Shown piece after piece: positions 1 to 64,000 of a stretch of 64,000 nt of DNA (within the stretch, counting starts at the first letter, position 1; the number at the start of each line of letters is the position of its first letter). The DNA lies in contig JAQJZZ010000014.1 of NCBI GenBank assembly GCA_030077755.1, positions 3,224,001 through 3,288,000 on the forward strand, given 5' to 3'. Below the pieces are notes generated by a model. That model made no database searches and had not been told where the DNA came from. It saw nothing but the letters and a program-made list of their open reading frames with translations. This DNA is from Filosporella fistucella. Taxonomy: Eukaryota; Ascomycota; Leotiomycetes; Helotiales. The position numbers and the translations under genes are program-made.

Positions 1-1011
1 GTGACGAATCGAGGAGGATGTAGATTGAGGCGGGCTTTGAGATGAAATGATGGCAGAACGGCAGAGAATTATGATATCATTGATTTGATGGCATGGCTTG
101 CGAATGAATAAGGACTGATAGATGCTTTTTGTATGGAGTTGGATGGGAAAGTGTTTGTATCTGTAGATTGATAGGGAATGAATATTTTGCATTGGACGTT
201 TATACTCTACTTGCTAGTGACTCTTGCTTCGTCGAACACGAAATATAAATCTCAAAGGTATTTACAGACACCACATATGGTAATTTATGAACTCGCTTTT
301 CCCCTATCTTCGCTTTAGAAATTTAGAAGTTTGGGGTAGCAAATATTACAACCTCGCCATTTAGATGACGGAAAATGTGTCGTTCCTCGCACCAGGCGTG
401 CTAGATCAAAATAAAAAATGAAAGATCCTTATGGACAGACTAAAACACTCATAATGTGCCAGGTTTCTGCGAATTTTCAAACGTATTTCTTTCTCGCCTT
501 CGGCGCCAGAGGTGCCAAAGGTGCCTAGCCTCGTAAATCGCCCTGAGAGCTCTGAGCGTTCTGAGCGCTTTATGCGAATTGGGCATTTACTGCCTACTCA
601 TGAACATATGATTTTTCCGGAAAGGTTTTGCCTGCCAAGTATCATGATAATTATCGGAGAGTATGGGAACAAGAAGAAGGGAGGTCTGAGGGGTAGTAGT
701 GGGCAAGCCATAGGGTTGTGGTACTGTAGACCGTGTGGAGATGTGATTAAGTTTTTGATGAAAGTATATTTGAAGTGTGGGGGGAAGCGAAAGTATAATG
801 CCGAAAGGGAGAGGTAGGTTACCTAGCTTGAATCGGGGGTGGTGAGCAGAAGAGTACTTTTTAGATGCGATACTAGAGCACTTAGAATCTGTTTTGAGTA
901 ATTGATCCTCTCATAGGAGCGTTCATGGAACAAACGTCGCCTCTCGAAACACCTCTGGAAAATCATCATAATTATATCCTAAAATATTTGTCTATTTCTG
1001 CCATAATCTCA
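1..1011. other. intergenic, no gene recognised
   Basis: I see no open frame with coding character on either strand. A 101-codon frame at 512-817 has no recognisable domain or splice partners. The stretch from about 900 is probably the 3' flank of the minus-strand acyltransferase that ends at 1012. Confidence 0.5.
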
Positions 1012-2391
1012 TCAACTCCTAAACCAAACATCTATCCTCTTCGCCAGCGCCACACACCTATTATCAATATATATCGTATAATAATGCGCTGCTCCCACAA
1101 CCATACACCCAAGCACCATCCCCGTAATCCACCACGCAACATGAAAAGCCCAAACATCAGTCCCCAAAGCCAGACTACTGTCCCCATACTCCCTCCCACT
1201 CAGCACCTTGAACAGCGTATCCCTCAATGGATTCCTAAATAACTGATACACAGTCTCATGTAACAGATACAACGCAAACGAGATCTTACCTAGGTACTGG
1301 ATAGGTCTCGTATTAAGTGGCTGTTGAAGAAGTGGTGATTGAGAAATAGCGAAGACGAGGAGAGCCGACCCAACGGATTTTATGCTCATGTGTGAGATAT
1401 CCCAATTTTCGCCCCAGTGAGCTGGTTGCAGAGAGTTTAAGAAGGCGTAGCCCGCTGGGAGATGGCCGTCTAGACCGAGACAGAGGAGGTAGTAGCCTGC
1501 TGTGAAGGAGAGGGAGATGGTGATCCGGGAGAGGGTAAGGTGATTTCGGGCGGTGAAAGAGGTGTACCAATTCTTGGTAGATGTATTGAAGGTAAGCGGC
1601 AATGTTGAAAGCTGGTTAGAGGTGATCCTCTCCTCGTCGTGGAATTCTGCCATATCGAACTCACTATCTGGATTCTCGTCCAGAGATGGAGAAGGAGGAT
1701 TCGCCCTCTCAGCTAGCCAGAGACCCCATATAAAACCAAAGATATCCCAGTTTCCGTACCATAGAAAGAAAGACGCCATGAGAGGTAACATCGTAAGTCT
1801 TGCTCTTACTCTCCATGTCGAAAGCCCGATAATGAGGAGATACACCACATTTGAGCCGCGGAACTCATACGGCATTGTCCACAACTGCCCGTTCAAACTC
1901 CCACGGTATTGAAACGCGATAATATTGATACAATTCGCCATAAACCCAAAAATATATCTAATATGCGCCCATGGATTCGACCACGGTTTAGGCAGCGTAG
2001 CAAGGAAATCCTCTTCAAAATTCCACGTAAACAGATTAAAGAAGTACAAAACTTGCGCTAGAGAAGCAGTCACGAGAACGGGGAGATATATCCTGAATAT
2101 CCTGCGTATTATCGCAGAGGAAACCCGATCTAGGAATTGCCCTGTGTTTCGCGCTTTGAGAAGAGAGATGGAGATGGCGTAGCCGGAGATAATCATGAAG
2201 AGCGTGACCATTCCTTGGGCAGAAAAGAGGATCCTGAAGGGTGGGAGTTGGAGGATGTGACGGTTTGCTTCGGGAGGGTCGGCCCAGTAGGATATAAATG
2301 GGTGCCAGATGTCGCTCATGAAGAGATGGTCGAAGGCTACGATGGCGGCAGCTATGCCTCTGAGGCCGTCCAGCCATTTGGTGCGTGGCAT
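1012..2391 (-). CDS. acyltransferase 3 family membrane protein
   Basis: This single-exon frame encodes 459 residues starting MPRTKWLDGLRGIAA. The opening 'LDGLRGIAA..V...H' is the hallmark N-terminus of the acyltransferase 3 family (Pfam PF01757), where the first membrane helix carries a conserved Arg and the His. About ten hydrophobic segments follow, among them 'GMVTLFMIISGYAIS' near residue 60 and a run 'YLGKISFALYLLHETVY' near residue 375, which is the conserved family C-terminal helix with its Leu-His pair. Members transfer acetyl or other acyl groups to sugars, lipids or small metabolites at a membrane. The substrate cannot be read from sequence. The start is the first ATG and no intron is needed. 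The acidic loop around residues 230-260 is probably variable and lies outside the membrane. Family call is firm; the physiological role is unknown. Confidence 0.9.
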   Translation of the reverse strand: MPRTKWLDGLRGIAAAIVAFDHLFMSDIWHPFISYWADPPEANRHILQLPPFRILFSAQGMVTLFMIISGYAISISLLKARNTGQFLDRVSSAIIRRIFRIYLPVLVTASLAQVLYFFNLFTWNFEEDFLATLPKPWSNPWAHIRYIFGFMANCINIIAFQYRGSLNGQLWTMPYEFRGSNVVYLLIIGLSTWRVRARLTMLPLMASFFLWYGNWDIFGFIWGLWLAERANPPSPSLDENPDSEFDMAEFHDEERITSNQLSTLPLTFNTSTKNWYTSFTARNHLTLSRITISLSFTAGYYLLCLGLDGHLPAGYAFLNSLQPAHWGENWDISHMSIKSVGSALLVFAISQSPLLQQPLNTRPIQYLGKISFALYLLHETVYQLFRNPLRDTLFKVLSGREYGDSSLALGTDVWAFHVAWWITGMVLGCMVVGAAHYYTIYIDNRCVALAKRIDVWFRS

Positions 2392-3375
2392 TTTGGGGTA
2401 TGGTGAAGGTAGGTCCCCTGAGCTTTCTTCTCTCTTCTCTAGCTTTTGCTATCGAACCATATTACTTCTAATCGAGTCCATCAAACAAATATCATGAACG
2501 ACAGTCTAAAAAATCAAAACATTCATCGTGAAGATATAAGGGATAGCTCAGCCTCGCAGTCAATCAGTCACAGGCAGGCAGCACTAGGCTGGCTCCCTGA
2601 GAAACGGAGTCCAGAAATAAACTGCTGCAGGGTTTTTCTAGCGCTTATTGATGCTGCTGTGGCACAGGACTTGGCTACACGAGATTCATTTATACGGGGC
2701 TGCTCAAAGGATTATTGGTGTGTTGATTGCCTGTATTTTCGCTTGGTGGCCCTATAAGAGTCGTGGAGTGCCCCCTGAAAAGTGGCAAATTAGGCTTTAG
2801 ATTGGAGTCGGAGATGGGATGGGGTAGCGAGAACAAGCGGTTTTGATTAATATCTTGGAGTCATAGACTTAGGATTTTCTCATAAACAACAAGAAGCTTG
2901 ACTACATGATTCAGGATTTCAATCAGAGGTTCTCAGGAATTTGTGATATCTTCATACATATTTGTATCTTTCTGAAGAGGTTGGATTAGTAATTTGCTTG
3001 GAATTTTCTACCATGCCACATTACCAAGCTTATCTGCTTCACCCCCTGAAAAATACCCCGCCAAGTCGAGCGCATAATCCTCGAAAATCACCACTGTCAA
3101 TTTTTATTAGGCTTTTTGTTATTGAATTTACGCTCTTTCTTTATGTCTTGGGCTCGCCAGTCATTTGACTACTTGTGTTGTTGAACCCGTATGAATATTG
3201 ACAAAGAAGCCTCTGTGCGATCTGGATCGTACAATGGATTGAACCGATTCGGAGAATATGGACCATGTTGCTGAACAATGAGCAATGAATTGATTCTTTC
3301 CTTTCTCACTCTGTCACTCGTCTCTCATAGAATGGCATCAAGCCAACATCAATCCAAATTTTGATAGCCACAACC
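2392..3375. other. intergenic between divergently oriented genes
   Basis: About 1 kb between the acyltransferase start and the first exon of the zincin-like gene. Both genes read outward, so the promoters of both should lie here. No coding frame or repeat stands out. Confidence 0.5.
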
Positions 3376-5939
3376 ATGAGCAATCCCGCATCAGAAGATC
3401 CCGACACCTTTCCCCCTAAACTCGGCACTCATCCCAAATTTCCCAATCACTCGGGTTACACACCAACTTCTCCTTCTTTCCCACGATTTCTTCCCTTTCC
3501 TTTGAACCTCCACCACCTGCAACGGATCTTCCAATTACAGAACGTATCCGATTTCAAAGAGAAAGACTTCGGGAATTCACGACTCGCGAACTAAGCGATC
3601 TAGATTGTGTGACTGAGAGGGACTTGAAGAGGGCTAACCTAACAGGGCCGTTACACAAAATATTGGAGAGAAAGAACTGGGAAGGGGAGAATTGGAAACT
3701 TGCAGTAGGTGTGAGAAGGAAGGGTTTTTATCCATTGCCGGTGAGAGGGAGTAAATTGGGAGGATACAGTGGCGATTGTGAGTTTTCATCTCGAGAAGAC
3801 TTGGGGAAAGGACAAGCGCTGATCTGGAAATTAGGGACGGCACATAATGACGATGTCTGGAGGAGGATATACCCAAGTTTACTCTTAGCATCGAGGATTT
3901 TGGGAAGCGTCCATCTGCTGCCTTGGGTAAGTCAGGATACCTTACTCTTATCAATTGAGCATTGAATTCTGATACATTTTCAAGATGAGAGCTCTTATAA
4001 TCAACCCCAAAAAGCCTATCGATCCCAACAGAATCCCACCTCCCGAGAGCCCACCCCCCAAGAAGCCAGTTCGTCCCTTAATATCGATTCACAATACTCC
4101 CTATCTAAGCCTTGCAGAACAAGAAGAAACCCGTCTTCTCCTAGACCAGAGGTTTGAGCAGATGACTCAACCACCATTCAACTTCCAGTTATGCTTCTTT
4201 ACAAACGGCGAGGATCCATTCACTGGAAAAAAGGACGATGAATGGAAGTTTCAAGGCGGGACAGGATTCTCCAAAAAGAAATCTAAGCTTTATACGTTTT
4301 TGAACAGCCGGAAATTTACGCCTTTGTTTAGGGTTGATTTGACTCAAGCCGAGCGGATGGGTGTTGAGTGGAGCTTGGCGAACTTAATCTGTCATGAACT
4401 AATGGTAGGTAATTGCCTAACATTTTTTTTTTGGATTGTACTGGTCTAATTGTGCGTAGCATGCTTTATGGATTGTGCATATTGATATAACAGGAGTCCC
4501 GGAAATGGAGGAGCCGTACTGGGAGAATGATGCCATTTGTGAGCTCGGATTTTCATTTGAACAGCAGGTATGTTACATCTCTATTGTGATGCCCAAGTGC
4601 TGATTCCATTGTCAGATCTTTGGAGGAGCCGCTGAAGATATGATAAAATATTATTACCTCCAATCTCCTCTAGGTTTCTTTTTGAACATGGAAACTCAGA
4701 GCATCGGATATAGTAATAAGATCAGTCTCAGTGGTGTTATCCTGCGGACCCCACTACTATCAACTACGTAGACATCTTTTCCCATTAAAGCTTCTTTCTT
4801 AGAAGATATCCAGCAAGAAAACATGTGGGTGAGCGAACAGAATCGCCATGGAAGTAAAAGGAGAAGCACTAATATAATATGCCTAGAACATTGGAATTCG
4901 AGGATATGGTACCCAATCCTTGCATGCTCGCTATGTAGACCAAGGAGTACAGACTCGATATTCAGGGTTAAGTCCAGGAAATATTGTCGACCCGAAATTC
5001 GATATCATAGCCCAAAATAGAAGCTATCTTCCCCGAAATTTCGTGCAAATCGTCCGGTGGAAGATGAATCAAGTAATAACCACCTCGGCCCTTGCGGCCA
5101 ATCCTTATCAAAGGGCGATTCTGGATGTTGGGCGCAAGATTATAAATAATGCTATTTTCGAAGACGAGTTTTGGTATTCTACTAAAGAAATGCAGGAATA
5201 TCTGGAACTTATGGTTGAGAATATCAAAGCAGGTATGGGGCGGACAAATGGGAACAACGCAACAATTATTCTCAATGACTGGGTATTTTTCATCAAAACG
5301 GCTCGAGAGAAGCATCTCTCAGCGACCCTCGCATTACTCGATATTGAACATACCAATGGCGCGTACGATAGTGCACGTCATGCCGATTTACTACATTGGA
5401 ATCGTGGCACACGAGTCTATGTTAAGTCACTGCTCGATGTAGTAACCAACGGCAGTACCCAATCACGACAGCTCGAAGCCGAACTTTACCACCTTGAATT
5501 AAGTAGAATGCTGCTCTGGTGCCCAAATGATACCTCGCCAATCCGCGGCACCGTCTCTGATATAAATACAATGATCTCGATTGAGGATGAGATCAAGACA
5601 GGAAATTTCGATACAGCCGCTAACAATATCTCCAGTTTTCTTGCCAGGGAATCTTCTATTTTCGCCGAAGCAGTGATTAGACTGATGATCGAGAAATTAC
5701 CAACGTCAGCTGACGAAAACTCTAAGTTGCTAGCTGATCAATGAAAGAAGGGAGAAAGGATGCTAGATGAATTGTGGCTGGTTATTGAGAGGATGAGGCA
5801 GCAAGAAATTAATAGGCCAGGCTGCTTGGCAGCGCTGGACAAATGGATACCCCTTTTTGAGGGGAGGACACAATTTATCACCCAAAAGAGAAATCAGTTG
5901 AACGTGTTAGCGGGGAACATGCCTTCGCAGATTCCATGA
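3376..5939 (+). pseudogene. zincin-like (HExxH) protein gene with in-frame stops
   Basis: My exon model is 3376-3454, 3541-3926, 3985-4404, 4460-4567, 4616-4712, 4791-4828 and 4887 onward. Donors GTAAGT (3927), GTAGGT (4405), GTATGT (4568) and GTGAGC (4829, with a CACTAAT branch) are good; the first donor (GTTACA, 3455) is weak. The 55-nt intron 4405-4459 splits a metal-binding motif: exon 3 ends 'CHELM' and exon 4 begins 'HALWIVH', giving HELMH, followed by 'ICELGFSFEQQIFGG', where a Glu could be the third zinc ligand. An in-frame TAG at 4769-4771 must be removed by a 78-nt intron (4713-4790) or it ends the protein. A TGA at 5742-5744 stops the last exon, yet the same frame continues with helical, coding-like sequence (LDELWLVIERMRQQE) for 64 codons to a stop at 5937-5939. 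I therefore call it a decaying gene. The alternative is a functional, shortened protein ending at 5744. I recognise the protein only as a fungal putative metallopeptidase-like family. Confidence 0.6.
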
Positions 5940-6889
5940 AACTGGGAAACGCGCGTGGGAGAAAAGTCATAAATTTTCAATTAAGTATATAAGGATAATG
6001 ATTCTGGGATCTCGGATGAAGAGTATTTATTGCATTAGCGATGAGCATATCATTGCGACAGTGAATAAACTCGAAATGGAAATAGAATCCTAACAACCTA
6101 TAGCTTTATCGGCCAAGACACTGGAAGTCTAATTCTAGTGCAAGTGAGAAAAAATCAGAAATGATGAGTGACACAAAACCTGAGACTTTAATATTTAATA
6201 TTTCGTGAAGCTACAGCTTCAAATTCCATGGCCTGTGAGCTCACAGATTTTGACAGAACATAGGAGGCACCCTGTATCGCGGTGAATAGCACAGCCATGA
6301 GCAACAGAGACTTCTGTGTTCTTGCCATCGACTCTACGTACTCCGGTAGCAGGAATCAAGATTCACACGTATGGACAGCGCCCCCCAACGAAATACTGAT
6401 GCTTCTATTGTTGGCTCTCCCAGACTCAAGAGCTACAGTCCACTCGTCGACTCCAATTTTCAAAATTGGCCTCCTGATCTACGAGTATGCGATTAGTTCC
6501 GAAGTTGTTCAAATTTCATCATTCAGTTAAAAATCGCCAAATCCCGACGAGTTTCAAGGCTGTGGGGCTCGGCACAATGAATCATACAAAAGCAAGATCG
6601 ATACACTTATACAAGTTTCGAGATCTTGGCGAACTAGAAAGAAGCAATAAATGAACAAAAACGCCTCTGAGTATTCTCCATAATATCAGGGTTAGCGTGA
6701 GTATTCACGTGACCGAGAATTGTAAGGTGTGCTAGGTAGAGAAACGTTTACATGAGGCAGCTTAGAGCTGGTTCAACCACCGTCAGGCTCCTCACAGTCG
6801 GCTCTAGATCATTTTTCGTAAGATTTCGAACTGGAATTGAGCAGATCTAACGTTTGCTTTACTTGTCTTTGGGACCAGCAATTGTGACC
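5940..6889. other. intergenic, no gene recognised
   Basis: AT-rich stretch between the zincin-like gene and the F-box gene. An 82-codon frame at 6282-6530 has no domain or splice context and is left out. The F-box promoter should lie in the right half. Confidence 0.5.
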
Positions 6890-8668
6890 ATGGACCCAGA
6901 TTTTGCATCGCTTCTATATTTGCTCCAAAAAACAGCCGCGTCTCCCCCGAAACTGAGGCACGACATTGGCTATGATTTGAGTCCACTTCCACTTACATTC
7001 GATGGGGATTTTCAGGTCGGAGATTCTTTCCCAGTTGGTGATCTATCGAACCTGCCACCGGAAATTCTGGTTGCAGTCGTTGCCAACCTCGACGCTCCAT
7101 CATTGGCATCATTTGCCCAAGTCAGCAAATTATGCCGGCAATTGGCACGATCTAATCAATTCCAACATGTCACCTTAACTTATGACGATTCGAGTTGGGG
7201 TATAATCGATCTGCTTTTGAGAGAGCAGGAGGACCGTTTGGCCGACCACAGCTCAACAAGTACAGCCACGCTTGGGAGCTGTATTCGCCGACTTACAATC
7301 TCAACGGTTCGCCAAAACATAACAACGAAGCACCGAGTCTCGGTAGTGCGTGGTAATGGAATGCATTTTGGAGATGATTTTTTTGCGTTGTCCGGATTTG
7401 AACGGACCAGCCGCTGTGCCGAAGCATTATCCTCTTACGATTTATATTCTCAAGGTCTCTCACTTCTCATTAGTGACAGTAGAACACTCCCAAATTTGGA
7501 TTTCGTTGACTGGCGAGACTTCACGCCACCTGCTCCAATATTCTTTGAGAACCTTTCGCAGTCAAAAGTCCGACATATCAGATTCACAGAGTCCAGGTTT
7601 GAGCATTTACTCAACTATATACCAGCACAATCTGACGGTGATTGGAAGATTCGGAGTCTCAATATCAAGGCAGACCTGGGATTCCCAGTAACAAATTTAG
7701 CTCCGTACCCAATTTTTGAGCACTGTTCCCCACACTTAGAGACTCTTATTTGGGCAGCTGCGTCTCCTCACGTCCAGCCTCCACCACTCAGTGGAGGTAT
7801 GCGTCCATTTTCCAAGTTACGAAAGCTAAGCTTGCGGGGTATGAAATTGGTCGAGCCCGCTATCTTAGACATGTTGCTCACTGATCGTTTGACAACACTG
7901 GCGGTGCAAGTGGGGAAATATGCTGTCCCAGGATTTGCAGAACATGACTATGATGGTTTGGACGAGTGCCTCGGAGCTCGTGGGACAATCCCCTCACTCC
8001 AAACCTTAATACTAGATGCACCTGTTTGGGGCCGGGGAACACTGAGATTTTTGAAATCGAATACGCATGTCGTCAAGCTGCAGTTGCCAGCGCTGATCGA
8101 GTTTGATATTTTGAGACAGACTATGCTACCTCTCTTAGCATCATCTTTCTCTAATTTGGAATCGCTTCTTCTTACACTAATGATCAAGCATCACCCGAAA
8201 AACGTCGAAGAAATAATTCCCCGCGCTATTGGAAACCTGGTTAGCCTAAAGCAACTGTGTTTGGATTTTGCGGATTGTAGAGGATTTAGAAACTACCAAA
8301 AGTCCGACAACCAAATCATTCGACAGCTTCTGTCGAATCTTAAGCATCTCAACAAACTCGCTCTCACTGGTGAGTGGTATGCCCCGAATGCTCGCGACAC
8401 ATCTGCACTATCGATAGAGCAGTCTTTAGCTGGTCTTCCATTCCAGCAGCAGAAAGAGATCCGCGGGCAGGCACATCGCGAGCAAATGTTGGTCGAAGCC
8501 GAAATATATGGTTCTGTCTTCCCACACTTAGAGTGGGCGTGCCTTGGCCATTATCAAATTGGCATTACCAAAGATGGCGAGAAACCAAAAGTCAAGCTTT
8601 TACGATCCGAGCGTGAAGATCACCAGGCACAAATACAGAAGATATTTGGTTGGTGGGAGACGTACTAG
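6890..8668 (+). CDS. F-box protein with leucine-rich C-terminal region
   Basis: The frame encodes 592 residues from the first ATG at 6890 (MDPDFASLLYLLQK). Residues 52-90 carry an F-box: 'LSNLPPEILVAVVANLD', then 'SLASFAQVSKLCRQLA', the usual Leu-Pro-x-Glu-Ile and following helix. F-box proteins bind Skp1 and bring substrates to SCF ubiquitin ligases in the cytoplasm or nucleus. The remainder is rich in leucine-spaced segments ('FSKLRKLSLRGMKL', 'FSNLESLLLTLMIK', 'NLKHLNKLALTGEW') like the irregular LRR-type repeats of fungal F-box proteins, which probably recognise the substrate. No intron is needed and the frame is intact. Upstream in-frame codons lack an ATG, so the start is well supported. 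The substrate is unknown. Confidence 0.88.
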   Translation: MDPDFASLLYLLQKTAASPPKLRHDIGYDLSPLPLTFDGDFQVGDSFPVGDLSNLPPEILVAVVANLDAPSLASFAQVSKLCRQLARSNQFQHVTLTYDDSSWGIIDLLLREQEDRLADHSSTSTATLGSCIRRLTISTVRQNITTKHRVSVVRGNGMHFGDDFFALSGFERTSRCAEALSSYDLYSQGLSLLISDSRTLPNLDFVDWRDFTPPAPIFFENLSQSKVRHIRFTESRFEHLLNYIPAQSDGDWKIRSLNIKADLGFPVTNLAPYPIFEHCSPHLETLIWAAASPHVQPPPLSGGMRPFSKLRKLSLRGMKLVEPAILDMLLTDRLTTLAVQVGKYAVPGFAEHDYDGLDECLGARGTIPSLQTLILDAPVWGRGTLRFLKSNTHVVKLQLPALIEFDILRQTMLPLLASSFSNLESLLLTLMIKHHPKNVEEIIPRAIGNLVSLKQLCLDFADCRGFRNYQKSDNQIIRQLLSNLKHLNKLALTGEWYAPNARDTSALSIEQSLAGLPFQQQKEIRGQAHREQMLVEAEIYGSVFPHLEWACLGHYQIGITKDGEKPKVKLLRSEREDHQAQIQKIFGWWETY

Positions 8669-9191
8669 CTTGTATCTTCCAGACTTTGCAAACTGAGTGC
8701 TATAGTGTCGCGGTATGGAGACTGGGACAGCTAGCTAAAGCCCCAAAATTCAGCACACATTTACTGAAATCTCGATCTTGAATCAAGTCCACCTTTCTCA
8801 CATCCAAGAGAAGCACAACTAGCTTTGTGTAGTGATTTGACGATAGATTATGATGCTTGACAGCAATACCAGCTTGAGGTGTAGAAGATCTTCTCGATAA
8901 TAAAAGGGAAAATAAGACGTAAAATGAAGAGATGTAGGCCATCCAGGTATTGGAAATCAACAAATGTGGGTAAATGTTGCTGGTAAGTGGCTGAGCAGTG
9001 TCAATGGGCAGGGATATTACCAACACGATGGCAGCTTGCAACACAATGAGGAATTTTCAAACTCCTAAAAGTCCTGACAGCTTTGATAAAATATTCATCT
9101 ATACGGTCCCAACCCGGCTAAATCTATAAGCATTACTATGAAATAACGGATCTCCTTCTCAGCCCGCCCAAATCCCCATCTAGATATGCGA
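8669..9191. other. convergent intergenic region
   Basis: This lies between the 3' ends of the F-box gene (plus) and the ferric reductase gene (minus) and probably holds only their 3' untranslated regions. A 114-codon minus frame at 8700-9044 shows no domain. Confidence 0.5.
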
Positions 9192-10911
9192 TCACAATTC
9201 AAACACCTCCTCTTCAACTTGAAAATGACAGCCACTCCAGCTACTTCTCGCAGCCGCCTTCCGCACCTCATTGATCAATGCTCTAGGACCACACGCATTG
9301 ACAACGCTATCTAAACCTTGCCGTAACTCCCTCACTCTGCTAAAATACTCCAATAGATTTGGTCGACCATGCACGACAACTCCTGGACCAGCATAAGCGT
9401 ACGGGGTTTCCATCTCATGCTCCTGTAGAGAATCTGTGCCTGCCTCGTTGCCTCTAGAGGTGACATGTATAGTGATATCGAAAGTGACAGGCACGGATGC
9501 ATCAGCTAAGATTGTTGTGAAGACTCGCAACTCGTCTTCAAACCATTTGATATGTGACCGTTCTTTAACGACCCACAATAGATGGATGTGCCATAATTGT
9601 GGATTGTTCTTCACCAACAAACCTCTCTTGATGATGTGTGTTGCAATACTGATTCCAGGTGTGATGCCAATTCCACCAGCAATGAGGATCGTCACTGGAT
9701 GCAAACCCCATCGCACTCCTCCCACACCATAAGGTCCATCCATCCGAACTTTGATACCTGTTTTGATAACTGCCATTTCTGTCTCCGGAGTCATGACGCT
9801 TTCCATTGCAGAACCAACTCCTTTGTTGACGGCTATATGTTCGATATTGGCATCATTCCCAGAGGACAGCATCTGCACCTTCTTCGTGTACCTGCCCAAT
9901 CCTCTAATGGCCAGCACTGCCTCGGTATCTCCCGGGGCGGAGGCAATAGTAAATGGATGCCAATTCAGGAAGGATACACTTGGGATTTGAACCCAAGCAA
10001 TCTGTCCGGGATGCGAGACATTGATGCCCTTCACCTTGATTTTTGTGACATCTCCAGCGTACGGTGTGATCTCTGTGACTTCAGTGTAACGAAAGTTGTT
10101 GTAGAATCTGATGCCTCGATCAATGCCCCATAGAAGCAACCCTGGGAGCAGGAATTCGGGGCCCTTGGTGGCATGTATTAGGGCGCCAACCACAAATACA
10201 AAGAATAAAGCGTGTGCGTAGTAGAAAATCTCAAAAAATCGACGTCGAACAAAGTTCAATGATGTGAGGAACAATATCGCGAGAGCTGCCCATGCCAAAG
10301 TGCCAACCTGGATCCGCAAGTTTGCGAATGCTTCTGCGAGTTGATTTGTGTCGATGTCGTGTTTGGTGTTAAGAGCAAAATGGGTTGTAGCATGTGCGAC
10401 AGTTGCTAAGCCCAGCCAACGATGGTACATGAGTAGGGTTGCAGAAGGAATTCGAAGTACAATTGACAATAAGTTGCTACGTGATGCAAGAAGCAGTGTT
10501 AAACCACCATTCGCAATGCAAAGCCATCCATAAAGCTTATAGTCCGTAGAGTATTCAATGCTATTCCAGCTGAAAAGAAAATTTAGGCCGAATAGGACCA
10601 AAAATCGAATGGTATCTGGTACATGGTGGTTCGTAAGAAATGGAATAAAGGATGGGAGAGTGAGTAATTTATGCAGATAAGTTGCGATTTTGAAATGAGT
10701 CGGAGACGATTTCACAACTGGCCGCCCTAGCAATAAAGATGTTAGGAAAGTTCTGTGTATTAAGAATGCTTTTATCACCTCGAGACCGCAATTCTAGGAA
10801 GTATAGAGGCAGGTGGATGGCAGACTCTACGAGGAGAAGTCCAATGACGCTGGCGAAATAGATCCTTGCTGCAGTATACTGGTCCTCGACCACAGGCGTC
10901 ATGTCCACCAT
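9192..10911 (-). CDS. ferric/cupric reductase transmembrane protein (FRE family)
   Basis: Two exons, 10911-10779 and 10726-9192, are joined across a 52-nt intron (donor GTGATA, acceptor TTGCTAG) and give 555 residues. The N-terminal half has several membrane helices with the paired histidines of the ferric-reductase heme domain: 'YHRWLGLATVAHATTHF' near residue 145 and 'FEIFYYAHALFF...LIHAT' near residue 210. The C-terminal half has the FAD-binding 'HPFTIAS' motif and the NAD(P)-binding 'GGIGITPGIS' loop, and the domain ends at 'VNACGPRALINEVR', the usual Cys-Gly-Pro-x-x-Leu motif. Such enzymes move electrons from cytosolic NADPH across the plasma membrane to reduce iron or copper before uptake. 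The length is short for the family (often 600-700 residues), because the N-terminal extension is short and has no clear signal peptide. No iron permease or multicopper oxidase gene is adjacent. Confidence 0.92.
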
Positions 10912-11938
10912 GTTGACTTTTCAGATCGTTGCTAATCCCAAACTGGTTTTTTTGGATCTTAATGAAGTAGACAATTAATTGAAAGTACCAGATTCGAAGT
11001 TTCAGTGTTGGCTTTCTCGGAAGGAAGAAGTGTGTTGAATTCGAGGGAGCAAAACCCGAGAGAAACGGGAGTTAAATAAATATCAAGCAAATGGCTTTCA
11101 GCTATTTCGAGCATATTTAATATCAAATACCCAAGGCTGAGTATTATTACAAGAGTGTTTACTTTAGGGTAGGAGCTGCTGCGAATGAGTTTGGAATACT
11201 CTGCGCTTGGCAGCTGGAGTAAGCTCACAGATTCCAGCCACGTTGAGCGCGAATTGAAACTCGGTACACAGATGATGTAAGGTATGCAGAAGCATTTTGT
11301 ATTCCATCCTTGTATCGTTGGAATCTTATTTCATCTTTAAGGCTGATGAGGTGCAGTACTGCAGCACAGATATGCTGGCGGGCTGAAGCGATGGGTTGTG
11401 CCGTCTGTTTGGAGGATGTGGAATCATGATGTTGTGAGACCTTCGCCAATCAGCCGCCCCTTGAGCATGTGGAATCATGGACCATGTCATACTGTTCCAT
11501 GCACCACTTCTCGGATACACAATGGAATGGCTTTTCCAATGAGCCAAGCGACCTATCACTAACCGGATAAAAAGGAAAAGCCCATCGCAATAACACTTTG
11601 GAATCATTGCACCGTTTTGAGGCAGTGGTATTCACAACAAAGGGAGACAATTCCATGAAAAAAGCCACGGGCTGTGCAACCAAAATTACAAATCTTGGTG
11701 ACCATTCCAATAGTTGATGAAATGTCACTTAACTCACAGTTGATTTGAGTCTGGTCCAGATTTCCATGTATAAGTACCGTTCTGCTGTCAATCAGTCTTG
11801 CTTTCACCATCAATCACCTCAATTTCTTACTACCATCCTCATTTACCACTCCTGTGCACTCATTACATTTTTAGAGCATTTCCAAAAGTATTAGATCTCA
11901 GTTGATCTCAAGTTTCCCGACGCTCTCCCTTCATCACC
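10912..11938. other. divergent intergenic region
   Basis: About 1 kb between the starts of the ferric reductase (minus) and the small GPI-type protein (plus), so both promoters must lie here. The octamer GGAATCAT recurs near 11419, 11470 and 11601; I cannot tie it to a known factor. No gene is visible. Confidence 0.45.
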
Positions 11939-12637
11939 ATGTTATTCAAGTCCACTATTTCAGCTCTCGCTCTCGCGGCCTTCGCATCTGTCGCTGGTGC
12001 CCAGAATTCTTCGACGACACAAAAGATCGGATACACAGGAACCTTAAGTAGTCTCGATGGAGGCTTAGGAGGGGTAGTCACTGTAGTTGACGCGACCACA
12101 CTACAAATAAGCTCCTACACCCTTAAGGATGCCAGCGCACCCGCTCTCTACGTAAGATACCCTTTCTATTGTCCTCCCATCCAGTTTTTGCCATCGATAG
12201 AGTGCTATTAGACCCCAAAAATGTCCAACCTGCTTTTACCTTTAATTAACCTTGACAAACTACAATACTAATTCGTTGCAAAGTGGTGGGGTGCAACCGA
12301 TGGATCTCTCAAGAACGGGTTCCGTATTTCGAACACCCAAGTTACTTCGAAAGCAACATCCAACATGCTAACCATCAAACTTGATGCCGGTAAAACGACA
12401 GAGGATTTCTCAACCGTCGGTCTCTGGTGCGAACGACTGAACGCCAATTTTGGGCAGGCGACTTTGGCGGCTGGAACGAGCACTGGCACAACACCCCCTG
12501 CTTCAACGAGTGGTGCGGCTACATCAGCTTCTTCAACTGCAGCTGCCAAGTCAGCTGCATCGGCTGTTGGAAGCTCATATATGATGGTTCTTGGAACGTT
12601 CACTGTGGCAGCGGTCTTTGCCCTCCAGATGTCCTAA
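11939..12637 (+). CDS. small secreted GPI-anchored protein, DM13-like
   Basis: Exons 11939-12151 and 12284-12637 join across a 132-nt intron (donor GTAAGA, acceptor GCAAAG) to give 188 residues. Residues 1-21 form a signal peptide ending ASVAGA. The mature part runs 'GYTGTLSSLDGGLGGVV', 'TTLQISSYTLKDASAPALYWWGA', 'GFRISNTQVT', a pattern that resembles DM13-type domains (a short beta domain with 'L.I..F...APALY.W'). I infer this by eye and hold it loosely. A Ser/Thr/Ala-rich linker (residues 130-165) and a hydrophobic tail ending VAAVFALQMS fit GPI attachment at the plasma membrane or cell wall. The joined exons read 'ALYWWGATDG' without a break, which supports the splice. Family members of this shape are fungal cell-surface proteins of unknown function. 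Confidence 0.82.
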
Positions 12638-12900
12638 ATTGGCTGCGGACTTTGCAGCTGTATCGGGCGGACGACTGCAAAATGGCAATTGTATTGGAAA
12701 TGTGGGAGGAAAGTGGGGTGTTTCTGAAGTGTGAGGATCGATAAAGGGAAGGTTTCCTGTCTTGTAGTTAGCATCATAGATCTTGATTTTTGGGAGACAT
12801 TTATATTGGAAAGTCGCAAATTACTAGCTCCGTACTGAACCCTATGCCAGATGATTTCCAGTCGTGATGATATCTATAAGCATCTTTTTGGGAAACGTCG

Positions 12901-13846
12901 TTAGCTGAGTAAGGGGCTACCTTCGTCAGTCGACCCAAAATTCCCGCCAGTCTTATGCCTTCTAGTATATAATAGTAGAAGCACACCTTGTCCAACTCCA
13001 AATACAGCGTTATTGACACATGCCCACCCGACCCAAGGATACCATTCCATCAGCAAAGCTGGCTTTGACCCGAGTTCCCACATATTGCGTGGGAGAATCA
13101 GTCTAAACGGCCATGTGATCGCGAGCAAGAGGAATATAAAAGCTTGCAGGCCCAGCGTCCACTCACTCAAGGCGCTGGGTTGACTTGTGGACGACGTGGT
13201 ACAAGCTTGGAGAATGAAGGCTATTACAGCCAGAAGTGTGAAGATGGGATTGACGACGTCTGCGTTGATATTGCGCATAATGTTGAAGACCACATCTTCC
13301 GGCCGACCTCCAATCCGGACGCAGAATATAAACAGAAGCAAGTGCGAGATCAATAGCCCCATTGCGGTTTTCTTTCCATACAGAGCTGCCGAAGCAGGGT
13401 CAGTGGCTGAAAGTGGGAGATGGAGGACTATCGCTAAGCTGTAAAGTTTCAGCTGAACTCTTGTGAAATCTTGCAAAGATAACTTGAATCCCAAGACAGA
13501 CGCACTGAAGCATCGAACAAGCCCATTGAGTCAAGATTTGGGTCAAATTTAGCCAGTCACGAGTGGAAGTCGGCGTAGCAATCGGAGTTCCATATCTCAT
13601 GAGCGGTGCTGATTTGAAGAGAAAATACATCGTTGCAACTTGGACTTGGGCTACCAGTGTGGCAGCTGTGACACTCCCGAGTGACAGGCCCGATGAAGTG
13701 CCCAAAATTAGTAGTCGGTGATACTGAGGAATGTAGGAGATAAATGTTAGAAAAATAAGGAGCCTTGAAAAACAAAATAGATTATTAGCAAAGGATTGGA
13801 TGCGGGGTAATTATACATACACGGCAGGGAGGGCCAAGAGAGCCAT
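12901..13846 (-). CDS. multi-pass membrane protein with PQ-loop-like N-terminus
   Basis: Exon 1 is 13846-13821 (MALLALPAV), followed by a 57-nt intron (donor GTATGT, acceptor TTCAAG) and exon 2 from 13763. The N-terminus reads 'VLLIFLTFISYIPQYHRLL' and then 'GTSSGLSLGSV', a Pro-Gln pair followed by Ser-x-Gly-Leu-Ser as in PQ-loop transporters. The reading frame then changes near 13440-13500. The upstream frame ends around 'DWLNLTQILTQWACSMLQ'; the downstream frame resumes 'VQLKLYSLAIVLHLPLSA' and continues through about four more helices to 'GNFGSTDEGSPLLS'. The change could be a 46-nt intron (13496-13451, donor GTGCGT, acceptor CACAAG) that restores frame, or a one-base indel. I favour a real gene of roughly 280 residues, seven helices, of unknown transport activity. 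Confidence 0.65.
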
Positions 13847-14648
13847 GATTGTACGAGTAGTTTGCGAACAAACTCAAGTGAGGGCGAGGATTATATTTTG
13901 AAGTGACAGACGAATTGTGAAGTATTTTCTAGTTACTCACACATGGATATGAAATTCAAGAATTCATGGAAAACTTACTCTGCTGCCTTGGAGGTACCTG
14001 CTGACGTATTGCACAATATTCTGGCTAATAAAGGGGCTTGGTGCAGCAGCACTGCTAAATTCTGCCCCTGGTTCTACCGTCAGCCGAATGAGTCCAAACT
14101 CCAGGTATCGAGTTTCGGTTTCGAAAAATATATCGAGATATTTTCGTACGATACTATCATCTGTATAATTATATATCCATGTTTGTCTTTGCACACTCTA
14201 CCTTTTTCCAAATTTCTCATCAAGTCAGCCCCCATTCAACAAAGACGGCGAGGTGAATGAAATGAACGGAGCGTTCTCGACAAAACACACAACGAAAGAT
14301 AAGGATAGCTGCGAAGCAAAATCTGTAAGTTATCTTCAAAGCACCTTCAAATATGCGAGACAAGACTAATTAGTTTAACAAGCGAGAACAAATGCAAGAG
14401 CTCTGGTTTGTGGGTATCTAGCATTCTATCCAGTCTATACTAGTTCATCCCTCACGAAAACTAGAATTCAAACTCCAAATTCTCGGACCTCGCAGAACAA
14501 GCCTGAACTCCTCGCTGAATGCAAACTCTTGAAAGCCACAAATTGCTGCAAATGGCATCTGCACCTATCATCTACTAGAGAACGCAGGCCAACCGCCAAT
14601 TTGCATCTCCCAGTCCAGCACTTCACCAACACGGTAACAAATCCTCGT
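13847..14648. other. intergenic, no gene recognised
   Basis: This should contain the promoter of the PQ-loop-like gene (transcribed leftward) and the 3' flank of the unknown membrane protein to the right. The 105-codon plus frame at 13943-14260 and its antisense show no domain. Confidence 0.45.
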
Positions 14649-15209
14649 TCAGCGTGGCATAGTTCCATAGTACCCCCTTGACCAGTTGATAACCCACTCT
14701 CCCTTTCTCCTCCTCACCATCCTCCTCACGGCCCTAACATCCGGTGGATCTCTCTCCCAAATCTTCCAGCCCTTAATCAACAAGGCCGATTTGACCCACC
14801 ACCACTTGCCCTCCTTCTCCCAATCCTCAACCTTCTTCACAGCCTCGAAAACCTTATCTCCTTCAAATTCACCTTCTCCGTATCTTCCCAACCCGGCTTT
14901 CGTAAGCTTGTAATCGAGTTTGATAAGAACCTCCTTTACGTTGAATCCTGGAGTGAGAGAATAAAAGTAGCAGAGTTCGAGGAGGTAGTCGTTGCGAAGA
15001 TCAGTTCGGGTCCTGAGCCATCCGAGAAGGATTTCGCGCTCCATTCCCATGCGGATACGGCGGATGTGGAGGAGATAGGCGATGTAGATAGAGCGGAAGA
15101 GGTGGGTCAAGAGGAAGGTTGCGACGAGGATGGCGAGGATAATGAGTGGGATGAAAACGGGGAGCGGAAGGGGTAACCTTGGCGTCGCTATTAGGACTCG
15201 CGGGGCCAT
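14649..15209 (-). CDS. hypothetical single-pass membrane protein
   Basis: I take the start at the ATG at 15209 (MAPRVLIATPRLPLP), giving 186 residues. The frame stays open upstream to 15452 with an earlier ATG, but that 81-residue extension is Ser/Thr/Gln-rich and looks like untranslated leader. Residues 15-45 form one long hydrophobic segment ('LPVFIPLIILAILVATFLLTHLF'-type) and the rest is soluble, basic and rich in Arg, Trp and Lys. It ends 'MVRRRKGEWVINWSRGYYGT'. This topology suggests an anchored protein with a cytosolic tail. I do not recognise the family, and no intron is needed. It could be lineage-specific. Confidence 0.6.
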   Translation of the reverse strand: MAPRVLIATPRLPLPLPVFIPLIILAILVATFLLTHLFRSIYIAYLLHIRRIRMGMEREILLGWLRTRTDLRNDYLLELCYFYSLTPGFNVKEVLIKLDYKLTKAGLGRYGEGEFEGDKVFEAVKKVEDWEKEGKWWWVKSALLIKGWKIWERDPPDVRAVRRMVRRRKGEWVINWSRGYYGTMPR

Positions 15210-15914
15210 TGTTGATATGTTGAGTCTTTGCTGGAGAGGGTGACTTTGTTGTTTGAAGGAGTGAACGGTTGTCTTAGTTGAAGTGAACTGCGGTGTTGAG
15301 AGGCTTAAGTTTGGAAGGTGACATGTGTAGTTAGATTTAGCGAAGTGCGTCTCAAGGAGGTTGAGATGAGTCTTTGATAACGAATGGAGTTTGAGATCAA
15401 GACTCGAATTCACGGGTTTGGCTTTCAAAGTCAGAGCTTGTAAATGCATCACGACGCAAGGGCAAGTACTGAACTGAGCAACACTAACAGAGGCAGTGAT
15501 TAGAAGAAGTGAATGATTGAGACACTTTTTTCTTATCAGTGTCTGTGAATGCTTACACTGCGTGCTATGAGCATTTCCTTGTTGACTGCCTCATTCTCAT
15601 GACCCTCGACAGTGAAAGTAAGGGGTCTCGCTTAGCATTTACGCCATTCACGAATTCAAATTCTTAACACTTACGATGACGAACAGAAGACACGATTATA
15701 GGCTTCTTAGAGAGAGATAGCGGTAATTTTGAAACATGAAACTTCAGATTTAATAATTGCTAACTTCAAAAAGCTCTCTACTCCTCGCTTCAAGCGCAGA
15801 AGTCAAATGGTCGAAGAAATATCCACCACCCAAGGGAATGTATATCTTTCAAACCCCTGTATGTCCCCGTCAGATCACATCAATATGTCCCCCACCCAGA
15901 TAGCGCCCCATATA
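15210..15914. other. intergenic, no gene recognised
   Basis: About 700 bases between two minus-strand genes, presumably the promoter of the 14649-15209 gene and the 3' flank of its neighbour. Nothing else is visible. Confidence 0.45.
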
Positions 15915-16539
15915 TTATACGCATGCATCATCTCCAGCACTGCTCGTTCCCTTTTCAATGAACGGTTGATCTCTTCGTGACCTGCACCTCTCATCTGTCG
16001 ATGGTCCGCGATTGTGCTGTAGTATCAAACGACACAATTGCGTTCTGTTGTGCGTTTCGTACAGGAAAAGAACTTCTGAATCTCGGATACCAAACTGTTG
16101 TAGAAATTTGCTGAATGTCTCATCCACAGCTTGATCCCAGCACCACCACATGATATCCAGTGGGACATCCTGATTGATATTGTTGGCAAAAACAGCAGAC
16201 TGATGCAAGAATTTCCGATAGCCCACTATGATATCTTGCATTCGCCATTTTGAATCTGATTTTTGAGTAGATTGGTATTTCAGCCATTCCTGAGGTGCGC
16301 TAATTGCTGCCAATAAAGCAAGGATTTGAAGATTTCTAGGAGCGAGATGTATATCCAAAAGAAGCTTCCCTCCTGTTCGTGGTTGCTAGGTCTGCAGTCT
16401 CCACCATGAGACTCACACTGATTAATTCATCAATCAGCTTGTTGCCCACGTAGTCTCTATTCCTTTGAAAGATTGATGACAATGAATATGGAGTAATATG
16501 GTCATTCGAAAGCTGGAAGAATCTTTCGTTCTTTGACAT
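15915..16539 (-). CDS. hypothetical protein, two exons
   Basis: Two minus-strand frames are joined by a 52-nt intron (16416-16365, donor GTGAGT, acceptor GGGAAG) with no change of phase. The result is 190 residues from MSKNERFFQLSNDH, with the junction reading 'KLIDELISLLLDIHLAPRNLQILALLAA'-like in two pieces: 'NKLIDELIS' then 'LLLDIHLAPRN'. The protein is soluble, Leu/Ile-rich in the first half and Arg/Asp-rich at the end ('RCRSRRDQPFIEKG'). I recognise no family. A perfect donor and the clean phase argue that it is a real gene, but low conservation cannot be excluded. It sits beside the Hsp70-like stub and an AT-rich patch, so it may itself be a relic. Confidence 0.45.
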
Positions 16540-17123
16540 GGATGGCGAGGTCTATATATAAATCTTATCCCTTTTTAAAATTCACAAAACTTTTGCCCAT
16601 TTTAATATCCCATAGGTGTTAAACCTAGTAAACTCCTTTCTCCAATTCGCCAGATACCTTGGTTTATTTTCCTCATTTTCTGGTAAAATCTCTTTATTTA
16701 ACTCTAAACCACCACTAACTATATCCCGAGAATTCGCAGACGTCGTATTTTGAGCCTAAGCTATCGTGTCCGTTCCCGGGAGAAGCAACGGGGGATGAAT
16801 CCCGTCGAAGTCTATAAATGGGTTTATAGTATTCTGGTTAATATATTATAGAGATTGCCAAGGAGTGTTACCAATATTAGCATTAACGTCGCGAAGTGTA
16901 TTGAATTGATTTTGTTAATCAAGTGGATCCCCGGAACCCTCATTTGTGTTGATCAAGAAGCTAGAGTTATCTCTGTGAGATCTGATAGCGTTTGAGAAAG
17001 TGCTAAATGTAAAATCTAGCTCTAGTATTAGCATATTTCCATAAAGCATTATTAATTAAGCCATACTTATAGCAATACTCGAAATTTGAGTTTGATTTCC
17101 TGCCATAGTCTGTTGGGAGGCAT
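16540..17123. other. AT-rich stretch, possible decayed sequence
   Basis: This segment is visibly richer in TA and AT steps than its flanks ('gttaatatattatag', 'cataaagcattattaatta') and lacks any long frame. It could be an old repeat mutated by RIP (repeat-induced point mutation), but I could not identify an element, terminal repeats or a target-site duplication. Confidence 0.35.
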
Positions 17124-17424
17124 CTACCTCATAAGTGACTTGATCATAGCTGTTATTAATGGTACATAAATAGTAAGTGGATAGCTCTTACTAGGTCCTC
17201 TTTCTGGATGAAATTGCCGAACGTGCCCCATGAGTTGATGGTACTGATTTGATAAATCGAGATTGGTATCAGCTTCTGACACATGATGAAATGCAACCCC
17301 TAAATCACGCACCGTCAGCAAATTTTTTTGAAATACAATTGGCAAACTTACCGGTGTAGGTCGTTCCATAATCAAGCGCAATGACAATCCTCGACGTACC
17401 AAAACTCGCCGTTCTGCGTCCCAT
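17124..17424 (-). pseudogene. truncated Hsp70-like ATPase, N-terminal stub
   Basis: Exon 17424-17352 and exon 17299-17124 join across a 52-nt intron (donor GTAAGT, acceptor GATTTAG) and encode 82 residues. Residues 12-26 read 'RIVIALDYGTTYTGVA', the phosphate-binding loop 1 that opens the nucleotide-binding domain of fungal Hsp70-like proteins, with the intron falling inside Gly as is common in that group. A full-length protein would continue for about 550 more residues. Here the frame shifts soon after (another frame shows 'IKSVPSTHG', which resembles the next conserved stretch), and a stop comes at 17124. The ATPase core, hinge and substrate region are missing, so it cannot be a working chaperone. 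It is either a relic or a short ORF with a borrowed N-terminus. Confidence 0.65.
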
Positions 17425-17852
17425 CAGGTTTTCAGATGAAATGGCTGTCCCGAGTTAGTCGAAGCGCTGATTGTACACATGCGGCTCATGAACAAGTCCC
17501 TTACCAACGGTAATTTGCTCATCTGGACGTGGAGCGGACTTAAGCTGCTCTCGGTTCAATAGTCTCCAGCTTAAAGTCTCCACCCGTTGAGTTTGATCAT
17601 CTCTTTGGGTGTAATTCTCGAGGGCTATACCGGTCAGAAAATGAAGAGAGGGATTTTCAGATTTTCATACCTTTCCACAGTCTTCGAAGATCGTCGTGAC
17701 TGGGAATATCTGTCTGCTGAGATTCATGTTGGGGTTTGGAGGGCTCCCTGTCAACATATTTTGCGTGATCTTGATATGATAGGGAGAATCTTTTACGATT
17801 CAGTGGCGATTTCAGGGAGTCTCTGTCAGAAACTTTGGCCATGACGTGCATC
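17425..17852. other. intergenic, no gene recognised
   Basis: This lies between the Hsp70-like stub and the modelled 3' end of the zinc-finger/kinase gene. Open frames here are short and overlap in both strands without a domain. If the zinc-finger/kinase gene stops at 17973, this gap is about 120 bases longer. Confidence 0.4.
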
Positions 17853-20800
17853 TTAAAGACCGTCAGTGCGCTCCGTGGCCACCAAGAAGGGGATCCTGGT
17901 TTTCTGCATCTGCCTCTGTATCTTTTGCACCTCCCTATTAGCTCTCTGCTCTGGCTCAATGTATTATTATACTTACGGGCATAGAAATCTTCGTTCAATT
18001 CGTGGAAGACTTCCCTGAGTCTGGATAGTAGGTTCACCGCCTCGGTTGTGTTCTGTCACAACCGGCTCAAATAGACACCCGTTCATGAGATATCGATCGT
18101 CTATGGGTTGAAGATATTGGTATGTGCTAGGGACATTGGAATCGGAGTTCAATGTGGCTATTGAACTCCACACGTCCGCCTTGTGAAGATTCGGGAGCTG
18201 CGACTCTCTGATGTATTCCGGCGCAAAATAAGATTGAGTGCCGGTGCCTTTGCTTGACCTGACTTTCAACTTCTCCACCGATGGTTGGAAACGACCTAGG
18301 CCAAAATCGGCGATTTTGAAGCTGCAAAAATTCAAGGCGTTCCCTGTATCGACCATGATATTACAGGGCCGTGGATCAAGATCGTGTTTACTGATTTTTA
18401 TAGCAGATGGAGCCATGTGCAAAGACTCGAGTGCCTCGAAGAGCTGTTTGGTGATCTGTTTCCATAGCATAGTGTCACTTGCTTCGTCTGAGATTAAAAA
18501 CACTCTGTCGCGATTGAGACCCCTCTTCAAGCTTGCATCCTGCTTGCAATTCTCAATCGGCGACGGAGGGGTCTCCAGTTCGTGTATCAGAGCGCTTTGA
18601 CTTTTGAAATACCGGGAAGAAATGGACAAAAGTTTTGTTCTCTCTTGTTTGTTGTTCTCTGCAACTGGACTGAGTCGCTCAACGGCAATAACAGATCCGC
18701 ACTTTGCAACTTTTTCCCCTTCAGCATCTTTCTCCTCCATCCAATCTTGGGGAATCATTGGGCGGTTTCTACGGGAGAGACTTATGGCTTGGGCTGTGGT
18801 AGTATATCCGCTAGGAGATCTTTCGCTGACTTTTCCAGTTATGGTTATCGACGTCCGTCGTCCGCTGGCGACAGTTTCGCCACTTGGTTTTGCCTCAGAA
18901 ATTTGAGAAGTATCGCAGAGGTCTATGGATTGTCCATATACATCTGAAGTCCCGCTTCCAGCTCTTGTGACCTGTGGATTATCACCAGAAGTGAAAGTTC
19001 TTGGCAAGGTCGAGATGCCGGATTTCCGCCGCCCTAGTCGCGTATAAAGAGGATCCTCAACGGTCTCGTTGAGATATCTTTGCAAAGCGAGACTTGGCTT
19101 GGTGTGATTGTCATTTGATAGTAGTGCATCACCTTTGAAAGTGGCCTCGTCGTAGTTCCGACTACGGTTTCCATGAGTTAATGGAGACCCAGAGTATGTC
19201 CCATTGGGGTTTCCGCTGATTTTCGCGCTGTGTGGAAGTCCACGAACAGTTGTTTGTCGATCATATCCGCTTATACGTTTGCGGCCACTACCAGGGCTGA
19301 AATCATCGTCATCGTCGCCGTCATCTTTTGGATGATGTTTGGGTCCACCAGGATGGTGACCCCTCGGCTTAGGCATCGGCAACTTCCAAGCAGAGCGTTT
19401 TGCGCCGTTTTGGTAATGCTCAATAATGTGATCCATTCGTTCTTGCCAGTTCTCAAATGTGTGCGGACAGAAGCCACACCTTCTGGGCCAGCGACTGTCA
19501 ATTGCGTACATCCATGTGGCAGCTGTTGAGTTCATGTTGATCAAGCTATGCTCCTTGCGAAGATGTTCAATGAGATGATCGCGTCTACCGAATGTAGTAC
19601 CGTCCTTCCTGGCAGCAGCACATGAAAGATAATGTGCTGTTGCGTTCAACCCAGTCAGAGAAGCGCTGCAGTAATCACAGGTCTGGCCATTGATGGATAT
19701 AGGGGACTGGGGGCACGAAAGGCACATGAAACGATGCTGTGGCCAGTGCTTCTCCCCCGACTCATGTCTTTTGTAGTCGGCAATATTGTGTGTTGAGTAA
19801 GTGCACTTCTTGAAAGTACAGCAAAGCAAAGCTTTGATCCCACATTGTGCACATGCTTGATGTGTGGTTTCAACTGGCGTATTTGAGCTTTTGGCTAAGT
19901 CCGACACGGTATTCTCCTGATCTGTAGCAGATGATATTGATGTATCGTCCTCTGTAGACTCGGACTCGAGAGCGTCGGAGAGCCAAACCGAGTCCTTCGT
20001 TGATGGCGCCGTACTGGTGGCTGCAGTATCGCTGGAGTCTGGTTTAGGTGTTCCATACTTCTTCTCGTCCTCGATCAGCTTCTTCATTTTTTTCAGTAAT
20101 GGTGCTGCTTTGAGTTGAGAATATGAAGAGAACGATTGAATCATTTGTTCCAGCAAGCGTAATGGATCTTGAACAGCCTGCTTCGAGTAGCCATGATCTT
20201 CGTTGCTCACAGATCCCTCGTTCTGTATTTCATCGAACGAAATCGAGCTGGGGCCGGTGCCATTCACACCTGTCGTTGACTTAGTGGGTGCGAGGACCCG
20301 TGGCGGAGAGCCGATTCTAGGAATGGACCGAGGCCTGCGAGCTTTCCACTTGCGAGTCATCCCAGTCATTTTGGAAGTCCTTTTCGGCGATACACAAGGC
20401 AATTTTGAAGGTTGTGTATTTGGATCAAGCGGGAGGAGGGACGTAGCCATCGGTTCCCAGAGCCACTCAGAAGGACGCCCTATTGAAGGAGGTATGTGAC
20501 TTTCAAAGTCTGGCATAAATTTCTGATTCACATCTTCAGTATACTGTACACCAGAATTGCCCCAAAGCGGAACAAAGTCGGGTACATGGCCGCTGAAGGA
20601 GAGAGTAGGGTTGATAAATCCCGAAAGTCCGTTCGTGCCATCGAAATGAAGGTTTGGGTTGGCTAGCAAAAATGAGAGGTCAGCACATATCTACAAGATC
20701 TACTGCAGCAACACCTACACGGAACATTGTCTAATTGAGGACCTTCGGCGTCGAGCCCGAAATAATCGGGGGACGGCATGGCCATATCTTGTGATTGCAT

Positions 20801-21013
20801 GTCTAGATTAGGGTCGGCGAGGGCCGCCAAAGAGTAGTCCGAATGCGACTCGCCGACATTTGGGACATATTCAAAGCTAGGATCAAGATATTCGAACGAA
20901 TCGTTGCCTTCAGAAGAGAAATCTCCATCGAAAGTGGCAGTCATGTGACTGGATTTTGGATCGGGGATTGACCCGGGAAGCCTGGGCCAAACGGGATCCG
21001 TAGAAAGGTCCAT
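17853..21013 (-). CDS. C2H2 zinc-finger protein fused to a decayed protein-kinase domain
   Basis: Exon 1 is 21013-20719; a 56-nt intron (donor GTAGGT, acceptor TTGCTAG) leads to exon 2, 20662-17977. A GTAAGT donor at 17976 overlaps an in-frame TAA (17975-17973); a 42-nt intron would give a last exon ending at 17853, otherwise the protein stops at 17973. The product is about 990 residues. The middle holds several Cys/His units: 'CAQCGIKALLCC', 'CDYCSASLTGL' with 'HYLSC', 'RRDHLIEHLRKEH', and 'RRCGFCPHTF' with 'RMDHIIEH', as in fungal C2H2 proteins. After an acidic, Ser-rich linker, the C-terminus shows a kinase C-lobe: 'KHDLDPRPCNIMVD' (degenerate HRDLKxxN), 'KIADFGLGR' (intact DFG), 'YFAPEYI' (APE) and 'KADVWS'. 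No glycine loop or VAIK lysine is visible, and the lobe breaks off after DVWS. It is likely a nuclear or signalling protein with a pseudokinase remnant. Confidence 0.75.
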
Positions 21014-21644
21014 GAGACCTTAGCAGAATCCAATGTCCTGGTTCTCTCAGATCACTTAGCTGAAGACTTAATGACTCCTACGGCGTAAAGTTGGTTTTAT
21101 TCTCTCGAGGAACAGGTTGCTGACAGGTTCAAGGAGGATGGTCCGAGGGCACCCTCTGGATTTTCAGTGAATCTGGAATCATTGCCACCAAGGCATACTC
21201 CAAGGGCTGGTAGGAGGGCAATGGGCATTGCAAGATGTGGGCGTGCATCGTGTCGAAGGGCATGAGGCTGAGGGCGGCCAACCACAGGTTCTGGAAAGCA
21301 GTCGGTTAAGCACCATTTCGGCCAAGGCAGATTATACATCCACGTGACGAGGAACTGCAATCGTATTTTTGGAGTGCTGTGACTTGATATTCTATCGAAC
21401 ATTGAGTGATGAGTGTTAGATGGCTATATATTTGAATATTTGGGCTTTATCCATAACAGCAGAGGCCTATGGAAATTATCCAATGCCTAGATATCACATG
21501 ATATTTGGCGAGCATTTCCGTTGAGATGAGATTCAGGCTGTGCTTGGACAGCTTAATGGGATATTATACTAGCAGAAGAATACCATTGTGAACGTAAATC
21601 ATGTCTATACTCAGTCTATACATTAAGGTATATATGCATCAAAA
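21014..21644. other. intergenic between two minus-strand genes
   Basis: Presumed promoter of the zinc-finger/kinase gene and 3' flank of the S41 peptidase gene. A 101-codon minus frame at 21097-21402 shows no domain and no splice partner. Confidence 0.45.
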
Positions 21645-24208
21645 TCAAAGCATGCAGAAAGCAACCGCTCCAACAACCGCCAACGCCCACGTACTCGACT
21701 CAATTCTCCCTCCAAGATTCTTCTTCTTGTCCCCCGAGGTCCCGTTTGAACTGCTTCCCACAAAGCCATTCCCAGCTCCAGTCCCAGGTGTACTCCCGAT
21801 AGCAATCAAGCCTGGTTGAGCTGGTAATACAATAGCTGTATTCACCTTATCTGAATAAGCTACTGCATCTGTGGTCTTTGAACCCATGGTGTTATCACTT
21901 TTAGATGTGCTGCCACTGACACATTTCGCGCCTCCCCAAGTGACGTTGAAAACTCGGCCCCATACTTGAGAGTAATCGTAGATATCTGCTGGTTGGTAGA
22001 AGAGACGGCAGTTCGCAGCCTCATATTTGAATTGTGTGGGTGTTTGATCCGCATCCCCATCTTCGACTGTATTACGGAGGTTGATGCGAGACGTAAGGAT
22101 CAAGTTGGCTTTGGAACCGAGAGGTGCGTCGGCTTCAAGATCAGGTGGAACAAATGCCGCAGCTGGGGGAGAGGGAAGATTCTTGGAGGAGATGCGAGGT
22201 ATGATTCTCTTGAGGTCGTCGCGCATGTCTTCTACTTGAGCATATTTGATGACTTGTGAGCCCTTTGAGCCTCCGATACCTTGCTGGGGACCAGTTTGGG
22301 GACGACCTCCTACCACAACTAAAGACCGTCAGCGGAAACGAGTAAATAGGATAGGGGATCTTACCTGTACGAACACCAGCCTGGGCTTTCATCATTTCAG
22401 CGAAGATGGTACAAGTAGAGCCGCAAGCTCCATCCATAAGCATTACAATGTTATCTGCCGTGAATGCTGCTGATGCAATAGTCTGCTTTTTCTGGTAACC
22501 TGAAACCGAGAAGCCGCCGGTCATGATAGGATCGGACATATTAGGACGAGTGATGGCGAGGAAATTGTCACCGTGGAAGGTGAAAGGGCCTCCCATATCA
22601 GCCCATGTCGGGAATTTCTTGTTATCCTTGTCAGATGCCGATGCAATGGTATAGACAGGGTTGAATGTCTTGTTGTAGACACCTGATTGAGAGAAGATGT
22701 CTCCAAAGTACTGGACCAAAGGGGTTGACCTCATTCGAGAGGCACCATATGGGACGATTGATGGAAACAATTGCTTGAAGGCATCAAACCCGCTGAAAAC
22801 ATATCCACCTCCATTGATACTCAGATCAACGATCAGCTTAGTCTTTTTCGCTTGCTTGCAATCCTTGAGAAATTCTTCAATGACAGCTTGCTGTTCTTCT
22901 TGATCTGTATCTGCTGCGCTGTCATTGGTGCCCGAGAAAGCAGCCATAGTCAAGACAGCCAATTCGGTGTTGGGAATAAGAAATCCAGCAACATAACCTC
23001 CGCTATGATAAACAATAGGCTCAGGATACCCTGGCAAAGTTGTCTGCGACTGACGCTTTGTCAATGGCGTAACTCTCTTCTTGACCTTTAGCAGCTCTCG
23101 CTTGTTAAGCAAAGTCTGGATATCCGTCGTCGGGAGAACTTCGAGGGTGTTGAAAAGACTTGGTCCGTCGACAATGCCGTTGAAATCCGCAATTGGATAA
23201 GCAATATTAAGAAATTTTGACGTAGTTCCATTAGCATGAGTATATGTCTGCGAATCGGTATCAAATCCAAAAATGAATGCACCAAAATCATAGTTGTTTC
23301 CGGTTCCTTGTCCAAGTAACTCGTTTGGGATCGAATAGAACATATTGTTGTATTGAGCATCGGGGTCCTGGAATGGACTTGATTGCAGAGCAAGTTTTTG
23401 TATGTACGTTGATGCATCCTCGCCGTTGATTTTCGTAACGGGTGAGGGTTTCCAGTTCAAAGAACTCCTCGCGTAGGCGACCTCATCTAGATCATCTGCG
23501 TGCATGTTAGATCCAAACACTTTAATTCGGCTCCGAGGACTCATTCACCTTTCAAATATATCACTGGCAACGAAGATCCATCTTCCGAAATCGAAACCAG
23601 AGGTGTAAATGTTCGAAAGGCGAAAACGTCGATTAACGGTAATCTCAAGTTGAAATGGAAATCGTGTGGCAGAATGTTGATGATCGAATACATGTCCTTC
23701 TCAAAACTCCATTGATCCTTGTACACTCCCGTTTGCACATTTTGCTTGATTGTGTCCATTCCACCAAGAACATCGACTCCCGGAAGTGTATAACCTTTTG
23801 GTGGATCTTTTAGGTATCCAAGCGTACTTTGAAATTGAATATATGGTTTGACATAATCGACATATGCGCTAGATCTGTTTACACTCAGGGGAACCTCCTT
23901 CAGACATTGAAGTGCAACTGATGGCTTGATGTATGGACCAGAAGTAGCTGAACTTTGTTAGCTCGAGAGTGAGAATCTTGAATGCTTTCCTGTTTACCAT
24001 CTGGATATCTTGCCGACCAAGATCTTTGTAAACTACTGATTGCTCGACATGGGCTGGCAACTGCTGTGGCGGTCTCTGATATTACAGGTACGCTGGTAGC
24101 AGCTTGAACTTTTGTGGTCGTAGTACCTATGCGTGTAGAACCAAGAGTCTGAGCCTGTGCACAACTTACCAAGGCCGCTCCAACTGCAAAGAAATATGAA
24201 AAATGCAT
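21645..24208 (-). CDS. secreted, GPI-anchored S41-family peptidase-like protein
   Basis: Four exons (24208-23998, 23947-23549, 23495-22365, 22318-21645) with introns of 50, 53 and 46 nt, two of them with clear CTAAC branch sites, give 804 residues. Residues 1-20 are a signal peptide (MHFSYFFAVGAALVSCAQA). A central region resembles fungal tail-specific-protease proteins of family S41. 'KLIVDLSINGGGYVFSGFDAF' precedes 'NIVMLMDGACGSTCTIFAEMM', whose Ser around residue 562 sits where S41 enzymes have the nucleophile; 'VVVGGRPQTGPQQGIGGSKG' follows. A basic Lys lies within the following helix region of family members, and here the exact dyad partner is uncertain. The Ser/Gly-rich tail and terminal hydrophobic stretch (WALAVVGAVAFCML) fit GPI anchoring. 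An upstream in-frame ATG at 24277 would bury the signal peptide, so I chose 24208. It probably acts on proteins outside the cell or at the wall. Confidence 0.9.
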
Positions 24209-26230
24209 CGTGAAGAAAAGTATTAAGACAACAAACAGAAATGACGATGTGGCAGCCCCGAGTGATATTGATATCACAAAATGCGGGGTTCAATGATAAA
24301 CTGAAAAGGCAGTGACACCAAGAATTAATTTTCAGGGGAATCTGGAGCTCATAAATGAATGTTTACGCCCCTCGTACCCATGGCACCAAGGCGCCGAGAC
24401 AGCATCGCATGCATGGCAATTAAGTGGAGGCACAGCACCCCCTGTGGTGATTGTGGTGTCCCCGTACCGAATGGGCGGAGAGCAAAGGCTGCAAAGCCAC
24501 ACATTTGGGAGAAGAAGGAATATTAGCTTGCTAGATTGGGGAGATGAAGCGGCGCTGCTCTGCTGTTTCTACAGCCGCCAAGGTTCTAATGCACCGCTTG
24601 ACTTTGCAGGCCTTGCCCAGCACTGCTCACCAGCCTGTAAGCGACCACCAAATTTGAGCCACGGGGCTGGCCAGGCAGACACCAACAAAGCGAGAGCGAG
24701 CATTTTAAGGCTGAGTCGAGTCCTGTCTTGGGGTTTGCTGGCGATCAGAAGGGTGTGACAGTAAGCTTAATCTTGCAAGCCCAGTCTGGGCAGGCAGCAG
24801 AACCTTTTATGTGGACTTCAGTGCCTCTGCCATCTGGAATTAACTGCAGTATGTGATGATATGCGGGCTTCGCTGATGAAATATAAGTCTTTCTGGACGC
24901 AAATCTGTCTGAGTAGATGGGATCAATGGTATACTGAAGCCGAGGCGAGCTGTCGAAAAGACCGCAAAACGTCTTAGATGCCTTGCTTTCATCAAGGTAA
25001 GATTGGAGGCCTAAAGCAGAGACCGAGTAGAGAAACATCCCTTAAACCAGTTTTTGACTGGACCGCTGTACGAAAAGATATATCCTAAGAATAGAATCTT
25101 TGGGCGACAGAACTGCAGAGCCTCACAGTCTCTCTCTTCCAGCATCTACTTCCCATCTCGTCCGATTGCAGCTCTTGGCAGGCGATTATGGGGACTGTGA
25201 CAGCGTGAAGAGTGGTGTTGACAGGTGCACATACTCGTAGGAGAAGACAAAGGACGATACCACCACTCAGATGGCTCATTGCAGTGTTAACCACGACACT
25301 TGTGGAGACGAGCTGAGCTCTGCCAAGATGGGTAATGAAACGTGCTAACTTTAAGAGGCATTCAGCTCTCCATGTCAGCAGATCATTTGGTGAGAAATGC
25401 AACAACCTTCAAATCCTGTGCCGCTCCCGATAGTTTGCAGTTTGCACGGCCACTTCATGATTACGGAAAGTCTTGGCTTCCTGTTTGGTGATGAAAAGAA
25501 GTGTGCTGTCAGCAATAGGCTGCTTTTGACTTGAGATCAGTCTGAGAAAAGAGCAGCTTATCAGATTGATATGATGAAGACATCAGATCTGGAAGTTTGA
25601 TGTCCCTCGTTGGGGAAAGGGCGAGGTTCGGAGGAAATTGAAGCTTATGCTTATGCTTAACCTTAAAAGGATGCTGGGTGGGTCCAGTTGCCATCACTAT
25701 GCCATGAAGGATTGAACGAGGCTGAGTTTATTCAATCATGGTGATGCTTATGGCCATGCTAGTTGATGAGGAATGAGATGTTGAGTTATGAAGTTGTTTT
25801 GTGCGAGAACATCTCGAAGTCCCTTGGACAGCTTGTTACCTAGGCACACGTGAGGTTGGCAACCTGCCCACGCCCAGGCGCTGCGAGGTGATACACGTGA
25901 CCGCAGGAATTTGGACCTGGGTCTCAGTCACACCAATCTTCAGAAAAGTTTGCGCCAAGAACACATTCTTCTACGTCTGATCGTTTTTGCCCAGCGAAAT
26001 TAAGGTCAAATCTCGGTAAATGGCCCTAGAATGGCAAATCTGTACTTTACAAAATCAATCCTTAAATTCCCGCTGATATCAACCGACCGTTGCGTCCACA
26101 TGCTTATTGGTCGTATGGCAACCAAACATCACTAAACCAGCAGATTTAATGTCGTCCCGAATGTTTCATCTAGACTCATCCTAAGATACTTGAGATAATC
26201 TTTACCGAGCTGCGATTTGCTCACAAGAAC
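24209..26230. other. long intergenic region, no gene recognised
   Basis: About 2 kb. The left end should hold the S41 peptidase promoter. A 148-codon plus frame (24312-24758) and several minus frames near 25 kb lack domains or splice partners. A short GCTTAT-type repeat occurs near 25645. No RNA gene was recognised. Confidence 0.45.
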
Positions 26231-27804
26231 TTAACTCACAACCTTCATTCTCTCCAATACAAGATCCAACACTTTTCTCACCATCTCATCCTTCAGCACC
26301 CCTTTCTCATAAGTGGCAGCAATGATGCAATCTCCTTCTTTCACACTTGAAATATTAAACACAATTCCGAAATCACCTAACGTCGCTCTAATTGCAGCAG
26401 CCGAGAATCCCACTTGCTTCACCTGCCATCCTCCGTCCGTTGTATCCTCTTTTGGTTGAAACACTCCAATATTCGACATGAGGAAAGAGTTATTCTGATA
26501 AAGTCCTAGACCTTGGAATCTGCCAACTTCTTCTACATCCTCGCCGAGAAGCTTGCATGTGATGAAATCTTGGACAATCGTTCGAGATTTCCACATCGAG
26601 TAATTCATAGCTGTCTTGTATTCTCTTGCCAACTTCCATACCACCGCTTTATCAATCACCTTGTCTCCAGCATCAGAGCTAGATATCTGCTGTGTATCGA
26701 TCGCTTTTCGGTATTTCTGCAGGTTTTGAGACCGATAGTAGGCGCTCACTGCATTCGAGAATGTGTCCCGTCCAGGGTTAACTCTCAGAAGTGGTCGAAT
26801 GTTAACAGCTTGTCTTGAGAATCCGATTTTCGCCTGGGGGTATATGTCCACAGCCAGGGTGATCAGAATCAAGGAATGAAGCAACGCTGTGAATGATGTC
26901 TTTTCTTTTCGACACGACTCCAGACACTTTTCCAGAGTTGATCTATCGATTCGTAAGATCCGAACCTTAGTGATAGTTCTCTGCTCTTTTGGAAATGGTT
27001 TAAGTATCGTCGGATATTTTTTGGCTACCACTGCATCGGAAAAGAGGAAATATTTTTGGATGATGAAAAATCTGATGGTAATCCAAAACAGGAAATTGTA
27101 GATGACATGAGCCCACGAGAGCTTATCATCGAAGCCTTCCAGGGGAGAATGCAATGATTTTCCATCCACGATTGGAGTTGCAAACAAAGTTTGTGTAGTC
27201 GCAATATCTTGCTGAAGGTCACATATTCGATTTAACCCCTGCAGAAAGCTTCGATGATAAGCATAACCAGAGAGACCATCGCCGATAAAGTGGTGGAACA
27301 CAAACACTGCGTAACATTGCTTAACTACAAGAAGTTTCCACCATGGTTTTGAATCATCCCCGGTGTTAAACCACTGATTATGAGCCTTCTCGTACAGGTC
27401 TTGCAGCGATGTGTCGCTATCGAAATCATCATCTAAGAATTCCACACAATCTTTAAACTGTATAGAGGGCAGTCGAGTGTCCCATATTCGATGGTTGCCT
27501 CTCTTCTTCTCGGATGGTTGGTATGTGCCGATCAAACTCAGCGCTGGGTGGTCATAAATCACTTTCTGGAGTGCCCAATAAACCTTTGGAGGTGTCAAAG
27601 CATTGCTCGGATGATGATACTGGGCTGCTACGATAACATTTGATTGGATCCCAAGATCATGAAAAAGGCAGGTTAAGACCTCCAATGGCCCTATTGAAAT
27701 GGTCTCAGTATGCGTAGTCTGTATTCGGTGCCTTTGGACCACTTACCTGCTTTCCGAACGAGGCCGCTTGAATTGGTCTGGGTTGAGATAAATGAACCAG
27801 ACAT
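26231..27804 (-). CDS. alcohol acetyltransferase-like (AATase) protein
   Basis: Exon 1 is 27804-27747 (MSGSFISTQTNSSGLVRKAG); a 56-nt intron (donor GTAAGT, acceptor TTCAATAG) leads to exon 2, 27690-26231, for 505 residues. The joined sequence 'VRKAGPLEVLTCLFHDLG' matches the usual opening of the alcohol-acetyltransferase/condensation-like family (Pfam PF07247), which supports the splice. Residues 152-158 read 'HHFIGDG', the HHxxxDG catalytic motif whose second His acts as general base; a structural 'NIRPLL' and 'MSNIGVF' follow. Enzymes of this fold transfer acetyl groups from acetyl-CoA to alcohols or to sugars and secondary metabolites. No polyketide or peptide synthase lies next to it, so there is no sign of a metabolite cluster. 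Substrate unknown. Confidence 0.9.
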
Positions 27805-29613
27805 TTTTGGTTACTTTGATGCCATATTCGAGATAGGAAGCAAAAATATCTTTGAGACAATGTGTTGGAAATGCTTTAGCTATTGAAGAAATAGCGGGGT
27901 TATATTGTTACCGTGCTGACTTCCGATGGTAGCCCGAGACAAGGGTGAGGTTGGTGTAACAGCGGTTCGCTGGAATTCAATATTTCAACAGGATGACGCA
28001 GTCAATATGCATCCAACGAGCTCCGCTTGCTTATGAAAGCGAGGCAAGCATTTCCTTAACCTATTGTGCTGCAGATCTTGTCAACTTTAGGGCAATCAAG
28101 CCTATCATGAAGAGCCCATCACTTGTCTAGATTCATACAAAACACTCTAAAGTTCTCTTTTAGAGATACACGAATAAGTATACAGATATATTAAAAATAT
28201 TAATTTTTGTTTCCTCCACTTTACAGCCTATTAGGCTACATGGGCGCCACGCTTGAAAGGAAGCTTCAATGCAGTTAGAAAGATGGGAGCAAAAGTGAGT
28301 GCTCACCCGCCATACCTCAATTGTTCCACTCTAGTAGCTATGAAAAACAACTAGCGTTAGGATGATATCAAGAATACCACTAGCATTTGCACGGGTAGGG
28401 ATATAAGCTGACGACAAGCTTCGTCATGGAAGGCACGACTCCGCTTGAATGCTGTGCCAACTAGCAGAATCTCTAGATAAAGAGATTCTATGTTTCCACA
28501 GCATTTACAGATAGCATACTAATATGTACTTTCCTCATCTAATCTGACAAGAAGTAGCACTGTAGGCTGATCACTGGTGTACATCTCAAGCATTAACTTT
28601 TTGGGCGAGACAAAATGAAATTGTATACAACCATTTTGTATTTTGGACAAGGTCCAACGGGATAGTATTTGGAGAGCAGTTTGAAAGGGCCCTAATATGA
28701 AGGAGATCCATTCTTCGCAGAAACGTTAAGAGGCTACATTGGTATGTGACGGAAAACCGATGAGGGTTTCAGACTACTAGCCTTTGCCCAAGTAATTTTT
28801 AATTGTCTCCCTGCATCAAGAGCACAAAGTAAAAGAGTAAACAGAGTCCGACCAAACACTGTTAAATTTCTGCGAAAGGGATAGAATGAGCTTCGCGGTC
28901 TCCAACAACTAAATTGGAATGAACATGGACGAACATATGAAAGCTTTGAAGAGAAATGGGACCTCCGATTTCTTGATCTTATTAAAGGAGGAAACTCGAA
29001 ATGAAGGGAATTCCAGAAAGTAGTTCTGCGAAGATGGTATGTCATCGCCTAGAAACATCCGGGGAGTAGACAGGGTCTGTTACGAACGACCGCAATTCCA
29101 GGATAGAATCTTCCTCGTGAGTAAATACAGAGCCTCTGTGGACCTGGAATCAATCGTGATCACAAAACATGTGATCTGTGTGCAAAGCCGTGATAGTGTC
29201 AGCCCTATTATTGACGATGGAAGCCATACTCGTGAAGGAAAGGGTTGAGAAATCTTAAAATCCCAGCCCAACACTCATGTGAGAAGTCAGCTTTATGAAA
29301 GCATATCATCGCTTGATATTCTAGACCGTGATCTCTGCTTTGCGGTGATTCTAGAAATGGAAATTTATTTTAAATGTACTGTATGTTTATTGTTCCAGAG
29401 GTCCAGTTTGGAAACGTTCGTGCATGACCCACCAAAAAAAAACGGGCACCAAGCCTTGTCAAGAAAGCCTGCACCGGACGTCATTTCCAATCGCACCACG
29501 GCCCAAGAATTCAGCCCAAACACTGTCTACTTTTTGCATTCAACGATATTCCTCATGGAAGGGAAATATTTACACCTTTAACCTGGAATCTCCGACTTCA
29601 TCAATGATCTGCA
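27805..29613. other. long intergenic region, no gene recognised
   Basis: About 1.8 kb, AT-rich around 28130-28220. It contains a perfect inverted repeat (listed separately). The right end must carry the promoter of the RMD1-like gene. Open frames of 60-100 codons here show no domain. Confidence 0.45.
28466..28489. repeat. perfect inverted repeat, 9-bp arms
   Basis: AGAATCTCT (28466-28474) is followed after six bases by its exact complement AGAGATTCT (28481-28489). It could form a hairpin in DNA or RNA or be a dimeric protein site. It lies far from a recognised gene. Confidence 0.6.
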
Positions 29614-31291
29614 ATGGCCTCCACTACTTCTACTGAGAGCACCCCTCTTATCCCTCCGGAAGCTGCGAGCTCGATTGAAGGCCAAAGGAAAATCAGCAGA
29701 AATGTAACCTTCAACCCAAATCCTTCAATTATCGCCGCCGATGCCCCTTCAACCTCAGCTCGCCGTCCTTCGCCATCTACACCCTCTTCAGTACTTCCTG
29801 GAAATGCCTCTACGTCGCCACAGCCCATGCTGTCTGCATTAAATAGCAGACTCCGCCGAAGAAACAGCTCAGGCTCACCACTAATGCCTATGCCTACTGC
29901 CCCAGTTTCCAAAATAGGTCCGCAGAGAACAACGAAGAATGTTCAAAAGCTAAAGCTTCTCCCAAACCCTGATTTTGGTGACGATGGCCCAGATGAAGAA
30001 AGTGGTAGAGATGTCTATTCTCAATATACACGAATCAAAGATCCCACTGCACGGAGAGATGCTGCTAGGCTTGGAAAGGCAGATCGTGATCGATTGCCAC
30101 GAGTCACTGCTTACTGTACAGCAAACAAGTACCAGATGGACAACCTCATGCGATTTCTCAAAGGGAGAGGGAAAACGAAGGGTGCCAACCCCAAACTGTT
30201 CGACGAATGCATATACACTCCGTACAACTACGGTGGTCGCCCTGAAGGAATATCAGACAGGGTGAACGAGGTTCATTCTATGCCTGCGCATATACACGAC
30301 AGAAGGCATTCGGATAGTGCTATTGAAGTGGAGGACAACAAAAAGAACCGTCGAGAAGATCTCATAGATTTGCATACAGAAGGAGGAGATGTGGCTCTGC
30401 CCAATGGCACCGAAGACATACATTCAGATAGTGTCCAACGTCAGATACAAGATGAGAACATTGCTACAGAAAGCAATCTGGATTTTGATACCCAAGTACA
30501 TACACCTGAAGTTTTCCTTTTCGATTACGGCGTGGTGGTGATATGGGGCATGTCATTGCAACATGAACAACGTTTCTTGAAAGAAATAGCTAAATTCGAG
30601 AGTGAAAAATTGGCCATTGATGATGTGGAGACAGAGTGTTTCAATTTCTACTACACCAGAGAATACCAAGCTCGGATATACAACGACTTCATCACATTAC
30701 GAGAAAAGGGCAATTACATGACCAAGCTTGCGATATCGCATGCTCTGGCCCAAAGTGTGAAGGTATGATACACCCCGATTGTACCGTCTAGAATTATGCT
30801 AACATGGATAGACTTCTCTTTTCGAAGAATTGGTTGACAATACAATCGAGACATGCAAAGACATTCCTACTCAAATCGCCACAACGGGAAAGATTGCTCT
30901 CAACCGCACTCAAATCAATATGCAAATTGGTGAGCTTTTCATTTTGCGTATTAATATCCATCTCAATGGTTCTGTACTCGACACGCCAGAGTTGTTTTGG
31001 GTAGAGCCCCAATTGGAACCAGTCTACACTGCAGTGAGAAAATATTTAGAGATGGATCAGAGAGTCAGTTTATTGACAGAGAGACTGGATGTCATTGCCG
31101 ATTTGTTGGCAGTGCTGAAGGATCAACTGAGCCACGGTCATGGAGAAAAACTTGAGTGGATTGGTTTGTGCCCTTCCTCTGTTCCGTCTATCGCCAAATC
31201 TAACAGACAAATAGTAATCGTTCTCATTGCAGCCGAGATTCTCGTAGCCGCTGTCAATATCGTAGTGGATTTGTATGCTGGGGTTGACTAG
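29614..31291 (+). CDS. RMD1/Sif2-like protein (DUF155 family)
   Basis: Exons 29614-30762, 30812-31163 and 31215-31291 give 525 residues. Intron 1 is 49 nt (donor GTATGA, branch GCTAAC). Intron 2 is 51 nt (donor GTTTGT, branch TCTAAC, acceptor AAATAG), divisible by three and stop-free, so unspliced reading would insert 17 residues. The N-terminal 170 residues are low-complexity (Ser/Pro-rich). From about 175 the protein shows the DUF155 core: 'RVTAYCTANKYQMDNLMRFL', then 'VFLFDYGVVVIWGMS', 'FYYTREYQARIYNDFITL', 'KLAISHALAQSVK', and after the splice 'TSLFEELVDNTIE'. It ends with one membrane helix (IVLIAAEILVAAVNIVV). Yeast relatives Rmd1 and Rmd8 affect meiotic nuclear division; the molecular activity is not established. 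Family call is firm. Confidence 0.9.
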
Positions 31292-31860
31292 CCTGGAAGT
31301 TTCAGTGGAGTAGCATATGGCTTGCCTCTGCAACAATTGAGTTTTTGGGCATGGCGTTCAGGGTACGGGTCACCTGTCATATATAGCCAATTTGTGTGTA
31401 CATAATAAGATGGGACCAAGGGCGAATAGGGAGAAATGGGTACTTGATAGATATGTTGACTTTTTCATTGCTGTATTGTCGAAGGAATTTCGACCTGGCT
31501 CGATGTCCACGCTACCCCATGTCAAGCACTCCCGTCGTTGATTGTTGAAAGATTCGACCATATTTTCCAGTGTCGACATATTTATGATCCGTAATGAAGT
31601 CTCATGTCACGCCGCGCTAAGTAAATTTTCTTCCCTGTAGTAAATATTTCATTATGGTCCTGGAACTCTGCGCAAAACTGTCTGACTTTTTGCAGTCTGG
31701 CGTTCATCACTCCTTTTGGTCGTCATCCCACCGCGTAAAAGTACAAGAGCTAATAGTCCTTATTTGCAAGCCAGCATCCCAAGTGCCAAGTAGTCCATCA
31801 ACGCCAAGCCATCATAAGGTTACAGACCAGATTTCCACAGTAGTGTGTGCTTTAAAGCAA
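31292..31860. other. convergent intergenic region
   Basis: 3' flanks of the RMD1-like gene and the HMG-box gene. Plus frames from 31654 are antisense to the HMG-box gene. Nothing else is seen. Confidence 0.5.
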
Positions 31861-33959
31861 TCAGGATCGGTTCACCGCCGTGAACCCCCCACCCTCGCCT
31901 CCGCCACTGGGCGTTCCGTCGTCACCCATCTCAACATCTTCATCCTGATCATTGGCCCCATCAAAAGTTGCGAGGCGGCCACCACCACCAACGCCGCCTT
32001 CTCGCTTGATCTGCTCGAATCTCTGGGTGTACTGGTCTTTCTTATCGTTTTCAAGTTCCCTCCAGCCCCTAGCCAATGCGGTCTCAATATCATAGCTTGG
32101 ATCAGTTTTCTCTTTGCTGGATAGCTTGGGTCGAATTTCGTTGCAGTACAAATCGAATGCATTTCTGGGACGACGAGGTCCAGAGGGCGTCGAGTTACTT
32201 CCTCCGACGTGAGAATTAATTCCATTGCTAGGAAGTTGACGTTTTGATGATTGCGATTGTGCTTGAGGAGTGGAGTTTCGAAGAGGGTCAGGATGGGTAT
32301 GCGAGAAAGCATCGGAAGAAGGGGACAGTGTGACTGGTCCCTGTTGAATGAAGGCACTCCCTGGGCGACCGTCACCTACATCGGTAGTAAGAAAATCAGG
32401 CTTCCGGTGGCCACGCTTGGTACGTAAGGGTTTTTCTTTGGGCTATTGAGAGGAATTAGCACGTCTATGATTATCAATAAGAGTCTAGATGGGATATTCG
32501 ATTAGCTTACCGTTGGGGGAGGACTGGGACTTCCTTCAGAATCTTCCACGTTTGTGCTCGTACGTTTCGCCTGTTGTTCCAAGAGCATGGCACGCTCGAG
32601 TCGCAACTTCTGAACGCCACGCTCGAGGCGTGCTAGACGTTGACGAGAAGCATCATTAGCGTCCTCTACCTCTCCTAGTCGACGCTTCAACTCGATACAT
32701 TTCTTGCGGTAAGCTTCCTCGACTGAAGGTGGAAGTTCTGGTGGAATTGTACCTGTAGGCATTGTTAGAGATTTTGATTCTTTTCCTACTTCTGTCTCCA
32801 GGTCAAGATCAGGCCCTGGTCCTAGCTCAGGTCGTGGATTTGCCTTTTTGAAGGTGGAGGGTGTTGAGTAGTGTAAGGAATGAGATTCATGAGGCACAGG
32901 CACTGGCAAGGTACAAGAGCTGCGCATTTGTGCGACTTGTGGCATATATGCCATCCGACGTGCCTGAATTGCTTCCAACTCGGAATGAGGTACATGTTGG
33001 GGAAGTTGTTTATGACGCTTTACGTGACTAAGTTCAGCAAATGAAAGTTTTTCTCCCAAGTCTAATGGAGTGAACTTCGCATCCAAATCAGCGGGAGGGA
33101 AAGAAGAGCTTAGACTTCCAGCTTCTTTTGTGTGCTTGGGTTTACTGACCCGCCTACGATGGCGGCTTTCGACCTTCAAATGTTCTTCTGCGTTCACTTG
33201 TAGTAGCATTTCACCCTGTCTCCTTGTTGCCGCACTACCAAATTGAAATACACTTGTAGAAGATTGTGATGGTTCAGGAGCATCTGGAAGCCTGCGTCTG
33301 CCGGCAACAGGAGCTTTGCTCTGTCGCATAGTCATTATATCTCCGATAGGGTGTGGCCTTGGATCGTGGTTTGGGTATCGAATTGGTCGAGTTGGATAGC
33401 TATTGTAACTATTTGAAGTTACAGTGGTGCCATTCTGGTGACGCAACGAGGGGGCCGGCTGACTTGGGGGTGGAAACGCTACATCGTCTTCGTTCTTTAA
33501 TGCTATGCCACTTGCAACTGAGTTGATCGCAAAATGGATTATTCCCGCCGCCAGAGTACTTTGCTTTTGGCTATGAAATACTCGTGCAGAGTTTGCCACT
33601 GTGTATATGTTTGAGTTTGCGGCAGTGTTGTTCGATTCGTCGTCGTAGGTGGAAAGGCTTCGACGTCGTTTATGTCGTTGAGAATGATATCCTGGGTCAA
33701 TGTTGGCGTCGCCAGAAACATCACTGCGAGGTATAGTGCTAGGTCCCGATAGGTTACTAGGGATAGCAGAAGAGCTACCTGCAGATGTTGTTGGGGGTCG
33801 TGGACTGTAAGGCGATATGTAGCTGGGGGGTGATCGCGCTCCCCCGAAGTATGGCGCAGACGGATCCATTGTATGCGAAAACACAGGGAAGGAAATATTA
33901 AGCAGCGGGGCACGTGGTCCAAAGAGTTCTTCGAAAGATTCAAGTTGATACGTAGACAT
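31861..33959 (-). CDS. HMG-box DNA-binding protein, INO80-subunit-like
   Basis: Exons 33959-32511 and 32442-31861 join across a 68-nt intron (donor GTAAGC, acceptor TCAATAG) for 676 residues. A long Ser/Pro-rich N-terminus is followed by a coiled coil at about residues 410-470 ('YRKKCIELKRRLGEVEDA', 'RQRLARLERGVQKLRLE'). After the splice come the basic segment 'LRTKRGHRKPDF' and one HMG box near the C-terminus: 'PRRPRNAFDLYCNE', 'DIETALARGWRELENDKK', 'YTQRFEQIKRE'. The coil-then-HMG order recalls Nht1/Nhp10-type subunits of the INO80 chromatin remodeller; that assignment is inference. The tail is Gly- and Asp-rich. A second start (MDPSAPYFGG) lies 30 codons in and may be the true one. It is divergent from CCT8, sharing a 379-bp promoter region. 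Confidence 0.85.
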
Positions 33960-34338
33960 GAAGGAAGTGCTATAATCAAATTGAGGATAAATTTATAGAT
34001 TTTACTGACCTAGAGGGGGCGCCATGATTCTTAGTGAATTACCCAATCGGGAAGTCGCCTGGTAATTCAACTAGAGGAGAGGAACTGTATCAGAGGTAAT
34101 GCTTAGAGGGTAGAGCGGTGAGTTGTATCGAAAGGGCAATGAAGCTATTCGGAACAGGAAGTGAGCTCCCGGTCAGACTTCGGCTACAGTAGGAAAAACA
34201 TAAATCCGAGAATGGCAGCCTCAGGTAACAACATTCGCGTTGTCTCGAATTTTTGAACGCGACTGATAGAACAAAATTATTGCAAGTAGCTTCAAAGCAA
34301 TAATTTATCCTCTTGTCACCTACTTTCTGGTATTCAAG
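33960..34338. promoter_or_regulatory. shared divergent promoter region
   Basis: The HMG-box gene (minus) and the CCT8 gene (plus) start at opposite edges of this 379-bp stretch, so it must carry both promoters. I see no clear TATA box. A minus-strand ORF shadow across it has no coding character. Confidence 0.5.
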
Positions 34339-36126
34339 ATGTCTCTCAACATCCCAAATGCGCCGAACGCCAACTTGTTCAAGCAAGGATACAATAAGTA
34401 AGTTTTAACTCCTAGTTTGTCTCTATCCTCAAATACTGACCATTCAAAGCTATGATTCTGAAGATGGAGCTGTGTTAAGAAATATCGACGCATGTCGAAC
34501 TATTGCTAGTACTGTGCAAACCTCTCTAGGACCCTATGGCCGAAATAAGATTGTCATCAATCATCTGCAAAAGATGATCTTGACATCTGATGCAGCCACC
34601 ATCCTCCGAGAACTCGATGTAGTACATCCTGCTGCAAAATTAGTCGTAATGGCAAGTCAGCAACAAGAGGCTGAGATGGGAGACGCTACAAATTTGGTAA
34701 TAGTGTTGGCTGGGGAACTCCTAAGGAAAGCTGAGGATCTGCTGCGAATGGGTTTGAAGACTAGTGATGTTATTCGAGGCTACGAGCTGGCCCAGAAATT
34801 CGCTCTGGAAGAACTGGAAGAACTGGTAGTTGACAAGGTTGAGGATATGCGATCGCAGTCCGAACTCAGCAAAGCTATTCGAACAGTTATTGCTAGCAAG
34901 CAAAGCGGCAGCGAAGATTTCTTAGCAGACATGGTCGCAGAGGCAGTATTGTCTGTTTTACCCAAGAACCCTGTGAATTTCAATGTCGATAATATTCGGG
35001 TGGTCAAGATCATGGGAGGTAGCTTGGAACAAAGTCGAGTTGTGAAGGGTATGGTTTTCGGTAGAGAGCCAGATGGATCAGTAAAGAAGGCAACCAGAGC
35101 CAAGGTTGGCGTGTTTTCATGTCCTATCGATACCAGTCAGACGGAGACTAAAGGTACTGTGCTTTTACACAATGCCAAGGAGATGTTGGATTTCACAAAG
35201 GGTGAAGAGAATCAACTGGAGACAGCGATCAAGGAATTATATGATTCTGGTCTCCGAGTAGTTGTAGCTGGCTCGACTGTTGGTGAACTGGCTATGCACT
35301 ATCTGAACCGCTTCGGAATTCTGGTCATCCGTATTCTCAGCAAGTTCGAGCTTCGAAGATTATGTCGAGTCGTTGGAGCTACACCACTTGCAAGACTGGG
35401 GGCACCCATGCCTGATGAGATGGGGAGTGTGGACATAGTTGAGACTTTGGAAATTGGAGGCGACAGAGTCACAGTCTTCAGACAAGAGAATGAAACAACC
35501 AGAACAGCAACTCTTGTCATCAGAGGAGCTACTCAAAACCACCTGGACGACATTGAGCGGGCGGTTGACGATGGAGTCAATGTTGTCAAAGCCATCACAA
35601 GAGACCCCAGATTGGTCCCCGGAGCCGGCGCTACAGAGATGCAGTTGGTTGAGCGGATACAAGCCTTTGGTGATAAGACACCAGGTTTGGCACAATATTC
35701 GATCAGGAAATTTGGCGAGGCATTCGAGGTTATCCCCAGGACTTTGGCCGAAAGTGCTGGTTTAGATGCCACAGAAGTTTTGAGCAGACTGTACACAGCA
35801 CACCACAAGAAGGATAACTGGACCACTGGTGTTGATATTGAAGTGAGTGCCGCTGCTAATTCGTGGAGTACAACTAACGTCATACAGAATGAGGATAACA
35901 CCGGTACACTAGATGCCAAGGATGAAGGGATTTTAGATCTCATGATTTCAAAGAGCTGGGCAATTAAGCTCGCTACTGAGGCCGCCAGGACTGTCCTTTC
36001 TGTGGACCAGATCATTGTTGCGAGACAGGCCGGTGGACCAAAACCACCCGGACCTAACCCTGTAAGTAGTCCCACCTAGGATCATGAGTATATGCTAATG
36101 GGATCAAGAACTGGGATGAAGACTAG
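34339..36126 (+). CDS. CCT8: T-complex protein 1 (CCT) subunit theta
   Basis: Four exons (34339-34397, 34450-35842, 35888-36061, 36109-36126) give 547 residues, the normal CCT-theta length. Introns are 52, 45 and 47 nt. The 45-nt intron (35843-35887, donor GTGAGT, branch ACTAAC, acceptor ATACAG) has no stop and keeps frame, so it is invisible in a plain frame reading. Removing it gives 'GVDIENEDNTGTLDAKDEG', which is continuous with family sequence. The last exon adds only NWDED. Group II chaperonin marks include 'TVQTSLGPYGRNKIVIN' (nucleotide contact), 'EMGDATNLVIVLAGELL' (catalytic Asp loop) and 'LVPGAGATEMQL'. The theta-specific opening is MSLNIPNAPNANLFKQGY. It works in the cytosolic eight-subunit ring that folds actin and tubulin. 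Confidence 0.97.
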
Positions 36127-36489
36127 ATAATTTGCATTAGAGGCGCTGGGTTATGTACAATACCAAGGTCTAGATGTAATGAAAAGCGATTTGAAGAATC
36201 TATTTTTAGACTGTCCCATACCCATATGCCTTACTGGATCTTTTGAGCAATATGTCGATATCGATATTCTATACCCCTGCAAAATAAGACTTGGTGCCTC
36301 CATGTCCGCTCAGATGTTTCCTGATGTTCATTACAGACAACACAGAATCAATTCACCACGAACGTCGCGTCTGTTGAAGCATTTTTTCACGGAGCCGGCC
36401 ATGACAACTTTATTTTGATACGCATTTGGATTTCCATCCTAAATCTTCCATGTAGTAGGGGTTTTCTTTGGTTTTGTCCCAATTTCTCC
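36127..36489. other. convergent intergenic region
   Basis: 3' flanks of CCT8 and of the epoxide hydrolase gene. No gene is visible. Confidence 0.5.
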
Positions 36490-37476
36490 TTACAGATTTG
36501 ACTTTCCAACTTGCCCGACCAAAAACTCCCTCAAATACTGATTGATCTCATTCGGCTTCTCCCACAATGCCCAATGCCCCGCATTGACCTCTCCTTTCGT
36601 CAAACTCCTGCACCATTTCTCCATTCCGTTGGCCATTGATGGAGGTAGAGCGGAATCTTTCGTTCCACCCACATACAGAATTGGCATATCAAATTTGAAT
36701 CCATCCATCTTATCCACAAAAACCTTCTCGTCGGCATGATTCAATTCGCCAGTACGATACCAATTGAGTGGGCCGCGCATGCCGTGAATAGCGTAGCGCT
36801 GGACGTACCAATCCATTTCTTCCTTACTGAGAAGCGGACTGGGTCCAATACCAGGCAGTTCATCGAAATGGCAGCCATGAGAGACCGTGAATGGTGGATG
36901 TCCACTCTTAGTCCGTCCTCCATACATGCCGTTCAAGAATTGTCTGATTTTCTCCTCTCCAGCAATGGTCTTCTCGACATCAGGTCCGGCAAGCTGAATC
37001 TGGTACTTGAAGTTGGGAAGCACAGAATTGGGAACGTATTCTGCTCTAGAAGGCCAGAATGGAGTACAGATACTGAACACGGCTGAGATCAATTTTGGGT
37101 AGTGCATGGCGAAACGATAGACGACAGCTCCTCCCCAATCATGGCCGCCGAGGATGATACTTGAGCAGCCCAATTGTTCGGCGAGAGCAGCCATGTCATC
37201 AGAAGCTCGCTTGAATGTGTAATAAGTTAGGGACTCGGGAGCATCTGTGCCTCCATATCCCATCATGTCTGGGACCACAACTCGAAGTCCAAAAGAGACT
37301 AAGAGAGGAATTTGATAGCGCCATCCGAGCGAAAGATCGGGCCATCCATGAATGAGGAAAATAGTATTTAGTGGTTTGCCTTGCGGTTCTGCAAGAATGT
37401 AGGAGTAAGTGATGCCGTTGAGTTTGGCAGTCTTGTATTGGACTCGAGGGTCATTTGGGGTGATTTCGTCTGCCAT
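36490..37476 (-). CDS. epoxide hydrolase, alpha/beta-hydrolase fold
   Basis: A single exon encodes 328 residues from MADEITPNDPRVQYKT. The oxyanion-side motif 'FLIHGWPDLSLGWRYQI' has His43-Gly-Trp-Pro-Asp47. The nucleophile elbow 'ILGGHDWGGAVVYRFA' places Asp113 as the attacking residue, as in soluble epoxide hydrolases rather than Ser esterases. A cap region from about 140 to 250 contains Tyr residues that could polarise the epoxide ('MDWYVQRYAIHG', 'LNWYRTGELNH'). The triad is completed by the acid in 'YVGGTKDSALPP' near 270 and the His in 'NAGHWALWEKPNE' near 302. There is no signal peptide, so it is probably cytosolic or peroxisomal. It hydrates epoxides to diols in detoxification or lipid metabolism; the substrate is unknown. 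Confidence 0.95.
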   Translation of the reverse strand: MADEITPNDPRVQYKTAKLNGITYSYILAEPQGKPLNTIFLIHGWPDLSLGWRYQIPLLVSFGLRVVVPDMMGYGGTDAPESLTYYTFKRASDDMAALAEQLGCSSIILGGHDWGGAVVYRFAMHYPKLISAVFSICTPFWPSRAEYVPNSVLPNFKYQIQLAGPDVEKTIAGEEKIRQFLNGMYGGRTKSGHPPFTVSHGCHFDELPGIGPSPLLSKEEMDWYVQRYAIHGMRGPLNWYRTGELNHADEKVFVDKMDGFKFDMPILYVGGTKDSALPPSMANGMEKWCRSLTKGEVNAGHWALWEKPNEINQYLREFLVGQVGKSNL

Positions 37477-38175
37477 GATTCGAAAGGCGGCAAATAATAA
37501 GGGAAGGGTATAAAAGGACGAAGGAAATGGAAGAGACAGTTTTTATAGGAGCTATTTATTCTTGGCAGACATTGAAGTAACTATAAAGTCGGCCAGACCC
37601 ATTACCCGAGTACAGTAGTCGTGGCAAGCTGGTTACATACGTCGGTGGAGAGCGACTGCCGCTATAGTGGGGTAGATGGACAACCGAACGGGGGTTCCGA
37701 AAGCTGTGACCAATCCGTACATACCGGCTTAAGCTGGCAGCGTTTTTGGAACCACAATTTGGGTGCAAGGCTGACCATGAATCCAGCAGGCCGAGGCATC
37801 TTTCAGCAGCGGCGGGACCGCACATCAACTTACCGCTCCAGCTAAGTTTCAAATGTGTATGTATACGGCCGTTGAATGATAATCAGCTAGTACCTAAGTC
37901 AGGCAAAATTCCGTTAACCCTCACATGAAATTTTTGTCGACATGACTCGGTACTGCATGTTGGGATGCAACATGCAGGTCAGTCAAGAATCACATCCGGT
38001 TTTTAAAAGGAGGACTCATCTGCGACACGAGCAGAAAGTTGAAATGCAGTAGTTGTATGAATTTTGAATTGTTCATGCGTATGTACAAGTACAAGCCGGT
38101 TGGATATCCCTTCCGCTGAATCCTTAACGCCAGAACAAGCATAACAAGTTTGATGAACACCCCGAGGCGTGTGAA
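37477..38175. other. intergenic with one hairpin
   Basis: Presumed promoter of the epoxide hydrolase (left) and 3' flank of the pinin-like gene (right). It includes the 10-bp inverted repeat listed separately. Frames of 60-100 codons here overlap each other and show no domain. Confidence 0.45.
37953..37977. repeat. perfect inverted repeat, 10-bp arms
   Basis: CTGCATGTTG (37953-37962) and CAACATGCAG (37968-37977) are exact complements around a 5-base loop. It sits about 480 bp upstream of the epoxide hydrolase start on the side of its promoter and about 200 bp past the pinin-like stop. A hairpin or a dimer-binding site are both possible. Confidence 0.65.
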
Positions 38176-39193
38176 TCAGTAGATAACTGTATCTTCCTCA
38201 TTCTCAACGACCACCTCACCGTTATGTTCCTCCTGCTCCCGCTTCTCAGCCACTTCTTCATCGGACTGATGTACTTGCGCAGAAACATTAGTAGTATCAA
38301 CAACATTAGAAACAGACGGAGACTCGGTTAGAGGCTCACCAACCGTCTCCTTGGACGTGTCGTTAGTATCAGCTTCAGTTATTTCCTGGCTGGCTTGTTT
38401 TGGATGACGTGCATAGAATTCAGTAACCTCTTGTTCAATCAAAGCCTCGGCTTCAGCAATTTGAGTTTTGATACGTTCCTCATGTTGGGGCAGAAGCTCC
38501 CACGGCTTGTAATACTGTCTAATTGTTAGAATAGTACTTGGGAATTGCAAATCTCTACTCACAATTTTTGGCTCGGTCTTGGTGCTGAGGAAGTTGGCCA
38601 TAGCACGCATGTTGGAATGTCGTATCCGCATCTGACGACGGAATCAGTAGATACTCCGCAATATAAACTCAGTTCTTGCTCACTGATTCCTCCTCGAACT
38701 TGACTTGCTCTATTTTACGGACAGACTTTAAACTCGCAAGCTTCTCTGCTCTGCGAACCTCATCTGCAATTTTCTGTTGCTTGGCTTTCTCCTGCTGTCG
38801 TTTTTCGATTTCAAGTCGCCTCTTTTGTTGGCCATTAGGTGTGCTTTGACTTAACGTACTGAGAAGTCCGCCGAACAATCTCTGCCCTCGTTTCTTCTCC
38901 TCCTGCACACTGCTTTTCCGCCGGTCTGACACCCCATTTTTGGCAGTCTCTGATCGCAGGTCGTTAAATGAGTCGATTGGTTGCGGAGATTCGCGGAGAG
39001 CGGGAGGAGATGCTGCACTTCCATCGCGCGAGTATCTTGGTCTTTTGTGATTTGAGTCTGATGCGGACGACTGTCGCCTTTTCGAGAAGGGAGTGGGATC
39101 AGGAAGGATAACAGCAGAGGCGATAGGCCTTCTCATTGTTAGCAAGCCCTATAGCATCAAGGAACAATTTACATACCCGGTATCTTCGGCCAT
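38176..39193 (-). CDS. pinin/SDK/MemA-domain protein
   Basis: Exons 39193-39177, 39131-38684, 38631-38563 and 38514-38176 give 290 residues. Introns are 45, 52 and 48 nt; the last (38562-38515, donor GTGAGT, branch TTCTAACA) is stop-free and divisible by three, so an unspliced frame reads through it. The splice yields 'TEPKIYYKPWELLPQHEERI', in agreement with the pinin-family 'I-Y-Y-x-P-W-x-L' motif. Upstream are 'GQRLFGGLLSTLSQ' and a highly charged helix ('QQKRRLEIEKRQQEKAKQQ'), the core of the pinin/SDK/memA domain. The C-terminus is acidic and repetitive in Glu. Pinin-type proteins act in the nucleus with the spliceosome and exon-junction factors. It is divergent from the Rds3/PHF5 splicing-factor gene 311 bp away. 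Confidence 0.88.
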
Positions 39194-39504
39194 CGCAACG
39201 CCTTTAGTGTACGGATACTTCAACGCTGAAAGCAATCTGCCCTCGTCATTGATATAAGATATCAGGCTGGGGAAGGCTCCAAATTGAGCCTCGAAGCTGT
39301 CTCTTTAAAGACTAGTGTGGCGGTGGTGGTCCGTGCTGACCAAGCAGGTGGCGCTCGATTTTGATATTTCACAAGTCAGCCTCGATCTCGGAAACCAATT
39401 TCAAAGAAGAATCAGGTCAGAAAACAACAAGTGAAGCTCGAGGACACCGGCAGATATACCCACAGATACTATTCCAGATATCTTAACATTCAAAGCCCTT
39501 CACT
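39194..39504. promoter_or_regulatory. shared divergent promoter region
   Basis: This 311-bp stretch separates the starts of the pinin-like gene (minus) and the Rds3/PHF5 gene (plus), two splicing-related genes, so they may be co-regulated. No specific motif is assigned. Confidence 0.5.
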
Positions 39505-39980
39505 ATGTCTCGCCATCATCCGTAAGTCTTCAACCATTTCCTCCTCTTTCTCCCACCCAAGAACCCTGTATCAGCTACATATAGCTTCGATATCTTACAA
39601 CATGCTAACTATTTTCTAGCGATCTTGTTATGTGTCGCAAGCAACCTGGCATTGCCATCGGTCGTCTTTGTGACAAATGCGATGGGAAATGTCCGGTTTG
39701 CGATTCCTACGTTAGACCAACAACTCTCGTTCGAATTTGTGACGAATGCAGTTTCGGCAACTACCAGAATAAATGTGTTGTTTGTGGTGGAGAGGTATGT
39801 ACCTTCCTACTCAGCACAAAGAGGGAAGATGCTAATTTTTGAAAGGGAATCTCTGACGCATTTTACTGCTTTGAGTGCACTCGGCTGGAGAAAGACAGGG
39901 ACGGCTGCCCAAAAATCATAAATCTGGGTTCAAGTCGCACGGATCTGTTTTACCAGAAGAAAAATTTCAGGAATCATTGA
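39505..39980 (+). CDS. splicing factor Rds3/PHF5A, SF3b subunit
   Basis: Exons 39505-39521, 39620-39794 and 39846-39980 (introns 98 and 51 nt; branch GCTAAC in both) encode 108 residues. The protein opens [16 protein letters not shown] and has the complete set of CxxC pairs of the family: '[16 protein letters not shown]', 'ICDECSFG', 'CVVCGG', '[17 protein letters not shown]', ending '[16 protein letters not shown]'. These bind three zinc ions in a trefoil knot. The protein sits in the SF3b part of U2 snRNP, near the branch-site adenosine. It is almost invariant across eukaryotes, and every conserved Cys is present here. The first exon is only 17 nt, which plain frame calling misses. Confidence 0.97.
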
Positions 39981-40485
39981 ATGTGGGATCTAGAGCTTAG
40001 GGTCTTTGTTTGCATAGCGATGGAGTTTCGGAGGGTTACTGGGATGAAATTTTAGGAGGTCACAACTTGAGAACCTAGGTTGAAAGTATTCAAACCCCAT
40101 ATCCGAATCATTCAACACAGTTATGGGCGATGTGATAAGCTTTCCCTCATAGGGCTGAAGAGTCCTTTTCCTTTGGGTAGGATTCCGCCGCTAGACCCGC
40201 ATATTCTGGGGCACCTCTCAACACCAGTCATCACAAGGCTCTAGTATCCCAATGGAGTGTTAAGGTATGTCCGGAAACTAATCTATGATGTCGACGTCGT
40301 TGCATGCCAAAATCCTCGGCCATAGTCTGCAACGCGGCTCCCTACACGCTACACGTCCATACCCCTTTGCTCTTCCACAATCTATGATGCCGTCAGCCTC
40401 TACAATGCCATCGGTCTAGTTCCAAACCTCCAAAGTTGTCTTCCTGTTATTTAAATAGGAGGTTCTCCATTGTGCTTTGTTCATT
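39981..40485. other. intergenic, no gene recognised
   Basis: Between the Rds3/PHF5 stop and the next plus-strand start; presumed 3' flank plus promoter. Nothing else is seen. Confidence 0.5.
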
Positions 40486-41397
40486 ATGTCTTCATCGGGA
40501 ATCATGCTTCAGCGACTTGTCAGCACAGTCAAGAATTTGGATCTTCGGCCTCATTCTCAACGTCCTACTGAGACTTCGTCGATTCTTTTCCCCGATCCTC
40601 TCTTCGACCTTTCATCAATCAAACAACTAGTCGTTCAAGACTGCATTCGCTCCCTCCGAAGTGACATATTTGCACTTCAGTCACGCCATAATGCTACCAA
40701 GGCCAATATTCTCACAATCACACGAATCATCAAAAGTCTTGTCCAAATATCAGCTTACGACGGTTCGCCAGCTTTTCTAGCCCTCGAAAACGATATCGAC
40801 TCGAAACTTCTACTACAAATTGAGGCAGTTTCATATACCTGTACCTATGAGCAACCACAACGAATACCGATTGAACAGCCAGGGTCAGCAGGAGGGCTAG
40901 ATATTTTCAACATGAACACGCTCGTGGAGAAACCCGAGTACTACCGGGATATGCCATACGATGTGAGATACATCTCAAGACCACAGAGCGTCAACCCAGA
41001 CTATTCGGACAAGGAAATACACGAAGAGACAAATCCATATATTCAATTGAACTTGTTATATCTTAAGAGGGAGGAGATGATAATGGAAGCCGAGACTTTA
41101 GAGAGACATTTAGTGTTTTGGGCTGACATTTGTATCGACTTGCAATCGACTCCAGTCTCAGCAGAGGAAAAGGGATCTACAGAGAGCAAATTCAGCATTG
41201 CACCAATTGTCACACGCAACAGTCTCCCTACCCCGCCTAACTCCAGAAAGAACTCAGAGTCGGTAAATAACACGATGCAGAGAAAGCCTGTTCCGATTAG
41301 AGATATGGCTGCAAGACTGCAAATTTACAAAGAGGCCAGATTTGAGACTGAACTAAGGAGGGATAAATCTGGTATTGATACAAGTGAGGATGTGTAG
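40486..41397 (+). CDS. hypothetical conserved-looking protein
   Basis: The start is the first ATG at 40486 (MSSSGIMLQRLVSTVKNLDL), giving 303 residues in one exon. The first half is helical and Leu-rich ('SIKQLVVQDCIRSLRSDIF', 'ILTITRIIKSLVQISA'). The second half contains a charged helix ('YLKREEMIMEAETLERHLVF'), then a Ser/Pro-rich stretch ('NSLPTPPNSRKNSES') and a basic tail. There is no signal peptide or membrane helix, so it is probably soluble and intracellular. I do not recognise a domain. Intact frame, normal codon use and a clear start support a real gene. Confidence 0.7.
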   Translation: MSSSGIMLQRLVSTVKNLDLRPHSQRPTETSSILFPDPLFDLSSIKQLVVQDCIRSLRSDIFALQSRHNATKANILTITRIIKSLVQISAYDGSPAFLALENDIDSKLLLQIEAVSYTCTYEQPQRIPIEQPGSAGGLDIFNMNTLVEKPEYYRDMPYDVRYISRPQSVNPDYSDKEIHEETNPYIQLNLLYLKREEMIMEAETLERHLVFWADICIDLQSTPVSAEEKGSTESKFSIAPIVTRNSLPTPPNSRKNSESVNNTMQRKPVPIRDMAARLQIYKEARFETELRRDKSGIDTSEDV

Positions 41398-43210
41398 CAA
41401 GCAATAAGGGAAATGGGCTACAAGTGAAACGGCTTCTTGCTGTCTTAAAAAATTCCAGCGTGCCCTGTCGTAGCTGTTGTTAGATAGGCTGTGTTGGGTC
41501 TGAAGAGAAAGACGTGGGTTGCCAAAACGTGTAGATATGTTACAAGGACAGGATCAGTTCTGTGTATTTGAGGAGGGAGGGGTTGCTTCTGAAATGATGA
41601 ATTATGGGGAGCGATTCTTTTTGAGGTTTGAAGACTAAACTTCTTGGCTTGTCCTTTTCTAGTTTTGTGGAGAATAAAGGACTATTTAATAAAACATTGA
41701 TGGGCTTGATAGCAATTTGTCTTGGCTTGCTTTAATGTCATCGAACAACTTCATGCCAGGCACTATATTCGGAGAATAATTTGTTTCAATTCTTCACAGA
41801 AAGTTCTTGAAAGCTTTCAGCTGTTTACGAATGGTAATGATCGCTTCTCCTGTCTTTCCTCCTATTCGTAACTCCAAGCTGTTCTGTCGGCTAATGCAGG
41901 TCAACTATTCATCGCCAGTATGGCAATGGCTCAAAAGAATATTAGCTCTCATCTGACTATTCCGGACCCAGTAAGATGCAAGAAATGACTTTCATACCCT
42001 ATGATCAAGAAGCTTTCTACTCGGGGTGGAGCTAGACCAAATCTTCAAAATGCCAAAAAGAGTTTGGTCCAACGCAACATCGTCCAGACGTCGCTAGAGC
42101 AGTGGCTCTCGTTTGTCACTACTTTCTCTTCAATGGTTGAACATCAAGTCCTCCCGGACAATGCAGCTAACCGCTCTCAAACGAAGCCTTCTGTTGCAAA
42201 AAAAAAAATCACTCGTTTCCCTACAGGGGCTTGCCAGGTCATGAGGGATGTCCAGTATGGGAAGTTTGTGTCTTTTCGCTTGGCGACGAAACTGCCAACA
42301 GTACCCCGCAGTTTCAAAATTGACGAAATGATACTGATACTACAGATTTCCCAAGCATGACAGAATCTTCTCAGAAAATGAGGTCAACGTTACCTTAATC
42401 CCCGATCTGACCTTCCTCTCGCTTCATCATCATTGCGAAGCCCATTCAACTGCTAAAGGTTGCTTTGTCTCGCAACCTCCGAAAAGTCATGCAACCCCAT
42501 CACATGCACATCTGACTAGCGATGAAAGTGAGTCCTTTCATCACACCCTCTTTCGCGCGAAGTATCTGTCGCCTTTGAGTCCACCCCGTCATATTATCAG
42601 TATCATTCGATGTGTTTTGCCTTACTTAATATCTCAAGGTTGCATCGTACTGCGGAATTACCCAGTGTACAAGCCGAGAGGTCGCACCTCCAAGACAGTC
42701 TGCCAACCATGCAAGTGAGAGCATTTTGGGGCAGAAGGACAGGGCTTTGTATGTACTTTCTTTTCCTACAATATATTGGACAAATAGACTAGCTTCGCTA
42801 GTCTAAGTATGGATATGGGGCATTATCCTGATCAGACGAGTGTATTCAGCGGATGCTTCCAAGTCCCCTTCCACCAGCCGAGCTGGCACCGAGAATGCGG
42901 CAGCCCTCAATGTACAACAGAGTGATTCTTGGATCGTTCACGATTCACCTGCCTCTCAAGATTTCTCTAAAAACACCAAAAGCTTTCGCAATCATTTTAT
43001 TCTGGTACATCACACACTGTCAAAGTTTGTTCTTATTTCGGGCGAGCCATGACGCTGACCATTTGCCCTCCCGTTAATCGTTCTCATCTGAGGTTGATCT
43101 CACTTCTGATTGTCGGTTCTCTCGTATATATAAGCATTCTCTCTTTATCAGTTTTGGATCTGCCTGCATACAATGTTTCCTTGTGGACACGTTATTGTAG
43201 CTGTCTAAGT
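41398..43210. other. long intergenic region, no gene recognised
   Basis: About 1.8 kb before the glutaminase gene. A 119-codon plus frame at 42001-42360 contains a poly-A run and has no domain. The region includes a hairpin at 42785-42805. The part nearest 43210 must hold the glutaminase promoter. Confidence 0.45.
42785..42805. repeat. perfect inverted repeat, 9-bp arms, 3-base loop
   Basis: TAGACTAGC (42785-42793) and GCTAGTCTA (42797-42805) flank TTC. The tight loop makes a stable hairpin possible. It is about 400 bp upstream of the glutaminase start and might be regulatory or incidental. Confidence 0.65.
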
Positions 43211-45942
43211 ATGAAGTTGCACACTATCATCGCACTCTGGAATGGAGCCGCCTTAGCAACGAGCTTTATTCCTGCTCGGCCACCCGCAATTCCCATAGCT
43301 GGTGGGTGTATCACCTGATATCATACATTATTATACTCTAATATGCTTAGTGAAATCACCTTATATGAGCACATGGCTTGAGGTTGGTAATGATGATAAT
43401 GGGGGTAATTTAGCTGGAAACTGGCCGTAAGGAGCTTCTCGTGTGTTAAATCTGAGCTGACAGCAACACAGGCGTTTCTGGGCGTGAGTAGATCAAATGA
43501 GATTACACAGTCGGTTAGGCTGATCTGTAGCAGCGGCCCTCAGCCAGGACCAGTTGCTGGAAGAAATGGAGCAGTCACAGCTTGGGCCGGACTGATAAAA
43601 GTTGATGGAGTTGCTTACACCTGGATGGGCGCCTCGAATGTAAATGGTTTTGTACCTCCTAGTGCTTCTCAAGACAGCTTTGAGTATACCTCTCAAAGAT
43701 CCACTTTCCTTCTGAATGTCGCTGGAAAATTGACCATGAATGTGACATTCATTTCACCTCTTACCCCAACGGACATCAGACGTCAATCCGTCATCGGGAC
43801 GTATCTCTCCGTCTCAGTTGTATCTCGGGATGGAGAAAACCATTCGGTTCAGCTCTATGCCGATATCTCTGCTGGTAAGTTTTCGAGCTTCTGTGTGGAC
43901 TCGGTCCATACTGACAACATCCTTAGAATGGGTCAACCCCACCCATAACGGCGAAATCGTGCAATGGAGGTAATTTTTTGCTCGATGGTATGAAAGTATC
44001 CGGCTGAATGTCTATAGTTATACTGTCGAGAACGGTATTGCCAGTCACAAATCCTTTCAACAAACCCAGAGCGAGTTCAACGCCGACTTTCCTGACGACT
44101 CATCACACTGGGGGAACTGGTACTGGAGCACTGCATCTTCGCCTTCGTTGACATTCCAGTACGTTTGATTTTTGCCTTCATTTGTGTTACAAATGATAAA
44201 TGCGAGCGGCTTCCAAACTGCTCGGACGCCACTGGCCATCTGTCTCACCCTTGTATATCCAAACTGATTTGTTTATAGATCCGGTGCCGACAACAGTGTT
44301 CGCCAGAACTTTCTAAGCAATGGAAAACTTCCAAATACCCAAGATGTTGATTATAGAGCCATCAACTCCAAATGGCCAGTCTTTGGATTTGCAAATGCTC
44401 TTGGCAATGTGGGAACATCTCCAGTCACAATTCTTTACACTATCGTTCATGCCCAGTCGAATGCCATCTATTTCAACGGCGCCGACGGGCTTACTGCAGT
44501 TCCTTCGTTATGGAAGAGTTATTGGACTACTGACTTGGAAATGGTAAAGTCTATAATTTCCAGTCTGCCAGCCTTGCTAATTCTTCTAGGTCGAATTCTT
44601 CTACAAAGATTATGATAATCATGATGGGATGATCGATCACAATATTGCTGTCGACTCTATTGCAGCAGGCGGTCAAGACTATCTCACTATTACCTCACTC
44701 TCGGCCCGTCAAGCATTTGGAGCGGTACAGCTTTGCGGGACGCCTAAGAAACCATATCTATTTCTGAAAGAAATAAGTTCCGATGGCAACATACAAACTG
44801 TGGATGTATTATTCCCAGCCATGCCGATATTTCTGTACACGAACCCGATCCTCGTCAAATACTTGCTAGATCCACTTTTCGAAAACCAAGAAGCAGGTAA
44901 ATTTCCACAGATGTATTCACTCCACGACCTTGGTGCGAATTATCCAAGAGCTGTTGGCCATCCCACTGGAGATGGAGGTGAGGCAACCATTTTGCTCGAG
45001 TTTAAGCAGCGCTAATTGCAAATAGAACCAATGCCGCTCGAAGAATGTGGCAACATGGTCATCGCAACTTTGGCATATTCTCAGCGAAGTGGTGACACTG
45101 GTTATCTTAGCCAGCACTACAAGATCCTCAAGCAGTGGACTGGGTATCTGGTTGAGGAAGCTTTGATTCCAGCGAATCAACTATCAACAGATGATTTCCA
45201 GGGGCCTCTGGCAAATCAAACGAATCTAGCTCTAAAAGGCATCATCGCAATCAAAGCGATGTCCGTGATTGCCAAAAATATTGGTAATGACGCAGATGCA
45301 AAGGCTTACTCGAGTATTGCACATGACTACATTTCCAAATGGCAAGAACTGGCAGTGGTAGCTACAGCCGATCCTCCTCACACCAATTTAAACTATCAGG
45401 ACAGCAACTCCCATGGTATGCCACCCTTTGGATAACTCGATCTGCTACTGATGCGAAAGCAGGTCTTCTCTACAACCTATACAGCGACGCTTTGCTAGGT
45501 CTCAACTTTGTACCAAAAGCTATTTACGACATGCAGAGCAAATTCTATCCCACGGTTGCAGAGACTTACGGAGTACCGCTGGACACTCGAAATGTGTTTA
45601 CGAAATGTGAATATCTTCAGATGATTGCTGATTACGAAGGCTGACACGATCAATAGCTGATTGGGAGATGTGGGTGGCAGCCATCTCGTCCCCGTCAACG
45701 AAATCAATGTTCATTTCCAGACTAGCAAAGTGGATTAACACGACCCCTACGAATCGTGCTTTTACTGATCTTTACAACACGCAAACTGGAAAGTGAGCCT
45801 CTTGCCTAACAATTCGTTTCTACAGCTGGTGAAGCTGACATGATCCAGTTTCGCCGATGGCCCTTTCATTGCACGTCCTGTCGCTGGTGGACATTTTGCC
45901 TTGCTGGCATTGAACGCTCCGACAACGACATATGAATTGTGA
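43211..45942 (+). CDS. secreted glutaminase A (GtaA family)
   Basis: Twelve exons: 43211-43301, 43351-43426, 43472-43483, 43531-43874, 43927-43969, 44018-44158, 44279-44543, 44590-44977, 45026-45415, 45460-45606, 45657-45792, 45849-45942. They join in phase to 708 residues, the usual length for the family. Exon 3 is a 12-nt microexon; it supplies 'RFW' in 'PRFWASGPQPG'. Residues 1-17 are a signal peptide (MKLHTIIALWNGAALAT), so it is exported. Recognisable family blocks are 'SPYMSTWLE', 'AWAGLIKVDGVAYTWMGA', 'HPTGDGEPMPLEECGNM' and 'GLLYNLYSDALLGLNFVP', then 'SDWEMWVAAI' and 'DGPFIARPVAGGHFALLAL'. The family hydrolyses L-glutamine to glutamate and ammonia outside the cell and helps the fungus use amino nitrogen. 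The frame is unbroken once all 11 short introns (44-120 nt) are removed. Confidence 0.93.
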
Positions 45943-46359
45943 GAGAATATTTTTGGAGCACATCTCAGCCCTGTGCGCTTTCTACTCCATATGAAACAAA
46001 GCCTAGTGATCGAATCCTGAATCTATTTGAACTATCAAACTTTGGCTACAAGTCATTATCTTTGCCATTACTGCAAGGTTGTGTCTCAGAATGAAGTCAC
46101 CATTTTGCCAGACTCTACCCCACCAATTATTTAATCCAAAATTGCCATCGCAAAACGTTTCCTTCACTTGCCGCAGTATTGTCTAAAGTTCACTTCGGGG
46201 CACGTTAGAGAAAGCACTTAATACCATGACGTTGTTACTATTCCCCTCCCCCCCCTAAAAAGATCGCACGTTCATTCATCCCTTACTATATCTCAATCTC
46301 TCGCCATTCACAATACCTGTCCCCGACAATGACTTTCCATTATCTTACAGGTCATTTCA
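45943..46359. other. convergent intergenic region
   Basis: 3' flanks of the glutaminase gene and of the small cysteine-rich frame. A C-rich run occurs near 46245. No gene is visible. Confidence 0.45.
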
Positions 46360-46650
46360 TCACATACATGAACCACAGTCTCCGCAATTTCCACAGTCTC
46401 CACAGTTTAGCAAATTCTGCTTACAGGCACATAATGTGAGTGCGGTGCTTTGCCCCCCTCGCATGACTGGGATTTCTGTCTCATCAGTTGCCCGACAATC
46501 ATCCTTGACGCAAAGCATGTTGGTCTTTTCGTATTCTACATCCTTATGTCGACATAGTCCCAGAAGGGAACTCCAGCACATGTTTGTTGAGCTAAGATGG
46601 TGAAAGGTCTTGGAGCCGCAGCGGCAGGTTTGATGGCTTTCTTTGCACAT
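46360..46650 (-). CDS. small cysteine-rich protein, no signal peptide
   Basis: The frame starts at the ATG at 46650 and encodes 96 residues with 15 cysteines. It opens MCKESHQTCRCGSKTFHH and has single or paired Cys through the middle ('SLLGLCRHKD', 'NMLCVKDDCRATDE', 'LTLCACKQNLLNC'). It closes with a tandem 'CGDCGNCGDCGSC' element made of CxxC units. This suggests metal binding rather than a disulfide-rich secreted effector, since there is no signal peptide. Fungal genomes carry many short proteins of this type, of unknown function. It has no splice evidence and sits in a gene-poor stretch, so it could also be a chance frame. Confidence 0.45.
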   Translation of the reverse strand: MCKESHQTCRCGSKTFHHLSSTNMCWSSLLGLCRHKDVEYEKTNMLCVKDDCRATDETEIPVMRGGQSTALTLCACKQNLLNCGDCGNCGDCGSCM

Positions 46651-48471
46651 GGCTTCGTCCAGCTGATGATTATGTTGAGTTATCTTGTAGTTATGACAAC
46701 GGCTCGAGTAAGTGGACTAGTTGGAGTGGATTTAATAGCAGGTGCTCCTGGTTTTGCTGAAGTAGTGTTCAGATAACTTGGAAACGGCTCCTTGTAATAC
46801 TTCAAATACTCCTCGAGTGCAATACAGATTCACTGTTTTTTGGGAATCATGAACAATTCTGAACAGTTAATGTGCTATTCTATTCAAAGGATTTATGTCA
46901 CAGGTTTTTGATTGGCGGAAAATGCCTGCTTCCTCCCCTATCATGAGCAACTCTTCTTATCAATAAAAAGCTTTACACATATGAATTCTACTGCTTGGCC
47001 TACATGAGTGTAAATTACAAGTCGATGGCATTGATTGGTAATTCACTCCAAGCGCGACGGGCGAGCTTGGAAGCGCTTCGATGCAAATGTTTTTGAGTTC
47101 AACAAACAATTCATTGTTCTCCTGTGTTGGAACTAGCTGATCCGAAAGTTGTGTCACTTGGTGGGCATGCTAAGACGTATTTACTACTTGTCAACTTTCG
47201 TCTATGACCCTGCATTGTAATTTTTTGCGGTCAAGCTGCTTTATGTATTGCTTATAATTTCCTGCTATCCAAAGCTCATCTTTATTTTTACGAGAATTTG
47301 TAAAAAAGATCTCTGAATAGTTCTCTGATTGCCACGATTTACTCGTGATGTCCCACCTATTCCTTTGATATTCAAAATTTGATACTCGAGATGTCAAGCT
47401 AGATGAGGCGAGAATTCTTTCTTCTTTGCCTAAGATTTCACACAATTAGTGTGTGACTAGAAGATTAGAAGTAAGAATTAGTTCTACACTGTGCAAGAAT
47501 CCCTAAAATTATACCCATAATTCAGCTTGAAATACTTTCCCCCCAAAAAGTCAAGAGTTTCGTCTGATAAGTCCAAGCCGAAACAAGGTAAGCACCCATG
47601 GGTACGTACCTAAGTCCAGTTCCAAGACTCTTCCAAGTCTGGAGTACATTGCCTCTTGCCAAGGTGATAAAATGCCTGTTGCCAAGGTGATAGAATGCCT
47701 GTTGCCAAGTATACCGCCAAGTATGTTCAAGCATGCAGCCAAGTTGAAACGCTTCCTCGTATCCAAGACTATATATGCGGGAATAGCTTGGAAGATCGCG
47801 TATTTCAACGTCTCATTGATTTCGGATATGTGATGAGGCACTTTCGAGACGATTTGATGTTGGGGATTGGGGTTGTGGAGGTGGGGTAAAATATACAGGG
47901 AATGTGGGGAAGAGACTTGTCACTTCAAAATATGGATTGATGCCTCTCCACTGTCACAGCTATGATACCTTGCAGCCTTGGAGGTATGCATTTTCTGATA
48001 TGTAGAATTCATAGACCTTTAAAAAGGATAGGCTCTTTAGAACCATCGAGTTCTCCACGAGCGCTGTCGAAATAAGAGAATCCTTGGTCAAGCTGTATCA
48101 ATCCCTTGAAACCCTCGAGACATATTCACTCAAAGAACGGACCCCAATTACTCCTATGTGTCCCTGATTTAATCAGTTCAGTGCCTCTCACTACGGGAAA
48201 CAGAAACGTATGAACTCTATCATCGAAGGCACCACGCCTACCACATCGGCCTTGGAATGTTGCTGCGGACATCATGTTGTATGGCGAATCTAATCAATCA
48301 ATATCCATTCTATCAGGATCATTTCAAGCGTCCATTTCGGAAGGCCAAGGCTCCAACTGACCCTCATTGAAAAGTGGTCCTGCCGACATATTTTCCACGG
48401 CTCCGTCCCTCGTTACACATGAGGCAAAGCATCTCCCAACTTCTTTCTACAATCTCGCACATCTTGATCAC
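46651..48471. other. gene-poor stretch with a tandem repeat
   Basis: About 1.8 kb with several 60-100 codon frames on both strands (around 46960, 47191, 47522-47889) but no domain or coherent splice model. It contains the short tandem repeat at 47651-47709. Confidence 0.4.
47651..47709. repeat. 23-bp tandem repeat, 2.6 copies
   Basis: Unit GCCTsTTGCCAAGGTGATA plus four more bases occurs at 47651-47673 and 47674-47696 with two mismatches, and its first 13 bases recur at 47697-47709. It lies in noncoding sequence and is a candidate length-variable locus. Confidence 0.75.
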
Positions 48472-48828
48472 TTAGTCCAGCATAGCGTTTCGAGAGATCG
48501 GATTCGGGTCTGAAGTGGCCTTGTTCAGGAAGCATCGAACGATGAAACACACATCGGCGAAGCTGAAAGTGAGAGTAGCGAGATGAGGATAGTTGTCCCA
48601 TTCGCGCTTGGTGATATCGTAAATGAGGCAAATAGGAGAATCAGGGGCGTCGGAAATATAGGGTTGGGAGCTGTAGTGGCTGTAATATTGTCTGAAAGTG
48701 ACAAAGATGGCGGCTCGGTTGTATTTCATAACTGGATTGCCTCTTTCGCTTCCTCCAAGGTCTGGCCAGCGTCGGAATAGGTCCTCGAGATCGTCCATTG
48801 GAGAAGTCAGCGTTCGGTTGCTTGACAT
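48472..48828 (-). CDS. hypothetical protein
   Basis: The frame starts MSSNRTLTSPMDDLEDLF at 48828 and encodes 118 residues. It contains 'RRWPDLGGSERGNPVMKYNRAAIF', then 'FRQYYSHYSSQPYISDAPD', and a hydrophobic-aromatic stretch 'LATLTFSFADVCFIVRCFLNK'. There is no signal peptide and no recognised domain. It could be an unspliced fragment of a larger gene, but I found no convincing partner exon on either side. Weak call. Confidence 0.35.
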   Translation of the reverse strand: MSSNRTLTSPMDDLEDLFRRWPDLGGSERGNPVMKYNRAAIFVTFRQYYSHYSSQPYISDAPDSPICLIYDITKREWDNYPHLATLTFSFADVCFIVRCFLNKATSDPNPISRNAMLD

Positions 48829-49100
48829 AGGTACGGTGGTGTAGAGAGGGTATTGGAAGTATTAGGTGAACTTTCATCCGCGAGAATGGGTTGAGGGACT
48901 GCAGAGCCTGAAGTATGCCGGAACCCAAATGCAATCTAAACGAACCCCCGATTTTTGTATGTGTTCTTCTTAATGAAGCTGAAAGTGAATTAGACATATC
49001 AAAGCACGATCGTCGAGTGAAAAGTTTCCTTGAAGGGCATTCATTGTTTGAAGAAGATTACACAAACATCTATCAAAGACAAGGTATCGGACACTCCCTT

Positions 49101-49869
49101 CTATGGCTTCACCTCCGCAATCTCGAATTCAAAATCCCCATCTAAGTTCAGGTTCACACTATCGGCAGAATCAATTTCCACCTCTCTTTCTACAACATCA
49201 TTCCCGCGGCGTGCCTTTCGGGCAGCTGAAAAGTCAGCACTGACCCGAGCAGAGAAGTGAAAATCTCTAACCTCTATTGCTGCCACCCAAGGAACGGATC
49301 TTAAGTAATGTGACAGTAGGCAGGCTTCCTTCTTGTCGCTTCTCAACAGCACTCTCCTCGCTTCTTGCCACGGCTCCTGGCTTCACAGTAATTCCAACAC
49401 CAGATCCACCCTCTCCAGTTCCGAGTTCAACAGTTGGGCCTTTGGTCAAGGCGCCAGTTGCGAATTTAAGGGCGGCGTTGAATCCAGCGAGGTCGCGTTT
49501 CTCTACACCAGTATCAGCATTGTCTGGCTCCCGAGGTTCGACGACCTTCTTGCCAATGCCGAAGGCACCGGAAGGAAGAGTAGACGCACTGGCTGCTGCT
49601 TCTGCGGCGGGAGCAACGATAGTTGGGACGACTTCCGCAGTACCTTTTTGAGTTACTGCGTTGGCGAGGGCTGCCTCAGCATTTTGAGTTCCCGCAGAAG
49701 CTCCAGCGAGGGTATTGACGAGTGCCTCCGCTGATTCAGCTCCTCCAAATGAGATCTCTCCATCACCGACTACCAAGGCTGGAGAATAAGCCCCAAGGTT
49801 GATGTTCAAAGGTACGGCGCTGATAGAGGTGGCTGCTAGAAGAGCAAGGTAGGCTGAGAGGTATTGCAT
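49101..49869 (-). CDS. secreted precursor with Kex2-type sites, paralogue of the 62-kb gene
   Basis: Exon 1 is 49869-49272; a 46-nt intron (donor GTTAGA, branch GTGCTGAC, acceptor TTTCAG) leads to 49225-49101, giving 240 residues. If unspliced, the frame stops at 49267 after 200 residues. Residues 1-18 are a signal peptide (MQYLSAYLALLAATSISA). The next segment, 'VPLNINLGAYSPALVVGDG', is nearly the same as in the gene at 62206. A low-complexity Ala-rich part follows, then Lys-Arg at 124-125, a conserved C-terminal peptide starting DLAGFNAALKFATGAL and containing 'ELGTGEGGSGVGIT', and a second Lys-Arg at 177-178. The extra exon adds an acidic tail. Dibasic sites in a secreted precursor suggest trimming by the Golgi endoprotease Kex2. 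Unlike its paralogue it has no tandem units. Function unknown. Confidence 0.82.
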
Positions 49870-52052
49870 GATTGCTGATTTGTTTGTTGTTTAAAAATTG
49901 ATAGTGGATAAAAGTGATCGTCTGAAAAGATTGGATGATTATGAATTAATTGGGAGCTGTAAAAGGAAGACTTGCTTCTTAGATGATTGAGAAATGAATG
50001 TGAGCGCAGCTGGAGAAAAAACGGGGAAGTTGTGGACTTCCCCAACTCTTATACAAATGTAAAATGAGAATACCAAGCTTTTCATGACAGTTCACTTCTA
50101 TTCGCACGTTCCACATGCCCGGTGACTCGTCTGAAAATAGCCAGGTGGAGTTATAGAGCCGCGAGCAAAAAGTTAACAGACTCAAGTTCGGTCCTGGTCA
50201 CATCGGAAGCGAAACAGCATTCACAAGATCGTCTCTAGCAAGGTCTGTATTTGGTGTCGTCGTCGTGGCCATTCCAAGGCATGAAAACACAAGACAGCGG
50301 ATTGGGTAAGGTTAAGGAGAAGCCAAGAGTGCCCAGCAAAGTGTCAGAGCGGTGACTTTGTCTGAAGTTTGCTGAAACGAGGCTACAGTTGTATTCGGTA
50401 GTGTTTTGTGACGCTTGGCACCTCGGCACCCGTCTGAAAGGACAGGATTGTGTCAAATACGACCGTCAACACATCTTGGCATGCCCAAGCGGAGAAGTAG
50501 GAGTTTGGCTGCACTGATGCAGCAAGATAACGCGCTTTTTCGCACAAGAAGGTGGGTAAATGGCGCATCTGGTGGCGATAATAGATCTCTTGTCCTTCTT
50601 GGAGGTGAGGCGAAAACGGGATTCAAGCCTGCCGAGAGATGGAAGAGATGCCAAGGGAAGCATAAAACCCGACCGACTACCGAAGTCTCGTGATTATAGA
50701 AAGTAATAATTGCCCTTCAGCGTTTGGCATCGAGAATGGTAATGTTTGACTTAATTTGTAAAAGAGTAGGAAGTTACATAGATATAACTGTGCGAAGCTT
50801 TCGAGAGGCTAAGATAAGAGGAGAGGCACTTGTCTAACGTACCTGGATTTTGCACGGACCAGTTCAGGATCACGAGCCAATAAATTTTCAGGCTCTAGAA
50901 TTATGATGCCGATTGACTGGGTAACCTCAGTTGGGACGTGAACGGTATCACCTGTTACAGCAAAATATAGTCGCGCCAAAAATAAAAACATCCCATTGAA
51001 ATCTTGCAGGTCTTGGATGGAGACCTGCCGCTTCTGGTGCAGTAGATTGAGACAGGGATTTATGAATCTACTTGAGAGAAGTTTTTAAATTGACATTATC
51101 TTCCAGAAAATTTGTATTCTCTTTCACCAGGATAGGCATATGATAGCTAGTATGGTGATCAAGGTGATGGTCGTATTGTACAAAGATTGACTACCACACC
51201 TTCAAAGATGCAATTTCAAACTCAGGATGAGACGCCAGAAATAGACCCCATTCCCAAAGTTCGGATGGAACTGTCACAGCTTGAAAACTAGAAATGTAGC
51301 TAGACTCAGAACGAGTTGTGCTCAGTTATTACTTGAATATTCAGGATGAAGGATGTATGCTTTTCCTGTTGATTGGACCTGATTTTCCAGAAATAGAATT
51401 CAACAGCTCCTAGGGTACAGTCTCGGAGCTCAGAATTGATTCTCCAAGACCAAGAACATTCCTTTAAAGCGATTTGGGTTCTACACGTCAAATTTATGGT
51501 CCGAGTTATAAATTTTCTACGATAATATCATTGGCAGAGGTAGAAAGCTGTGTGAGAGACGTTTGTGTGTGAATTATCCTATCTATGCAGAATTTAAAAA
51601 AAAAATAGGAAACGGAATTGACAAAAGCAGCAGTGAAAAATTTGAGAACTTTATGAGAGAGGTAAGCACACGAAATCCGAGTTCCCAAATAAATAACAGC
51701 ATACTAGCGAAGATCTGTATAGTAAGCTTTTAATTATTGTTGGGAGCATTGAGGCTAAGAGAAGCATTTTGGATTTTACTAAATGCAGAACAGGAGCAGG
51801 ATCAACTTCTTCCTAGTATCAGTGCCTGTCTGCTTGTTTCATTAGAAGACGGGATGAGATTATATATCTTTTGAAGAATCTTTGAGATATCTACCCGAAC
51901 CACCATAGCTGAGGCTCTTTCCTAGGTAGCTGCAATAAAGGGGCCGAAGCGAGACGGAACGGATGCAAATTTAATCCGACCTTGTCTTCACCACAAAACT
52001 TTCCCATCCCTTTCACACCAACCAAACAATTGCCTATTACCAAATAACCACA
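49870..52052. other. long divergent intergenic region
   Basis: About 2.2 kb between the starts of the secreted precursor (minus) and the prolyl 4-hydroxylase (plus). No convincing gene is visible; a 92-codon plus frame at 50415-50693 lacks a domain. Both promoters should lie here. Confidence 0.45.
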
Positions 52053-52951
52053 ATGATTGGGTATTTCGTTGCCATTTTCCCCCTATACTTCTTTGTATAC
52101 CTACCGATCTCCAACTCTCTCTTCGGCAACCCCCAAAAGCCTCGAAGTCCGGACATTGTTACTTTCAACAGCTCTCTCATTGCTGACGACATACCACTGG
52201 CCTGCGCGGCCCACAACTATAATACCTTCATCCTTTCTCACGAGCCCCTCGTCATATATGTCGAGAATTTTCTCAGTGATCAGGAATCATCACATCTCTT
52301 GGATATCAGGTATTCCTCTATACTTTGAAGTTTGCTCCAGGATCGAGTATGCCGAAATATCCGGACCCACGTGACTGACACATATGCAGCGAGGACAAAT
52401 ACACTCCTTCAACGGTCTCTACTGGAGCCGAAACTTCCATTCAAAGGGAAGTCCGCTTCTCAGAAGTGGCCCTTATTGATAGAGATGAAATTGTTCGTTG
52501 TATTGAGCATCGCGCTCGAGCTTTTCAAGGATGGCGACCTGATATACACATCGAACGATTGAGAACTCAAAGATACGGCCCGGGAGGCCACTATATCCAT
52601 CACTATGACTGGAGCGGTGCCAGTCGGCAAGCTGATCGTATAACCACCTTCATGGTATATGTTGATGCTCAATGTGAAGGTGGGGGAACAGAGTTCCCTA
52701 GGCTGAAAATGCCAAAACCTGGGAGCGGGCAGTGGTGCAAGTTTTTAGAATGTGACCAATATGAACCCGATTCAAGGCCCAAGATGGGGATTACATTCAA
52801 ACCAATCAAAGGCAATGCTGTCTTTTGGGAGAATATTGGACCAGACGGCAGAGGCTATGAGGAAACCTGGCACGCAGGGCTACCAGTTATCGCTGGGTCC
52901 AAGGTTGGCTTGAATATTTGGACTTGGGGATCCAGCCGGCTCGATAGGTAA
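52053..52951 (+). CDS. prolyl 4-hydroxylase-like 2-oxoglutarate/Fe(II) dioxygenase
   Basis: Exons 52053-52309 and 52390-52951 join across an 80-nt intron (donor GTATTC, acceptor ATGCAG) for 272 residues. The first 25 residues are a hydrophobic signal-anchor (MIGYFVAIFPLYFFVYLPIS). The catalytic domain shows 'LRTQRYGPGGHYIHHYDW' with the HxD pair of iron ligands (His-Tyr-Asp). It then has 'ECDQYEPDSRPKMGITFKP', 'GNAVFWENIGPDGRGYEETWHAGLPV' split as 'NAVFWENIG' and 'ETWHAGLPV' with the distal His ligand, and 'GSKVGLNIWTW' with the Lys that holds 2-oxoglutarate. Every catalytic residue of the P4H superfamily is present. It probably hydroxylates proline in a secretory-pathway or ER substrate. It lies near two secreted precursors, but no proline-rich repeat is seen in those. 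Confidence 0.92.
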
Positions 52952-53105
52952 GGCGGTCGATTCGATGGAGTAGATATCGACGCTACGCCAGCAGAGGCAA
53001 ACTTTGTTGGGCAAATCTGGTTATGCCAAATTTACATCCGTGCAGGTTCTCTGGCTCGAGGCTATCATATCAGGCTCTTGTTCTTAATGAATCAACACTC
53101 CATGT

Positions 53106-53130
53106 GCATTGCATTGCATTGCATTGCAAT
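53106..53130. repeat. GCATT pentanucleotide microsatellite
   Basis: GCATT is repeated four times exactly (53106-53125) and once with a substitution, about 80 bp upstream of the next start codon. Copy number is likely to vary between strains. Confidence 0.85.
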
Positions 53131-53209
53131 CCACACGTGAGGATCTTTGCCAGGTGAGTTGGTATCGATCCAGCCTAGTGTTGAGTTACATTGACTGAAT
53201 GGCACAGTC

Positions 53210-54229
53210 ATGGCGCCTATTCCACTACTGCTTGCGGCTGAGATGGAGAAGTCCCAGGAAAAATCGTCGTCTGAATCTACCAAGTCCCGCGCATCGTCTG
53301 AATTGGATGAAGCCTACTACCGCAAACCTATGTTCTCGCCCAGATTGATGATACAACGACCAAAGCTACCAACCGTCGTGCCGTATCCTGATTTGCCGCT
53401 CTCTTCTCCAATTCAAGGACCAAGCACAGCAGGGTTGCTTTCGATCTCATCTCCTGAAGTTAAGAATGATTCAATCTCGGTACAATCAGCACCTGCACTC
53501 GACCTCCCCCCGCCAGTCTACCCTCTTCATAAAAGGTATCGCGATCGTCTGGCTGTTCCTCCTCACGTCTTTGGCCCCACAATGCCTCCTCCATCCCTAC
53601 ACTTGAAGTCAAGTTCCACATCTTTGGGATCAACTTCTCAAGCCACACCCCAGTCAGCTACCAACGAGAAAGAGGCCGGAAGTTCTGCAAAATCTAGACG
53701 CTCTAAAAAGCCACCCTGCCAGCCAAACCACTCCCGTCTTCCTGGCCAGCCTTCCCTCTCTATGCTTCCACCCCCTAAGAATCCTCTACCTCAGCCACAT
53801 CGGGTCACGGCTCTTAATGAGCTCGAGCAGTCTGGTGAGCCCCATTCGGATGTATATCATATGGCCTGGACCTACAACGATGAGGAAAAGAAGACGGAGC
53901 CCAAGAAAAAGCCAGCTACCTATCAAATTGTCTACACAATCCACTTGCCAGAGTGGCGCCTTGTCAAGACGTCTGAGTTGCCATCAAACGCTAAGCAAGT
54001 GTTCATCGAGGTGCCAGCTGAGAACCCCCCTCTACTTGTTGATGGTCGTATGGCGATCTTGCAAATTCCTAAGTGGAAGAAGAAGATGGACATGTGGTAT
54101 AGGGTCTCTGATGGAAACCGCAACAAGGTCGTCAAGAAAGAGCTTGAGCTACCACGTTGGGTCTGGGTACGTAGGAACTTTCAAGGTATCTTCGATCCTC
54201 ACATGAGGGAGCTGTGGCTCGAGAACTGA
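53210..54229 (+). CDS. hypothetical proline/serine-rich protein
   Basis: One exon, 339 residues from MAPIPLLLAAEMEKSQEK. Residues 20-200 are low-complexity with Ser, Pro and Lys ('LDLPPPVYPLHKRYRD', 'SRRSKKPPCQPNHSRLPG'), likely disordered. The last 120 residues are better ordered: 'YQIVYTIHLPEWRLVKTSE', 'NAKQVFIEVPAENPPLLVDG', 'LELPRWVWVRRNFQGIFD'. I recognise no family. A beta-rich C-terminal domain is possible. There is no signal peptide or membrane helix despite the mildly hydrophobic start. The intact frame and normal codon use make it a real gene. Confidence 0.75.
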   Translation: MAPIPLLLAAEMEKSQEKSSSESTKSRASSELDEAYYRKPMFSPRLMIQRPKLPTVVPYPDLPLSSPIQGPSTAGLLSISSPEVKNDSISVQSAPALDLPPPVYPLHKRYRDRLAVPPHVFGPTMPPPSLHLKSSSTSLGSTSQATPQSATNEKEAGSSAKSRRSKKPPCQPNHSRLPGQPSLSMLPPPKNPLPQPHRVTALNELEQSGEPHSDVYHMAWTYNDEEKKTEPKKKPATYQIVYTIHLPEWRLVKTSELPSNAKQVFIEVPAENPPLLVDGRMAILQIPKWKKKMDMWYRVSDGNRNKVVKKELELPRWVWVRRNFQGIFDPHMRELWLEN

Positions 54230-55213
54230 GGCAAATCATATCCATTGTGTGGTGAATACATCAACAGTTGAGTCATTAGGGTGAAGTCGTCGGTTTTAGC
54301 ATATTTGCGGCGTTGGGAGCAATTTTCAAGCTTGGTAACAACGGATATGCTCATGCTTCTTTCTGCTTGGGTTACCATATGATTGGAGACAGCGTCTGAT
54401 GTTCCGATTGAATCACATTGGTATTGTGCATTTGTGATTCAAAGAGGAAGCTAGAGATGTAGACAGCATCGTAAATATGAAGTGATAACTTCAGTGCAAT
54501 TATAACTCCGTGACTGCAAGTGATAATACAGTGATAACATAAGACAGGTCAAACCAACGCTCTTTTGTGATGGACAGATCGATTGTGGGCATGCGAGATC
54601 AATGCAGCAGCAAAGACGAACGAGATTCGAAGGAAGTATTGTACAATGCTGGCAAGAAGGCTTTTGAGTACTATCTCCACAACTCTTATCATGAGGAACA
54701 TTGAATTGCCTGCGAAGGTGTGGCTTCGTAGGCCATTTGGACAATTTCGCAAATTGTATGTCTTTCGAGACTAGATACCTTAGTTGGATAGTCACATTGA
54801 ACCATGAGAATGTACAATAACTAGGATTGAGACAAGTGAAAGATGTGACTTGGACTAATAATTTAGGGTGATATTGGTGAGCAGTTTGTAGGGGGATCAA
54901 TGGAATGGGGATAAAACTTTAGTACTTAGTTTGATTAGATTTGAAATGTTTGAAGATACTTGGAATGAGATATAAAAGCTGAGGTCAATGGATCCCCAAT
55001 TTTACACATATTCATCGTAAAATAGGTCTGCGGTTGACCCTATGTGTCTAGCTGCAGTGCATCGTTACCCGGGTGTCTCATCGCAACGAAGAATATCATT
55101 GTACATCTCCGAGGTTGTGACTCCAATACTCTTACTCTTGACGCCAAAAACTCCTATACCTCCAGCATATTTATACCCAATTCATTTCAGTCATGATGTT
55201 GTGGTGATGTAGA
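54230..55213. other. convergent intergenic region
   Basis: 3' flanks of the proline-rich gene and the CRIPT-like gene. A 149-codon minus frame at 54451-54900 and a plus frame overlapping it show no domain. Confidence 0.45.
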
Positions 55214-55679
55214 TCATTTGAGGGTGAACTTTTGCCCAGCGATGACGGGCGCTGCAGCTGTCGACTTCGAATTTGCCTTGCCACATATAGCACAAGCTGC
55301 CTTCGTATTAGCTCGGCTGTCATCGTTCTGCGTCATGTCTCTCACCATTTGCTTTGTAGGCACATTTGTGGCAATAGGCTCGACCTTGGTCAACCTTTGT
55401 CTTGCAGGTTATGCAAGAGCTCGAGTACGTAGCATACGGATTTCTAGCTGCTTTTGACAACAATTTGCTCTATATACGATTAGAGATCACGTCGGTAAAT
55501 GCAGATTCGTGACTTGCCTTGCCTATGCCATTATTTCCCAGAGTAGCGGAAGTCTTTGTCTTATCGCCACTCTTTGAGGAACCTGCTGGCGATCCATAAT
55601 ACATGTCATTTTTCTTTTTGACATTTGGGGTCGCAAGTGTAGTTGATTTAGAATTCTTGGTGCATTTTGCGCAGACCAT
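55214..55679 (-). CDS. CRIPT-like zinc-ribbon protein
   Basis: Start ATG at 55679 (MVCAKCTKNSKSTTLATP). My exons are 55679-55514, 55447-55346 and 55296-55214 (introns 66 and 49 nt), giving 116 residues. The second intron is clear (donor GTGAGA, acceptor AAGGCAG). The first has a weak GT donor (GTCACG, 55513); a stronger-looking GC donor (GCAAGT, 55517) would put the next exon out of frame. The product has the CRIPT layout: an opening CxxC, then 'RNPYATYSSSCITCKTKVDQG', 'AYCHKCAYK' and 'ACAICGKANSKST'. CRIPT homologues are small cysteine-rich proteins that bind zinc and take part in U12-type/minor-spliceosome or splicing-related complexes in other eukaryotes; that role here is inference. The first junction is the least certain part. 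Confidence 0.82.
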
Positions 55680-56147
55680 TTTGACTGATGTTGATGTTGA
55701 AGTTAAATGTCCTGGGAAGGCTGGAACAGTGAGGCTGAAGTAGCCGCCAAGAGACCAGGGTCGGCGCCTACGGAGACGCTGCCCTGGGGAATTTGGGTCA
55801 GGCAACTGAGGAAAGCCTACAAAGTCAATCTCGATCTGTCAATGGCCTGTCACCTTCCTCCAATTCGATCATCGCACACTTTCTATTCGCCGGTACTTTT
55901 ATTGTGGTTGTGCTGCCTCACCTGAGTTGTCTTGGAAGTTTCGTACACCTCGTACTTCCAATCCTACAAAGAGGCTGTGCAGGATTGAACCCAAGAAGCT
56001 TACATCTCCGACCTCACGAACTTATTCTTCACGACGCAACGATCAATACAAGAAAGCACCACAATCGCTCACCATAGCTGAGCTTTGGATGTCTGCGGAG
56101 GAGTTTGCGCTGTCCTGACTGCGACAATTACCTAGCTGTTCTCCAGC
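55680..56147. promoter_or_regulatory. divergent promoter region
   Basis: 468 bp between the CRIPT-like start (minus) and the P4-ATPase start (plus). Short plus frames here (55707-56118) overlap each other and have no coding character. Both promoters must lie inside. Confidence 0.5.
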
Positions 56148-59100
56148 ATGGCTGGTCAGCCCCCCTCGAACCACAGGAACGATCTCCTCCTCGATCTGAA
56201 CGATGAACAACCGATCTATAATGATGGACAAAGGCCGCCCATGAATGACGATGACCTACTGCGCGCATATAATGCCGACCATGATGAATCAAATCCGCGT
56301 CCCTCAGTTTCCTACGATGATTTCGTCGGCGCAGGCGAGGGTTCACATCCATCAAGACAAGTACCTAGTGGATCCGGAAATGCTTCAGGAGCCGGACCAT
56401 ATACTTCGGCTACCTCGAATAGAACGTACAGTCAAACGTCGGGCTTAGGAAACTATCAGCGCTACGCAGATGATCTAGATGACTATCCGGAGGATGGGCA
56501 ATCTTATTATCATCAAGGCGGAGCGATTCCGGGAGATGGAGCTGGGATGCAGATGGGCTCGAAACCTCGAAATAGAAACAGCGTGCTCAGTATGGGTGGT
56601 GGATTGATGGGCAAGGCGAAAAGCATGTTAGGAATGGCTCCGGAATATTCGGAAATGGACCTACCATTAACAGAACCTGGAAGAGCACGAGTAGATTCGA
56701 CAGGACCAGATACCCCAAAACAACCCGGGAAGAAGTTTGATGTAGGGAAATTCAAATTCGGGTTTGGAAGAGGCAAGCCGGATCCTTCAACATTAGGTCC
56801 AAGAATAATACACCTCAACAATCCTCCTGCGAACAGCGCGAACAAATATGTGGACAATCATATTTCTACAGCGAAATACAATGTCGCAACCTTTCTACCC
56901 AAATTTCTCTTCGAACAATTCTCAAAATTTGCAAATATTTTTTTCTTGTTTACTGCAGCGCTGCAACAGATACCCAATATTTCACCCACGAATCGATACA
57001 CCACAATCGGACCCTTGATTTTGGTATTGCTAGTTTCTGCTGGCAAAGAATTGATTGAAGATTACAAGAGAAAGACATCCGATAAATCGCTGAATAATTC
57101 GAAAGCGCGGGTTTTGAAGGGATCTACATTTCAGGAGACAAGATGGGTGAACGTTGCAGTGGGAGATATTATTCGTGTGGAATCCGAAGAACCATTTCCT
57201 GCGGATATCGTTCTGCTTGCAAGCTCTGAGCCAGAAGGACTCTGTTATATCGAGACGGCCAATCTGGACGGAGAAACCAATCTTAAGATCAAGCAAGCCA
57301 TTCCTGAGACCTGCGTAATGGTGAGCTCAAGTGATCTGAGTAGATTTGGAGGAAAGTTGCGTTCGGAACAGCCAAACAGCAGCCTGTATACATACGAAGC
57401 CACGATGACTATAGCGGCAGGAGGCGGAGAGAAGGAGCTTCCTCTTCAGCCTGACCAACTTCTTCTCAGAGGTGCCACACTCCGAAACACCCCATGGATT
57501 CACGGCGTCGTTGTCTTCACAGGTCATGAAACGAAGCTTATGCGAAATGCTACAGCTACTCCAATCAAGAGAACTGCAGTCGAAAGACAACTCAACATGC
57601 TCGTTTTGATGTTGGTTGGAATTCTTGTAGCACTCAGCGTCATCAGTTCTATTGGTGATTTGATTGTCAGAATTTATCATGGAAAAGAGCTCAGATATCT
57701 TGGCTATGAGGTCTCAACCACAGCATTGAAGAAAGTTCAGCAGTTCTGGTCCGACATTTTCACATACTGGGTGCTTTACTCGGCGTTGGTTCCAATTTCG
57801 CTCTTCGTGACAATTGAAATAGTCAAGTACTGGCATGCAATTCTCATCAATGACGACTTGGACATGTATTACGATAAAATGGACACTCCTGCAGTCTGCA
57901 GGACATCGAGTTTGGTTGAGGAATTGGGCATGGTCGAATACATATTTTCTGATAAAACGGGAACGCTGACTTGTAATCAAATGGAGTTCAAGCAGTGCTC
58001 GATTGGCGGAATCCAGTATGCAGAGGAAGTTCCAGAAGATCGCCGAGCAACCTTCCAGGATGGCATTGAGATTGGTATTCACGATTTCAAACGATTAAAG
58101 GAAAATCTTGCAAGTCACGAGTCAAGCCAAGCTATCCATCACTTTTTATCATTGCTAGCTACATGCCATACCGTGATTCCGGAACGGAACGACGAAAAGG
58201 GAGGCAAGATCAAATATCAAGCTGCATCGCCAGACGAGGGAGCCCTAGTGGAGGGAGCTGTACTGATGGGTTACCAATTTACAGCACGCAAGCCTAGATC
58301 GGTCCAAGTGACAGTGGCCGGACAAGAATTCGAGTACGAGCTCCTGGCCGTTTGCGAATTCAATTCAACCAGAAAGCGTATGTCTGCTATCTTCCGTTGT
58401 CCAGATGGAAAAATAAGATGTTACTGCAAAGGTGCAGATACTGTCATTCTCGAAAGGCTAAGCCCGGATAATCCTCATGTTGAGGTCACTCTACAACATT
58501 TGGAAGAATATGCATCCGAAGGACTACGAACATTGTGCCTTGCTATGCGTGAAATTCCAGAAAATGAGTTTCAAGAATGGTGGAGAGTTTTCGATAAAGC
58601 GCAAACAACGGTCAGTGGAAATCGCGCCGATGAGCTTGACAAGGCAGCCGAAATTCTAGAGCATGATTTTTATCTCCTTGGAGCAACGGCTATCGAAGAC
58701 AGACTTCAGGATGGTGTTCCAGAAACTATCCATACCCTCCAAGAAGCAGGTATCAAGGTCTGGGTCTTGACCGGAGATCGGCAAGAAACTGCAATCAACA
58801 TTGGTATGAGCTGCAAGCTGATTAGCGAAGACATGACTCTTCTTATTGTAAACGAGGAAAGTGCAGCAATGACACGAGATAACATCCAGAAGAAACTGGA
58901 CGCTATTCGCACACAAGGTGATGGGACTATTGCAATGGATACTCTCGCTCTTGTTATCGACGGCAAGTCTTTGACTTACGCACTGGAGAAAGACCTTGAG
59001 AAGAACTTTTTAGATCTAGCGGTGATGTGCAAGGCTGTAATCTGCTGTCGTGTTTCGCCTCTACAGAAAGCCTTGGTCGTCAAGCTAGTGAAGCGCCACC

Positions 59101-60346
59101 TCAAAGCTATTCTCTTAGCTATTGGCGACGGGGCTAATGATGTTTCTATGATTCAAGCCGCCCATATTGGTGTCGGTATTAGTGGTATGGAGGGTCTACA
59201 AGCAGCACGAAGCGCAGACGTGGCCATTGGACAATTCAGATACTTGCGAAAGTTGCTGCTCGTTCATGGTGCCTGGAGTTACCAGCGAGTCAGCAAAGTT
59301 ATTCTTTACTCTTTCTACAAGAACATCACTTTATATATGACACAATTTTGGGTGAGTTGAACGATGACAGGTAGATAATTGTCAGCTAACATTAACAGTA
59401 CTCGTTTCAAAATGCCTTCTCTGGAGAAGTTATCTACGAATCATGGACTCTATCTTTCTACAATGTCTTCTTCACCGTCTTACCCCCACTTGCCATGGGT
59501 ATCTTCGATCAGTTCATCTCGGCTCGCCTACTAGATAGATATCCACAACTTTACCAGATTGGTCAAAAAAATACCTTCTTTAAGATGCATTCCTTCTTCT
59601 CCTGGGTTGCTAATGGTTTCTACCATTCTCTGATCTTGTACATTGCGTCGGAAGGGATCTGGTGGCTTGATTTGCCCCAAGGTGACGGCAAAACTGCCGG
59701 TCATTGGGTTTGGGGCACTGCTCTTTATACCGCGGTCCTCGCCACTGTGCTAGGAAAAGCTGGACTCGTCACAAATATCTGGACAAAATATCACGTCATT
59801 GCCATCCCTGGTAGCATGATCATCTGGATGGGGTTCATTGCGGTTTATGCAACTGTTGCGCCGAAGCTTGGGTTCTCTGAGGAATACGAAGGTGTCATTC
59901 CAAGGTTGTTTACAAGTCCTGTATTCTGGCTACAAGGACTTGTCTTGCCAATTCTCTGCCTGTCAAGAGACTTTGCATGGAAATAGTAAGAACTCCTATT
60001 GTTATGTGAAAAGACAAATTACTAACCATGTCCGAAGTGCGAAACGCATGTACTACCCACAATCGTATCATCATATCCAAGAGATTCAAAAATACAACAT
60101 CCAAGATTACAGACCTAGGTATGTCGTCACTATCATCCTTTTGTTCCTATACTAACTGTGCATAGAATGGAGCAATTCCAGAAAGCTATTCGAAAAGTGC
60201 GACAAGTACAACGCATGCGCAAACAGCGCGGCTATGCTTTCTCGCAAGCTGACGAATCACAAACGCGTGTATTACAAGCTTACGATACTACACGAGAACG
60301 AGGACGATATGGTGAAATGGCAAGTTCAAGGCCGAGAGGTACATGA
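56148..60346 (+). CDS. phospholipid-transporting P4-ATPase, Drs2-like
   Basis: Exons 56148-59351, 59399-59985, 60038-60118 and 60166-60346 (introns 47, 52 and 47 nt, branches such as GCTAACATT and ACTAACC) give 1350 residues, typical for Drs2. The N-terminus (1-230) is acidic and disordered. Membrane segments begin near 255 ('VATFLPKFLFEQFSKFANIFF'-type, with the P4-specific 'NKYVDNHISTAKYN' before it). The actuator motif 'YIETANLDGETNLK' carries the DGET loop. The phosphorylation site 'YIFSDKTGTLTCNQMEFK' has Asp602. 'GDGANDVSMIQAAHIGVGISG' is the hinge motif. After the splices come 'FSGEVIYESWTLSFYNVFF' and 'YAKRMYYPQSYHHIQEIQKY', the regulatory C-terminal tail, then 'KVRQVQRMRKQRGYAFSQ'. 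These flippases move aminophospholipids to the cytosolic leaflet in the trans-Golgi and drive vesicle formation. Confidence 0.97.
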
Positions 60347-62205
60347 GGGATTGTATGAAAGTTTGGGTATTCTATTGTACTTTTTTCAAGTCGTTTTTAT
60401 GGTGGACAGAAACTTTTAAGGAGAAATTATACATACCAAAAGGTATGAATGCAAATGGATTGCAAAGGACGGGTGTTCAGGACTGCCGTTTGGTGCTATG
60501 ATATGACATTGGGATGAAAAGCCAACCAATGCTAATGCGATGATACTCCTCTGAACTCACGATTTACCTCCTACATGTGCTGTATAACACTTGAGCGAGC
60601 AATAGATGTGATAGCCGCAGCTCTCTAGTCAAGAGCATAAGGTGGGGGAAACAATGGGGGACCTACTTGGTACGAGAGGCAGTATCTCTCGCCTGTGGCA
60701 TTGGGCCTTGTATGCCAAGAAAGTTGTGAGGGATTTGCTCACTGTCATCGAATTTCAGACTACCTGCCAACAAACTCGGTCCATGCAACATAAGCTGTGC
60801 TGGAAGGATCGCTAGCTATGAACAAAAAAAAATAGAACGCAGGCAGGAATCTGAGATACCATAGCCTGAGCTCGAATTCGAATGGGATAAAATATGAGAG
60901 GAAATCCGCAAGAGATAGAAATCCAAGAACTTCGAGAAGTGGCAATGGGGAGCGAAATTCTCAGTCATAAAAATCAGAGACTCAGACAGCCCCCTGCTGA
61001 ATGTGAATGACTTGGAGAAACTACTGGTGTGTTCTTTTATTGCCAAGATCGAACTGCAGGCGCTCATGTTCATGTCATTGATTAGAACAATCATTCGTCC
61101 TGTTATCCCTCTCACTTTGTCAGTCCACATCTGACCTTACAACTTCTAACGAAATGCTCTAGGAGGCGCTGATTGAGCCATGACGTATTCATCATTTGGG
61201 CTCATGTATGAGCCTCAAAACAAAATTGCATACCCACTGAGTTTCTCCTCCTCAGCCGGTTACCACCAGTCAGACTCCGGAAACCGCAAGTTGGACACTT
61301 CAATTCCCCCTTTTTGATTATGGACATTGCACTCAATTAAATCCCATTTCCACTACATCCAAGTGTCTGCTTGCATCAGTTACCCAGCATGGATTGCCTA
61401 TTGTGGACATCACGTGCGAGGTCACGGACTTGTTTCAATCAAAGACTCTGTGACAGGTTCTGTGAAGATCCCCTGTCAACCAGCTCAGAAACATTCGTGG
61501 GACATTATTTGCCCATCTAGCCTCTCCCACTCGTCAGAAATGTCTGTGGTGAGCCACTCTGCTACAGTCCCAACTCAGACTTTGGCTTGTCACAGCATTG
61601 CCACCGCCAGCCAAATAGAAACATTCAAGGATGATGCTCACAACTGAACACTCGCTTGTGATGCCAAGAAGAGAATCATTGTCTCTCAAAACTCACTATT
61701 TATACCAAGAGATGTTGCACATTGTTTGCGACAGCTTTGGGACTTTCTTGGCGATAGCCAAGCCATTGGCAGGGTATCATGGCAACGCTCAATACTGTTT
61801 ATCTTACTGTATGCATATTTCTTGAACACAGCTAAGCTTCTCGCCTCCTCAGGGCGATCTTGGCTGTTGCGCGAGCGCGTAAACCCACTTGTTCCAGTCC
61901 CTTGCTGCTCAAGATTTTCGGAGGAGGAGGAAAGAAGTCCTATAGCAGCCAGCTAAATCTCGATTCAGGTGTTAATTTTAGGATCCGCAGATGGGGGAGG
62001 CGAATCAAGGGTTCTTGGACTCTTGTCGTGCAGTAGGATAAAGACTACTGCACTCCCCAACTTCTCCATTTTCTCTTCTCCAGCGGGGCTCATTTTAATT
62101 TTCAGATACCCAATCATTACAGAAGCAAGCCTTCTTTCAGTATCTCCTATTCATTCATTGTATTTTCTATCAGATTATTTCCATCTTTTCAAACTTACCG
62201 CAAAT
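60347..62205. other. long intergenic region, no gene recognised
   Basis: About 1.9 kb between the P4-ATPase stop and the repeat-precursor start. Frames of 60-106 codons (near 60760, 61327, 61726) lack domains. The last few hundred bases must hold the precursor promoter and leader. Confidence 0.45.
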
Positions 62206-63050
62206 ATGAAGTACCCAAGCCCATACGTCGCGCTGTTTGCAGCCACCGCCGTCCTTGCCGTCCCTTTGAACATCAACATGGGTGCTTATTCTCCTGCCTT
62301 GGTAGTCGGTGATGGTGCTATTGGATTCAAGGGAGCAGAATCAGTCAACCAGATCATGAATACTCTTCAGGGTGCTGCCGCAAGTATGTTATATCTGATG
62401 TCAACTGCATCAAAAGCCTCATACTAATCTATCTAGGTAACGCAGCGGCGAACGGCGCCGCAAATGCTGCTCCCGCTGCTGCGCCAGCTGCAGGCAACCC
62501 ATCGAACATTGCCCCAGCCGGAAATGCACCAGCTGCAGAGTCTGTTGCAGCTCTAAGTCTCCCAGAAGGAATGGGCAAGAGCGTTATCGCTCGCGAGGAC
62601 TTGACAAAGAGGCTCTCTGCAGAGGAATTTGCTGCTATCGAGGCAGAGATTGCTGCTGAGGATGCTGAGAAGCGCGACCTGAGCGCCTCAGAGTTCGCCG
62701 CCATCGAAGCAGAAATTGCAGCAGAGGATGCTGAGAAGCGTGACCTCAGCGCCGCCGAGTTTGCTGCTATTGAAGCTGAGATTGCTGCACAAGATGCTGA
62801 GAAGCGAGATCTTTCAGCAGAAGACTTGGCAGAGATTCAAGAGGATATTGAGGAGGAAGACGCGGTAAAGAAACGTGATCTTGCTGGATTCAATGCTGCG
62901 CTAAACTTTGCGACAGGCGCGTTAAAGACTGGACCCGAAGTACAGCTTGGAACTGGGGAGGGTGGATCAGGAGTTGGTATCACACAGAAGGCTGGAGGAA
63001 CACCATCAGCGCCGGCGAGAAACGCTACGAGGATTATTGGGAAGCTGTAA
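62206..63050 (+). CDS. secreted Kex2-type repeat peptide precursor (KEP-like)
   Basis: Exons 62206-62383 and 62437-63050 join across a 53-nt intron (donor GTATGT, branch ATACTAAT, acceptor ATCTAG) for 263 residues. Residues 1-18 are a signal peptide (MKYPSPYVALFAATAVLA). 'VPLNINMGAYSPALVVGDG' is shared with the gene at 49101-49869. After an Ala/Pro-rich spacer, four units at residues 119-206 each end in Lys-Arg. Units 2 and 3 share 'EFAAIEAEIAA' and are 22 residues; unit 1 is 21; unit 4 is diverged, 23 residues, and ends Lys-Lys-Arg. They are acidic and predicted amphipathic-helical. A last peptide (207-263) begins DLAGFNAALNFATGAL and contains 'QLGTGEGGSGVGIT'. The layout is that of fungal Kex2-processed repeat proteins, from which Golgi Kex2 would cut several short peptides. 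No repeat contains Tyr, so a cyclic ustiloxin-type product is unlikely. The role of the peptides is unknown. Confidence 0.9.
62613..62876 (+). repeat. four in-frame coding repeats, 63-69 bp
   Basis: Units are 62613-62675 (63 bp), 62676-62741 (66), 62742-62807 (66) and 62808-62876 (69). Units 1 to 3 are very similar in protein sequence; unit 4 keeps only the opening DLSAE and the dibasic end. Lengths divisible by three keep frame, so copy number could change by unequal exchange without breaking the gene. Confidence 0.93.
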
Positions 63051-64000
63051 ATGGATATCTAGGGAGACAAACGGGCCATGGGGGAATCATATAGGTGTTA
63101 ATAGACGTCTCAATCGAGTTCATATATATTTATTCATCCAGCTCAGTTTGCAGTCTCTAGGATTTATCTTGGTGCTATTTACATGAACCAACTCTCAGTA
63201 ACCTACCAAGTTTCAATTCCCATTGCTCTGCATACGAAAGTATGGCAATGAACGCAGAGTGATAATACATACGATTTCCTGCCACTGACTCGGGAAGCTT
63301 TCTGTTTGGTGGTCTATGATACACAATTCAATAACATGGTAAATTAAGTTACCTTTTGACTTTGAGAAGGGTGCGGCCCGGTGAGCGTTTGATGGGCTCA
63401 TTGACTAGCAATTTCCCGCAGCCGCAGGGAAAAGGAAGGAATTTCAGTCAACATAACTCTTCCTACCCTGCAGATTGTAAAAGTAGTCTTCCGATAAGTA
63501 CCTTTCTCGTCAGTCTCATCACGTGTGGGTATCACATTCTCATCACTGGTGCTTTCATCAATCCTCAGGAAGTGGAAGATTTCCCAAAAACCACCAACTC
63601 CTGAGCATCTTTTCCTTAGCCACACCACAATACCCTCTCAACTCAAAATAAATTTACGAGATCCTCGCAAGCACGTGCTTTCCTTCAACATTCAGCCAAG
63701 CTCGCTTCCTACTTGAGGCCCCTCATCCCCGTCTCAGCCGGCATAAACCCTCTGAAACTTCCACAGGAGTCAGCCTCCAAACAAAGCTTAAAACATCTCA
63801 CCCAATCTGTCCCCCAGACGCAAAACTTCAGTATCTCCAGACTCAAGACATTCTCCATACTTCCAAGACTGGGCTTCACTACTTGGCTGTCTGAGAGAAG
63901 ATGGAGAGAATGGAGAGGGAAGCGGTGAAAACCCAGGTATACGTACGTGGGCTTGGAGAAACTTGGCTGGTACCATGTACGGATACGAGAGAAATCGGAG
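63051..64000. other. 3' flank and window end, no gene recognised
   Basis: Short frames (63356-63604, 63713-63928 and their antisense) have no domain and no consistent splice partners. A gene could begin beyond the window edge. Confidence 0.4.

Follow-up and report, generated by a model that had tools for sequence, protein, structure and literature searches.

A putative Kex2-processed repeat precursor in a two-box protein family of Helotiales, with a counterpart of its unit in a second precursor

Gene A and its precursor protein

We analysed a window of 64,000 nucleotides, corresponding to positions 3224001-3288000 of contig C13 in a 45.8-Mb genome of 19 contigs. On its forward strand, gene A (62206..63050) starts with an ATG at 62206, and its stop codon ends at 63050. 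Two exons (62206-62383 and 62437-63050) give a spliced translation of 263 aa of secreted type. We take the 53-nt intron between them (62384..62436, GT..AG borders, CTAAT branch-like site) to be real because its removal joins two frames that both align with homologues, the best of which (among the 120 matches listed) cover 98% of the protein. The original prediction, made from the sequence of the window, had called this intron in-phase: the spliced frame does continue, but a length of 53 nt is not divisible by 3, and the intron is of phase 1, splitting a codon after its first base.

Residues 1-18 (62206..62259), a short hydrophobic N-terminus ending in ..AVLA, were assigned by eye as a putative signal peptide, and the aligned homologues, also judged by eye, start with a similar hydrophobic segment. 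They are followed by an N-box (residues 20-41, 62263..62328, PLNINMGAYSPALVVGDGAIGF) and by an Ala/Pro-rich linker that contains the intron and reaches the first KR pair (residues 42-118, 62329..62612, from the translation and the alignment). The spliced translation then runs through four units of 21 aa (62613..62675), 22 aa (62676..62741), 22 aa (62742..62807) and 23 aa (62808..62876), and ends with a 57-residue fragment after the last KR (62877..63047), which contains the conserved C-box (residues 211-243, 62889-62987). Units 1-3 end in EKR; unit 4, which is divergent (43-52% identity to the other units), ends in KKR. Five KR pairs (first residues 117, 138, 160, 182 and 205) bound the units and are followed by LS, DL, DL, DL and DL. 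The four KR-ended units had been predicted as such, and five KR pairs were reached in none of 20,000 shuffles of the gene A protein (maximum 4, in 2 shuffles). At the DNA level the units form a 66-nt tandem array with 3 copies at 66-nt spacing (TRF score 235). The unit tract makes up 88 of the 263 residues (33%), and the protein has a calculated pI of 4.4 and neither cysteine nor tryptophan. The description of the units as acidic and Ala/Glu-rich was right.

The units had also been taken for amphipathic helices, a claim that we dropped since their hydrophobic moments were not above those of shuffles. At 100 degrees, the four window units gave 0.07-0.18 against shuffle means of 0.16-0.18 (5,000 shuffles each), all four lying below their own shuffle mean, and in none of 14 peptides tested did the moment exceed that of 95% of the shuffles (P0012 supplied the best, which 6.7% of its shuffles reached).

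Gene B, a second member of the same family (49869-49101, reverse strand, intron 49271-49226), lies ~12 kb from gene A on the opposite strand and has an N-box and a C-box without repeat units. A KR pair is also found shortly upstream of its LPTVTLLKIRSLG motif. Among 10 neighbouring open frames in the window, six matched Pfam families (chaperonin, alpha/beta hydrolase, glutaminase and 2OG oxygenase among them, two of the six frames being pieces of one lipid-flippase ATPase), and the other four matched no Pfam family.

The two-box protein family

We searched a protein collection with gene A, yielding, from 7,998 scored candidates, 538 matches with an E no higher than 0.001, and based the family counts on the best 120 of these 538. 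The N-box pattern was found in 119 of the 120 listed homologues, the exception being a record that begins inside the box, and the C-box pattern (core FNAAL..ATGAL..PEVQLGTGEGGSGVGI) in 118 of the 120, the exceptions P0021 and P0093 being records that end earlier or differently. No Pfam domain was present in any of the best 120 of the 538 homologues, Pfam searches with gene A and three relatives returned sub-threshold matches only (none for one relative), and a PDB profile search for solved relatives gave no match at E up to 1. The names shown among the 120 matches listed are hypothetical or uncharacterised proteins and one 'Ppe family protein', and their genera include Phialocephala, Mollisia, Acephala, Drepanopeziza, Diplocarpon, Cadophora, Lachnellula, Coleophoma and Venustampulla. 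All four homologue species whose taxonomy was checked are Helotiales, as the remaining named species presumably are. Cysteine after residue 25 occurs in 12 of the 120 listed homologues.

Immediately upstream of the C-box, within six residues, KR is found in 105 of 118 listed homologues, RR in 2 and a single Arg in 11. Across the 117 two-box proteins, no dibasic site lies in 2,574 N-box residues or in 3,861 C-box residues, and dibasic density reaches 0.115 per residue over the 8 residues directly preceding the C-box versus 0.008 in the rest of the linker, a ratio that is descriptive since the 117 proteins are related and not independent. On this sequence evidence, the layout is one of two near-invariant boxes flanking a variable linker, with a basic site before the second box, and the boxes define an uncharacterised protein family of Helotiales of predicted secreted type.

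Downstream of the C-box, homologue groups B and C carry a TVTxxxxR-type motif (69 of 121 sequences) or V[NS]LN (20 of 121); a dibasic pair is found at most 12 residues upstream of 39 of the 69 and 10 of the 20 motifs, and the family as a whole may consist of multi-peptide precursors. The genome under study has a third family member on C16 (L003), with both boxes and without repeat units. By an indirect proxy, gene-A-like and gene-B-like proteins seem to lie on one contig in Phialocephala subalpina (PAC_11264 and PAC_11273), and likewise in Acephala, Mollisia and Stipitochalara; in Cadophora gregata f. sp. sojae they are on different contigs.

Repeat number across homologues

We defined the gene-A group by the GDGAIGF form of the N-box, found in 21 of 121 proteins (the 120 listed matches and gene A); P0122, found by the unit search described below, raises it to 22. 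Units were counted with a pattern applied to the fragments that result from cutting at KR, KK or RR, and their dibasic ends therefore arise partly by construction; the alignment shows these ends independently for the proteins it includes. Unit number among the 22 gene-A-type proteins ranges from 0 to 5, with three or more in four of them: gene A (4), P0012 (5), P0021 (4, the record ending inside a unit) and P0122 (3 by pattern and 5 by eye, the record ending soon after). Two units each were found in P0001, P0002 and P0009, one each in P0003, P0004, P0005, P0013 and P0093, and none by pattern in the remaining ten (P0006, P0007, P0008, P0010, P0011, P0014, P0015, P0016, P0018 and P0022). These ten have both boxes (of the N-box, P0014 has the end only), and several have other KR pairs in the linker. 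By the same pattern, units are absent from all 100 other family proteins. Since proteins without units occur both among the gene-A type and in the rest of the family, the core function of the family would need no units.

The original prediction had proposed looking in homologues for a variable repeat number with conserved dibasic ends. Repeat number does vary and the units that are present end in dibasic pairs, but 10 of the 22 gene-A-type proteins have no unit at all. Homologues without conserved Lys-Arg pairs had been named as contrary evidence, and the ten proteins without a unit by pattern supply it in part; before the C-box, however, KR or RR is kept in 107 of 118.

In Drepanopeziza brunnea, P0012 with five units and P0015 with none have identical flanks, a contrast that could reflect either a difference in gene prediction or real variation in length. 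Two Coleophoma proteins, P0088 and P0103, carry after the C-box a different, Tyr-containing KR repeat (TEPFTYDAEGNE[IV]EKR) in four copies and one copy, respectively. Judging from the sequences, the two-box family may have gained repeat tracts on more than one occasion.

Constraint on the units and the fate of the KR pairs

Units 1-3 of gene A, pooled, gave a pS of 0.77 versus a pN of 0.07, values that rest on small counts (~15 synonymous sites per unit) and saturated distances. The C-box compared between the three paralogues of this genome (genes A and B and the C16 member) gave a pS of 0.68-0.79 and a pN of 0.06-0.18, to which units 1-3 are similar. High pS with low pN indicates that the array is old and not a fresh duplication and that its amino-acid sequence has been held; by this measure, the unit peptide sequence in gene A is under constraint. 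The KR pairs closing units 1-3 are encoded by AAGCGC, AAGCGT and AAGCGA.

That KR is kept at unit ends though the Arg codon varies speaks against a protein that stays intact, in which the KR pairs would be left uncut and the acidic repeat would bind cations or act as a helical linker within an extracellular or wall protein. The absence of dibasic sites from the boxes and their concentration at the C-box border point in the same direction. We consider an intact protein improbable, although an acidic low-complexity tract between two conserved boxes would suit it, as would the AlphaFold2 model of P0001, which places helices in the unit region (block pLDDT about 54-80). The AlphaFold2 models of two relatives are of low confidence (mean pLDDT 57.4 and 57.1, pTM 0.25 and 0.22) and consist of isolated helices, one of them at the start of the C-box, their best-scored part, with the N-box lacking regular structure. 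Such models would fit a flexible precursor.

A second precursor on contig C18

The C-terminal part of gene A, used as a query against the genome, gave an additional match at C18:106527-106958. It lies in an uninterrupted frame of 302 aa with a signal-like start (L005:940-1848, about 106131-107039 of C18), in which we saw by eye neither an N-box nor a C-box. Its units include LSAAEQAEIDAEVAQEDAEKR and LSAAEFAAIEEQIAKDDAEKR, with 68-81% identity to gene A units 1-3, alongside a second kind of unit, DLASEAAELQALSDATHAGETVDKR. Unit boundaries are not all kept in this precursor: TR replaces KR at one unit end, a unit close to the start fuses both kinds, and the last copy runs as EDAE into the stop codon, with no KR. 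One unit is present in three copies that are identical in protein and differ with a pS of 0.76-0.89, and the second kind of unit has a pS of 0.62-0.98 and a pN of 0.02-0.14.

When the genome was searched with the units only, gene A and the C18 precursor were the only matches at E below 0.01, followed by gene A antisense (E 0.08) and a match on C14 (E 6.2). The exactly reversed tract, used as a genome query, missed C18; gene A was the sole locus returned, and its match was weak, with a best E of 0.03. Gene conversion between gene A and C18 is disfavoured by a pS of 0.5 or more in every unit pair, an argument that applies to recent exchange only. The frame adjoining the C18 precursor (L005:2274-3131) resembles by eye a secreted polysaccharide (chitin) deacetylase (TFDDGPW).

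Matching units in other species

A search with the C18 precursor gave a single homologue with an E of 0.001 or lower, P0121 from Rhynchosporium agropyri (Helotiales). A protein search with the units only, at E up to 10, retrieved five proteins: P0122, P0123, P0021, P0121 and P0002. The last three had already turned up in the earlier searches. Of the two new ones, P0122 is a gene-A protein from Cadophora gregata, whereas P0123, from Cadophora sp. DSE1049, is a precursor of the C18 type. Close resemblance links LTAEEEEELDEEIDFEDNAKR, a gene-A unit of Cadophora gregata, with LTAEEEEELDEEIAEEDAAKR, a C18-type unit of Cadophora sp., and likewise ..AQEEAAISDNTKR of Rhynchosporium with ..AQEEAAITDNTKR of Cadophora gene A.

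When the three C18-type precursors were each compared with nine gene-A proteins, the best match came from the precursor's own genome or from the nearest sampled named lineage, with scores of 77, 92 and 80, the latter two shared with P0021; for two of the three the runner-up was near the best (76 and 76). In the window genome, gene A scored 77 against C18, versus 44.5 against Cadophora gene A. Four of five cross-precursor unit pairs had scores reached by none of 2,000 shuffles, these four being non-independent (two share P0123, and the matching units of P0021 and P0122 are identical); the score of the fifth, Rhynchosporium versus the gene A of the window, was reached by 2 of 2,000. P0122 and P0123 were themselves retrieved using such units, and part of the resemblance is due to this selection. 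Read with that ascertainment bias in mind, the unit sequences suggest that the peptide co-evolves across the two precursor types.

These comparisons bear on the possibility that the acidic units are a disposable spacer or pro-segment, with Kex2 cutting the protein, the box fragments mattering and unit number free to vary. The boxes are far more conserved across species than the unit tract, the most constant basic site is the one before the C-box, and the pattern search that left ten of the 22 gene-A-type proteins and the whole remainder of the family without a unit fits such a spacer as well. It is harder to reconcile with a unit pN that is low relative to pS and comparable to that of the C-box, with a near-identical unit in the box-less C18 precursor, and with the related units that two precursors similar to it carry in other species. 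We regard a spacer role as the less probable reading, though one to be taken seriously.

Comparison with known precursors

KEPs are defined in PMC6339444 (Le Marquer et al. 2019) and PMC7329392 (Umemura 2020) by a secretory signal peptide, by at least 3 similar units of 8 aa or more, none over 100 aa, lying between Kex2 sites, and by repeats that make up at least 15% of the protein. Behind its putative signal peptide, gene A has four such units, each of 21-23 aa and bounded by KR, a unit number that fits gene A and not its whole group, in which 4 of 22 proteins reach three units, and its coverage is more than twice the required 15%. The original call of a Kex2-type repeat precursor is thereby supported, as a prediction, by the testable parts of both definitions. 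With the KEPs of these surveys gene A shares the similar units separated by KR and a tract above 15%, and its signal-like start, seen by eye, would be a further likeness; unlike the KEPs as described there, its tract lies between family-wide boxes and has a near-identical unit in a box-less second precursor. The gene A unit matches none of the motifs named in the section on conserved peptides of PMC6339444 (EDYXI, DADAATXYV[A/V]D, YVW[G/A][G/S], SPPHKT, QKLKVD and XSDW). In the tables of PMC7329392, KEP types are given for Phialocephala, Cadophora and Rhynchosporium, though not their sequences, and a relative of gene A may be among the KEPs listed in those surveys. A text search of a paper library with the N-box sequence and six locus tags gave no match, and a query pairing KEX2 with the terms acidic and helical returned nothing related among titles and the opening lines of abstracts.

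Leotiomycete pheromones are described in PMC6339444 as having two conserved cysteines. Alpha-type pheromone precursors resemble gene A in their tandem KR-ended copies, and the C18 precursor in a last copy that runs to the stop codon; gene A differs from them in having neither an XA/XP Ste13 signature after KR nor any cysteine, and is therefore not an alpha pheromone of the Leotiomycete type. The Leotiomycete pheromone pattern, which we take to be WCxxPGQxC, had no match in the genome when searched at the DNA level, and the genome's pheromone gene was thus not located as a control.

Dikaritin and ustiloxin precursors likewise have KR-bounded repeats, and the overall KEP layout is alike, so that gene A could in principle encode the precursor of a cyclic modified peptide. 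We think this very improbable. The units of gene A contain neither Tyr nor Cys, and of 27 genome matches to UstYa (PF11807, DUF3328) the nearest lies ~118 kb from gene A on C13 and the nearest to the C18 precursor ~290 kb away, leaving none within 100 kb of either. The idea of a RiPP cluster was dropped for want of a nearby UstYa gene. The early judgement that the units were unlike pheromone or Tyr-containing cyclic cores agrees with these results.

Another likeness is Rep1 of Ustilago maydis, whose Kex2-released linear repeat peptides are unconnected with mating and affect the wall properties of hyphae (PMC6339444). Linear repeat peptides, a Kex2-type layout and the lack of a link to mating are also what we predict for gene A; the Rep1 peptides differ in their 37 residues and basidiomycete origin, and the two are likened by description only.

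Proposed reading

Our preferred explanation, to which we give a probability of about 0.55, is that gene A encodes a precursor from which Kex2 processing releases several peptides, the acidic one being a selected product. The protein would enter the secretory pathway, a Kex2-type protease would cut after each Lys-Arg in the Golgi, and a Kex1-type carboxypeptidase would trim the basic ends. The predicted products are an N-box fragment, four related acidic Ala/Glu-rich peptides (~19-20 residues) and a C-box fragment. One locus with a P-domain (PF01483), of Kex2 type, is present in the genome on C2, and the processing enzyme is therefore likely to be available. The acidic peptide would itself be selected in that its sequence was held while synonymous sites drifted, and the box-less C18 precursor would make nearly the same peptide. 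Cleavage, release and function of the gene A peptides are steps that we infer.

Unit constraint together with the counterpart in a second precursor argues for the acidic peptide being a product as well. As to which fragment functions, constraint and the box-less C18 counterpart favour the acidic peptide, the boxes are the most conserved parts family-wide, and both are candidates. We counted against the preferred explanation the gene-A-type and other family proteins without units, the lack of a Ste13 signature after KR, the ascertainment bias in the cross-species comparison and the low confidence of the structural models. Acidic Ala/Glu-rich sequence converges easily, and we counted this against it too. 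If the peptide is a product, a linear secreted peptide acting on the fungus itself, as a signal or at the surface or wall, is more likely than a modified toxin.

The functions of KEPs are described as largely unknown in PMC9769878, which also presents a Pichia protocol for KEPs of Coprinopsis. The gene A unit would be one KEP peptide with measurable constraint that recurs in a second precursor and can be traced through several Helotiales. It provides a peptide that can be synthesised, a natural series of copy numbers and two genes that can be removed, making a non-pheromone KEP function testable. The occurrence of nearly the same peptide in an otherwise unrelated gene hints that the peptide itself matters. 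The near-invariant flanking boxes form an uncharacterised family for which we found no Pfam model and no solved relative. The box family, gene B, the C18 unit match and the unit constraint go beyond the original prediction and are new to this analysis.

More tentatively, and we think it rather doubtful as a whole, Helotiales may make a conserved non-mating acidic peptide signal of ~20 residues from two otherwise unrelated precursors, with selection through a shared receptor or target, or sequence exchange from one locus to the other, keeping the two sets alike within lineages while they drift between them. The conserved motif that we propose for this peptide is L-[ST]-A-x-E-x-x-x-[IL]-[DE]-x-E..D-A-E.
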